Source: Bacteroidales bacterium
Lineage (GTDB): Bacteria; Bacteroidota; Bacteroidia; Bacteroidales; M50B96
Assembly (NCBI GenBank): GCA_021740905.1
Contig: JAIOYV010000055.1
Coordinates: forward strand, 1-45,131
DNA: 45,131 nt
Direction of reading: 5' to 3'
The notes below the pieces were generated by a model. That model saw only the letters and a program-made list of their open reading frames with translations, did not search any database and was not told the origin of the DNA. This document shows, in pieces, positions 1 to 45,131 of this stretch (positions are counted from its first letter, which is position 1; each line of letters starts with the position of its first letter). The translations under genes were made by a program, and so were the position numbers.

Positions 1-60
1 CCACATAGCCTCGGAGAGGCGACAGTATGGTAGAAAAGTAGCAAGAATTTTCATGCACCT
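1..60. repeat. possible dispersed intergenic repeat fragment at window edge
   Basis: The first 45 bases hold a small perfect inverted repeat, GCCTC-GGA-GAGGC at 8-20, followed by a G/A-rich stretch. It looks like one end of a short intergenic repeat found in Bacteroidota genomes, but only part is inside the window and no second copy is present here. Low confidence. Confidence 0.25.
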
Positions 61-170
61 AAAACTTTCAGATGTTTTTGATTATTACCACCTTTTTATC
101 AACCGATTGAATTTTGTCCTATTGCAGAAATTTATCCCGTTTTCAGTATAATTTCATTTATGTTTGTCCT

Positions 171-219
171 ACTGCCAGCTGCCTACTGAGAACTGCCTAC
201 CGTGAACTATCAACTAACC
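171..219. repeat. degenerate heptanucleotide array (minus-strand consensus NNNYAGT)
   Basis: Seven consecutive heptads begin ACTGCCA, GCTGCCT, ACTGAGA, ACTGCCT, ACCGTGA, ACTATCA, ACTAACC. The array overlaps the 3' end of the hybrid kinase gene: its stop codon (210-212) lies in the sixth heptad, so the last residues of the kinase are encoded by the array. Similar 7-bp arrays occur elsewhere in this window next to gene ends. Confidence 0.6.
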
Positions 220-1481
220 GCCGCCAGCTGGTCGGGTTGCAAATGTTTTGATATAGTGTCCTTCAATTTATTTTTATTGATGGGTTTCGATATGTATTCG
301 TCGAAACCGGCAGCCCTTATCCGCGATTCGTCTTCGTTTAGGGCATAAGCCGTTTGTGCGATGAAAGGCGTTTCTGAGTATTCGGGATATTGTTTCTTGA
401 TTTCATGCATGAGCTGTATCCCATTGAATGGACCGGGAATATTAATATCGAACAAGAACAGGTCGAAATATTCTTCTTTCTCCCTGCTTTTTTTTGTAAT
501 TTGAAGACATTCTTCGCTGTCGCTCGCCATGACAAGTATAGCCTTCGATTTTAAAAACTCGAACAAGAGCTGTTGGTTCACCTGGTCGTCCTCTACAATC
601 AGGATTTTTTTCATCCCGGTTATATTTATTTTCGTAACCGTAGGACTTGCATTGTTGCCCTTTGGCTTTTGACCTGCTGCTTCGAGAAATACCCTCACCA
701 CCGTACCTTTGTCTTTTTCCGATTCAACCTCGATACTTCCACCCATCGATTTAATGATACGCCTTGCCAAAGGCAGGCTTAAGCCTGCACCCTGAAAGGA
801 TCGTGTTGTCCCTGTACTTTCCTGGCTATAGGGAGTAAAAATATAAGGCAGGTATTTCTTATCTATTCCTATCCCAGTGTCGGTTACTTCCAGCATAACC
901 ATATCGCGGCTTTGATCGAATGCTGTCCTAATGGTGATTCTTCCCGCCGGGGTGTACTTTATAGCATTCTCAACAAGATCGTAAACAATACGCGAAATGC
1001 TTTTGCTATCAGCCGAAACAAATACATTGTTTTCTAACAATAGTTTTACTTCAAGCTCTTTTAGCACAGCTTTATGGCCCAAGTCTTTTATGCTCTGGTG
1101 TACCGCCTCGTTTATTGGGCAAACCTCGATCGATAGATTCGACTCCTCAGTGTCGAGCCGGTTGTAATCGATAATGTTGTTGAGCAGGTGGAGCAACCTT
1201 TTCGCGCTTACATTGATATTGGAAGCGTACTCATAACTTTTTTTATCGCCTTTTGTTGAGAGGTCGTATTCCAACAATTCGGAAAACCCAATGATCCCAT
1301 TCAACGGGGTGCGCAGTTCGTGGCTGATGTTTGAAAGAAATTCATTCTTAAATTGATTTGTTTTCTTTAATATCTCAATTTCCCTAACAAGCGAACCAAA
1401 CTGTTTTTCTACACTTTCGAGTATTCCATCAGATTGAGCCGTCGCCTTGTTTTCGATATGTACATTGTTCATTTCAAACAT
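210..1481 (-). CDS. soluble hybrid histidine kinase (HisKA-HATPase-REC)
   Basis: A 423-residue two-component protein with no sensor domain and no membrane segment. Residues 30-45 form a short coiled linker. The HisKA box is NISHELRTP with phospho-acceptor His54. The ATP-binding domain has an N box near residues 168-176 (DLVENAIKYT) and a G1 box DTGIGI at 201-206. A C-terminal receiver domain (291-415) carries acidic residues ED 297-298, phospho-acceptor Asp345 and Lys in the SKP motif. The G2 box reads GAGLSLPL instead of the usual GxGLGLA. It starts 2 bp after the stop of the upstream kinase, so the two are very probably co-transcribed. It may serve as a cytoplasmic partner of that membrane kinase; the signal sensed is unknown. 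Confidence 0.92.
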   Translation of the reverse strand: MFEMNNVHIENKATAQSDGILESVEKQFGSLVREIEILKKTNQFKNEFLSNISHELRTPLNGIIGFSELLEYDLSTKGDKKSYEYASNINVSAKRLLHLLNNIIDYNRLDTEESNLSIEVCPINEAVHQSIKDLGHKAVLKELEVKLLLENNVFVSADSKSISRIVYDLVENAIKYTPAGRITIRTAFDQSRDMVMLEVTDTGIGIDKKYLPYIFTPYSQESTGTTRSFQGAGLSLPLARRIIKSMGGSIEVESEKDKGTVVRVFLEAAGQKPKGNNASPTVTKINITGMKKILIVEDDQVNQQLLFEFLKSKAILVMASDSEECLQITKKSREKEEYFDLFLFDINIPGPFNGIQLMHEIKKQYPEYSETPFIAQTAYALNEDESRIRAAGFDEYISKPINKNKLKDTISKHLQPDQLAAVS

Positions 1482-1483
1482 AT

Positions 1484-3124
1484 TTAAGCAGTGATCTTAT
1501 GTAACATAAGTTGATTTACTAATTGATTGTTGATACACTTTATTAAGTCCGTCTTTTTAATTGGTTTCGAAATATAATCGTTGAAGCCTTCATTGAGCAA
1601 TTTCTCTCGGTCACCTTTCATGGCATAAGCTGTTTGGGCAATAAAAGGAGTTTCGGAATACAACTGCCACCGATTTTTTATTTCGTTCATTAGTGTGGTC
1701 CCATCCCAGTCTTGAGGCAGATTAATATCCATGAGGAATAGATCAACCGATTTGTTTTCCGAGTTTAACTTTTCCAATTTCAACAACGCTTCGTTGCCGC
1801 TTTTTGTTACTATAACATGGGCAAATCCAAGAAGATAGGCTTCGATCAGTTCGCCATTTATACTATCATCTTCTATCAGGAAGATTGTTTTTGATTGGCC
1901 CGATTGGCCCGACGACAACGACATTCTCTTTTCACTTAGCAAACGGATAGTTTCGTCATTATAGCTTGTCGCAGGTTTATTCAGATGGATCTTTACCATT
2001 GTCCCTTTTCCTTTTTCAGATTGTATTTCAATTTGTCCCCCCATCATCTCGATCAACTTTTTCGACAATGGCAATGCCAGGCCACCTCCCTCGAAGGAGC
2101 GTGTCATACCTGTGCTTTCTTGGTTGAAGGCTTCGAAAATGCGGTCAATAAACCCTGGTTTAATCCCAATGCCGGAGTCTTCGACACATAGCGTGACATC
2201 GTTGTTACCCACCGGATTCGACAGACTAACTCGCACAAAACCTTCTTCGGTGTACTTTATGGCATTATCGAGAATGTTGCGGATAACCTGTGAAAGGTAC
2301 TTGTAGTTGGCCAGCACTGGCACAAAACCGTCTAATTCGACGATCACATTCAGGGCTTTTTCGTTGGCTACAAAACCAAGGGATGCGATGGTATGTTTAG
2401 TTATTTCCACAAGGTCGCAATGTTCAGTTTTAATGTTCAGCTCCCTGGCCTCGATACGGCTTAGGTCGATTACATTGTTTAAGAAGTTCAAAAGCCTGTC
2501 GCTGCTTGATAATACAATGCGGCTAAAATTTTCGATTTTCGAATTCCCAAGTTTCCTTGCCTCTTCTCCTGTCAGGGTAGTAAAACCTATAATTCCGTTC
2601 AAGGGAGTTCTCACTTCATGACTGATATTCGATAGGAACGCATCCTTCAACGAATTGGCATCTTTCAACGTTTCCAAGGCATTTTTAAGCGACTCTTGAG
2701 ATTGTTTTCGATAGTTTCTCTCAAGCTTAAGTTCGTGGTACGAGTATCTCAATTTTTCTTGCGAATCGGCCAACTCATCACTTATCCTTTTATTTTCTTC
2801 CTTTCTCTTCTTATTGTTTTTTACTAGCCACAAAACAGTCACCAATAGTACCATGATGCCAATTCCACCAAATATATTTAAGGACTTTGCTTGCCTGTAT
2901 TGCTTGCTATTTGGATCCCCTGTTTCAAGTTGGGTATTGTTGCCCAGTGAATTATTTTCGCGGGGCGTGGCTGCGTTCGTGAATAAAGAATTCATGCCTG
3001 CCTCAGAATTGGCTTTAACCATTGTTCTGGGTTTCACTACTTCCTGTTCGTAGATTTTGATTGCCTGGTATCCTACAAAACAGAAAACACCCAAAAGGAC
3101 AATATATTTAAGTAGCTTTATCAT
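1484..3124 (-). CDS. membrane-anchored hybrid histidine kinase (HisKA-HATPase-REC)
   Basis: A 546-residue hybrid kinase with an N-terminal membrane helix (residues 6-22), a poorly conserved 60-residue segment that is probably periplasmic, a second helix (84-101), and a coiled coil (105-160) leading to HisKA with His169 in NISHEVRTP. The HATPase domain (about 270-385) has an N box DNAIKYT and G1 box DSGIGI. The receiver domain (411-535) has Asp466 as likely phospho-acceptor and a C-terminal SKP lysine. It shares close sequence features with the downstream kinase, including an ESTG-TRSF motif and an atypical G2 box (GGGLALPL), so the pair likely arose by duplication. The extracytoplasmic part is too short for a classical sensory domain. 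No DNA-binding output is encoded nearby on this strand. Confidence 0.92.
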   Translation of the reverse strand: MIKLLKYIVLLGVFCFVGYQAIKIYEQEVVKPRTMVKANSEAGMNSLFTNAATPRENNSLGNNTQLETGDPNSKQYRQAKSLNIFGGIGIMVLLVTVLWLVKNNKKRKEENKRISDELADSQEKLRYSYHELKLERNYRKQSQESLKNALETLKDANSLKDAFLSNISHEVRTPLNGIIGFTTLTGEEARKLGNSKIENFSRIVLSSSDRLLNFLNNVIDLSRIEARELNIKTEHCDLVEITKHTIASLGFVANEKALNVIVELDGFVPVLANYKYLSQVIRNILDNAIKYTEEGFVRVSLSNPVGNNDVTLCVEDSGIGIKPGFIDRIFEAFNQESTGMTRSFEGGGLALPLSKKLIEMMGGQIEIQSEKGKGTMVKIHLNKPATSYNDETIRLLSEKRMSLSSGQSGQSKTIFLIEDDSINGELIEAYLLGFAHVIVTKSGNEALLKLEKLNSENKSVDLFLMDINLPQDWDGTTLMNEIKNRWQLYSETPFIAQTAYAMKGDREKLLNEGFNDYISKPIKKTDLIKCINNQLVNQLMLHKITA

Positions 3125-4130
3125 ATTTCGTCGATCTAATATTTATATTCACCAAAAACTTATCCATTACCGTCTTTTTATTGTATCGTAACTCTCATCC
3201 AATTATTATTGTGGTCGAAGCTGGAAAATTTCCTTTTGTCTCAGAAAAAGTGTCATTAACACTATAAAAGAATTTGTTGGTCAAGAAAAAACAACGATTT
3301 GTCATTATTGCTGCAAAGGAGCTTGAAATGGCCTTTTTCCACTGCTTTTTAATGTCCGATGTTCTATTTGTTATCATTTCCAGTCTTATTTTCTTTTCGA
3401 ATCGAAATTTTCATCCTGAACACTGAACCCACTTACAACTAATGTTTTAAGAGCTAATGTTGGATTAAATTTCTTCATTATTTTTCACCTTTTTTCATTG
3501 TTTCGCAATTCGGCAATTATATACGGAAAATGTGCATAATAGTTTACTGTCGCCCTTTTTGCAGTACTATAAAAACATTGATTTTGGTAAAACGAATAGC
3601 ATAATTTGGCCTCAGGTTTCTGTGGAAAAAAAACATAGGAAACGTAAAAAAACAAGATTGGCAATCAATGTTAATAGCTCTCCGTTTATTTATAGATAAG
3701 GCCCCATAGCACCAATGGTGCGTAATCAATATACAAAATGGATACTCCTCATTTGATATTCATAAGATTACTTTATTATTGGGGCTAAGATCATTTTATG
3801 CAATCATATACCCAGGGCTACAATCGCCTTTGTTGATGCGTTCACCCTGGACTAGTGATTTCGCCCACGTCGGGGCTTGTATTAGGTAATTATGAAACAT
3901 GGATTCGTAATATTTATCAGTGCATAATTCAAATAAAAAATACACGATTTTAAGAATATTATTTCCAGCACCTCAAATAGAGATTTAGCCTTATATCCAT
4001 GCTTATTCCTACAGAAGCTGAAAACAAAAATTTGTGAATTATTCAACCCAGGAAGGCACCTCGAAAATTAAAATGATAAAAAATGAGAATACCGGAAACA
4101 CAATTTGTCTCTGGTATTGCCCCCACATTA
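3125..4130. other. 1-kb non-coding gap
   Basis: No convincing gene is seen on either strand. The short open frames lack coding character and ribosome binding sites. The only structure noticed is a degenerate hairpin-type repeat at 3781-3876. The gap separates two minus-strand transcription units, so it should hold the promoter of the kinase pair, but no clear TAnnTTTG element could be assigned. Confidence 0.6.
3781..3876. repeat. degenerate intergenic hairpin repeat
   Basis: GGGGCTAAGA at 3781, CCCAGGG at 3811 pairing with CCCTGG at 3845, and a closing GTCGGGGCT near 3868-3876 form an imperfect hairpin-rich unit. The same GGGGCTAAGA string is in the gap near 39021, beside another strong hairpin, suggesting two worn copies of one dispersed intergenic element. 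Confidence 0.35.
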
Positions 4131-5981
4131 CTAATTTACCACCATTTTAGCCGAATACGTTTGTGATTGGTTATAAAGCTTTATCATATAAATACCAGGT
4201 TTCAGCCCATCTGCATTAAATGTTGAATTATTATAGAATGGATACTCCTCCCTTAGCTGTTTTCCATATTCATCAAATACTTGTAAGTACAATGGTTCAT
4301 TGCTCCTATTGGGGATGGATAGCTTTGTGCTTTCGTGCACAGGATTTGGAAATATAGTTAAACCATCCTGGTTCTCATTTTCAAGTTTGGGTGCTTCATC
4401 GTCAAATAACACAATACTCGTAATTTCAATCTGAAAAGTATCGGCACAAGAATGATAGCCATTTGAAATAAAGGCATATATATACTCCGATTGAGAAGCA
4501 GTATAGGTCATTGGGTTGTTTGTTTCGCCATTCGACCAGAGCACTTCGAGGTTCTGTGTGTTATTTAATAAATCAACCTCAAGCTGAATGCTTTGACCTG
4601 GATCAGCTGTAAAATAATAAGTAGGGATTTCATAGTCGATAAAGGAAACAAATAGACTATCGCGGCTCCAGTTGCCTATGGTATCGTATTGATCGACATA
4701 ATACATGCCAGTTGATTCCACCTCAACAATCTTATCGGAACTTGCCGTATTCCACACAAATTGGGTGGCATCGACCAATACCTCGTGGTAATTGATCTCA
4801 AATTGATAGAAATCGGCCTGTTCGAGCCCTCCTGGCTTATGATACGATTCGATAAATACAATCAAATAATTATTATCTGCTTTCTTGGTTACAATAGGAT
4901 AACCATAAAACATGTGATAATTTGGGAAAGGCCTTTCGAATGAATAAAACAGTTGAAAACCGCTGGGATTGTAAAAAACATCTTCAACTTTATTTTTGTA
5001 AATCCATGCCGACGACTGAAAGGCATAATATGGATCGCCAAGATAATTTCTTCTGTCGGTGGCAACTACCCATAAATCTTCGTGTTCTTCATCATAAAAT
5101 AGCATAGGTGCTGCACAAAAGAAAGGGGCGGCTATATTAGTATGCACAGGTTGTGTCCAGGTAAGCCCATAGTCTTCGGAAGTTACGAGATAAAGGGTTG
5201 CGTCCATTCCAGGAGCACCATCGCGCATAAGGCCTATCAACCTTCCATTGCCGAGATATTCAAAATAGCTTTCGTTTATTGCATAGCTACTATATAAATA
5301 ATCCCACCTGTATCCATTTTGAGGCCAATCGATCCCATTGGTCGAAAATCTAACTTCGACAAAAGAAAGACTATATACAACAGCCATAAATCCACGGGTG
5401 GGTACAGGAACAATTTTGTGAGGACTAAAACACGCACCAGGAGAGGCATTGAAATAGTAAACAGGCGACCATGTATTGCCACCATCTATACTGACTATAT
5501 AGTTCAAACTAACTGTAATACTAAAGTCGGCATTGTATTTTCTAAAAAACACCACTATAGAGTCAACACCGATCAATCCGCCGGCAACATTCCTGTCGTC
5601 ATAAAGTGGGTCGTTATAAACCAGTACAGGAGCCGACCAGGTTTGACCATTGTCGGTGCTTATTCTTTTGGCAAGGAATGAATTATTGCCAACATGGTGC
5701 CCTTCCAGTCCGGGATCGAGCCTGAAAATATGAACAATATCCCCATTCTGAAGAGTTACCATGATCCCGGCGGCAGTATGATCATCCGAACATAGCGACG
5801 AGTCTAAATTTTCTAGTGAAGGAGAGATGAAACTAAACTGTTTGTCAGCCGAAATGCTTACCGTGCCTTCATTACATAGGAACAAAGAATCGTTTGAGTT
5901 AACCGAATAGCACGTACTTTGTGCATTCAACGACACGCATCCCAAAAGAACAATAATAATCTGTAGTAGAATTTTTCCCAT
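4131..5981 (-). CDS. secreted sialidase-like BNR-repeat protein with T9SS sorting domain
   Basis: The start at 5981 gives a 616-residue protein with a clear signal peptide (MGKILLQIIIVLL, then an AQS cleavage region); an upstream in-frame start at 6035 would put 18 charged residues before it and is less likely. The first ~350 residues form a predicted beta-propeller with Asp-box motifs of the S-x-D-x-G-x-T-W kind (STDNGQTWS, SIDGGNTWS, and TSEDYGLTW), as in sialidases and related exo-glycosidases. The catalytic arginine triad of true sialidases cannot be confirmed by eye, so activity on sialic acid is not claimed. An Ig-like stretch follows, and the last ~75 residues, starting with IFPNPV, are a type A Por sorting domain. 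The protein is probably surface-attached or released through T9SS. Confidence 0.85.
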   Translation of the reverse strand: MGKILLQIIIVLLGCVSLNAQSTCYSVNSNDSLFLCNEGTVSISADKQFSFISPSLENLDSSLCSDDHTAAGIMVTLQNGDIVHIFRLDPGLEGHHVGNNSFLAKRISTDNGQTWSAPVLVYNDPLYDDRNVAGGLIGVDSIVVFFRKYNADFSITVSLNYIVSIDGGNTWSPVYYFNASPGACFSPHKIVPVPTRGFMAVVYSLSFVEVRFSTNGIDWPQNGYRWDYLYSSYAINESYFEYLGNGRLIGLMRDGAPGMDATLYLVTSEDYGLTWTQPVHTNIAAPFFCAAPMLFYDEEHEDLWVVATDRRNYLGDPYYAFQSSAWIYKNKVEDVFYNPSGFQLFYSFERPFPNYHMFYGYPIVTKKADNNYLIVFIESYHKPGGLEQADFYQFEINYHEVLVDATQFVWNTASSDKIVEVESTGMYYVDQYDTIGNWSRDSLFVSFIDYEIPTYYFTADPGQSIQLEVDLLNNTQNLEVLWSNGETNNPMTYTASQSEYIYAFISNGYHSCADTFQIEITSIVLFDDEAPKLENENQDGLTIFPNPVHESTKLSIPNRSNEPLYLQVFDEYGKQLREEYPFYNNSTFNADGLKPGIYMIKLYNQSQTYSAKMVVN

Positions 5982-6268
5982 AGCTCTTTTTAGTTTCAAT
6001 ATTTGATGTAAAATTGGATATCTTTTAAAAGTCAAAAATTAAAAAGAGATTAAAAAGAGATTAAAATTTGAGACCACTTCAAAACGGCCCGCAAGAATAA
6101 CTGCCACAAAAAACAAAACGGCATTGCAATTTATAAAGGACTTAATATCTATGATTTAATCAATATATTTTCTTCAAAACTTTATGCATTTGTAGCTAAA
6201 ACCGACTGTTTCGAATAGGCTCAGATTAACATCTTTCAAAGGATATGCTTTTGCATCTCCAAAATCAG

Positions 6269-6276
6269 TAAATTTG
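6269..6276 (+). promoter_or_regulatory. candidate -7 element TAAATTTG
   Basis: TAAATTTG matches the Bacteroidota -7 consensus TAnnTTTG and lies 31 bp before the response regulator start. A TTTG at 6250-6253 could act as the -33 element, but the 15-bp spacing is shorter than the usual 19-21. Confidence 0.35.
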
Positions 6277-6307
6277 GACAGAAGTATTATGAACACAATC
6301 TCTTTCG

Positions 6308-6985
6308 ATGAAAGTATTAGTGGTAGAAGATGAACCCAAAGTTTCGGCATTTATCAAACAAGGGTTGGAAGAACATGGTTATGAAGTAGACATTGCTTAT
6401 GATGGCTCAATTGGGGAGCGCATGGCTTTAAAAGGGAACTACAACATTATTTTACTGGATGTAATTATTCCGTATCAGAATGGGATTGAACTTTGCAAAA
6501 AAATTAGGGCGGAAGATAACGAAGTGCCTATTTTAATGTTATCGGCCTTGGGCACCACTGATGATAAACTCATTGGATTCGATGTAGGGGTTGATGACTA
6601 TTTGGTGAAGCCTTTCAATTTTTCTGAGTTATTGGCACGTATCAAGGCACTTACAAAAAGGGGGCGGGGGATTTCTCAAAAAGCAAACACGCTTCAGGTT
6701 GCCAATCTTCAATTAAGCATCGAGAATAAAGAAGCAATTAGGGACAACAAGAAAATCGATTTGACGGCGAAGGAATTTAGTTTGCTTGAATACCTCATGC
6801 GTAATCAAGGAAAAGTATTAACAAGGATGGAGATTGCAGAGAATGTGTGGGACATAAAATTTGACACAGGCACAAATGTGGTTGACGTTTATATAAACAT
6901 CCTCCGAAAAAAAATAGACAAAGACTTCGATCCAAAGCTTATCAAAACACGGATCGGTATGGGCTATGTGATATCAGACACCTAA
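6308..6985 (+). CDS. OmpR/PhoB-family response regulator
   Basis: A 225-residue regulator of normal family length. The receiver domain (1-115) has acidic residues ED 7-8, phospho-acceptor Asp51 in LLDVIIP and Lys in VKPF near residue 101. The C-terminal winged-helix DNA-binding domain (about 128-222) ends in the typical GMGYVI turn. It is followed after 2 bp by a sensor kinase, so the two form a standard two-gene operon. It resembles the CusR/CopR branch seen next to metal-efflux genes, but no metal transporter is present here, so the target genes are not evident. Confidence 0.94.
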   Translation: MKVLVVEDEPKVSAFIKQGLEEHGYEVDIAYDGSIGERMALKGNYNIILLDVIIPYQNGIELCKKIRAEDNEVPILMLSALGTTDDKLIGFDVGVDDYLVKPFNFSELLARIKALTKRGRGISQKANTLQVANLQLSIENKEAIRDNKKIDLTAKEFSLLEYLMRNQGKVLTRMEIAENVWDIKFDTGTNVVDVYINILRKKIDKDFDPKLIKTRIGMGYVISDT

Positions 6986-6987
6986 CT

Positions 6988-8358
6988 ATGGAAATAAAAC
7001 AAAGGCTCTCCTATCAGTTTACAGGGATCGTTGCTATCATCCTGGTTGTTTCATTGCTCGCAATTTACTTTTCATTTGCTAAATTCCGCTCCGACGATTT
7101 TAACTCAAGACTTTCGGAAAAAGCCAGGTATATTATCCATCTCTTGGTTGAAATTGAAGAAATAGATGCTGACCTAATTGGAAAGATCGAGTTAAACAGC
7201 CCATCGAGCCTGCCCGACGAAAAGTTGACAATTTATGATTTGGCCAACAACCGGATTTTTGATAACGATGAGGACAACTCCATAACAATTGATCCTCAGC
7301 ATATAGCAAGCCTTAAGGAATCGAAAGAACTTCGATTTGAGCAGGAGCCTTACGAAGTATATGGGTACTATTATGAAATGGCCGATGACAGTGTGGTCAT
7401 TTTTGTAGCAGCCCACGATATTTTTGGTTATAGGAAGTTGAAAACACTTCGCATTATTTTGCTTATCGTTTTTTCTTTTGGGCTTGTTTTGGTGTATTTT
7501 TCAGGAAAATGGTTTGCCAGTAAAGCATTAGCACCCATTTCAAGGGTTATTAAACAGGCCAGTAGAATTAGCGGAAGCAACCTAAGCAGCCGTTTGGACG
7601 AAGGGAACAAGAAAGATGAAATAGCCAAACTTGCCATTACTTTCAACGAAATGTTGAGCCGGATCGAAGCGGCTTTTGTTACGCAAAAAAGCTTTATCTC
7701 AAATGCGTCCCATGAGCTTCGCAACCCGCTTACTTCAATTACTGGTCAACTCGAAGTTTTATTAATAAAGGACAGAAGCGTTGATGCCTACAAAAAATCG
7801 ATCGAATCGATCCTCGAAGATATCCGCAATGTCAACCAGATTTCGGATAAACTATTGATGTTGGCGCGTACAAGCAGCAAACTAACCGAATATGTTTTTT
7901 TAGATCTCAGGATTGATGATTTGGTGTGGAAATCTGTATCGGTATTCGAAAAACAAAAACCTGAATATGTAATCAAGGTTGAATTTGGAAACGATTTTAA
8001 AGACGACACCCAATTCATAATAAAAGGAAATGAATTTTTACTTATTTCTTCAATTAGCAACCTAATTGAAAATGGCTGCAAATATTCAGATAACAAAGAA
8101 GTTGTAATTCAGTTTTCAGCTATCGAAAAGAACATTGTACTTGACTTTATCGATCAAGGAATTGGCATACCGGATGTGGATAAGGATAAGATTTTCGAAC
8201 CTTTTTTCCGTGCTGGCAATGCAAAAGAATATTCCGGACATGGTATTGGATTATCCATTGTACAGAAAATAATCCAACTTCATCATGGCAAGATTACGAT
8301 TGATTCAAAAGTGAATAGGGGTACAAAAATCAGCATTTCATTGCCATTGAGGAGTTAG
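6988..8358 (+). CDS. membrane sensor histidine kinase paired with the upstream regulator
   Basis: A 456-residue classical kinase. TM1 spans residues 11-30, an extracytoplasmic sensor region of about 125 residues follows, and TM2 spans 154-172. A HAMP domain (175-228) leads to HisKA with His242 in NASHELRNP and an HATPase domain with N box (LIENGCKYS), G1 box DQGIGIP and a canonical G2 box GHGIGLSI near the C-terminus. The start codon is 3 bp after the regulator's last codon. The periplasmic domain is rich in acidic residues and has no recognised ligand motif. The pair likely controls genes elsewhere, as its neighbours are unrelated metabolic genes. Confidence 0.94.
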   Translation: MEIKQRLSYQFTGIVAIILVVSLLAIYFSFAKFRSDDFNSRLSEKARYIIHLLVEIEEIDADLIGKIELNSPSSLPDEKLTIYDLANNRIFDNDEDNSITIDPQHIASLKESKELRFEQEPYEVYGYYYEMADDSVVIFVAAHDIFGYRKLKTLRIILLIVFSFGLVLVYFSGKWFASKALAPISRVIKQASRISGSNLSSRLDEGNKKDEIAKLAITFNEMLSRIEAAFVTQKSFISNASHELRNPLTSITGQLEVLLIKDRSVDAYKKSIESILEDIRNVNQISDKLLMLARTSSKLTEYVFLDLRIDDLVWKSVSVFEKQKPEYVIKVEFGNDFKDDTQFIIKGNEFLLISSISNLIENGCKYSDNKEVVIQFSAIEKNIVLDFIDQGIGIPDVDKDKIFEPFFRAGNAKEYSGHGIGLSIVQKIIQLHHGKITIDSKVNRGTKISISLPLRS

Positions 8359-8513
8359 GAAGAGGTATGTGACTGTTTTGAAACAGATTTGAAAACGGAC
8401 AGAAAGGGGTAGAATCTTTTCCACATCCTCAAAATCAGATTTAGCCCTTTTTTCTTAGTTTAGCAGAACTTTTTCAGCTAGTATTTATTTCTATTGAATA
8501 AAACACATGTGAG

Positions 8514-9509
8514 ATGAACAGTTTTGGCAGATTATTCCGGGTAAGTATTTTTGGCGAATCGCATGGAAAAACAATCGGTGTGGTGATGGATGGTTGCCCG
8601 GCAGGCATTCCACTTTCGGTGGATGATTTTTCAGCAGACTTGTCGCGTCGCAAGCCAGGGGCAAAAGGTACTACCGCCCGGCACGAGGCGGATATGCCTG
8701 AGATCAATTCAGGAATTTTCAAAGGTAAAACAAGCGGTGCGCCCATCGTTATTCAATTCAGCAATAAGGATGTGATTTCCAAAGATTATGAAAAGTTGAC
8801 AGCGACTCCCCGTCCGGGACATGCCGATTTTGTGGCCATGAAAAAGTTTGGGGGCTATGCAGATCTTACTGGAGGTGGCCATTTCTCGGGTAGGCTTACA
8901 TTGGCTTTAGTGGCCGCTGGGGTGATTGCAAAAAAGATGATCGACCCCATCCAAATTTCAGCAGAAATTGTTGAAGCCGGAGGAAGCAAGGACATTGAAG
9001 AAGCAGTTGCACAAGCTGTCGAAAACCAGGATTCAATTGGCGGGATTGTGGAATGTCAGGCCACAAATATGCCTCTAGGGCTGGGCGAACCTTTTTTCGA
9101 TTCGGTGGAATCAATAATTAGTCACATTGTGTTTGCCATTCCTGCCATAAAAGGGATCGAGTTTGGCTCAGGTTTCAAGGCTGCCGTAATGGTTGGCTCG
9201 CAACATAACGATGCAATTGTCGATGTTTCAGGAAAAACCGCTTCGAACCATGCAGGCGGTATCAACGGCGGCATCAGCAATGGAAACCCCCTGGTTTTTA
9301 GGGTGGCTGTGAAACCCACCAGCAGCATCGGCAAAACGCAGCAAACCATCAACCTAAAAAATGAACAGGTCGGGGAACTGAAAATCGAAGGCCGCCACGA
9401 TGCCTGTATTGCCCTTCGTGTGCCTGTGGTGATTGAGGCAGCCACTGCCATCGCCCTTGCCGACCTCTGCCTCATTGATCAACAGCAAAAACGAATCATT
9501 CATCAATAA
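8514..9509 (+). CDS. aroC: chorismate synthase
   Basis: Catalyses the last step of the shikimate pathway, 5-enolpyruvylshikimate-3-phosphate to chorismate, using reduced FMN. The 331-residue product has the N-terminal signature FGESHG with the conserved His17, the RPGHAD motif and a C-terminal HDACIALRVP segment matching the family's HDxC..R motif. It is about 25 residues shorter than typical bacterial enzymes, and the central glycine-rich motif is GGGHFSGRLT rather than GGGRSSARET, a variant I associate with a short anaerobe-type AroC group. No other shikimate gene lies next to it. The next gene begins 7 bp after the stop, suggesting co-transcription. Confidence 0.95.
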   Translation: MNSFGRLFRVSIFGESHGKTIGVVMDGCPAGIPLSVDDFSADLSRRKPGAKGTTARHEADMPEINSGIFKGKTSGAPIVIQFSNKDVISKDYEKLTATPRPGHADFVAMKKFGGYADLTGGGHFSGRLTLALVAAGVIAKKMIDPIQISAEIVEAGGSKDIEEAVAQAVENQDSIGGIVECQATNMPLGLGEPFFDSVESIISHIVFAIPAIKGIEFGSGFKAAVMVGSQHNDAIVDVSGKTASNHAGGINGGISNGNPLVFRVAVKPTSSIGKTQQTINLKNEQVGELKIEGRHDACIALRVPVVIEAATAIALADLCLIDQQQKRIIHQ

Positions 9510-9516
9510 CAATATC

Positions 9517-10320
9517 ATGACAAAATTGGAAGGCAACATCCTGAAAATGCGTACGGAATTTAATACGCCCATAAACTATTTCTTATCCCTTGGAGCCGAT
9601 GAAATCTATCTGAATGAACTTTTGGGAAAGACCATCAATTTGTCGTACCGGCATCAGATCAATTGTATCCACTGCGGAAGAAAAACCAAAACTTCCTTTG
9701 CGCAGGGCTATTGCTACCCTTGTTTCCAAACATTGCCAGAAACCGATGCATGTGTTTTAAGGCCGGAAATGTGTGAAGCCCACCTCGGGATTTCCCGCAA
9801 CCAGGCTTGGGCAGAGGAGCATTGCCTCCAAGACCATTATGTTTACCTCGCCCTGTCAAGTGCCCTGAAAGTTGGCGTTACCCGGCATACCCAAGTTCCA
9901 ACCCGCTGGATCGACCAGGGGGCATGGAAAGCAATAAAGTTGGCAAGGACTCCCAACCGCAACCTTGCCGGTCAAATTGAAGTGTTCCTAAAAGACCACC
10001 TCACCGACAAAACCAACTGGCGGCACATGCTCATGAACACTCTAGCCGAAGATGTGAGTCTTGTTTCTGAAAAGGAAAGAATAGGATCGCTATTGCCTGA
10101 TGTGTTTCAGGATTACTACGAAGAAGATGATGAAATTACGGAATTGGTTTACCCCGTAAATGAGTATCCCCAAAAAGTGAAAAGTTTTGGCTTCGACAAG
10201 CAAGCGGATTTTGAAGGTGTACTTACAGGTATTAAAGGTCAGTACCTTCTTTTCGAGGGAGGCTATGTAATTAATATTAGAAAACATGGGGGGTATTTGG
10301 TTGAGTTAAGTTGGGAGTAG
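9517..10320 (+). CDS. DUF2797 family protein, zinc-binding with GIY-YIG-like segment
   Basis: Choosing the ATG at 9517 gives 267 residues and avoids overlap with aroC; an earlier in-frame start would lie inside that gene. The N-terminal half holds cysteines in C50-x2-C53 and C66-x2-C69, plus Cys79 and Cys86, consistent with a zinc ribbon. The following region has the order Y-V-Y-L-A, K-V-G-V-T-R, R-W-I-D-Q-G-A and an E in AGQIEVFL, which resembles the layout of GIY-YIG nucleases (two tyrosines, K-x-G-x-T/S, R and a late Glu). The family is uncharacterised, so nuclease activity is inference. Its position 7 bp after aroC suggests a shared transcript rather than a functional link. Confidence 0.85.
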   Translation: MTKLEGNILKMRTEFNTPINYFLSLGADEIYLNELLGKTINLSYRHQINCIHCGRKTKTSFAQGYCYPCFQTLPETDACVLRPEMCEAHLGISRNQAWAEEHCLQDHYVYLALSSALKVGVTRHTQVPTRWIDQGAWKAIKLARTPNRNLAGQIEVFLKDHLTDKTNWRHMLMNTLAEDVSLVSEKERIGSLLPDVFQDYYEEDDEITELVYPVNEYPQKVKSFGFDKQADFEGVLTGIKGQYLLFEGGYVINIRKHGGYLVELSWE

Positions 10321-10414
10321 AAGGCACATGATTTTTAATACCAAGTATTTGTAGTTAGATGTCAGTTCATTTCAGGCAACATGTTTTCTTATGATTCTAT
10401 GTAACTATTTTATT

Positions 10415-10422
10415 TAATTTTG
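10415..10422 (+). promoter_or_regulatory. candidate -7 element TAATTTTG
   Basis: TAATTTTG matches TAnnTTTG and lies 28 bp before the KAP gene's ATG, giving a short leader. No good -33 TTTG is seen. It suggests the KAP gene has its own promoter separate from aroC-DUF2797. Confidence 0.35.
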
Positions 10423-10450
10423 AATTTCCACAAAACAATTATTTTTGATT

Positions 10451-12655
10451 ATGGAGCAAAATTACGAAGGCGAAATTTCTGAAAGGCCTGAAGAAAGGAC
10501 ACCTCTGGCTCAGGTTAGGTTTCAGGATGTAATCATCAATCTCGATTTTGATGATAACCCGGAGGATTATTTTAATCTTATTCTACCAATTGGTGAAGAC
10601 GGAGGTATAATTCTCTATCAAAATCTTTTAACCAATTTTATTGAAGATAGTCAATTATTTAAAGCTTTAAAGAATAGCTATGCTGATCTGAATAAACAAG
10701 GATTTCGGTGGAATACTGTCGGGACATTTAGTGATACTCCGACTGGTTTTCTCAATCTTTGTTTTATTCAAACTTATGAAAAAAATGACAGAAAGATTGA
10801 AAATCTTAGAGTTGCACTTCTGAATCAAGATTATTCCAAATCGCCTTTGGAATTCTGGATTCCAGTGTTTGGCTTTAGTTTACATGAAGATATGCTACAT
10901 AAAACGCTATCCGGTTTGATTGAAGTGATAAAGTCATCAGTTCAACAAAGTTATGTGAAATACGGCGAATCAACTTTTTCATTAGTAATTCCCAAAAGTA
11001 TTTCAAATATAAAAACCAAAGAAATCATCAACACCTTTGAAGCAGAATTCGCAAAACCACTCGAAGAAACAGTGAATCAGGAAGAATTCTCCCAAACCAA
11101 AAAAACAGGGCCAAAAATAGCAAGCACGCCGCCCCCCGCCGACCAAGTCCCCACCCACTACGACAAAGCAGAAAAACAAGACCGACTCAACCGGAAACCT
11201 TTGGCCCGCTCTCTCGCTACATTGATAAAAAGGATTTGGGACGAAGGGAAGAAATCGAAAGAATATGGTGAATCATTTATGGTGCATGTGCAAGGCCAGT
11301 GGGGTTCGGGGAAATCGACATTTCTTAATCTTTTCAGGGATGAATTGAATAGCACTCAAAAGTGGATCATCATTGACTATAATGCATGGCAAAACCAACA
11401 CATCAGCCCTCCCTGGTGGACATTCTTATCGAGTGTGTACAAGCAAGCTCGAAAACAACTTGGAATCGGAGGCAAGTTTAAATTATGGCTATCCGAAAAC
11501 TGGCGCAGGTTTTGGATCGGGAACACGGTATCACAGGTTACTTCAATTATTATACTTGCCTTTACCTTGGTCATGGTGTATAAGTTTTTACCAATCATTT
11601 TCCCTGAAACCTCCGATCCCATTAAATCGGATCCTGAGAAATACCTGATTACCCTGACGACCCTAACGGGAGTTGTACTGACCCTCATTTCCTTTTCAAA
11701 AACCCTGAGCAGTTCGCTTTTGCCGGGTTCTGTAAAAACTGCCCTGTCTTTTATCGCCCTGTCGAAAGACCCCATGCTGAAAGTGAAAAAGCATTTCAGC
11801 AAACTGATTGGTTCAATTGACCAACCCGTAGCAATTTTTATCGACGATCTTGACCGGTGCAACCCTAAATTTACGGTGGAGTTCCTCGAAGGGATCCAGA
11901 CCCTTTTCCGTGAGACTAAGGTGCTTTACCTTGTGGCTGCCGACCGGAAATGGCTAGCCAAATGCTTCGAGATTCACTATAAAGACTTCACCGATGACTT
12001 TGATAAAAGGGGCAGTCGTTTAGGCTATTTGTTCATTCATAAGGCTTTTCAATTGTCGCTTCGGATGCCCATGCTGAGTGCCGACCAGAAAGAAAAATAC
12101 TGGGAATTCATCCTTCACCTAAAAAAAGAAGATAAATCGCTTGATGATAAAAAAGCAGAAATGGCCAAAGAATTCGAGGGTTTGACAAGCCGCATGGATG
12201 TGGAACAAAAAGCGCAGGATTTGGAAAACCAAAAAATTGTTCCCGAAGAACTAATCCGGGAGGCGGCAATTGGAAAATTATCGGAACAAAATATAGCTGG
12301 ACAAACCGAGCATATCCTTCACAAACATGCCGTATATCTCGAACCCAATCCACGGGCCATTAAACGCCTGGCCAACTTTTACAACATATTCAGCTATACC
12401 ATGATTTTGGAAGGCCGCTACATCGACGAATCGGTTATTGTGCGCTGGTTGGTGCTGAGCCAGCGCTGGCCCATTCTTGCCGAAGCCCTGGAAAAATCTC
12501 CCGGCCTGATTAATAGTCTGATTCTTTCTGAGGACAAAGAAATTCAGGAATTAGTAAATGACAACGACCTGCAACATATCCTCAACGGAGCCAATGGCGA
12601 TTTGCCACTTTCAGAAATGGATATTAACCATCTTATCGGGAAACATAATTTATGA
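10451..12655 (+). CDS. KAP-family P-loop NTPase with two membrane helices and novel N-terminal domain
   Basis: A 734-residue protein; the ATG at 10451 is preferred over a TTG two codons earlier. Residues 20-200 form an alpha/beta domain not recognised with certainty (see findings). A proline- and lysine-rich linker follows to ~245. The KAP NTPase core has Walker A GQWGSGKST at about 282-290 and Walker B AIFIDDLDR near 461-469. Two hydrophobic helices (about 361-384 and 397-416) are inserted between the Walker motifs, the hallmark of membrane KAP NTPases, where the nucleotide domain faces the cytoplasm. The C-terminal third is helical. Some KAP NTPases act in phage defence or membrane signalling. 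Base composition shifts at ~11.1 kb, with the N-terminal part clearly more AT-rich, which suggests domain acquisition. Confidence 0.9.
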   Translation: MEQNYEGEISERPEERTPLAQVRFQDVIINLDFDDNPEDYFNLILPIGEDGGIILYQNLLTNFIEDSQLFKALKNSYADLNKQGFRWNTVGTFSDTPTGFLNLCFIQTYEKNDRKIENLRVALLNQDYSKSPLEFWIPVFGFSLHEDMLHKTLSGLIEVIKSSVQQSYVKYGESTFSLVIPKSISNIKTKEIINTFEAEFAKPLEETVNQEEFSQTKKTGPKIASTPPPADQVPTHYDKAEKQDRLNRKPLARSLATLIKRIWDEGKKSKEYGESFMVHVQGQWGSGKSTFLNLFRDELNSTQKWIIIDYNAWQNQHISPPWWTFLSSVYKQARKQLGIGGKFKLWLSENWRRFWIGNTVSQVTSIIILAFTLVMVYKFLPIIFPETSDPIKSDPEKYLITLTTLTGVVLTLISFSKTLSSSLLPGSVKTALSFIALSKDPMLKVKKHFSKLIGSIDQPVAIFIDDLDRCNPKFTVEFLEGIQTLFRETKVLYLVAADRKWLAKCFEIHYKDFTDDFDKRGSRLGYLFIHKAFQLSLRMPMLSADQKEKYWEFILHLKKEDKSLDDKKAEMAKEFEGLTSRMDVEQKAQDLENQKIVPEELIREAAIGKLSEQNIAGQTEHILHKHAVYLEPNPRAIKRLANFYNIFSYTMILEGRYIDESVIVRWLVLSQRWPILAEALEKSPGLINSLILSEDKEIQELVNDNDLQHILNGANGDLPLSEMDINHLIGKHNL

Positions 12656-12718
12656 AGTCTGATTGTTCACCAAAATTAATATCTTTGGTTGTCAATCGAA
12701 AAATGGAGTTCTTGAAAT

Positions 12719-12907
12719 ATGAAAAAAGAAAATGTACAGTACGATGAATTCGATGAAGAAGGTGAAGAGCAACTTGCTGTTTTGATAAAGGAAGCTGGGA
12801 TGGACGCTCGCAGGAAAAAGCATATTGCAATGACTCGTCACATAGAAAAGCTTAGGGATGCTGCAGAAGAAGCTATATCTCGAAATAGAAGTTCTTTACC
12901 AGCATGA
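12719..12907 (+). CDS. small antitoxin-like protein preceding zeta-like toxin
   Basis: A 62-residue acidic then basic helical protein whose stop overlaps the next start by four bases (ATGA at 12904-12907), a standard coupling for toxin-antitoxin pairs. No DNA-binding fold is recognisable. The position directly before a zeta-toxin-like kinase, the size and the predicted helical content are what support an antitoxin role. It is not similar by eye to classical epsilon antitoxin. It appears intact although its partner is broken. Confidence 0.6.
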   Translation: MKKENVQYDEFDEEGEEQLAVLIKEAGMDARRKKHIAMTRHIEKLRDAAEEAISRNRSSLPA

Positions 12908-13512
12908 AAGATACAAAAAAGCCCAGGCTGATTATTGTGGCAGGTCCAAATGGTGCTGGGAAAACTACCATCACAGAAAAACTATTGCGACACGAATGGA
13001 TGGATGGTTGCGTTTATATTAACCCAGATGTTATAGCACAGCAAGAGTTTGGTGACTGGAATTCTTCGGAAGCTGTAATAAAAGCGGCTAATAAAGCTAA
13101 AGAAATGCGTGAAACTTGTCTTGATAAATTGACAAGTATGGCTTTCGAAACAGTATTCTAAACCCAGGAAAAGTTGGATTTTGCCCAAAGAGCAATAGCT
13201 AAAGGTTTTTTTGTCCGTTTGTTTTTCGTTTGTACTGATGATCCATCTATTAATGTACAAAGAGTTGCTTTACGAGTCATGGAAAGTGGGCATGATGTTC
13301 CAATCCCCAAAATTATAAGTCGCTATTATCGTTCGATTATAAATTGTATGGAAGCTGTGAAGTTTGTGAATCGCGTTTATTTGTATGACAATACGAAAGA
13401 CGACACGGACCCAATACTCTTAATACGAATAGCTAATGGCAATATCGTTAAGTCATATAAAGAAAATACTATCTGGTCGAAAGATATTATAAGATCAATT
13501 CAACATAGTTAA
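12904..13512 (+). pseudogene. zeta-toxin-like P-loop kinase inactivated by an internal stop
   Basis: The frame encodes a small zeta-family kinase of about 202 codons: Walker A GPNGAGKTT near the N-terminus, the INPDVIA motif typical of the family, and a C-terminal half with SGHDVPIPKIISRYYRS and VYLYDN. A single TAA at 13159-13161 interrupts it after FETVF; relatives of this family usually have Ser-Thr at this spot, so a TCA-to-TAA change is the simplest explanation. The frame stays fully open on both sides, with no other lesion, so the event is recent or a base-calling error. Zeta kinases phosphorylate UDP-N-acetylglucosamine and block wall synthesis; the truncated 85-residue product keeps Walker A but lacks the rest. 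Confidence 0.85.
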
Positions 13513-13549
13513 TCCTCAATTATTGAAATAAAGATGTTCATTTAAAGCA

Positions 13550-16500
13550 TTATTTAAACGCCTTCTCCAACAACCCATCCCCTTTCAAAGTAAGCCTGTC
13601 GAAGTAAGTCGGAACCGGTTTGCCCACTAAATTATCCACGTACATTTTAGCGAGGTACTGCCCGAGCATAAAACCCTGTCCGCGCAAGCCGATGAACAGA
13701 CCAGCATCGGGATCGAGGATCATCCGTGGCTCAATATAGTAGCCCGACCAGATGGCCTGCAAGCCAACCGATGAGAGTTCGGGCAGCCAGTTTACAAATA
13801 CTTCGGAGGCTATTTCGAGGAATTCCTTCGAATTTATTTTAAGGTTTTTATCGGTCTCCATTTGTTCGATAGCTGGCGAAGCACAGCCAATAATCTGGCC
13901 TGTTTCGGCTAATTGCTGCCCATATACAGCGGAGAATCCCTTGTAGTTTTGACGGTCGATGAGCATGGGCAAGGGGATATTATTTACCCCAAGATTGGGC
14001 AATCGACGGGTAATAAATGCCTGGTGTTTCACCGGAAACATCCCTGTTTGGATGCCCAGCTTACGGGCAAACTTATCTCCTTCCGGACCCAGTGCGTTGA
14101 TGAAAACTTCGGTGTGGTATTCCACATAGTCTCTGTTGTGATCCTGCACCAACACTTTGTAAAGATTACCTTCCTTGCTCACATCAATTAGCTTGCAATC
14201 TTCGAGAATAGTCCCGCCATTTTCAATACCGATTTGCCGAATCAGGTCGACCACACGACCAGGTGTTGCTTGCCAGCAGTTGTGGGTGATTAAAGCAGCC
14301 TTGTATTTTTTGCCCAGTTCGGGGTTGATGAAGGGGGAAATGTGTTTTTTGAAATGAGTTGGTTCGATCATTTCCGCATCCGACCAGGCCATGGATGCTT
14401 TCAAAGCTTTGTACATGTTGTCATCATGGGCAAAAGTCACATAGTCGATGGGGTGGAAGTCGATGTTTTTTTTCTGTTGAAGCTCTTTGAAAATGGCCAG
14501 GTTTTGTTCAGCAATTTCAGAGAGTTCAGGTAAGCTAAAGTTGGGTCGTCCACCGGCAATGTTCCGCCATGAGGCACCCCGGCCAAAGTTGATAAGAAGT
14601 GGTTTTCTCCTTTCTTCAGCTAAATACCGGAACAAGGCAGAACCACCTATCCCTCCGCCAGCAACAAAAGAATCGACCTGGACAACTTTTGGATTTTTTT
14701 TATGGTTGCAGGCAATCACGATTTCTTTTTCTTCCCGGGGATAAAGCTCGCCCATCGAAAGCTGGTTACTTAAAGGCCCGCGTGGAGTAGCATCGCCCAC
14801 TATAGCTATCCCCGTTGTGCTGATGCTTTGCTTGAGTCGCTTAATGCAGCGTTTTCCGCGACAGGCACCCATCCCAAGACGGGTAGTATGTTTTACTTCA
14901 TCTACCGAGATAAACTTACGGTCGCCAATAGTTTCGAGGATTTCATCGTAAGTTACATCATCGCAATGGCACACATATTTTGCAACAGGGGCCATTTCAG
15001 GCGCTGGTTTAAATTCAATGACATCGGGGTAATTATTTTTCACAATAAAGCCACGAATGTCCATCAGGTCTTTTCCATGCACATCGAGCGATTTCACACG
15101 GGCAATATTTGTTTTGTTAGGCTTCCGAAGGATTTTTTCGACCACTCCTTCGCCAAGTTTCTTCCCATTATTATCAACGAGGAATACTTCTGAGTCCTTT
15201 TCCACTTCGTATTCAATGGGCAGGAACAGCCAGTCTTTTTTCAGGCTATAACCAAAAATAGCCAGGCCGGGGCATTGGTACACACAGTCCATGCAACCGA
15301 TACATTTATCGAAGTCGAGCTGAGGAATTGTGCTGGTCGAAGTTTTGGTGATTGCGCCATGTGGGCAGGCAAATTCGCAAGGGTTACAAGCAAAGCCATA
15401 CAGGCAATCGATAATTACGAAAGGCTTGGCATTCATTCGTTCTTCGGAAGGAAGGAATGGTTTTTCCTGAACCCGAATGGGATGTTGCTGCGAGTCGATG
15501 TATTCTTTCGAAGTGGCCAGGTAATCGTCGTAGTTGTAACGTTCGCCCATTTCTTCCAAAATCTCCAAAGCCACTTGTTTACCACGGACCACGGCACTTG
15601 TCCCCTCTCCTATTCGGATGGCATCGCCTGCACCAAACACATTGCGTCCAAAAACTTCTTTTCCTTTTATCAATAGCTGATCGTCGGGGACCAGTCCCGT
15701 GCATATATTAATGGCATCGATCCCGTCAATCACTTTTTCGGTGCCAGGGATAGCCTGGAAATTTTCACATTTGGCTACCACAGCCCCCACAATGCCAGTA
15801 TGGTCTTCGTTCGGAAGGGCTTTCAGCAAAATATGCGAAAGGATCACAGGGATTCCTAAGCGGCGGACCCGATTTGCCTGAACCGGGAAACCGCCTTCGT
15901 TGGGCATGGCCTCGATGATGGCTTTTACATTTGCCCCGGCCTGCATCAACTGGTAAGATGTAAGATAACCAATATTTCCGGCTCCAACGGTAAGCACATT
16001 TTTACCAAGCAATGTAAACTCCTGGTTCATCATTTTTTGCACTACGGCAGCCGTAAAAACACCGGGCAGATCATCGTTCTCGAAAGTGGGCATAAAAGGC
16101 ACGGCACCGGTTGCAATCACCAGATTGTCGGCATCGATATAATAAACTTCTTCGGTGTTGATATTTTTCACGGCAATGCGTTTTCCTTCCAGGATGTCCC
16201 ACACAGTCGAGTTCAGGAAGATACCATCGTGCGAATCGCCGGCAAGGGTTTTGGCGATGTCGAAGCCACGCATCCCGCCAAATTTTTTCTCTTTCTCAAA
16301 AAAGAAAAATTGATGGGTCTGCATAAGGAATTGCCCGCCAATCTGTGCGTTGTTGTCGATAACTATGTTTTCGATCTTGTGTTTGTTCAATTCCTCGCGA
16401 CAGGCCAAACCTGCAGGCCCGGCACCGATAATGACTACGGAAGTCTTGTAGGCTTTAATGCCATCCTTTCTCTCGTATTGGCTAACCGATGGGTTATAGT

Positions 16501-16786
16501 CTTTGGGTATCTCGCTTACCACGTTAACATCATCGCAATTAGTGATACAGATGCGCTTTATTTGTCCATCGACCAACATTTCGCAGGCACCGCATTTTCC
16601 AATGCCACATTCGAGGCTCCGGTTGCGGTTGCGCAAACTGTGACTATGCACCGGAAAGCCAGCCTGGTGTAAAGCTGCTGCAATGGTGCGGCCTTTTTCG
16701 CCACAGATTTCATTGCCATTAAAAGTAAAGCAAAGTTGTTCTTTGTCTTCAATATCGAGTATCGGATGTTCAGTTATCTTGTACAT
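13550..16786 (-). CDS. five-module FAD/iron-sulfur amine-type oxidoreductase fusion
   Basis: A 1078-residue single chain. Modules in order: a [2Fe-2S] ferredoxin-like domain (15-95; Cys60, 65, 68, 80); a pyridine nucleotide-disulfide oxidoreductase domain (115-420; GAGPAG FAD loop, GAGNIG NAD loop); a ferredoxin-type cluster region (Cys467/470/474 and Cys495/498/501/505); a BFD-like [2Fe-2S] domain (Cys606, 608, 642, 647); and a DAO/glycine-oxidase-like flavin domain (700-1060; GGGIGG). The order matches the separate subunits of heterotetrameric sarcosine/proline/opine oxidases and HcnABC-type enzymes joined together. It probably dehydrogenates an amino acid or N-alkyl amine and passes electrons through the iron-sulfur centres; the substrate cannot be read from sequence. 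No signal peptide, so cytoplasmic. Confidence 0.85.
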   Translation of the reverse strand: MYKITEHPILDIEDKEQLCFTFNGNEICGEKGRTIAAALHQAGFPVHSHSLRNRNRSLECGIGKCGACEMLVDGQIKRICITNCDDVNVVSEIPKDYNPSVSQYERKDGIKAYKTSVVIIGAGPAGLACREELNKHKIENIVIDNNAQIGGQFLMQTHQFFFFEKEKKFGGMRGFDIAKTLAGDSHDGIFLNSTVWDILEGKRIAVKNINTEEVYYIDADNLVIATGAVPFMPTFENDDLPGVFTAAVVQKMMNQEFTLLGKNVLTVGAGNIGYLTSYQLMQAGANVKAIIEAMPNEGGFPVQANRVRRLGIPVILSHILLKALPNEDHTGIVGAVVAKCENFQAIPGTEKVIDGIDAINICTGLVPDDQLLIKGKEVFGRNVFGAGDAIRIGEGTSAVVRGKQVALEILEEMGERYNYDDYLATSKEYIDSQQHPIRVQEKPFLPSEERMNAKPFVIIDCLYGFACNPCEFACPHGAITKTSTSTIPQLDFDKCIGCMDCVYQCPGLAIFGYSLKKDWLFLPIEYEVEKDSEVFLVDNNGKKLGEGVVEKILRKPNKTNIARVKSLDVHGKDLMDIRGFIVKNNYPDVIEFKPAPEMAPVAKYVCHCDDVTYDEILETIGDRKFISVDEVKHTTRLGMGACRGKRCIKRLKQSISTTGIAIVGDATPRGPLSNQLSMGELYPREEKEIVIACNHKKNPKVVQVDSFVAGGGIGGSALFRYLAEERRKPLLINFGRGASWRNIAGGRPNFSLPELSEIAEQNLAIFKELQQKKNIDFHPIDYVTFAHDDNMYKALKASMAWSDAEMIEPTHFKKHISPFINPELGKKYKAALITHNCWQATPGRVVDLIRQIGIENGGTILEDCKLIDVSKEGNLYKVLVQDHNRDYVEYHTEVFINALGPEGDKFARKLGIQTGMFPVKHQAFITRRLPNLGVNNIPLPMLIDRQNYKGFSAVYGQQLAETGQIIGCASPAIEQMETDKNLKINSKEFLEIASEVFVNWLPELSSVGLQAIWSGYYIEPRMILDPDAGLFIGLRGQGFMLGQYLAKMYVDNLVGKPVPTYFDRLTLKGDGLLEKAFK

Positions 16787-17339
16787 AAGCTTGTTTCAAA
16801 AAATCTGGTGAAAGTAACACATTCACATAGTTCGATGTATGAGTTTTATCATTCGGGATACTAATTTTCGGCAGGAAAAGGAAATTGAGGAGAGTCGCGT
16901 AAGTAGTGAAATGAGATGTGTTTGGCCAAATGTGGTAGTATTGTACCATTTAGAGACGCAAAGAATACGTCTTGTATATATGGCGCGATGGTGGATAAAA
17001 GATAGGGGAAGGAAAGAGGCTTTGTAGTGAATTAATGTGGTGTGAGGGGTCAATTGCATTAGAAAGGTTCTATATTAAATGGAGAAGCATACCTTGCATC
17101 TCTACATACATGCCATCATATTCCGATCCAACTTTCTCTCTTACTTACCTACTTAACTTACTCACCTTATTCACGCACTCACCCTAATACCTTAATTCAC
17201 TAATTTTCCCAATTCCATAATTACTTAATTCCTCAATTACCTTCCCCACCCAATCAACCTTTTTAAAAAAAATCCGTCTATGCTCAAAACTTTCTGTAAA
17301 ATTGAAAGTTCTTTTAATGTTCTATTTTAAAGATTATAA
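16787..17339. other. non-coding gap between divergent genes
   Basis: About 550 bp between the oxidoreductase and the MORN-repeat gene, which diverge. No gene was found. The right half is low-complexity and holds an octamer-periodic array. No convincing TAnnTTTG promoter was found for either gene. Confidence 0.5.
17143..17240. repeat. octamer/nonamer-periodic low-complexity array
   Basis: A run of ACTTA/ACTCA units passes into six AATT cores spaced 8, 9, 8, 8 and 8 bp apart (17194-17238). The register is regular enough to be a decayed short tandem array, here upstream of genes rather than at a gene end. Confidence 0.45.
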
Positions 17340-18053
17340 ATGATGACAAATAAATTTCAGTTTATGAAATACTGGTATGTAGCGATATTGTTTTTTCTGA
17401 TCGTTCAAAATTCGACCTTCGGGCAACGAATTGTTGTTGAAACCTGGGATAGTGGAAAGGAAAAAGTGGTTTTTGATATTACCAAGGGGACCTATGAAAA
17501 ACCCATCGACTATTATTATTTTAAGTTCTATCCCAATGGCAAAGTCTACAAAGAGGGAAATTATGTGAATGAAAAAGTGTCGGGCGAATGGAAGTTCTAC
17601 TATCAGAATGGAAAACTAAAAAGCAGTGCTGTATATGCCTTTGGCAATCTTTCGGGCGAATATAAGAGCTACTATATTTCTGGCGATATAGAACAAATGG
17701 GGCAGTATCAAGTAGGCCAACTTGTCGATGTGCAACTATTTAATCGCGATGGGACAATAAAAGACAAAGCTGAGGAGGATGTCAGTTACCTGGTAAAGGA
17801 TTCGGTAAAAGCCTGGGAGCGATCGCAAATCGAAACAGCATGGGTCGATTGCTTTATGCGAATGGATGAGGTTTTTCCAAATGCCGAGGAATATTGCACT
17901 TGTATGATAGATTCGGCGGCCAAATTTGTGGAATACGAAGAATTCTATTATCTAAGCGAGTATCAGCGTTCCGTTCTTTTTAGATATATGATGGAATACA
18001 AAGGATTTTGCCGGGGAATTATTGAGAACCCTATAGAGAAAAATCCAGAATAG
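17340..18053 (+). CDS. secreted MORN-repeat protein
   Basis: A 237-residue protein with an N-terminal signal peptide (hydrophobic core YVAILFFLIV, then NSTFGQ). ATG codons at 17340, 17343 and 17364 are all possible; the first is kept. Residues 60-140 hold three MORN-like units of the form YPNG-x5-GNYVN...GEWKFYYQNG and GEYKSYY, the pattern found in the YwqK-like group of Bacteroidota. The C-terminal 90 residues contain several cysteines (CFMR, YCTCM, FCRG) that may form disulfides outside the cytoplasm. Function unknown; MORN repeats usually bind membranes or proteins. Confidence 0.75.
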   Translation: MMTNKFQFMKYWYVAILFFLIVQNSTFGQRIVVETWDSGKEKVVFDITKGTYEKPIDYYYFKFYPNGKVYKEGNYVNEKVSGEWKFYYQNGKLKSSAVYAFGNLSGEYKSYYISGDIEQMGQYQVGQLVDVQLFNRDGTIKDKAEEDVSYLVKDSVKAWERSQIETAWVDCFMRMDEVFPNAEEYCTCMIDSAAKFVEYEEFYYLSEYQRSVLFRYMMEYKGFCRGIIENPIEKNPE

Positions 18054-18074
18054 TCGGCAATTGGCAATTGGCAA
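18054..18074. repeat. short heptanucleotide array immediately after a stop codon
   Basis: Three heptads, TCGGCAA TTGGCAA TTGGCAA, begin on the base after the TAG stop of the MORN-repeat gene. It is the shortest array in the window but its position fits the same pattern. Confidence 0.5.
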
Positions 18075-18327
18075 GATACAGTGAGATGGTTGATTTTTTA
18101 GATCTCTTTTAGCCTGTTTTTTACTCTCATATATTTTTGGAATATTCCAAATCGAAGTGGAATTAGAAATAAATCGCACTATCGAAAACCTATGCACTTC
18201 CTGTTTGTTTATTGGGATTAAAAGTTTGACATTTGTCAGCCAAAAATTTTGAACAATTATTATCAAAATGGCTTGTTAAAGAAATGTAAAACACACAATC
18301 TTAGGAAATTAAAAAACATCTAGTTTA

Positions 18328-19671
18328 TTGAAGGATTTAACCGAAGGGAAAGAAGGAAAATTGATATGGCGATTCGCCATCCCCATGTTATTAGGCAATG
18401 TATTTCAACAATTATATAATGTGGTCGACAGCTGGGTTGTAGGAAACTATCTTGGCAAAGAAGCACTGAGCGCAGTGGGCGCTTCCTTTCCTCTTATCTT
18501 TTTGTTGATCTCGTTGGTAATCGGGATTGCGATGGGCTCTACCATAATTATTTCCCAATATTTTGGGGCAAAAGATTACGACAAGGTAAAAGTAAGCATC
18601 GACACACTATACATTATTATGTTTTTTGCGTCGATCTTTGTTACTGCCATTGGACTTATTTTTTCGCGCCAAATATTCGAATTGATCAAACTTCCCGAAG
18701 AAGTGATCCCGGAGGCTATTTTGTATTTCAATATTTTTATGTCGGGCAGCATTTTCATGTTCGGCTTTCATGGTACTAGCGCTATCCTTCGCGGGCTGGG
18801 CGATTCGAAAACCCCGCTCTATTTTATGATCATCTCCACTATCGCAAATATTATTCTCGACCTCTTGTTTGTTGTTAAGTTTGGGATGGGCATCGAAGGG
18901 GTTGCTTATGCTTCCGTCATTGCTCAGGCAGGTGCATTGTTGACAGCCATTATCTACCTGAACAAAACCCATAAGCTCATCAGGATTTCCTTTCTCAGGC
19001 TGAGGTTCGACAAAGAAATATTCATTAAAAGTGTGAAAATCGGCATTCCCTCGGGTTTGCAGCAAACCTTTGTGGCTCTGGGCATGTTGGCCTTGTTCCG
19101 CATTGTGAACGACTTTGGCACCGAAACCATTGCCGCCTATTCGGTGGCTGCACGGATCGACTCCTTTGCCTCCATGCCAGCCATGAATTTCGCTGCCGCC
19201 CTGGGAGCTTTCGTAGGCCAAAACATGGGAGCCAACAAACAAGAAAGGGTGAAGGCCGGGATGATCGCGACCCTGCGGATGACAGGTGTTATCTCGATTG
19301 CCATTTCTATTCTTGTGATCTTTTTCGGGCATGAACTGATGGCCTTTTTCAGCACCGACGCGGGGGTGGTTTCTTCAGGCGAAACGTATTTGCAAGTAGT
19401 AGGTGGTTTCTATATCATTTTCTCATCCATGTTCGTTATCAATGCTGTTTTCAGGGGGTCGGGAGATACATTGATGCCCATGTTTATCACCTTGTTTGCA
19501 TTGTGGATAATCAGGGTTCCCTTGTCGTGGTGGCTGTCTACAATTTATGGTGAAGTGGGAATTTGGTGGGGAATCCCGGCAGGATGGTTTGCCGGTATGA
19601 GCTTATCGCTGATCTATTATTTTACCGGTCGATGGAAACTGAAAGTGGTGGTGAAACATAATGATCAGTGA
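18328..19671 (+). CDS. MATE-family multidrug/Na+ antiporter
   Basis: A 447-residue polytopic membrane protein with about 12 hydrophobic segments. The start KDLTEGKEGKLIWRFAIPML and the FQQLYNVVDSWVVG segment in helix 1 are typical of the NorM/DinF-like MATE branch; the duplicated six-helix layout is apparent from similar motifs in the two halves. The start codon appears to be TTG at 18328, since no ATG lies near and the family's N-terminus aligns there. It likely exports cationic drugs or metabolites using Na+ or H+. The gene ends in a heptamer array that encodes its last residues and stop. Confidence 0.92.
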   Translation: MKDLTEGKEGKLIWRFAIPMLLGNVFQQLYNVVDSWVVGNYLGKEALSAVGASFPLIFLLISLVIGIAMGSTIIISQYFGAKDYDKVKVSIDTLYIIMFFASIFVTAIGLIFSRQIFELIKLPEEVIPEAILYFNIFMSGSIFMFGFHGTSAILRGLGDSKTPLYFMIISTIANIILDLLFVVKFGMGIEGVAYASVIAQAGALLTAIIYLNKTHKLIRISFLRLRFDKEIFIKSVKIGIPSGLQQTFVALGMLALFRIVNDFGTETIAAYSVAARIDSFASMPAMNFAAALGAFVGQNMGANKQERVKAGMIATLRMTGVISIAISILVIFFGHELMAFFSTDAGVVSSGETYLQVVGGFYIIFSSMFVINAVFRGSGDTLMPMFITLFALWIIRVPLSWWLSTIYGEVGIWWGIPAGWFAGMSLSLIYYFTGRWKLKVVVKHNDQ

Positions 19672-19731
19672 TTAATGATTAATGATTAATGATCAGTGAT
19701 CAGTGATCAGTGATTAGTGATTAGTGATTAA
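19662..19731. repeat. ten-unit heptanucleotide array (TGATYAR)
   Basis: Ten perfect-length 7-bp units: TGATCAG, TGATTAA three times, TGATCAG three times, TGATTAG twice, TGATTAA. The MATE gene's TGA stop (19669-19671) is the first triplet of unit 2. As 7 is not divisible by 3, successive TGA triplets fall in all three plus-strand frames. Confidence 0.85.
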
Positions 19732-19843
19732 TAAGGCAATAGAGATGCCCCACACAAGTTGACAATTACAATGGGTAAATTTTTGGTTGATTCATTAATA
19801 ATAAATAATCAATCAAAAACATTCATCAATAAACATTTGTAAA

Positions 19844-21115
19844 ATGATTTCAAAACAGAAGAAAGATCTTATTTATATACTTATTGCAGGTTTATTATTA
19901 TTGCTGATTAGTCTATATGTGATTGATCGCGATAGGCCAACCTATAGCGAGCAAGTAGAAATTCTGGAAGAGGAACTATCGGCAACACCAATTGTTGAAA
20001 GTAAAATTCAATATGGCTTGCCAGTCGATTCTTTTTTTGTTCAGGAAGGAAAAGTAAAAAGGAACCAGAATCTCTCAGATATCCTGGTAAAACAAAATAT
20101 CTCCTATCAGCAAATCGATGAACTGGTGAGGACTTCAACAGGCCTTTTCGATATGCGAAAAATGAAAGCCGGGAACCATTACTCACTTTTCTTCGATAAG
20201 TACCAGACAGATAGCCTATGCTATTTTGTATATGAGATTTCACCTATCGACTACATTGTTTATCATTTCAATGATTCGGTGATTGCTGAAAGAGGGCAAA
20301 AAGAAAAAATAAGCGTACGAAAATATGCCTCTGGAAGTATTGAATCGTCCCTTTGGAATGCCATGAAAGAAGCCGACATAAACCCGGTTCTTGCAGTAGA
20401 ATTATCGGATGTGTATGCCTGGGCTATCGACTTTTTCGGGATTCAGAAGGGCGACCAATTTAAAGTGATTTACGAAGAACAATATGTCGACAGCCAGTCC
20501 ATTGGCATTACGCAGATATTTGCTGCGGTTTTTACCCACAATGGGCACGATTACCAAGCGTATGAATTTACGCAGGACAGTACCGGCAGTTTCTTCGATG
20601 AGGAAGGGAACAGCCTGAGAAAAGCTTTTCTGAAAGCCCCATTAAGATATTCGCGCATCAGTAGCCGTTTTTCAAATAGCCGGATGCACCCCGTACTTAA
20701 AATCCGGCGGCCTCACCACGGAGTCGATTATGCTGCCCCCACAGGCACACCTGTTCTATCTATCGGCGATGGGAAAGTGGTGGATAAAGGATATCAAAAA
20801 TTGGGGGGTGGCCGATTTCTGAAAATCAAGCACAATTCGGTCTACACCACAGTGTATATGCACCTGAACGGATATGCAAAGGGTATTGGCACAGGATCGT
20901 TTATCAAGCAAGGACAAACGATTGGCTATGTAGGCAGTTCCGGTTTGGCCACCGGCCCACACCTCGATTTCAGGGTGTATAAAAACGGTTCGCCGGTCGA
21001 TCCTCTAAAAATAGAATCGCCCCCGGTTGAACCTGTGAAAGAAGAAAACAAAGAAGAGTTTGCCCGGACAATGATGAAGTACCAGGCTGAGTTCAGGCAT
21101 TATGAGAAGAAGTAA
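19844..21115 (+). CDS. M23-family metallopeptidase, membrane-anchored
   Basis: A 423-residue protein with one N-terminal helix (9-27), an N-terminal OapA/opacity-like region (about 60-260) common in bacterial cell-wall endopeptidases, and a C-terminal LytM/M23 domain (about 270-390). The first metal site is intact as H291-G-V-D295 within HHGVD. The final HxH motif instead reads H373-L-D375, so the third zinc ligand is Asp. Such proteins cut peptidoglycan cross-links or, when degenerate, activate other hydrolases. A short Glu/Lys-rich tail follows. The gene stands alone. Confidence 0.9.
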   Translation: MISKQKKDLIYILIAGLLLLLISLYVIDRDRPTYSEQVEILEEELSATPIVESKIQYGLPVDSFFVQEGKVKRNQNLSDILVKQNISYQQIDELVRTSTGLFDMRKMKAGNHYSLFFDKYQTDSLCYFVYEISPIDYIVYHFNDSVIAERGQKEKISVRKYASGSIESSLWNAMKEADINPVLAVELSDVYAWAIDFFGIQKGDQFKVIYEEQYVDSQSIGITQIFAAVFTHNGHDYQAYEFTQDSTGSFFDEEGNSLRKAFLKAPLRYSRISSRFSNSRMHPVLKIRRPHHGVDYAAPTGTPVLSIGDGKVVDKGYQKLGGGRFLKIKHNSVYTTVYMHLNGYAKGIGTGSFIKQGQTIGYVGSSGLATGPHLDFRVYKNGSPVDPLKIESPPVEPVKEENKEEFARTMMKYQAEFRHYEKK

Positions 21116-21285
21116 TAAGAGGGAGTAGTGTAATATTGGAAAAGTATTTGCCATTGCTATTCAATTATACTAAGAATGAGGGGAGTTTCTGCATTCGTGA
21201 ACTAAATAAAAAAGTGTTTGGGGTAAGGTATAGACAAAAAGTTCAGCACAAGTTTTTAGATTTTAGAAGTGTGTTTCATGCCTCA

Positions 21286-21327
21286 AAATCGCTAATCAAA
21301 AATCGTTAATCTTATATCTTAAATCAA
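21286..21327. repeat. heptanucleotide array (NAATCNN)
   Basis: The trinucleotide ATC occurs six times at exact 7-bp spacing (21288, 21295, 21302, 21309, 21316, 21323), giving units such as AAATCGC TAATCAA AAATCGT TAATCTT. Unlike most others here, it is 170 bp past the upstream stop. Confidence 0.65.
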
Positions 21328-21432
21328 TTTTTTAACATTTCAAATTTCCTGGCTTTTATAAAAGGAAGACTCCCATTCTTCATCTACCAAAAATATTCTT
21401 CCCCCAACATTTCCCCCTTCCCATTGTTTTTC

Positions 21433-21440
21433 TATTTTTG
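21433..21440 (+). promoter_or_regulatory. candidate -7 element TATTTTTG
   Basis: TATTTTTG matches TAnnTTTG and lies 32 bp before the ATG of the C69 peptidase. No TTTG is found at the expected -33 position. Confidence 0.35.
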
Positions 21441-21472
21441 CTACGCATTTAAAAATAAGTAAATCAGATATT

Positions 21473-23383
21473 ATGAATACAAAAGCATTTTCGTTATTGA
21501 TCGGGTTGTTTCTTTTAGGAGGGATACAGTCGATTGCCTGTACAAACTTTTTGGTGACCAAAGGTGCATCGACCGATGGCTCCACCTTTATTTCGTATGC
21601 CGCCGACTCGCACGTGTTGTACGGCGAGTTATATTTCAGGCCTGCCAAAGATTACCCCGCCGGAACTATGATGGATATTTACGAGTGGGACACCGGGGCT
21701 TTTCTTGGAAAAATAAAACAAGTAGCCCATACCTATTCGGTAATTGGAAACATGAACGAACACCAGGTTTCGATTGGTGAAACTACTTATGGTGGACGCG
21801 ATGAGTTGTCGATGGGCCGCCCTGGTCAGATTGTCGATTATGGCAGCCTTATGTATATCACTTTGCAGAGGGCAAAAACTGCCCGCGAGGCTATCAAGAT
21901 TATGGCCGAGTTGCTGGCCGAATATGGTTATGCCAGTTCGGGCGAATCCTTCTCGGTGGCCGACCCCAACGAAGTGTGGATATGGGAAATGATTGGCAAA
22001 GGCGGGACTTTCAAGATCACCAAAGCAAAAGAGGCTAAGGCGATTTTACCGGCCAACCTTTATAAAGTTTTTGCTAAGGATGTGCTTAACAAAGGATTTT
22101 ACAGCCAGGGTTTGTTGAACGAAGCTGCTGTTGCAGCTTTCAAAAAGGCCGATCCAAATATATCTGAAGAAAATATAAAAATATATACTGCGAAACTTGC
22201 TGAGATCACCGATAAAAAATGGGAAAACGGAGCTGTTTGGGTAGCCCGTTTGATCCCCGATGGCTATGTTTCGGCCCATGCAAACCAGGCGAGGATTACC
22301 ACTTTTCCACAAAGTGATATAAACGACTGGTTCAACAAAAGCCAAACTACTTTCCATTCTCCCGATGTGGTTTCATTTGCCCGCGAACGTGGCTGGTACA
22401 AAGGCGAAGACAAAGATTTTTCATTTTCCGATACGTATGCACCGGTTGGTTTTGGCGGTGCCCGCTTTTGCGAAATCAGGGTATGGTCGTTCTTTAAGTC
22501 GGTCAAGTCGGGGATGGATCAATACCTGCCGTATGCCGCCGGAGTTGATATCCAGCATGGAGCAAACGGGTATGCCAACAATAGGATGCCATTGTGGATC
22601 AAACCTGATAAAAAGATAGATGCCCATGACATGATGAACTTTATGCGCGACCACCTCGAAGGCACCGAATACGATATGACCAAAGATTTTGGCGCCGGCC
22701 CTTATGGCAACCCCTACCGCTGGCGGCCCCTTACCTGGGAAGTGGACGGAGTAGCCTATTGCAACGAAAGGGCCACGGCTACTCAGCAAACCGGCTTCTC
22801 CTTTGTAAGCCAGATGCGTTCGTGGTTGCCCGACCCAATTGGGGGCATCCATTGGTTTAGCGTGGACGATGCGGCCAGTACTGTTTATTTCCCCATGTAT
22901 TGTGGAGCAACAGAGGTTCCCTTCGGATTTAAGGAAGGAAATGGCAGCATGATGGAATTCACCAACAAGGCAGCTTTCTGGGTGTTCAATCAGGTGTCAA
23001 ATTTTGCCTATACCCGCTTCAATGTGATCCACCCTGAGATTTCTGAAAAGCAACAGGCACTTGAAGAAAAATATATTTCATCGGTATCCGGTATCGATAA
23101 AGTAGCAGCCGACCTGTATAAAACGGACAAGGCAAAGGCCATCGAATTCATTACCGATTATTCGTGCCAAACAGGAGATGCACTTGTACAGGATTGGAAA
23201 GAATTCTATCATTATTTGTTTGCCCGCTTTATGGATGGGAACATAAAAGAGCCGGTGGAAGTTCCCGAAGGACAATTTTATACGCCTGCTAAAGTTAGTC
23301 AGCCTGGTTATAGCGAAGAATTTTACAAGGAAATAGTGAAAGACACCGGTGACAAGCTAAAGGTACACGGTTCAGCGCATTAG
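21473..23383 (+). CDS. secreted C69-family dipeptidase (PepD-like)
   Basis: A 636-residue N-terminal nucleophile hydrolase. The signal peptide (1-22) ends in SIA, and the next residue is Cys23 in CTNFLVTKGAS, the expected catalytic cysteine freed as the N-terminus after processing. Family landmarks include GNMNEHQVSIGETTYGG and SFSVADPNEVWIWEM. C69 dipeptidases release amino acids from dipeptides; the Bacteroidota members are exported, so this one probably works in the periplasm or at the surface. Cleavage just before the Cys also resembles a lipobox end, so lipidation cannot be excluded, but that would block the nucleophile. A strong intrinsic terminator follows 24 bp after the stop. Confidence 0.93.
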   Translation: MNTKAFSLLIGLFLLGGIQSIACTNFLVTKGASTDGSTFISYAADSHVLYGELYFRPAKDYPAGTMMDIYEWDTGAFLGKIKQVAHTYSVIGNMNEHQVSIGETTYGGRDELSMGRPGQIVDYGSLMYITLQRAKTAREAIKIMAELLAEYGYASSGESFSVADPNEVWIWEMIGKGGTFKITKAKEAKAILPANLYKVFAKDVLNKGFYSQGLLNEAAVAAFKKADPNISEENIKIYTAKLAEITDKKWENGAVWVARLIPDGYVSAHANQARITTFPQSDINDWFNKSQTTFHSPDVVSFARERGWYKGEDKDFSFSDTYAPVGFGGARFCEIRVWSFFKSVKSGMDQYLPYAAGVDIQHGANGYANNRMPLWIKPDKKIDAHDMMNFMRDHLEGTEYDMTKDFGAGPYGNPYRWRPLTWEVDGVAYCNERATATQQTGFSFVSQMRSWLPDPIGGIHWFSVDDAASTVYFPMYCGATEVPFGFKEGNGSMMEFTNKAAFWVFNQVSNFAYTRFNVIHPEISEKQQALEEKYISSVSGIDKVAADLYKTDKAKAIEFITDYSCQTGDALVQDWKEFYHYLFARFMDGNIKEPVEVPEGQFYTPAKVSQPGYSEEFYKEIVKDTGDKLKVHGSAH

Positions 23384-23407
23384 AAAATGACCTAATTTTA
23401 CTTTATA

Positions 23408-23442
23408 AAAACAGCCCTGTTTCATAGAGACAGGGCTGTTTT
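23408..23442 (+). terminator. rho-independent terminator after the C69 peptidase gene
   Basis: A 13-bp stem, AAAACAGCCCTGT pairing with ACAGGGCTGTTTT around a 9-base loop, followed by ATTTT. The flanking A and T tracts make it usable from both strands, so it may also stop transcripts arriving from the convergent minus-strand gene. Confidence 0.85.
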
Positions 23443-23455
23443 ATTTTGATCTGGC

Positions 23456-23602
23456 TTCGTCCGAAGACCTGTCATCGTCCGAAGACCTGTCATCGTCCGA
23501 AGGATCCCGAAATTAGCGGGACAGGCTATGACAGCGTCTCTGACCGTAAACGCTGTCAGAGCCTGTCCCAGTCATTTCAGGATTTCTCGGACACTGTCAG
23601 GT
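23456..23602. repeat. dispersed inverted-repeat element, copy 1
   Basis: Two full 18-bp units ACCTGTCATCGTCCGAAG (23467-23484, 23485-23502), preceded by a partial one, lead into an imperfect inverted repeat. The left arm is 23485-23537 and the right arm 23550-23602, 53 bp each around a 12-bp loop. The right arm ends on the base directly next to the minus-strand stop codon (TTA, 23603-23605). A second copy with the same layout is at 30223-30391. Confidence 0.8.
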
Positions 23603-25087
23603 TTACCTCACCACCACAAACTTCTCCACAAATACTTCCTCTTTACCCATTGCCCGCAGGATATAGTTGCCCGGTGTAAAGTGCGACACGTCGATGCTTT
23701 TTTGTTTGCTGTTGATGTGGGCCTTATAGATCAAGCTGCCCGATTGGTTGTATATTTCTACTTCTCCAATTATAGAACCTGAACTAATCGACAGCTTCTC
23801 TTTTGCCGGGTTGGGGCAAAGTTGTAAACGAGTAACTTTGGGTTCTTCTATCGAAAATTCTTCGTTCCCGTTTATCCTAATTACCGGAGAAACCCTTTGG
23901 CCATTGAAGTATTTAAACTGACCTCCGATGTAGTACTTATTATCTTTGGTTGGTTCTATTGCCACAACAAACCCCTTTTCTCCATGCCCTTGTGCACTTT
24001 CCCAACAAGAATCCAAGCCTGATCCATTAAATACACTGGTATCCAAATATCCATTTTTATCAATTTTTGCAATACTGCCTCGTACGTAGCCCTGGTATCT
24101 ATTAAATTGTCCACCAACAAGATATCCACCTTCTGGAAGCGGGCAAATTGGGCTTATGAAAAAACTACCTAGTCCTGTTTGCTTTGCAGCATTAAATGTA
24201 TTGAAGGTTGAATCAAGACTTCCATCTGAATTTAGCCGGGTTATAGTGTATTTCGTGCTGTCGCCAGGAAAATAAAAACTACCGGTTACAACAATCTTGT
24301 TGTCAGCAGTAACAATCCCGGATATTAACATTTGTGATTCGAATATGTTATGAAAAGTAGTATCCAGTTCTCCTGTTTCCAAATAAAACCTGCAAAAGGA
24401 ATTTACATATTTACCATACCAGTGATTAAAAATCCCTTCAGCAAAATATCTTTCCTCATCATATTTGAATAATAATCCAATATTTGTGTTTGGTTCGTCA
24501 CATGGATTTATCAATATCGTCGAATCTAAATGGCCATCTGGTTTAAATCTTACCAGTTCATATTCAGTTGGTGCGGCAATAAGTTTAAACCCGTATCCAT
24601 AAGCCAATACAGAACCATCCGGTTGATACTTTACCCCATATGTTATACCTGGATGGTACATAGATTCCTCAAGATTATCATGATATTGATTATTAATGGG
24701 TAAATAATTCCCAAACATGTCACATTTAAATGGGATACCGCGCCACTGTGCAATAATTAAAGTATCATGGACTACCTTTATTAAGGTTGCCTTATCAATT
24801 TCATACGGCAAATCAAAATCAGGGTAGATTGAACCATCCTGATTAAAACAGTTAAAACTTCGTAGTTTAATATCACTATAATTACCATGTCTAAATGTTC
24901 CACTTATAAAAACCCTTCCATTTTCATCCTCGTATATTTTATAAGCCGTCGGGAATTCAGACTGACGGTGATTTAACATAATGCTATCAGGATTCCATGT
25001 ATTATCAATAGAATAGGATTGTGAGTAGGCACTAATTGAATAAAAAATAAAGAAAACTTGAAGTAAATATCTGATTAATTTATTCAT
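23603..25087 (-). CDS. secreted delta-60-repeat protein with T9SS sorting domain
   Basis: The ATG at 25087 gives 494 residues starting with a signal peptide (NKLIRYLLQVFFIFY, cleavage after AYSQ); an in-frame start six codons earlier is possible. The body carries repeats of the kind N-x-D-G-S-L-D-S-T-F (RLNSDGSLDSTF, KIDKNGYLDTS, FKPDGHLDST), the delta-60 motif, which build a beta-propeller. The last ~70 residues, from LCPNPAKEK to FVEKFVVVR, are a type A Por sorting domain, so the protein is probably exported by T9SS. The stop codon abuts a dispersed inverted-repeat element. Ligand or enzymatic role unknown. Confidence 0.85.
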   Translation of the reverse strand: MNKLIRYLLQVFFIFYSISAYSQSYSIDNTWNPDSIMLNHRQSEFPTAYKIYEDENGRVFISGTFRHGNYSDIKLRSFNCFNQDGSIYPDFDLPYEIDKATLIKVVHDTLIIAQWRGIPFKCDMFGNYLPINNQYHDNLEESMYHPGITYGVKYQPDGSVLAYGYGFKLIAAPTEYELVRFKPDGHLDSTILINPCDEPNTNIGLLFKYDEERYFAEGIFNHWYGKYVNSFCRFYLETGELDTTFHNIFESQMLISGIVTADNKIVVTGSFYFPGDSTKYTITRLNSDGSLDSTFNTFNAAKQTGLGSFFISPICPLPEGGYLVGGQFNRYQGYVRGSIAKIDKNGYLDTSVFNGSGLDSCWESAQGHGEKGFVVAIEPTKDNKYYIGGQFKYFNGQRVSPVIRINGNEEFSIEEPKVTRLQLCPNPAKEKLSISSGSIIGEVEIYNQSGSLIYKAHINSKQKSIDVSHFTPGNYILRAMGKEEVFVEKFVVVR

Positions 25088-25175
25088 AATACAGTTGTTT
25101 TTCATTATTTTACATTTAATAATAAAAGAATGTGTTCCTTGCTCTTTTTGGCAAGGAACACATAAATATCAAAGT

Positions 25176-28100
25176 CTATTTAGTAATAACTAATTTCGAA
25201 TGAGCTAATTGATTGCTATTTTGGCATAGTTCAATTAAATATACTCCTTCTTCAATATCATTGGTTTCCCATACATGGGTGTCCATTTTTTTGTTAACCG
25301 GAATAGTTACAATTACTTTACCTGTAATGTCGGTAATCTTTATAATTGCCCCATCTTCCAACAAAGGTGCCTCCCAGCTAATACTAGTAAAATTACTTGC
25401 AGGATTTGGTGATACGATTAGTTTATTATAACTTTCATTTATTATTTTATAGGGATCCTGCGAGTTTGATCGTACAGATTTGGGTTGTGCATCGGATACA
25501 TAGCCATAATAGGGTTCGCATATATTGTATGCAAAACATAAGATGCTTTTGGCTTTTGCTTTGGCAAAACCAAGCGGCTCATCGGCAATAGCCTGTAAAT
25601 TACTTAATTCGGTACTATTTAGATCGTGTATGGTCTTATTATTATTGAATAAGGATAACATAAAATCGAAATAATCAACGTAATTTTCATGTCCAACCAG
25701 TTGCTGGTCATCCAGGTCAAAATCAGTAAGAACATCATCTAAAACAGTTTCGGCAGAGCCAAAATCATTATTATCAATATATAAATCGGCATTTGCATAG
25801 TAATCGCTCAAATTTGCGCGCTCCTCATGCCATTCGGTCAGATCCGATAATTCATATTCATCTTTAAAAAGTGCAGCACGGATCAATACATTTGCATAAA
25901 AATCGCGTTCGGCCCCATATTTTGCCAACCCGTTTTCAAGCAAAGTCCTTGATGTTTCAGCGTCCCAGTTGTCTTGTATCATATCTACCATATACTGCGG
26001 CAAAGGGCATGGTATCCCTTCGCTTAAGAAATCTAAAAATTCCTGGCTTCGTGTAGCATCGGGGTTGGCCAGACAAATTTCAAGTAACATAGCATCGGGC
26101 AGAACACACGCCTGGGCGGCTTCCTCCAACGCCTGTGTTGATACAAAAGGCGCCATGGCCATTAAATCGTTGCGTAAGTCCCAGGCTTCCTGGGGCCATG
26201 TGTTTTGTATCTCTAATAAAATGGCTGGTGTATTACCCCCGTCCAGTTGCTGGTAAAAACTGTACAACAGGTTATAATAAGCCATTTTCGATGCGTAGTA
26301 GTTGCTTTCGGTAGCTGCTTCAAGAGTTGGATCTATATCCGTGACATAACCTTGTGATAAATGAGATGGACATGTATTGGTACTCGTAGACTGAATTGGA
26401 TTGACGTAATAGGGTGTTGCCTCATACGGAAAATAAACATCACTGCAGTTTTGAATACATGGGCAGAAATAGTTTATTACTCTTTCAGTATTATTATACA
26501 AATTACCATATTGCGTTCCAATGTTCATGGTAAACTCATTTCCTGCTGAAATACCCGTGTTGTTATAGCCGTTGCCCTGAAATGACCTAATTCCCCTACC
26601 TGAATTTATTTGCATTGTTGTGAAATCAACTGCAATATCCTTTTCAGTAGTTGCATTAAAATGGTTGCAAAGCAATTGTAACCCACTTGCTTCCAGGTTT
26701 GGATGCCTGTTTATATCCAGAGGGTTTAGGCAGATTTCAATATTGTGGAAATCATTAAGGTAAACTTCGTTGTTATCATATCCCGAATTTTGGGTAATAA
26801 TCCCGAAAGTATAAAATGATGAATTTGGGTTTGTTGATAAGAAAACTTTATTTTCCTCTATTTGGAAACCTGTACTTCCAATTGTTTTTATTGCGGCAAT
26901 ATGTTTAGGGTTTTGAACATTTAATATACCTGTTTCGCCAATAGTGAAATCGTTTCTGGTAATTACCGGGTAGTCAAGCCCTGTGACACCAATACCCGTA
27001 ATATTATCTTCAAATTCGCAATCTGAAATCTTTACTGCTTTTGTTCCATCCTCTATATTAATTGCTACATTCAAGTTTGTAAAAACAGAACTTGTCTTGT
27101 ACTGGTCGGGGCACTCCTGTCCGTTTTGAAGGGGGCTCATATCACAGAAGCAATCAACATAGAAACCAGCCTCAGATGAATGTATTCCATAATTTGTGGC
27201 GACATCATAATTTACGCTGGTTTGCTGGTTGTCGAAGTCACAGGCAATAAACTTAATCCCATCAACCTTCTCGAGATTTACATGCTCCTGGAAATATACC
27301 TGTGGGTTTAAGGCAATGCCAAGAAAATTGTCATCAACAGTAAAATCACATTTACTAAACGATGACATATTGATCATGTCGTGCAACCCATTTGAAGTTT
27401 TGTTTTGAAAATCATAGAATTTCACTGCACGTTTATTGTTTTCAAAAGAACATGTATTTGCAACAACAATCCCTCCATTCTTAGAATAAATACCAGTTTT
27501 TGCATTTTCAATTTTCGAATTGTTGATCATGTAAACAACAGGTTGTTTTGAGGAATTATATGAACCCTGTGGCTGTGAAATGTCTCCATATAGCACAAGT
27601 CCACCCCAGAAATCTTCCACTTCGCTACAGCTATGCAAGGATGTAAAGGTGGTATTGTTAAGTTTTAGGAAAGCTCCAAAATTACTGGAGTTTCCAGCCT
27701 CCAAATACATGTGTGTCCCTTCCGGGAAATGAAATGTCATATTCTGGATTTCGATATTCTTTCCTTTGGGGATGGTAACATCATCAATTAAGTAAACATT
27801 CCCGTCGATACTTTGAAATGGATTATTGGTACAACCAGGCGACCAAACCTCATTCGCGCTTAGGGTTAGCGGAAACGCATCGAGCATAAAAACTTTATTA
27901 ATAGATGTATAATATTCCGAAAACTCAAAGCCATCCACCTGGTCGGAAAAATCGAAATGGGGGTAAAATATTGATCCTGCAAAATCTAAAATGGAGCCAC
28001 TGAGAGGAATTGATGTGGATGCCAAATTATTATTTGACAATACTGGGTTACCTTGCACAATCCCTGGTGTTTCTGGATTTGAAAGTGTTACCAAATTTCC

Positions 28101-29468
28101 CACAATGTTAGTATAGTTGCCTACAGGGGGGATATAGGTCGTATTTGCAAAATACATTGTATTGTCTTTACCCAACTCGATATGCGAATGGGAAAAATCG
28201 TAACTAGCTGTAGAATAGCGATATGATATATCATTAGTCAAATCGTAACACTTAAAGCCAGTAAATCCATCTTGTGTCATATACAAAAAATCTCCATTGC
28301 TTGTAAATTCCATACCTACAAAAGTGTGATCCCATTCTCCACCGGGTACATCATTAATTCCTTCAACAACCAGATTATAGTCAATAATCCCAGTGAGATT
28401 AGATGCCGCAAAAGAATGAATATTGGCAGTATAAAAAGGACCAAAACTAGCTTCTGTAATTGAAGAAAAATTATCGACAACTTTAAGTGTAGCAAAATGC
28501 TTTGAATAAAGAGGATAAGCAATCAAATAATAGTTTTGGTTTGGTGGTTTACAAATTTCCAATTCAGTTTGCAAATTGTCGTATGGCCCATTAAAGCAAG
28601 TATTATCATAATAAACTTTTGCATTGGCTAATACAATATTTCCCATAATATTGGTAACCTGGTAAATGAAAAAATAGCCCCCACCCTGAATGAAATACAT
28701 ATATTCATGATAAGTTTCATTATATTCAGTAATACCGCAACTAATAGTTCCTGGTCCAACAGTTGATGCGAGGCTACCCAAACCAGCTTCATCCAATATT
28801 ATTTGCGGGGTAGTCAAATCAATGGTATTCTCATCGGTGTATGTAAGCATTCGTACAAAATGGGTAGTAATATATGGTGCATCTTTAGTACCAGTATATT
28901 CACTAATGGCGTAGAAAATATAAAATTTCAAGTCACAGTCGTTTGGATCGGACTGAGGCACAGGAACAATGCTTAATTCGGGCCTTAGGATAAAGTCCAA
29001 TTGGAAACGATGAATATCATTGCTTTGGTAACTGTTAATCGAGGGATGTAAGAACCAAAAATCATAGATGGGATCTGGATTTTCAAAGCCTACCCCATTT
29101 CTATTGTATATATTATTATCTACAATAAAAAACAGAATATTTCCCCTGTCATCATGGACTACTTGCTGACAGAATTTTGGATACTGTCCAATATAAAATC
29201 CATCCAAAAATGGGAGTTCATAATAATTTGAACCCCAATAATAAGAAGAAAGGCTACTTTCATCTTTTGGGTTACAGGGAGTTGGATCAAACCCTATTGG
29301 CAGCGAAGCATTTCCTCCTGTGCCACAACCGGTGAAATCCATTACATGTCCGCTGGGTATTGGCATTAATACATTTTGTGAGCTTGCTTGGCTAATCAAA
29401 CAGAGATTGCAGACTAGCAAACTTACAGCAATAATTAGCACTTTTTTAATTTTTGCAAAGTTTCTCAT
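25176..29468 (-). CDS. very large secreted multi-domain protein with T9SS sorting domain
   Basis: Starting at the ATG at 29468 gives about 1430 residues, with a signal peptide (NFAKIKKVLIIAVSLLV, cleavage near QASSQ); a start 19 codons upstream is open but less signal-like. Residues ~30-540 look like a propeller of WD40-like blades. Residues ~560-1000 contain Asn-rich short repeats (NNTTF, NNSKIENAKTGIY, CSFENNKRAVKF) typical of a right-handed parallel beta-helix. An alpha-helical region (~1080-1350) follows, possibly TPR-like. The end, from VSPNPASNFTS, is a type A Por sorting domain. It lies 88 bp upstream of the delta-60 gene on the same strand, so the two could be co-expressed surface proteins. 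No catalytic site is apparent. Confidence 0.85.
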   Translation of the reverse strand: MRNFAKIKKVLIIAVSLLVCNLCLISQASSQNVLMPIPSGHVMDFTGCGTGGNASLPIGFDPTPCNPKDESSLSSYYWGSNYYELPFLDGFYIGQYPKFCQQVVHDDRGNILFFIVDNNIYNRNGVGFENPDPIYDFWFLHPSINSYQSNDIHRFQLDFILRPELSIVPVPQSDPNDCDLKFYIFYAISEYTGTKDAPYITTHFVRMLTYTDENTIDLTTPQIILDEAGLGSLASTVGPGTISCGITEYNETYHEYMYFIQGGGYFFIYQVTNIMGNIVLANAKVYYDNTCFNGPYDNLQTELEICKPPNQNYYLIAYPLYSKHFATLKVVDNFSSITEASFGPFYTANIHSFAASNLTGIIDYNLVVEGINDVPGGEWDHTFVGMEFTSNGDFLYMTQDGFTGFKCYDLTNDISYRYSTASYDFSHSHIELGKDNTMYFANTTYIPPVGNYTNIVGNLVTLSNPETPGIVQGNPVLSNNNLASTSIPLSGSILDFAGSIFYPHFDFSDQVDGFEFSEYYTSINKVFMLDAFPLTLSANEVWSPGCTNNPFQSIDGNVYLIDDVTIPKGKNIEIQNMTFHFPEGTHMYLEAGNSSNFGAFLKLNNTTFTSLHSCSEVEDFWGGLVLYGDISQPQGSYNSSKQPVVYMINNSKIENAKTGIYSKNGGIVVANTCSFENNKRAVKFYDFQNKTSNGLHDMINMSSFSKCDFTVDDNFLGIALNPQVYFQEHVNLEKVDGIKFIACDFDNQQTSVNYDVATNYGIHSSEAGFYVDCFCDMSPLQNGQECPDQYKTSSVFTNLNVAINIEDGTKAVKISDCEFEDNITGIGVTGLDYPVITRNDFTIGETGILNVQNPKHIAAIKTIGSTGFQIEENKVFLSTNPNSSFYTFGIITQNSGYDNNEVYLNDFHNIEICLNPLDINRHPNLEASGLQLLCNHFNATTEKDIAVDFTTMQINSGRGIRSFQGNGYNNTGISAGNEFTMNIGTQYGNLYNNTERVINYFCPCIQNCSDVYFPYEATPYYVNPIQSTSTNTCPSHLSQGYVTDIDPTLEAATESNYYASKMAYYNLLYSFYQQLDGGNTPAILLEIQNTWPQEAWDLRNDLMAMAPFVSTQALEEAAQACVLPDAMLLEICLANPDATRSQEFLDFLSEGIPCPLPQYMVDMIQDNWDAETSRTLLENGLAKYGAERDFYANVLIRAALFKDEYELSDLTEWHEERANLSDYYANADLYIDNNDFGSAETVLDDVLTDFDLDDQQLVGHENYVDYFDFMLSLFNNNKTIHDLNSTELSNLQAIADEPLGFAKAKAKSILCFAYNICEPYYGYVSDAQPKSVRSNSQDPYKIINESYNKLIVSPNPASNFTSISWEAPLLEDGAIIKITDITGKVIVTIPVNKKMDTHVWETNDIEEGVYLIELCQNSNQLAHSKLVITK

Positions 29469-29688
29469 AATAACTAAATTTACAATGTTTAACATAATTG
29501 GTTTATTAATCTCGAAGTGTTTCATTTTAATAAAATTAAGGTTGTTAAACTGGCCGGGGCGGGCAGTTGTAAATTGCTCGTCAAAGTTTTACTTGACTGC
29601 CTGCTCCTGGCTTTTACAATTCTCAGCTCCTGGGTATCTAATTCCTGCTTTACATAGATCGCCTCCTTTTCAAATTAAAAAAGTTAAA

Positions 29689-29877
29689 CATCCGGGGATG
29701 CCGGGAACATCTAAAACATAACAGGCAAGTTGTCCTTGCTTTCGGAAGTGGAAGATTTTAGTTTGGATTTTGCTTTTTGGGCAACCCACGAAAACATTTT
29801 CCATTTCCAACAGGCCGCAAAACTTTATTTTTGCGGCACTAAATAAGTTATGTTTTCCCGGATGGCTCCGGGTGATG
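29689..29877. repeat. IR-bounded 190-bp segment, possible MITE-like remnant
   Basis: AAAACATAAC at 29713-29722 is matched by its reverse complement GTTATGTTTT at 29847-29856, and both are followed outward by CCGGG and a CATC/GATG end. Inside is a hairpin, GCCGCAAAA paired with TTTTGCGGC (29814-29837). No transposase is present and target duplications were not identified. Confidence 0.4.
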
Positions 29878-30037
29878 CTCTAAAGCATCCCCCCAATAAG
29901 AGCAAAAATATAACATTTATTCTGACAAAAAATAATACCCCCCTCATTTATAATCATTCTAAGTAAGGTGTTTATACTTGCGGTTTATGCCCCTACGCCG
30001 CCTTCACTTTGGGCGAAATCTACGTTTGTCGGAGGAG

Positions 30038-30066
30038 TCGCAAGTTGGAGTGCGACTTAAAGTCGC
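30038..30066. repeat. nested palindromes
   Basis: GTCGCA pairs with TGCGAC across 30037-30056, and overlapping it GCGACTT-A-AAGTCGC (30052-30066) is a perfect inverted repeat. The two hairpins are mutually exclusive. Function not known. Confidence 0.4.
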
Positions 30067-30222
30067 GCCCCGACTTGGGTCGCCTGCACAGGTGTTATAG
30101 CGACGGATAAAAAAAGCCTCCGCGCTTTTCCGCGAAGATCCGCGTCAAAAAAAAGAAAGCCCGTGTCCAAAAAAAAGTCAGACGCGGGTCTGCGCTGAAA
30201 ATCGCTGATTTCCCTGTCTCAG

Positions 30223-30391
30223 ACCTGTCATCGTCCGAAAACCTGTCATTGTCCATAGAACTGTCATCGTCCGCAGGATCCCGAAATTAGCGGGACAGGC
30301 CATGACAGAGTCTTAAAGAAGAACGGTTAATCAAGGAAACGCTGACAGAGCCAGTCCCGATCATTTCGGGATACTCCGTACGCTATCAGGT
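30223..30391. repeat. dispersed inverted-repeat element, copy 2
   Basis: Three 18-bp units in tandem (30223-30240, 30241-30258, 30259-30276) precede GATCCCGAAATTAGCGGGAC, identical to copy 1 over that stretch. The right arm runs 30338-30391 and ends with CTATCAGGT, directly abutting the gpsA stop codon (30392-30394), exactly as in copy 1. The central loop differs in length and sequence. Confidence 0.8.
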
Positions 30392-31387
30392 TTAGGTCAA
30401 CAACATTGTCAACCTTTTGATTTCGATGCGGGCAGGGATTTTTCCATATAGGATATTGTAAACTGCTTCTGCAATGGGCATATCCACATTGTAATTTGTA
30501 TTTATCCGGTGGATGCTCAGTGCGGCATAATAGCCCTCAGCTACCATGTTCATTTCATTCAGAACGGTTTTTACCGAATGGCCTTTTCCTATCATCCCCC
30601 CAAATTGGCGATTGCGCGAAAAGTTGGAATAGGCTGTCACCAATAGGTCGCCGAGGTAGGCCGAATCTTTGATGTCGCGGCTAATGGGGTGGACAGTGTC
30701 CGCAAAGCGTTTTATCTCGCGGATGGCATTCGAGATCAATACGGCCTGGAAATTATCGCCGTAGCCAATTCCGTGGCAAATACCGGCTGCGAGGGCATAG
30801 ATGTTTTTCAATACCGCAGAATATTCAGTACCGAAAATATCATCCGAAGTAAAAGTTTGAAGGTAGCGGCAACGAAGTTTTCCGGCAACGAAGTCGGCCA
30901 ATTCATTGTCCTGCGAAGCTATGGTCAAATAGGACAAGCGTTCCAAAGCAACTTCTTCCGAGTGGCATGGCCCTGCAACAACCCCAATGTTTGTAAATGG
31001 GACAGCATACTCCTGGTTTAGATAGTCGCCAATAATCAGGTCGTGTTCGGGCACAATCCCTTTAATGGCAGAGATAATTTTTTTATCACTTATCCCGGTT
31101 TTGATCTTGCTCAAGGCTGAATTTAAAAAAGCCGAAGGAATAGCAAGGATCAGGATTGAGGCATTCTCAATAGCCTCATTGATATTATCACAAAGGTGGA
31201 TTTTTGATGTGTCCAGTTCAACGTCGCTCAAGTAGCGCGGGTTGTGGCCATATTCGCGAATGTATTCGATATCGGAATAATTCCGCATATACCAGCTAAG
31301 CTCATTCACATTATTGGTGAGAAGTTTTACCAGGGCTGTTGCCCAGCTACCTCCACCAAATACCGCTATCCGCTGTTCTTTTTCCAT
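30392..31387 (-). CDS. gpsA: glycerol-3-phosphate dehydrogenase [NAD(P)+]
   Basis: Reduces dihydroxyacetone phosphate to sn-glycerol 3-phosphate for phospholipid synthesis, in the cytoplasm. The 331-residue length is normal. The N-terminal Rossmann motif is GGGSWATALVKLL, a variant of the usual GxGxxG. Family motifs seen are SAIKG followed by a proline-rich VPEHD, a GPCHSEE motif matching the GPS-x-A/E region, KNIYALAAG with the catalytic lysine, and a late SRNRQFG (S-RN--FG) motif that binds substrate. It follows lysS with a 232-bp gap containing hairpins and repeats, so separate expression is possible. The lysS-gpsA neighbourhood is common in Bacteroidota. Confidence 0.95.
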   Translation of the reverse strand: MEKEQRIAVFGGGSWATALVKLLTNNVNELSWYMRNYSDIEYIREYGHNPRYLSDVELDTSKIHLCDNINEAIENASILILAIPSAFLNSALSKIKTGISDKKIISAIKGIVPEHDLIIGDYLNQEYAVPFTNIGVVAGPCHSEEVALERLSYLTIASQDNELADFVAGKLRCRYLQTFTSDDIFGTEYSAVLKNIYALAAGICHGIGYGDNFQAVLISNAIREIKRFADTVHPISRDIKDSAYLGDLLVTAYSNFSRNRQFGGMIGKGHSVKTVLNEMNMVAEGYYAALSIHRINTNYNVDMPIAEAVYNILYGKIPARIEIKRLTMLLT

Positions 31388-31415
31388 TTGCTATTTTGTT
31401 TCGTGTTATGAAAAC

Positions 31416-31435
31416 CACCACAATGAATTGTGGTG
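31416..31435. promoter_or_regulatory. palindromic operator-like site upstream of gpsA
   Basis: CACCACAATGAATTGTGGTG has perfect 9-bp arms around GA. It lies 28 bp upstream of the gpsA start, a suitable place for a dimeric repressor site; a short hairpin is the alternative. Confidence 0.4.
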
Positions 31436-31452
31436 TTGTCTCAACCTTTTAA

Positions 31453-31473
31453 CCTACAAAACCTTATTGTAGG
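31453..31473 (-). terminator. possible weak terminator after lysS
   Basis: CCTACAA pairs with TTGTAGG across a 7-base loop and, on the minus strand, is followed by TTAAAAGG. The short T tract makes it a weak candidate. Confidence 0.3.
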
Positions 31474-31482
31474 ATGGATTTT

Positions 31483-31510
31483 CGAGTTTCGGGTTTTGAG
31501 TTTCGGGTTT
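31483..31510. repeat. heptanucleotide array (YGRGTTT)
   Basis: Four exact-length units, CGAGTTT CGGGTTT TGAGTTT CGGGTTT, in the lysS-gpsA gap. Confidence 0.5.
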
Positions 31511-31576
31511 GTTCAAAATGAGATTAAAGCCAGATTTTGAAATTATTCAACATTTAAAATTCAAGACCCACCATTT

Positions 31577-31619
31577 GCTTTTCAACTTTTCAACTCAGAA
31601 CTCTTCAACTTATTAACTT
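31577..31619. repeat. octamer-type array at the lysS stop codon
   Basis: On the minus strand GTT recurs every 7-8 bp (GTTAATAA, GTTGAAGA, GTTCTGA, GTTGAAAA, GTTGAAAA), beginning right after the lysS stop at 31620-31622. Confidence 0.5.
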
Positions 31620-33341
31620 CTAAGAAACCCATGCCTTTACTTCATCGTTGGTCGGGTTGGGCAGTCCCAACTTATGCTTTTTATTGAGGCCGCAAAGCTC
31701 CTGGTGCAATTTATTTGGATTGGCTTTTTTTAGTTCTTCCACGGTAAGAAAACCTGATTTTTGGATCAGGGCCACCCATTCTTCCGGGATGCCAAGCTGG
31801 GTGTATTTTTCAACCCTGTCTTTGCTCTGCCCCTTTTCCGGTTTCATTTGGGGGAAGAAAATTACCTCCTGGATTGATTCGTTGTTGGTGAGAAACATCG
31901 TTAGCCTGTCGATCCCGATGCCCATCCCCGATGTGGGGGGCATCCCGTATTCCAGCGAACGAAGAAAATCCTGATCAATAAACATGGCCTCGTCATCGCC
32001 TTTCTCCGACAATTTCATTTGTTCCTCGAAACGGGCACGTTGGTCGATGGGGTCGTTCAACTCGGAATAGGCGTTGCACAGTTCCTTACCATTCACCATA
32101 AGCTCGAAACGCTCGGTCAGTTCGGGGTTTTCTCGATGGCGTTTGCAAAGTGGCGACATCTCCACCGGATAATCTGTAATGAAAGTCGGTTGGATGTAAT
32201 GATGTTCGCACTTTTCGCCAAAAATCTCGTCAATCAATTTTCCCTTTCCCATGCTTGGGTCTGTGTCCATGGCCAATTCATTGCATACCCCACGGATTTG
32301 CATTTCGTCCATGCCCGACAAGTCGAAGCCGGTATGGTCTTTTATGGCTTGCAAAATGGGGATCCGGGGATATGGCTTTTTAAAATCGATCTCTTTATTG
32401 GCCAATATCACCTTGGTTTTGCCATGTAAATCAATGGCCACTTTTTCGAGCATTTCCTCGGTAAAGTTCATCATCCAGTGGTAATCCTTGTAGGCCACAT
32501 AAATTTCCATCACCGTAAATTCGGGGTTGTGGGTGCGGTCCATCCCCTCATTGCGGAAATCTTTCGAGAATTCATACACCCCTTCAAAACCACCAACAAT
32601 CAGTCTTTTCAGATAAAGTTCGTTGGCAATTCGCAAATACAGGGGAATATTTAATGCGTTATGATGGGTAATAAATGGCCTGGCTGCTGCCCCACCAGGA
32701 ATAGCTTGGAGAATGGGTGTTTCCACTTCGAGGTAGCCTTTGGCATTGAAAAATTCGCGCATCGAATTCATAATGCGGGTTCGGTTTATGAAGGTCTGTT
32801 TGATCTCATCGTTCACGATCAGGTCGACATAGCGCTGGCGGTAGCGTTGATCGGGATCGGTAAAAGCATCGTACACTTTTCCATCTTTTTCCTTCACAAT
32901 TGGAAGAGGCCGGATTGCTTTCGACAACACTTTAAATTCGGTCACATAGATAGATGTTTCGCCCACCTGGGTTTTAAACACATAGCCTTTCACCCCAATT
33001 ATGTCGCCAATGTCCAACAGTTTTTTGAACACCGTGTTGTAAAGGGTTTTGTCCTCGCCCGGGCAAATATCATCGCGGCGGAAATATGCCTGTATCCGGC
33101 CCGATTGATCCTGCAACTCAGCAAAAGAAGCATTTCCCATAATCCGGCGGCCCATAATCCGTCCCGCGAAGCGAACCTCCGGGTAGTTGTTCTTTTCGGG
33201 ATCGAAGTTTTCGTGTATCTCCTTCGAGCTTACATTAACCGGAAATTCGTCAGCCGGATAAGGATCGATATTCAGTTTTCGTAATTCGTCCAATGAATTC
33301 CTGCGCAGTATTTCTTGCTCGCTGAGAAAAATATCATTCAT
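31620..33341 (-). CDS. lysS: lysyl-tRNA synthetase, class II
   Basis: Charges tRNA-Lys with lysine. The 573-residue protein has an N-terminal OB-fold anticodon-binding domain (about 55-165) and a class II catalytic core. Motif 2 is seen as FSKDFRNEGMDRTHNPEF and motif 3 as GMGIGIDRLTMF. It exceeds the ~505 residues of E. coli LysS by a C-terminal extension of about 70 residues after motif 3, ending in a small helix-hairpin-helix-like segment (GFLTVEELKKANPNKL), a feature I recall from Bacteroidota enzymes. It is preceded by a TATCTTTG promoter element. Confidence 0.96.
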   Translation of the reverse strand: MNDIFLSEQEILRRNSLDELRKLNIDPYPADEFPVNVSSKEIHENFDPEKNNYPEVRFAGRIMGRRIMGNASFAELQDQSGRIQAYFRRDDICPGEDKTLYNTVFKKLLDIGDIIGVKGYVFKTQVGETSIYVTEFKVLSKAIRPLPIVKEKDGKVYDAFTDPDQRYRQRYVDLIVNDEIKQTFINRTRIMNSMREFFNAKGYLEVETPILQAIPGGAAARPFITHHNALNIPLYLRIANELYLKRLIVGGFEGVYEFSKDFRNEGMDRTHNPEFTVMEIYVAYKDYHWMMNFTEEMLEKVAIDLHGKTKVILANKEIDFKKPYPRIPILQAIKDHTGFDLSGMDEMQIRGVCNELAMDTDPSMGKGKLIDEIFGEKCEHHYIQPTFITDYPVEMSPLCKRHRENPELTERFELMVNGKELCNAYSELNDPIDQRARFEEQMKLSEKGDDEAMFIDQDFLRSLEYGMPPTSGMGIGIDRLTMFLTNNESIQEVIFFPQMKPEKGQSKDRVEKYTQLGIPEEWVALIQKSGFLTVEELKKANPNKLHQELCGLNKKHKLGLPNPTNDEVKAWVS

Positions 33342-33422
33342 ATTCTATGTGTTAATATTCAGTAAAAAAATAGAGTAGCTGGTTGAATCCAAACGCTGCT
33401 CATGTAAACTAATTTAAGGGCT

Positions 33423-33430
33423 CAAAGATA
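33423..33430 (-). promoter_or_regulatory. candidate -7 element for lysS (TATCTTTG)
   Basis: The minus strand reads TATCTTTG, a full match to TAnnTTTG, 82 bp upstream of the lysS start. No -33 match was found. Confidence 0.35.
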
Positions 33431-33501
33431 AGAGTTTTGTGCAGATGGGGGAAGGGGTGATCCTTGGTATATTCCGTTTGGGCAAATACCAGATTCTCCT
33501 T

Positions 33502-34041
33502 CTATTCAAGATAAATATCGATCAATCCCTCTGGCAGATTAAGGTGGAGAATTTTATTTTCACGGTCTACCAACTCGATCAATTCTTCACGCGCTGGGAT
33601 CATCACCGAAATCCCATTCAGGATGATCTCGAAGACAGGATTATTCGGATATTCGATCAGGTCGGTAATTTCAGGCAATAACCCCTTGTTCTTATCGCTA
33701 ATTTGGAAGCCCACAAACGAATGCATGGAATATCCCGTATCGCTTTCTTCAAAAAACAAATCTTCATTGCTAATATAGGCTTTGTAACCGGATAGCTCCG
33801 CTGCCTTTTCTTTGTTCACAATTTCGATAAGTTCTACTACAATCGAGTTTCCCCGGATATCCATTTCATCGATGGAAAAAGGTACTAAGCCTCCTTCTAT
33901 TTCCAAAAACAAAAAATCCACTTCGTCGGCGATGGAGATTTTTTGGTCTTTCATTTCAATACTTATTGCCCCATTGACCCCATGGCTTTTCCGCACAGTG
34001 CCAATTTCCACAAAATTTGCTTTTTGGATTGTATTCAGCAT
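33502..34041 (-). CDS. rimM: 16S rRNA processing protein RimM
   Basis: A 179-residue ribosome maturation factor that binds S19 and assists assembly of the 30S head. The N-terminal RimM domain (8-90) begins with VEIGTVRKSHGVNGAISIE, the family's G-x-I/V-xx-xHG-x-x-G motif. The C-terminal PRC-barrel half holds VGFQISDKNKG and ends in LNLPEGLIDIYLE, matching the family's LPEGL-D. It follows rpsP, its usual partner, but a terminator-like hairpin and a fresh -7 element lie in between. trmD and rplS, which complete this operon in many bacteria, are not adjacent. Confidence 0.93.
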   Translation of the reverse strand: MLNTIQKANFVEIGTVRKSHGVNGAISIEMKDQKISIADEVDFLFLEIEGGLVPFSIDEMDIRGNSIVVELIEIVNKEKAAELSGYKAYISNEDLFFEESDTGYSMHSFVGFQISDKNKGLLPEITDLIEYPNNPVFEIILNGISVMIPAREELIELVDRENKILHLNLPEGLIDIYLE

Positions 34042-34072
34042 TTGACAATCATCATTAATAAATAGTCATTTC

Positions 34073-34080
34073 CAAAGCTA
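34073..34080 (-). promoter_or_regulatory. candidate -7 element for rimM (TAGCTTTG)
   Basis: The minus strand reads TAGCTTTG, matching TAnnTTTG, 32 bp upstream of rimM and just downstream of the rpsP terminator hairpin. Confidence 0.4.
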
Positions 34081-34082
34081 AC

Positions 34083-34111
34083 AAAAAACCCCGACTAAAA
34101 GCCGGGGTTTT
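34083..34111 (-). terminator. rho-independent terminator between rpsP and rimM
   Basis: On the minus strand a stem AAAACCCCG / CGGGGTTTT is followed by a T-rich stretch (TTTTTTGT). It lies 22 bp past the rpsP stop and should end or attenuate rpsP transcripts before rimM. Confidence 0.8.
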
Positions 34112-34133
34112 ACTATCTTGAAAATTCAGACTA

Positions 34134-34814
34134 TTATTCCTCTTTCTTTTCTTCTTCTTTGGCTTCTTCGGCAGGAGCTTCTTCGGCAGGAGCTTCTTCT
34201 TTTGCTTCAGCAACAACTTCTTCCACTACCGGTTCTGCGACAACTTCAGGCTCTGCGACAACTTCTTCCACTACTACTTCTGGTTCTGCTACAACTTCAG
34301 CTGGAGCTTCTTCTTCAGCCTCTTCCTCGGCAGCAGCTCTCGCATCGGCGGCAAGGGCCGATAAACGGGCAGCTTGTGCAGCTGCTCTTTCATCTTTCAC
34401 CTTAGTTTCGGCAGCGAGACGCTTTTTCGCATCCTTTTCGGATTCGTTCCTAAGCATTTCTTTTTTCGATTCTATTTTGGAGGCTTTTTCTTCCACCCAA
34501 TCTTTAAATCTTTCTTCTGCAACTTCTTCGGTAAATGCTCCTTTCTTAACCCCTTTCATGAGGTGGTTTTTGTACAATACTCCTTTGTACGATAGGATAG
34601 CCCTGACGGTATCGGTAGGCTGTGCTCCTTTCTGAAGCCAATCGAGGGCCTTTTCAAAATCTAAATCGATGGTAGCCGGATTGGTATTCGGATTGTACGA
34701 CCCTACTCGTTCAATGAACCTACCATCCCGTGGTGCTCTGCCATCCGCAATCACGATATAATAGAAAGGCTTACGCTTTCTACCATGCCGTGCTAATCTA
34801 ATTTTTACTGGCAT
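34134..34814 (-). CDS. rpsP: 30S ribosomal protein S16 with long acidic C-terminal tail
   Basis: Residues 1-80 are canonical S16 ([20 protein letters not shown] at the start, [14 protein letters not shown]), placing it in the 30S subunit. The full product is 226 residues, nearly three times E. coli S16 (82). Residues ~81-155 form a lysine- and glutamate-rich helical extension. Residues ~160-226 are a low-complexity tail of Glu, Ala, Pro and Val with repeats such as EVVAEP and APAEEAP. Bacteroidota S16 proteins usually carry a tail, but this one looks long. The ATG is 35-42 bp downstream of a TACTTTTG element. Confidence 0.96.
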
Positions 34815-34848
34815 ACTTTTCTTTTTAAATTTATTAAAATTCGAGCGG

Positions 34849-34856
34849 CAAAAGTA
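34849..34856 (-). promoter_or_regulatory. candidate -7 element for rpsP (TACTTTTG)
   Basis: The minus strand reads TACTTTTGC, a full match to TAnnTTTG, 35 bp upstream of rpsP. The expected -33 TTTG is replaced by TGTTT. Confidence 0.45.
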
Positions 34857-34970
34857 GTAATTAAATTCTTATTTAAAACACAGGGATTCAAGTAAAATTA
34901 AAGGAATTTTCAATTCGTGGCTAATAATTGAAGAGCCCTGTCTAAAAACTGTTGGATTACCTGGGAATGA

Positions 34971-35771
34971 CTATTTTAACACCCCTAAATCAGGAAACAC
35001 ATCTAATCGCCTGTCCTCGAAAGCATGGTTGAGTGGTGTAATCATTTTATTATGGCTTTCGGATAAATCGATTTCCTGAATCACAACTTCATCAGCGTTT
35101 GGGCTTAACATACAGAGGTATTCCCCTTTGGGATTGGATATGATCGACCGGCCCGAGAATGTAATGTCCCTTTCACAGCCTGTCCTGTTCGCGGTAGCAA
35201 TAAAAATACGGTTTGTGATAAAATAGGATGGGATTACTTGTTGGGCATACGGCAGCACCAAATTGGAGGGGTGAAGGATCAGGCTTGCACCACGCAAGGC
35301 CATCGTGCGCCATAGTTCCGGGAACATCCAGTCGAAGCAAATCAAGATGCCAATTTTTTCGCCCCTGAAATCGAACAAGGGCAATCCCAAATTTCCAGGC
35401 TCGAAAAACTTCGGTTCGTTCATAAAGAGATGAAGTTTCCGGTATTTGCCAATCAGCCCGTTTTTGTCAACCATGATGGCAGTATTGTAGAGTTTATCGC
35501 CTTCGCGCTCGTTCAACCCAGAGATGATGGTGCAATTTTGCTCTTCGGCCACTTCCTTCAAAAAACAGGAGAATATTCCCTCGCCAGCTATTTCGGAACT
35601 GTCCCAGGCTTGCTGTTTCGATTCGAAATGATAACCAGAATTGGCAAGTTCTGGAAGGAGGATCAAGTCGGCCCCATGGCATTTTTGCATCAATGGTTTC
35701 ACTATTTCAATAGTAGCTTCGGGTAGGCCCAACAAAGGGGTAAATTGGACAATAGCAAGTTTCATAGTCAA
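34971..35771 (-). CDS. carbon-nitrogen hydrolase (nitrilase superfamily)
   Basis: A 266-residue amidase-type enzyme of normal length with the full Glu-Lys-Cys triad: Glu41 in LLPELANSGY, Lys112 in GKYRKLHLF, and Cys145 in GILICFDWMFPE. The core matches the omega-amidase / N-carbamoyl-amidohydrolase side of the family rather than true nitrilases, but substrate cannot be assigned. It is cytoplasmic. It diverges from the glycosyltransferase gene across a 132-bp gap, and the neighbours give no pathway clue. Confidence 0.9.
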   Translation of the reverse strand: MTMKLAIVQFTPLLGLPEATIEIVKPLMQKCHGADLILLPELANSGYHFESKQQAWDSSEIAGEGIFSCFLKEVAEEQNCTIISGLNEREGDKLYNTAIMVDKNGLIGKYRKLHLFMNEPKFFEPGNLGLPLFDFRGEKIGILICFDWMFPELWRTMALRGASLILHPSNLVLPYAQQVIPSYFITNRIFIATANRTGCERDITFSGRSIISNPKGEYLCMLSPNADEVVIQEIDLSESHNKMITPLNHAFEDRRLDVFPDLGVLK

Positions 35772-35903
35772 AATTGATTTTAATCACTGCAATCACATAA
35801 AAAAATGCCAAATTTGCAACAGGCATCGCAGGAAATCATAACATATAAAAAATGAATTATTAGGGTCAGACAAGAATTTTCTGCGAGATAAAATAGTTAA
35901 CAC

Positions 35904-37040
35904 ATGAAAGAACAAACATCAACTAAGATAAAAGTACTTTTCATCCTCGATTTCTTATCCCATGGTGGGATCGAGCGCTTAGGCTTCGATTTCCTGAATT
36001 ATGCCCATCGTGACACGCAGTTTGAATTTATTCTTGTGAATTTTGAAAATGGAAGTTTTGCAGCGGAATTCCGAAAACTCCCAATCCGGCATTTTCGATT
36101 TCTCAAAAAGAAATTTATCGACATTAAGGTCATTCTAAAACTCAGGCGATTGATCAAAAAGGAGAAGATTCAAATTGTCCACACCCACAATATTGTAGGT
36201 GACTTTTATACTTATCTGGCCTGTTTGGGGCATGGCTCAGTAAAGCAGATCCGAAGCGTCCATTCCAAGGGGAATCAAGGTCCTTGGCATAAATGGATTA
36301 CCCGCTACCTGCTAAACAGCCACGATTATAATGTAGCCGTAAGCCATAGTTTCAGAAAGGAAGTAATCGAAACGTATGATCTGAAACACACCGATAATTT
36401 TCATACGGTTTACAATGGGGTTGATTTTAGCCGTTTAACCCCATCCTCTTCTTCTATACGGGCCGAGTTGGGCATAGCACCAGAGACTTCTCTTCTTGGT
36501 ATGGTGGGAAATTTTGTTAGCCCAAAAGACCAGATAACCATTTGCAGGGCATTAAAAATTGTACATGACCAGAATATAGATTTTCATTGTGCATTTGCGG
36601 GGAAGGACAATGGAGTTGACCTCCATTTTTTGCAAGACTGCATCACTTTTTGCAATGAAAATGATCTGTCCGATAGAATTCATTTTCTCGGGTTGCGGAG
36701 CGATGTACAGGATATCCTGAACGAAATGGACATTTTCGTTTTCAGCAGTTATTCCGACACATTTGGGATTGCCCTAGTGGAAGCGATGGGAATCGGAGTC
36801 CCTTGCATATCCTCCGATATCCCTCCTTTGCGGGAAATCACCATTGATGGGAAATATGCCCGTCTTTTCAAAACTGGCGATCCCGAAGATTTAAGCAAAC
36901 ATATCATTGCCCTTATCGATAACAAAAAGGAACTGGAAGAATTATCGGTAACTGGCAAAGAATATGTCCTCAAGAATTTTTCAATCGATATCCATAGCAA
37001 GAACAACATGGATTTGTACCGGAATATTTTGGAGGATTAA
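35904..37040 (+). CDS. GT4-family glycosyltransferase
   Basis: A 378-residue GT-B enzyme. The N-terminal half holds a GGIER loop (residues ~18-22), which is the GT4 glycine-rich acceptor motif, and HTHNIVGDFY. The C-terminal half has the nucleotide-sugar site, FSSYSDTFGIALVEAMGIG, with the E-x7-E type pattern, followed by GVPCISSDIPPLREI. It likely transfers a sugar in surface polysaccharide or lipid glycosylation, but the window contains no polysaccharide cluster. No membrane segment, so cytoplasmic or peripheral. A heptamer array begins 12 bp past its stop. Confidence 0.9.
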   Translation: MKEQTSTKIKVLFILDFLSHGGIERLGFDFLNYAHRDTQFEFILVNFENGSFAAEFRKLPIRHFRFLKKKFIDIKVILKLRRLIKKEKIQIVHTHNIVGDFYTYLACLGHGSVKQIRSVHSKGNQGPWHKWITRYLLNSHDYNVAVSHSFRKEVIETYDLKHTDNFHTVYNGVDFSRLTPSSSSIRAELGIAPETSLLGMVGNFVSPKDQITICRALKIVHDQNIDFHCAFAGKDNGVDLHFLQDCITFCNENDLSDRIHFLGLRSDVQDILNEMDIFVFSSYSDTFGIALVEAMGIGVPCISSDIPPLREITIDGKYARLFKTGDPEDLSKHIIALIDNKKELEELSVTGKEYVLKNFSIDIHSKNNMDLYRNILED

Positions 37041-37287
37041 GGGGTTTCGTTGACTGCCGGCTGGAGACTGTGGACTTTGGACTGCCGACTGATAAAAAAT
37101 TTGTTCAAAACTCAAAAATCCCTTATCTTGCACCGAATTAAGTTTAGCTTTATGAAACTGATTGTCACACTTACATTTTAGAGCCATATCCTGAATCACT
37201 TCTTTTTCGGGATCATCTAAAGCTAATAACCTCAACCTTGGGGCCTTATCATTATTTATTAATCATTAAATTTTAGGAGATTGTATT
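37041..37287. other. intergenic region upstream of the second MATE gene
   Basis: Holds a heptad array at 37052-37093 and otherwise AT-rich DNA. A minus-strand open frame here runs into the array and the glycosyltransferase gene and was not accepted. An AGGAGA ribosome-binding site is at 37275-37280. Confidence 0.5.
37052..37093. repeat. heptanucleotide array (GACTNNN)
   Basis: Six exact 7-bp units: GACTGCC GGCTGGA GACTGTG GACTTTG GACTGCC GACTGAT, starting 12 bp after the glycosyltransferase stop. Its reverse complement shares the NNNCAGT core with the array at 171-219. Confidence 0.6.
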
Positions 37288-37407
37288 ATGAAACTCAACA
37301 AATGTTCTACCGATGTGACCCTTACGATGTTTATTTCGCCGCTTATTTTAAATGGAATAAAATGGAAGAATAAAATGTATGCTTACAAAAAAAGAAAACG
37401 ACAATGA
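37288..37407 (+). CDS. possible 39-residue leader ORF coupled to MATE gene
   Basis: An ATG at 37288 stands 8 bp after a good AGGAG site, unusual in this AT-rich Bacteroidota DNA, and opens a frame of 39 codons. It has a hydrophobic middle (TMFISPLILNGI) and a strongly basic end (YKKRKRQ). Its TGA overlaps the MATE start as ATGA (37404-37407), a classic coupling arrangement; the MATE gene itself has only a weak ribosome site. No homologue was recognised. It may be a translated leader or a small membrane peptide. Confidence 0.35.
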   Translation: MKLNKCSTDVTLTMFISPLILNGIKWKNKMYAYKKRKRQ

Positions 37408-38834
37408 AACAACATATATCCATAAAAACTAAATCATTCAATTCGCTTATATCGCTATACAAAGACATCCTGGAATCGATTTCAGGAACCGAAAAAGACT
37501 TCACCACAGGAAGTCTTAAAAAAGCAGTCCTTCTTCTTTCCATACCGATGGTACTCGAAATGATATGGGAATCGCTGTTTGCCATCGCTGATATTTATTT
37601 TGTGTCCCGCCTTGGCGCCGAAGCAGTTGCCGCCGTAGGTATTACAGAATCATTGATCACCATAGTATATTCCCTTGGCATTGGCCTTAGCATGGCCACA
37701 ACTGCCATGGTCAGCCGACGTATTGGTGAGAAAAATCCCGACAAAGCTGCAAGAACTGCTTTTCAAGGAATTGTAGTTGGTGTGATTGCCTCGCTATTTA
37801 TAGCCATCCCAGGAATCCTGTTCGCCCCCGAATTGCTAAAACTAATGGGTGCTTCCTCGCATATTGTTGAAGAATTATCGGGGTACACTACTATTATGTT
37901 GGGCGGAAATGTTGTTATTATGTTGCTCTTCATCATCAATGCAGTGTTCCGGAGTGCAGGCGATGCAGCCATTTCCATGCGGGTTTTGATGATTGCCAAC
38001 ATTATCAATATTATCCTCGATCCATGCCTGATTTTTGGGATTGGCCCTTTCCCTGAATTGGGAATTGAAGGAGCCGCCATTGCAACCACTATTGGCCGTG
38101 GGCTGGCAGTTGTCTATCAGTTTTTCTTGTTGTTTTCAGGAAAAAGCAAACGGATTATGCTTCGAAAAGAAAACTGTGTGCCCGATTTTCGCTTGATGAA
38201 GAAACTGATAAAAATATCGATGGGTGGAATTGGTCAGATTTTAATCGCCACTACAAGCTGGATTGGCTTGGTGCGGATAATTGCTGTATTTGGTAGTGAA
38301 GCAGTAGCGGGTTATACCATTGGAATAAGGATTATCATTTTCTCTATTCTCCCATCGCTCGGCATAAGCAATGCAGCATCCACACTGGTGGGACAAAACC
38401 TGGGAGCTAAAAACCCCGGGCGTGCCGAACAATCGGTTTGGTTGACAGGCAAAATAAATATGACCCTACTTGGAGTGATTGGTTTTATATTTATCCTGAT
38501 ACCAGAGCCTTTTGTGCTTTTCTTTACCGATGAAGCTAGTGTAATCCAAAGTGCATCGATGTGCTTGCGCATCATCAGCATTGGTTTCATTTCGTATGGT
38601 TTTGGGATGGTGCTTATCAATTCGTTCAACGGTGCCGGCGATACCACTACCCCAACCCTGATAAATGTATTTTGCTTTTGGCTTCTGGAAATACCTCTGG
38701 CTTACTTATTAGCTATTTATTTTAATATTGGAGAGAAAGGGGTTTTTGTCTCCATTGTAGTGGCCGAAAGCATAATGACCCTTAGTGCTTTCATTTTATT
38801 CAAAAGAGGAAAATGGAAATTGAAGCAGGTATAG
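37404..38834 (+). CDS. MATE-family efflux transporter with N-terminal extension
   Basis: A 476-residue polytopic membrane protein, 12 hydrophobic segments, of the same family as the exporter at 18.3 kb but not closely related to it. Typical motifs include LLLSIPMVLEMIWESLFAIADIYF in helix 1 and SFNGAGDTTTPTL in the second half. The first ~35 residues before the first helix are hydrophilic and longer than usual, so the true start could be internal, but the ATGA overlap with the preceding small ORF supports the first ATG. Substrate unknown. A TGA-rich heptamer array follows the stop. Confidence 0.92.
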   Translation: MKQHISIKTKSFNSLISLYKDILESISGTEKDFTTGSLKKAVLLLSIPMVLEMIWESLFAIADIYFVSRLGAEAVAAVGITESLITIVYSLGIGLSMATTAMVSRRIGEKNPDKAARTAFQGIVVGVIASLFIAIPGILFAPELLKLMGASSHIVEELSGYTTIMLGGNVVIMLLFIINAVFRSAGDAAISMRVLMIANIINIILDPCLIFGIGPFPELGIEGAAIATTIGRGLAVVYQFFLLFSGKSKRIMLRKENCVPDFRLMKKLIKISMGGIGQILIATTSWIGLVRIIAVFGSEAVAGYTIGIRIIIFSILPSLGISNAASTLVGQNLGAKNPGRAEQSVWLTGKINMTLLGVIGFIFILIPEPFVLFFTDEASVIQSASMCLRIISIGFISYGFGMVLINSFNGAGDTTTPTLINVFCFWLLEIPLAYLLAIYFNIGEKGVFVSIVVAESIMTLSAFILFKRGKWKLKQV

Positions 38835-38867
38835 AAATGAATAATGATTATTGACTCTTGATTAATG
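38833..38867. repeat. degenerate heptanucleotide array at the MATE gene stop
   Basis: TG recurs at exact 7-bp steps (38838 offset to 38866), giving units AGAAATG AATAATG ATTATTG ACTCTTG ATTAATG. TGA triplets at 38838, 38845, 38852 and 38859 fall in all three frames right after the stop codon. Confidence 0.5.
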
Positions 38868-38923
38868 CGAGGTATATGAAATCAGGATGTATTTTAAAAT
38901 GGTCAAATGCCTTGTAAGCCTCT

Positions 38924-38950
38924 CACCGGGTGGCGTTGGGCCGCCCGGTG
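38924..38950. repeat. strong 11-bp hairpin
   Basis: CACCGGGTGGC pairs with GCCGCCCGGTG around a GTTGG loop, with one G-T wobble. GC-rich in an AT-rich gap; no T tract, so more like an intergenic repeat than a terminator. Confidence 0.5.
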
Positions 38951-39010
38951 GTACTATTATACATAAAACGGGATAAATTACCGCATTGATTGCATTAAGG
39001 AATTTTTATA

Positions 39011-39026
39011 AGCCCCCTTTGGGGCT
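39011..39026. terminator. hairpin between convergent genes
   Basis: AGCCCC pairs with GGGGCT around CTTT and is followed by AAGA. Together with the preceding TTTTTATA on the minus-strand side it may act as a terminator for alaS; the same GGGGCTAAGA string occurs at 3781. Confidence 0.35.
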
Positions 39027-39165
39027 AAGAGAAATTCGACAGAGAAAAAATGTACAACAAATTCAATGTATATCAGATACGTGCTTTGCTGGAATACAGC
39101 GAAAATGGGGTTGCTAAAATGTCTAAATTTATCCCGTTTGCCATATACCTTACTCAACCACTCTC

Positions 39166-41796
39166 CTACTTCCCCAAATTCCGAACAATCTCCTGAGCCT
39201 TAGCCAGTGCTTTTTCGATACCTTCCGGTTTTTTCCCGCCTGCTGTGGCGAAGAAGGGCTGTCCTCCCCCACCCCCTTGGATTTCTTTCGATATTTCGCG
39301 GATTATGGTGCTTGCATTCAGGCCTTTTTCTTCCACCAGGTTTTTCGAGATCATAATGCTGAGGTTGGCCTTTCCATCAATTTCGGCCCCGGCCACAAAA
39401 AACAGATTGTCGATTTCATCCTTCAATTGAAACGAAAGATCTTTCATATCATCAGCCGAATCAACCTTTAGTTTTGCGGTAACCACATTTATATCACCCA
39501 CCAGTTCCTTTTGAGCTTTTAAAGTTGACTTCATCATTTTTAGTTGCTCCTTTACAAAAGCTTCCAGACTTTTGGAAAGTTTGGTGTTTTCAGCTATCAG
39601 GCTTTCCACATTTTTGGTCAGGTCGCCGGGGTTTTTAAACAAGGCCGATACTTCGTTGAGGGTATCAATTTTCTGATATAATAATTCATCTACCTGTTCG
39701 CCGGTAATGGCTTCAATCCGGCGGATACCGGCAGCAATTGCTGACTCGCTGATGATTTTAAATGATCCAATATTTCCGGTATAGGGAACGTGTGTTCCAC
39801 CACACAATTCAACTGAATCGCCAAAGCGGATCACGCGCACCAGGTCGCCGTACTTTTCGCCAAACAACGACATGGCACCCATGCCCACGGCTTCCTTCAT
39901 GGGTATCTCCCTTTTCTCGTCCAAGGCAATATTGCCTCTTATCATCGAATTGACCATTTTTTCGATGCTGATAATTTCTTCGGAAGACAATTTTTGAAAG
40001 TGCGAAAAATCGAAACGAAGGCGCATTGGATCAACCAAAGATCCCTTTTGTTCCACATGTGTACCCAGGATTTTTCGAAGGGCAAAATGTAGGAGGTGGG
40101 TTGCTGTATGATTGTTGGCCGTATTCGATCGGGCTTTTTCGTTTACCACAGCCTCAAATTCTGCCTCAATATTTTTAGGAAGTTTTTTGGCGAGATGAAC
40201 AGACAAATTGTTTTCCTTGACAGTATCAATGATCTCGATCTTTTCGTCCCCGTTTTGTATGTAGCCTTTGTCGCCCACCTGGCCGCCACTTTCGGCGTAA
40301 AATGGAGTAAAATTAAATACCAGCTGATAAAGTTCTTTGTTCTTCTGAGTAACTTTACGATAGCGTGTAATTTTTACATCTGTTCTAGTGTGGTCGTAGC
40401 CAATGAATTCTTCGTCATCGTCCTGCAACAAAACGTTCCAATCGCCGGTTTCCATGGTGGCAGCATTGCGCGACCTGTTTTTCTGGGCAGCCATTTCTTC
40501 GTCGAATTCGCGCTTGCTCACCATCATGTTGTTCTCTTTCAAGATCAATTCGGTAAGGTCGAAAGGAAACCCGAACGTATCGTACAGCTCAAAAGCTTCG
40601 CTTCCTTTTACGATGTGATATCCTCCGGCTTTCATATTTTCCATGATCTGTTCCAAGCGGCGGATCCCTGTTTCAAGGGTCCTTAAAAAAGACTGCTCCT
40701 CTTCTAAAATCACTTTTTCTATAAGCGTTTTCTGAGCAGTCAATTCGGGAAAAGCATCGCCCATTGCCTGCGCTAACACAGGCACCAACTTATACATAAA
40801 TGCTTCTTTCTGGTCGAGGAATGTAAAGGCATAGCGCACAGCCCGGCGCAAAATCCGGCGGATCACATAACCGGCCTTGTTGTTTGAAGGCAATTGCCCA
40901 TCGGCAATGGAAAAAGCAATGGCCCTCACATGATCCGAAATCACCCGCATGGCAATATCCACCTCTTTGTTTTCGCCATACTTTAATCCAGAATTTCGGG
41001 CTATTTCCTGAATTAGAGGCTGGAATACATCGGTGTCGTAATTCGATATTTTTCCTTGCACGGCCATGCACAAGCGTTCGAAACCCATGCCTGTATCGAC
41101 ATGCTTGGCGGGCAGGTTCTTTAGGCTACCATCGGAAATCCGGTTGAACTGGATAAAAACAAGGTTCCATATTTCGATCACCTGGGGATGGTCTTTGTTT
41201 ACCAGCCTGGCTCCGTCGACCTCTTTTCGATCTTTTTCGGGTCGCAAGTCTATATGGATTTCAGAACAAGGGCCACAAGGCCCTGTGTCGCCCATCTCCC
41301 AGAAATTATCTTTTTTCGATCCGTTCAAAATCCTTTCCGAAGGAAGAAATTGTTTCCACAAATCGTAGGCTTCCACGTCTTTGCCCAAGTTGTCATCGCT
41401 GCTGCCTTCAAAAACCGTAGCATACAAGCGATCGGTTGGGAGCTTCGTAACATCGGTCAAATATTCCCAAGCCCATTCGATTGCTTCTTTTTTAAAGTAA
41501 TCGCCAAACGACCAATTGCCCAACATTTCGAACATGGTATGGTGGTAGGTATCGTGGCCCACTTCTTCGAGGTCGTTGTGCTTTCCAGATACACGCAGAC
41601 ATTTTTGTGTGTCGGCAATCCGGGGATGAGTGGCTGGCGAATTTCCAAGAAAAATATCTTTAAACTGGTTCATGCCCGCATTGGTGAACATGAGTGTTGG
41701 GTCGTTTTTAACTACCATTGGCGCAGAAGCCACAATGTTGTGCTGCTTAGATTTGAAAAACTGAAAAAAGGATTCACGTATTTCTTTTGATGTCAT
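39166..41796 (-). CDS. alaS: alanyl-tRNA synthetase
   Basis: The 876-residue length is normal for the enzyme. The catalytic domain begins with the characteristic [15 protein letters not shown] and has NAGMNQFKD and the [16 protein letters not shown] region. The editing domain carries NHTATHLL and CGGTH, whose His and Cys residues bind zinc and clear mischarged tRNA. The C-terminal C-Ala domain ends in a glycine-rich [14 protein letters not shown]. Divergently transcribed from an M23 peptidase gene, with promoters for both in the 151-bp gap; this pairing is common in Bacteroidota. Confidence 0.97.
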
Positions 41797-41861
41797 TTTC
41801 CTGATTTATTAAAAGTTATAAACAATAGATAAACAAGTTATGCACAATGAAAATCTAATGT

Positions 41862-41891
41862 TTTGCAAAAATAATTTAATTATTAAATTTG
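41862..41891 (+). promoter_or_regulatory. Bacteroidota-type promoter for the M23 gene
   Basis: TTTG (41862-41865), an 18-bp spacer and TAAATTTG (41884-41891) match the Bacteroidota -33/-7 consensus closely. The start codon is 56 bp downstream. Confidence 0.6.
41866..41873 (-). promoter_or_regulatory. candidate -7 element for alaS (TATTTTTG)
   Basis: On the minus strand TATTTTTG matches TAnnTTTG, 70 bp upstream of alaS, and lies inside the spacer of the divergent promoter, so the two could compete. Confidence 0.4.
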
Positions 41892-41947
41892 TGCGGTAAA
41901 TGAATTTTAATTTCGATTAAAAGTATTGTAATAACATCAAGGACAAC

Positions 41948-42919
41948 ATGGGCAGAAGTAAGTACAAATTCGACAGTGAATCATTAAGATATGTCAAAAT
42001 CGAACTCACAACCCGTCAGAAATTAATAAAAGCTCTACCAACAATCCTTATCACCATTTTTCTTGCAGCATTGTTTACTTATCTGTATCCAAAGATATAT
42101 GAGTCGCCAACCGAAATGAAACTCAAACGCGAATTGAACCAGCTTAGTTTTCAATATGAAATCCTGAATCAACAATTCGACAAGGTGGATGCAGTTTTAA
42201 AGGAGATTGAAAATCGGGATGATAATATTTATCGGACTATATTTTCGGCCGAGCCCGTCCCCAGTTCGATGAGGAGTGCTGGTTTTGGAGGGAGCCACCG
42301 GTACGACGACCTTCGGGGATATGATTATTCCGATCTGGTAGTTGAGACTAAGAACCACCTTGACAGAATAACCAAACGCATAGTGGTGCAATCGAAATCG
42401 TACGACGATGTGGTAAAAATGGCCATCAACAAAGAAAAAATGTTAAGCTCGGTACCTGCCATCCAACCTATTTCGAACAAAGACCTCACGCGGGTTGCAT
42501 CGGGCTGGGGCTGGCGAATCCACCCTATCTATAAAATCAGGAGATTCCATTATGGCATCGACTTTACCAGCCCTGTCGGGACGGATATATATGTCACCGG
42601 CGATGGTGTGGTTAAGCAAATAAAGTCTTCGAGAATTGGCTATGGAAAGGAAATCATTATTGATCATGGCTTTGGTTACGAAACCTTATACGCCCATCTT
42701 TCAAAGTTCAATGTAAAAATTGGGGATGTTGTAAAACGTGGCGATGTAATTGGCTTTATAGGTAATTCAGGCACTTCCACAGCCCCGCATCTTCATTATG
42801 AAGTTATTAAAAATGGGAAAAAAGTGGATCCACGAAACTATTTCTTTAAGGATTTAACGCCAGTTGAATACGATAGGATGATTGAACTTTCGTCGAACAG
42901 CGGGACAACTTTTGATTAA
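41948..42919 (+). CDS. M23-family metallopeptidase, inner-membrane anchored with coiled coil
   Basis: A 323-residue protein with a cytoplasmic start, one membrane helix (31-48), a coiled coil (55-95), a linker and a C-terminal LytM domain (about 180-300). The metal site is complete: H201-x3-D205 in HYGID, then H281-L-H283 in HLHYEV. It is therefore probably an active peptidoglycan endopeptidase in the periplasm, in contrast to the M23 protein at 19.8 kb. The alaS-M23 divergent arrangement and the architecture match a widely conserved Bacteroidota protein. Confidence 0.93.
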   Translation: MGRSKYKFDSESLRYVKIELTTRQKLIKALPTILITIFLAALFTYLYPKIYESPTEMKLKRELNQLSFQYEILNQQFDKVDAVLKEIENRDDNIYRTIFSAEPVPSSMRSAGFGGSHRYDDLRGYDYSDLVVETKNHLDRITKRIVVQSKSYDDVVKMAINKEKMLSSVPAIQPISNKDLTRVASGWGWRIHPIYKIRRFHYGIDFTSPVGTDIYVTGDGVVKQIKSSRIGYGKEIIIDHGFGYETLYAHLSKFNVKIGDVVKRGDVIGFIGNSGTSTAPHLHYEVIKNGKKVDPRNYFFKDLTPVEYDRMIELSSNSGTTFD

Positions 42920-43161
42920 AAAACCTATCGAAAACGATCAATAACTAAACTCATCTCCAATTTCCGGGATTTTTATATTGCCGAAACCTGCACCTACCAG
43001 CTTGGTTTTCTAAACCTTGAAGGTCTTGGAAAATACCGTCTCGACTTTTCGTGTATACAACCAGGAATTTATTTCCTTCACATTTCTGTTGGAAATAGTA
43101 TTTATATTAAGAAAATCAGTAAATTGTAGCAGTTATTTATTTATCATGAAACCTAACCACT

Positions 43162-44373
43162 ATGAAGGACAGGGTAATATTTTTCGCACTATTTTTAGGT
43201 TTGTTCCTTGTCACAGGTTCTTGCTCAAAAGATGATCAAACTGAAATCATCCCATCGGTATTTTATCAATCAAGCTTAATAAACCCTTCTATTGAGAAAC
43301 TGAAGGAGTTTTATGATGGCGGATATAATATTATTAATGGCAATGTTGAGCTCACAAGAATCGACAGCCTAATTGATTTACATTACCTGGCAAATGTAGA
43401 TTCGATAAGAGGCTCCCTTACTATCATGTTAAATGATGATCTGATATCCCTTGAGGGTCTAAACAAATTGAAATATGTAGGAGGCGATTTAAGTATCAGT
43501 TTCAACAACATCGAAAGTGTTAGTGCATTAGGGAATCTTGTTGAAGTAAAAGGTGCTATCGTGATGAATGAAAATCCACATTTGTCAATTGTAGAAGGAT
43601 TTAATAATCTATTGCTGGCTGGTCAGATTATTATCGGATATTCTTCCAGCTTAGAAAGTATTAGTGGCTTTGAAAAATTACAATCTGTCGAAAATTCTGT
43701 TATGATTTCAAAATGTCTGTCGTTAAAAAGCATCGTTGGATTTAGTCAATTACAATCAATTGAACAATCATTATATATCCGATATGCTCAGATGCTTAAT
43801 GAAATCTATGCCTTCGATAATTTGCAGACTATTGGAATGTCATTGAAGATGGTGAGTTTAGGACAAATTATCGACATGAAGGATGCCTTTAGAAATCTAC
43901 AATACATAGGAGGAGGATTGCAATTAAATGAGCTCAAATCTTTACAATATTTTAAGACATTTAATAATTTGAAGTCGGTTGGTGAAAATTTTTCAATTTC
44001 TTATTTATATGAGCTTAAAAATCTCGAGGCATTTCAAAACCTTACAACTATTGGTGGTCAATTTTATGTTTGTGGAAATGATAGTTTGATAGATTTTGAA
44101 GGATTGGACAATCTTCGGTCTATAGGTTGTTCTGTTGATAATCCTTATAATTATATTGCAAATAATAATAGTCTTACAAGTCTTCAAGGATTAAATAACC
44201 TGGACTCTATCAATGGAATCAGTATTGTCACAAATCCTGTACTAGCTGACTTTTGCGCAATCAGAAATCTGCTAATAGGGGGCATTAATACAGGAGGACT
44301 CTCAATTGGCAACAACTTATTTAATCCAAGCTATTCCGACATAATAAATGGGAATTGCAGCTTGAACCAATAG
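43162..44373 (+). CDS. receptor-L-type leucine-rich surface lipoprotein
   Basis: A 403-residue lipoprotein. The signal peptide ends in VTGSC with lipidated Cys21, and the following SKDDQ fits the X-K-(D/E)2 surface-export signal of Bacteroidota lipoproteins. The body (~45-385) consists of about ten irregular units of 20-26 residues with pattern L-x-S-I-x-G-F-x-x-L-x-x-I, giving a receptor-L/BspA-like solenoid (SLEGLNKLKYVGG, ESISGFEKLQSVEN, KSIVGFSQLQSIEQ). No enzymatic motif. Probably a surface binding or adhesion protein. A closely related shorter copy follows 23 bp later. Confidence 0.8.
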   Translation: MKDRVIFFALFLGLFLVTGSCSKDDQTEIIPSVFYQSSLINPSIEKLKEFYDGGYNIINGNVELTRIDSLIDLHYLANVDSIRGSLTIMLNDDLISLEGLNKLKYVGGDLSISFNNIESVSALGNLVEVKGAIVMNENPHLSIVEGFNNLLLAGQIIIGYSSSLESISGFEKLQSVENSVMISKCLSLKSIVGFSQLQSIEQSLYIRYAQMLNEIYAFDNLQTIGMSLKMVSLGQIIDMKDAFRNLQYIGGGLQLNELKSLQYFKTFNNLKSVGENFSISYLYELKNLEAFQNLTTIGGQFYVCGNDSLIDFEGLDNLRSIGCSVDNPYNYIANNNSLTSLQGLNNLDSINGISIVTNPVLADFCAIRNLLIGGINTGGLSIGNNLFNPSYSDIINGNCSLNQ

Positions 44374-44396
44374 TTTTAAATGGAGAAATAAAAACA

Positions 44397-45038
44397 ATGA
44401 TAAATAAAATCTTCGTCATCTCCCTATTAATCGGAATCCACCTAATAATTATTTCTTGCACAAAAAAGGAGGTTGTGTCTAATAGTAAACCAGATATAAC
44501 TTTTCACTCAGGATTAGTAAATCCATCCTTCGAAGAACTTCAAATATTTTACGAGGGAGGCTATAATATTATTTCCGGAGATGTTGAAATAACTGATATG
44601 TACGACCTGATCAATATGCAAGCCTTATCAAATGTTGACACCATACAAGGTTCGCTAATCCTTCGAAGAAATTATGACTTACTGTCACTCGAAGGTCTTA
44701 ACAATTTAAAGTATATAGGTGGTGATTTTATTATTGATGAAACACAGATTGTAAATCTGAATGGAGTTAAAAACTTGTGCAAAGTGGGTGCAAGTATAGA
44801 AATAACTGAGTGCAGAGATTTAATTTTTCAGGATTGTCTGATTAACTTGGTTGATGTCGGACAGAACTTATATCTAATCAATTATTGTTATGGTAGCTTT
44901 ACAGGATTTGATAATTTGCTCCAAATTGGAGATTCGCTGGCTTTGTTCGGTAATCGTGTAACAGATATAAAAGCATTTAAGAAATTGCAATCAACACCGA
45001 TTTTCGCGGGCACTTTATTTTCTATAATTAACTCCTAA
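44397..45038 (+). CDS. shortened paralogue of the upstream leucine-rich lipoprotein
   Basis: The ATG at 44397 gives a 213-residue protein whose signal peptide ends in IISC, followed by TKKE. It aligns with the preceding lipoprotein through its first ~195 residues: NPSFEELQIFYEGGYNIISG against NPSIEKLKEFYDGGYNIING, then SLEGLNNLKYIGGD. The match is lost after FKKLQS, and the protein ends 14 residues later with no solenoid repeats. The DNA beyond, in any frame, does not continue the repeats, so a deletion or rearrangement rather than a point frameshift seems to have removed the C-terminal half. It may still be expressed as a short lipoprotein. Confidence 0.7.
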   Translation: MINKIFVISLLIGIHLIIISCTKKEVVSNSKPDITFHSGLVNPSFEELQIFYEGGYNIISGDVEITDMYDLINMQALSNVDTIQGSLILRRNYDLLSLEGLNNLKYIGGDFIIDETQIVNLNGVKNLCKVGASIEITECRDLIFQDCLINLVDVGQNLYLINYCYGSFTGFDNLLQIGDSLALFGNRVTDIKAFKKLQSTPIFAGTLFSIINS

Positions 45039-45131
45039 TTTTTTTACTGCCAGAAATAGATTATTTGGTAACCCATCGTATTTTTCGATCTGTATATGTG
45101 TTTCAATATCAATGATATATTCGGACATATA
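45015..45131 (-). CDS. possible C-terminal end of an edge-truncated gene
   Basis: Reading the minus strand from the window edge gives 38 open codons to a TAA at 45015-45017. The translation, including SEYIIDIETHIQIEKYDGLP and NLFLAVKKLGVNYRK, has the balanced composition of real protein. It overlaps the 3' end of the shortened lipoprotein by 24 bp. Too short to identify; the rest is outside the window. Confidence 0.3.
   Translation of the reverse strand, partial: YMSEYIIDIETHIQIEKYDGLPNNLFLAVKKLGVNYRK

Follow-up and report, generated by a model that had tools for sequence, protein, structure and literature searches.

A KAP NTPase with a probable diverged macro-like N-terminal regulator and a putative defence function

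KAP NTPases recur in phage defence, with QatA and PifA as examples, and the KAP gene described here raises the question of what the additional module in front of its NTPase is, how it got there and what it might do. The gene lies in what we call the window, the whole stretch of 45,131 nucleotides that was analysed, and its features are collected in Table 1. In a Pfam search the protein matched PF07693 with 109.2 bits against a cut-off of 20 (E 3e-31), and its predicted topology has the layout of a KAP protein, with hydrophobic segments inserted between Walker A and Walker B. Among PADLOC profiles it matched QatA, PDC-S20 and PifA, and a second copy of the gene was not found in the window's own genome at E up to 0.001. 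Upstream, TAATTTTG at 10415-10422, 28 bases before the start codon, fits TAnnTTTG, presumably the Bacteroidota -7 promoter consensus.

Table 1. Position of the KAP gene and its features in the window
Feature	Position	Strand	Details
KAP NTPase gene	10451..12655	+	ATG at 10451 to stop at 12655 (stop included); 734 aa; PF07693
Macro-like N-terminal domain	10523..11050	+	residues about 25-200; hhalign, hmmsearch; AT-rich
FWIPVFGFSLHED, at the macro loop 2 position, most glycines lost	10853..10891	+	begins at residue 135; aligned with xWIPLMGTGxGxL of relatives
Linker, composition switch	11051..11158	+	residues 201-236; GC3 of codons 206-236 is 0.55
KAP P-loop NTPase domain	11252..12394	+	residues 268-648; Pfam
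Walker A, GQWGSGKST	11294..11320	+	starts at residue 282
Predicted membrane helix 1	11546..11602	+	residues 366-384, between Walker A and B; Kyte-Doolittle 2.47, the maximum of the whole protein
Second, weaker hydrophobic segment	11642..11698	+	residues 398-416; Kyte-Doolittle 1.71
Walker B, FIDDLDRC	11837..11860	+	starts at residue 463

Composition and surroundings of the KAP gene

The DNA encoding the N-terminal part differs in composition from that encoding the NTPase. Codons 1-205 have a GC content of 0.338 and a GC3 of 0.268, compared with 0.438 and 0.496 for codons 237-734 (Fisher p 2.6e-8 for the GC3 contrast), which confirms the AT-rich N-terminus that an earlier note on this DNA had described, including its boundary near 11.1 kb; the break coincides with the linker, at about 11.05-11.16 kb. 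The GC3 of the first 205 codons minus that of the rest of the gene is -0.231, while the largest difference for a 205-codon block in 14 further genes, each 400 codons or longer and delimited by us from the window's list of open reading frames, is 0.133. Five macro-like KAP relatives (described below) were also checked, and the GC content of their N-terminal and KAP parts, whose boundaries are approximate, differs by at most 0.017.

The KAP gene looks accessory. A neighbouring gene, which we take to be aroC-like, is adjacent to the DUF2797 gene in all three same-family genomes. No KAP gene appears after DUF2797 within the sequence covered there, which extends for about 2.3 kb, 6.4 kb and 0.1 kb. 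Across the whole of these three genomes, a match to the KAP gene was likewise absent at E up to 0.001. The window's genome measures 6.54 Mb and the three other sampled genomes of the family 1.9-3.3 Mb, one of these being 60% complete. Downstream of the KAP gene, 12719-13512 holds a small open reading frame and then a zeta-toxin-like gene. An in-frame stop after residue 85 splits the latter into pieces at 12904-13161 (PF06414, E 1e-7) and 13174-13512; the GC3 of these small genes is 0.27-0.30, as low as that of the KAP N-terminus.

Such flanking genes suggest that the whole accessory stretch may tend towards AT, in which case the AT-rich N-terminus and the GC break could have arisen through relaxed codon use within an old fusion and not through acquisition of a module. 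We consider this unlikely, since the NTPase part has a GC3 of 0.50 although it sits between two AT-rich stretches, the break falls at the linker, and N-termini vary among the relatives. The composition break and the different N-termini carried by the same KAP subfamily together support the proposal, already made in the earlier note, that a module was acquired onto a KAP engine, and fusion of the N-terminal ~200 residues to KAP by recombination is the best explanation.

N-termini within the KAP subfamily

A scan of genome_contigs (84,980 species) with a KAP profile gave at least 472 relatives, of which the best 80 were kept. Thirty-five of these (L034-L068) form a close subfamily, with 22-36% identity across that part of the NTPase which was aligned. 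One of them (L065) is cut off; N-termini were extracted from the other 34, and 30 of these were scanned for families (L039, L047, L061 and L063 were left out). Fourteen of the 30 had a Pfam match at E up to 0.01, and within this sample from the best 80 of at least 472 relatives the families differ: pentapeptide (L037, L067), WD40 (L044, L046, the former with an additional TIR_2 match below cut-off), NB-ARC (L054-L056), a caspase fused to the same KAP subfamily (L058, Peptidase_C14, E 1.7e-9), PG_binding_1 (L042 and L048, the latter also with EVE), MrcB_N (L062), DUF5648 (L041), AAA_22 (L066) and a weak P-loop match (L059). Since the Pfam families at these N-termini differ, the KAP engine appears to be the constant part and the front end the variable one. 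A uniform N-terminus across KAP orthologues, which the earlier note had named as an observation that would speak against acquisition, was looked for and not found. The shared engine with differing front ends also means that the trigger can be tested by module swaps.

Outside this set, two KAP proteins of the window's order (L006, L007) have an N-terminus that looks LRR-like by eye. In L041, a gene for a patatin-like phospholipase (3587-4606) lies directly upstream of the KAP gene.

Macro-like modules and the N-terminus of the window protein

Seven KAP proteins have a macro-like N-terminus (L043, L049, L136, L137, L095, L069 and L104); L136, a KAP protein of a Rhizobium plasmid, was the sole plasmid find. 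From six of them (L136, L069, L095, L137, L043 and L049) we built a profile, A5, that excludes the window. Pfam Macro was the top match, below its cut-off, in three of these six (E 0.0066 for L136, 0.0022 for L069 and 0.018 for L095); it gave no match to L137, L043 or L049 at E up to 10, nor to L104 at E up to 0.01. At the position of FWIPVFGFSLHED, L043 and L049 carry xW(I/M)PLMGTGxGxL. When A5 was run against 131 genomes of L069's order, 12 matches were obtained at E up to 0.01, namely L069's own locus, the LRR proteins L146 and L147, and nine short ones (E 1.2e-5 to 0.006). Eight of these nine were scanned, and all eight matched Pfam Macro with E values between 2e-14 and 7e-23. The domain of L069 alone matched the solved structure 2dx6_A (E 3.9e-4), which is listed as a hypothetical protein and which we take to be a macro domain, and L069 matched the DarG profile of PADLOC (E 1.4e-6). 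On these matches we regard the module of the relatives as a macro-superfamily domain.

Other searches returned less. In 128 genomes of L095's order A5 found only L095 itself, the domain of L069 had no match in plasmids, and a profile that includes the window (A4) gave no macro match among solved structures. The profile A3 yielded five matches in 385 genomes, comprising L043's own locus, L137 and L138-L140, and the last three, which are weak (E 0.007-0.009), were dropped. Chance matches to a single motif do occur, since a four-member profile scored a 139-residue frame of L140 at E 3.5e-4 among preselected loci. In the LRR proteins L146 and L147, which gave no Pfam Macro match at E up to 0.001, the macro-like module stands at or near the N-terminus; L147 also has a Roc domain, and the segment after the module in L146 resembles by eye that of the macro-KAP L069, suggesting a shared cassette.

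For the window protein itself, a direct family search with residues 1-228 (PADLOC, NCBIfam, Pfam, PDB) returned nothing usable, and residues 29-200 had no Pfam Macro match at E up to 10, which leaves them below the PF01661 cut-off. The top Pfam row, Chromadorea_ALT (E 0.035 to 0.26), was below cut-off and was discarded. The TIR-like and SAVED families, which the earlier note had put forward for comparison, gave no match to the N-terminus among PADLOC, NCBIfam and Pfam profiles. Against A5, in contrast to 300 shuffled sequences, of which the best reached 8.1%, the window scored 64.9% in hhalign (P 6e-5), and all 32 subfamily N-termini that are not members scored at most 2.5%; L104, which likewise has no loop, scored 87.3% against the six-member profile. 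In hmmsearch the window obtained 4.7 bits with the six-member profile, with none of 2000 shuffles higher, and 9.6 bits with an eight-member profile, with none of 5000 as high; with a nine-member profile, 2 of 5000 shuffles equalled its score. The hhalign value drops to 17.5% with the eight-member profile, for which 200 shuffles stayed at or below 1.8%. Searched among 5670 open reading frames, the four-member profile did not list the window at E up to 5, and the eight-member profile listed its whole frame at E 1.4 with 7.0 bits, level with an unrelated frame of L014 at 6.9 bits.

It could be argued from these last values, insignificant as they are in the database, and from the missing direct family match that the N-terminus represents an orphan alpha/beta domain of separate origin whose macro likeness reflects convergence around one hydrophobic strand and helix. 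Homologues of the N-terminus were indeed absent from 395 genomes of the phylum, from plasmids and phages, and from a pattern scan of genome_contigs that detects close relatives only, and 295 genomes of the order contained none beyond the window save one weak match in G175, within a frame that we take to be RNase R-like, which was dropped. We nevertheless find convergence somewhat unlikely: none of the 300 shuffles and none of the 32 other KAP N-termini came near the window's hhalign score, the N-terminus occupies the same place in the same kind of protein as the macro-like modules, and it shares eight invariant columns of an alignment with hand-chosen trimming (A8), including W, P and G of WIPxxG. 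We read the relation of the window N-terminus to the macro-like modules as remote yet real, and its homology to the relatives' module as statistically supported and less than certain. Our slight preference is for a diverged relative of the macro superfamily that recombination joined, as a regulatory module, to a KAP NTPase inserted in the membrane. The weak guess of a macro-like domain in the earlier note thus proves largely right, with support through the relatives and, modestly, for the window protein itself, in which the glycine loop is degenerate.

A search of 286 genomes from the window's order brought up no further macro-like KAP beyond a single weak match (E 0.07). Used alone, the domain of L069 retrieved neither L095's KAP nor, with E up to 10, anything from the window's genome. 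Viral contigs contained KAP relatives only, with nothing for the whole protein alone or for the N-terminus.

Structure models were of low confidence. A single-sequence AlphaFold model of the N-terminus (pLDDT 36) has strands at 25-32, 40-47, 101-109 and 116-125 and helices at 68-82, 146-167 and 187-200; the alternation of strands and helices claimed in the earlier note thus appears in models of low confidence only (pLDDT 36 and 44). The second of these models had L095, L043 and L049 in its alignment (pLDDT 44, pTM 0.44), and it is not independent of the macro hypothesis, as the four-sequence alignment was picked among trimmed variants by the line-up of three motifs; L069 was left out because variants that included it lined up less well, and L136 and L137 were absent. 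In Foldseek this model placed macro domain 3 of PARP14 first at a non-significant E of 0.15, with entries named macro at ranks 1, 3, 6 and 7 and RABL3 at ranks 4 and 5, and none of the 50 rows listed for the single-sequence model was named macro. VIA-align 2, which covered model residues 106-177 (129-200 of the protein) only, did not separate macro chains (Z at most 4.0) from others (best 5.1).

A tree of the KAP part was built from 42 rows by a quick method and has long branches (L054, L063 and L065 were left out). Seven macro-like KAPs, counted with the window and without L104, need five state changes on it, a number that was as low in 23 of 500 shuffles, and at least three of the five rest on well-supported branches. 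The tree separates the window from the other macro-like KAPs and pairs its KAP part, on a long branch, with L041 (SH-aLRT 93), a protein without a macro-like N-terminus. Module and KAP may have come together on more than one occasion, and losses are also possible.

Possible ligand, working and known systems

In macro domains the glycine-rich loop 2 binds phosphate. Most relatives have MGTGxGxL at this position, where the window protein has FGFSLHED, so its loop 2 is not glycine-rich; GxGxG is present in eight of the nine relatives aligned and absent from L104. Binding of ADP-ribose by the window module is doubtful. With loop 2 degenerate, an ADP-ribose-type cue is no more likely than some other ligand or a partner protein. 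A role as ADP-ribosyl hydrolase also seems unlikely given the degenerate loop. The domain might even have lost nucleotide binding altogether and serve only as a surface for interaction or oligomerisation, to which we give a sizeable minority chance: GFSLHED stands in place of GTGxG, L104 also lacks GTGxG, and no TIR_2 protein able to make an ADP-ribose signal was found in the window's genome at E up to 0.001. Against this, signal-making enzymes are not all covered by the one TIR model used (PF13676), and completeness of the genome is 97%.

Taken together, the window protein is probably a membrane KAP engine that carries a diverged, macro-like regulator as a plug-in, with a putative defence function. 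We infer for it a course of sensing, gating, membrane attack and defence. The KAP part would be the constant engine, in front of which the module differs among relatives, and the N-terminal module would hold this engine off until a cue is bound, for macro domains usually an ADP-ribose-type nucleotide or an ADP-ribosylated protein. Binding would then lead to NTP-driven assembly at the membrane, which would harm the infected cell or block the phage. A far-reaching version of this proposal has one constant membrane KAP core serving WD40 (with a TIR-like domain), caspase, NB-ARC, EVE, pentapeptide and macro-like receptors, with the window's receptor being of the macro type and detecting, at the membrane itself and with no need of a second protein as effector, a phage-induced signal derived from or related to ADP-ribose; we regard it as unlikely in this full form.

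A defence role of the window KAP is plausible, as judged from the family profiles that it matches (QatA, PDC-S20, PifA) and from the neighbourhood of one relative. In that relative, L104, the stretch 71-13064 encodes HEPN_Apea, HNH, a DACNV sensor, Fic (SoFic) and AEP-TOTE/helicase neighbours, several of them below the Pfam cut-off, and its macro-KAP gene sits inside a dense defence-like island. The patatin gene beside the KAP gene of L041 adds to this context. Within the window, no known defence partner was identified.

The window KAP resembles QatA and PifA in its PF07693 match above cut-off, its Walker A and B motifs, the hydrophobic segments between them and its PADLOC matches. It differs from QatA in scoring 89.9 bits with the equivalog model, whose cut-off is 600, from the qat operon in that the window neighbours examined are aroC-like, DUF2797 and a zeta-like pair, and from both proteins in carrying an extra N-terminal module. 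Passages of one study describe QatA, the KAP protein of a defence operon, as binding DNA, seemingly forming heptamers or octamers and being dispensable for part of defence (PMC13279940). A second likeness, that of an NTPase with swappable modules, is to STAND/NLR-like conflict proteins, and the passages concerned name KAP as a substitute NTPase for STAND (PMC8195603, PMC10907252) and mention macro domains in other architectures (PMC8195603); a macro-KAP fusion is not given in these passages, and no description of one was found in the open-licence papers searched. With Macro domains (PF01661, DarG type), the modules of the relatives share matches to the Macro and DarG profiles, and the second half of the window's low-confidence models shares a strand-helix-strand-helix layout; unlike them, the window module is below any threshold and has no glycine loop. 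In its presumed working, the protein is most like the TM-macro ThsA of Thoeris, which passages of PMC11204291 describe as a membrane effector with a macro sensor domain, with the differences that the window's engine is a KAP NTPase and that no TIR_2 (PF13676) protein was found in its genome. If the macro-like front end is true, it would link KAP engines with the ADP-ribose signalling that has already been demonstrated in Thoeris.
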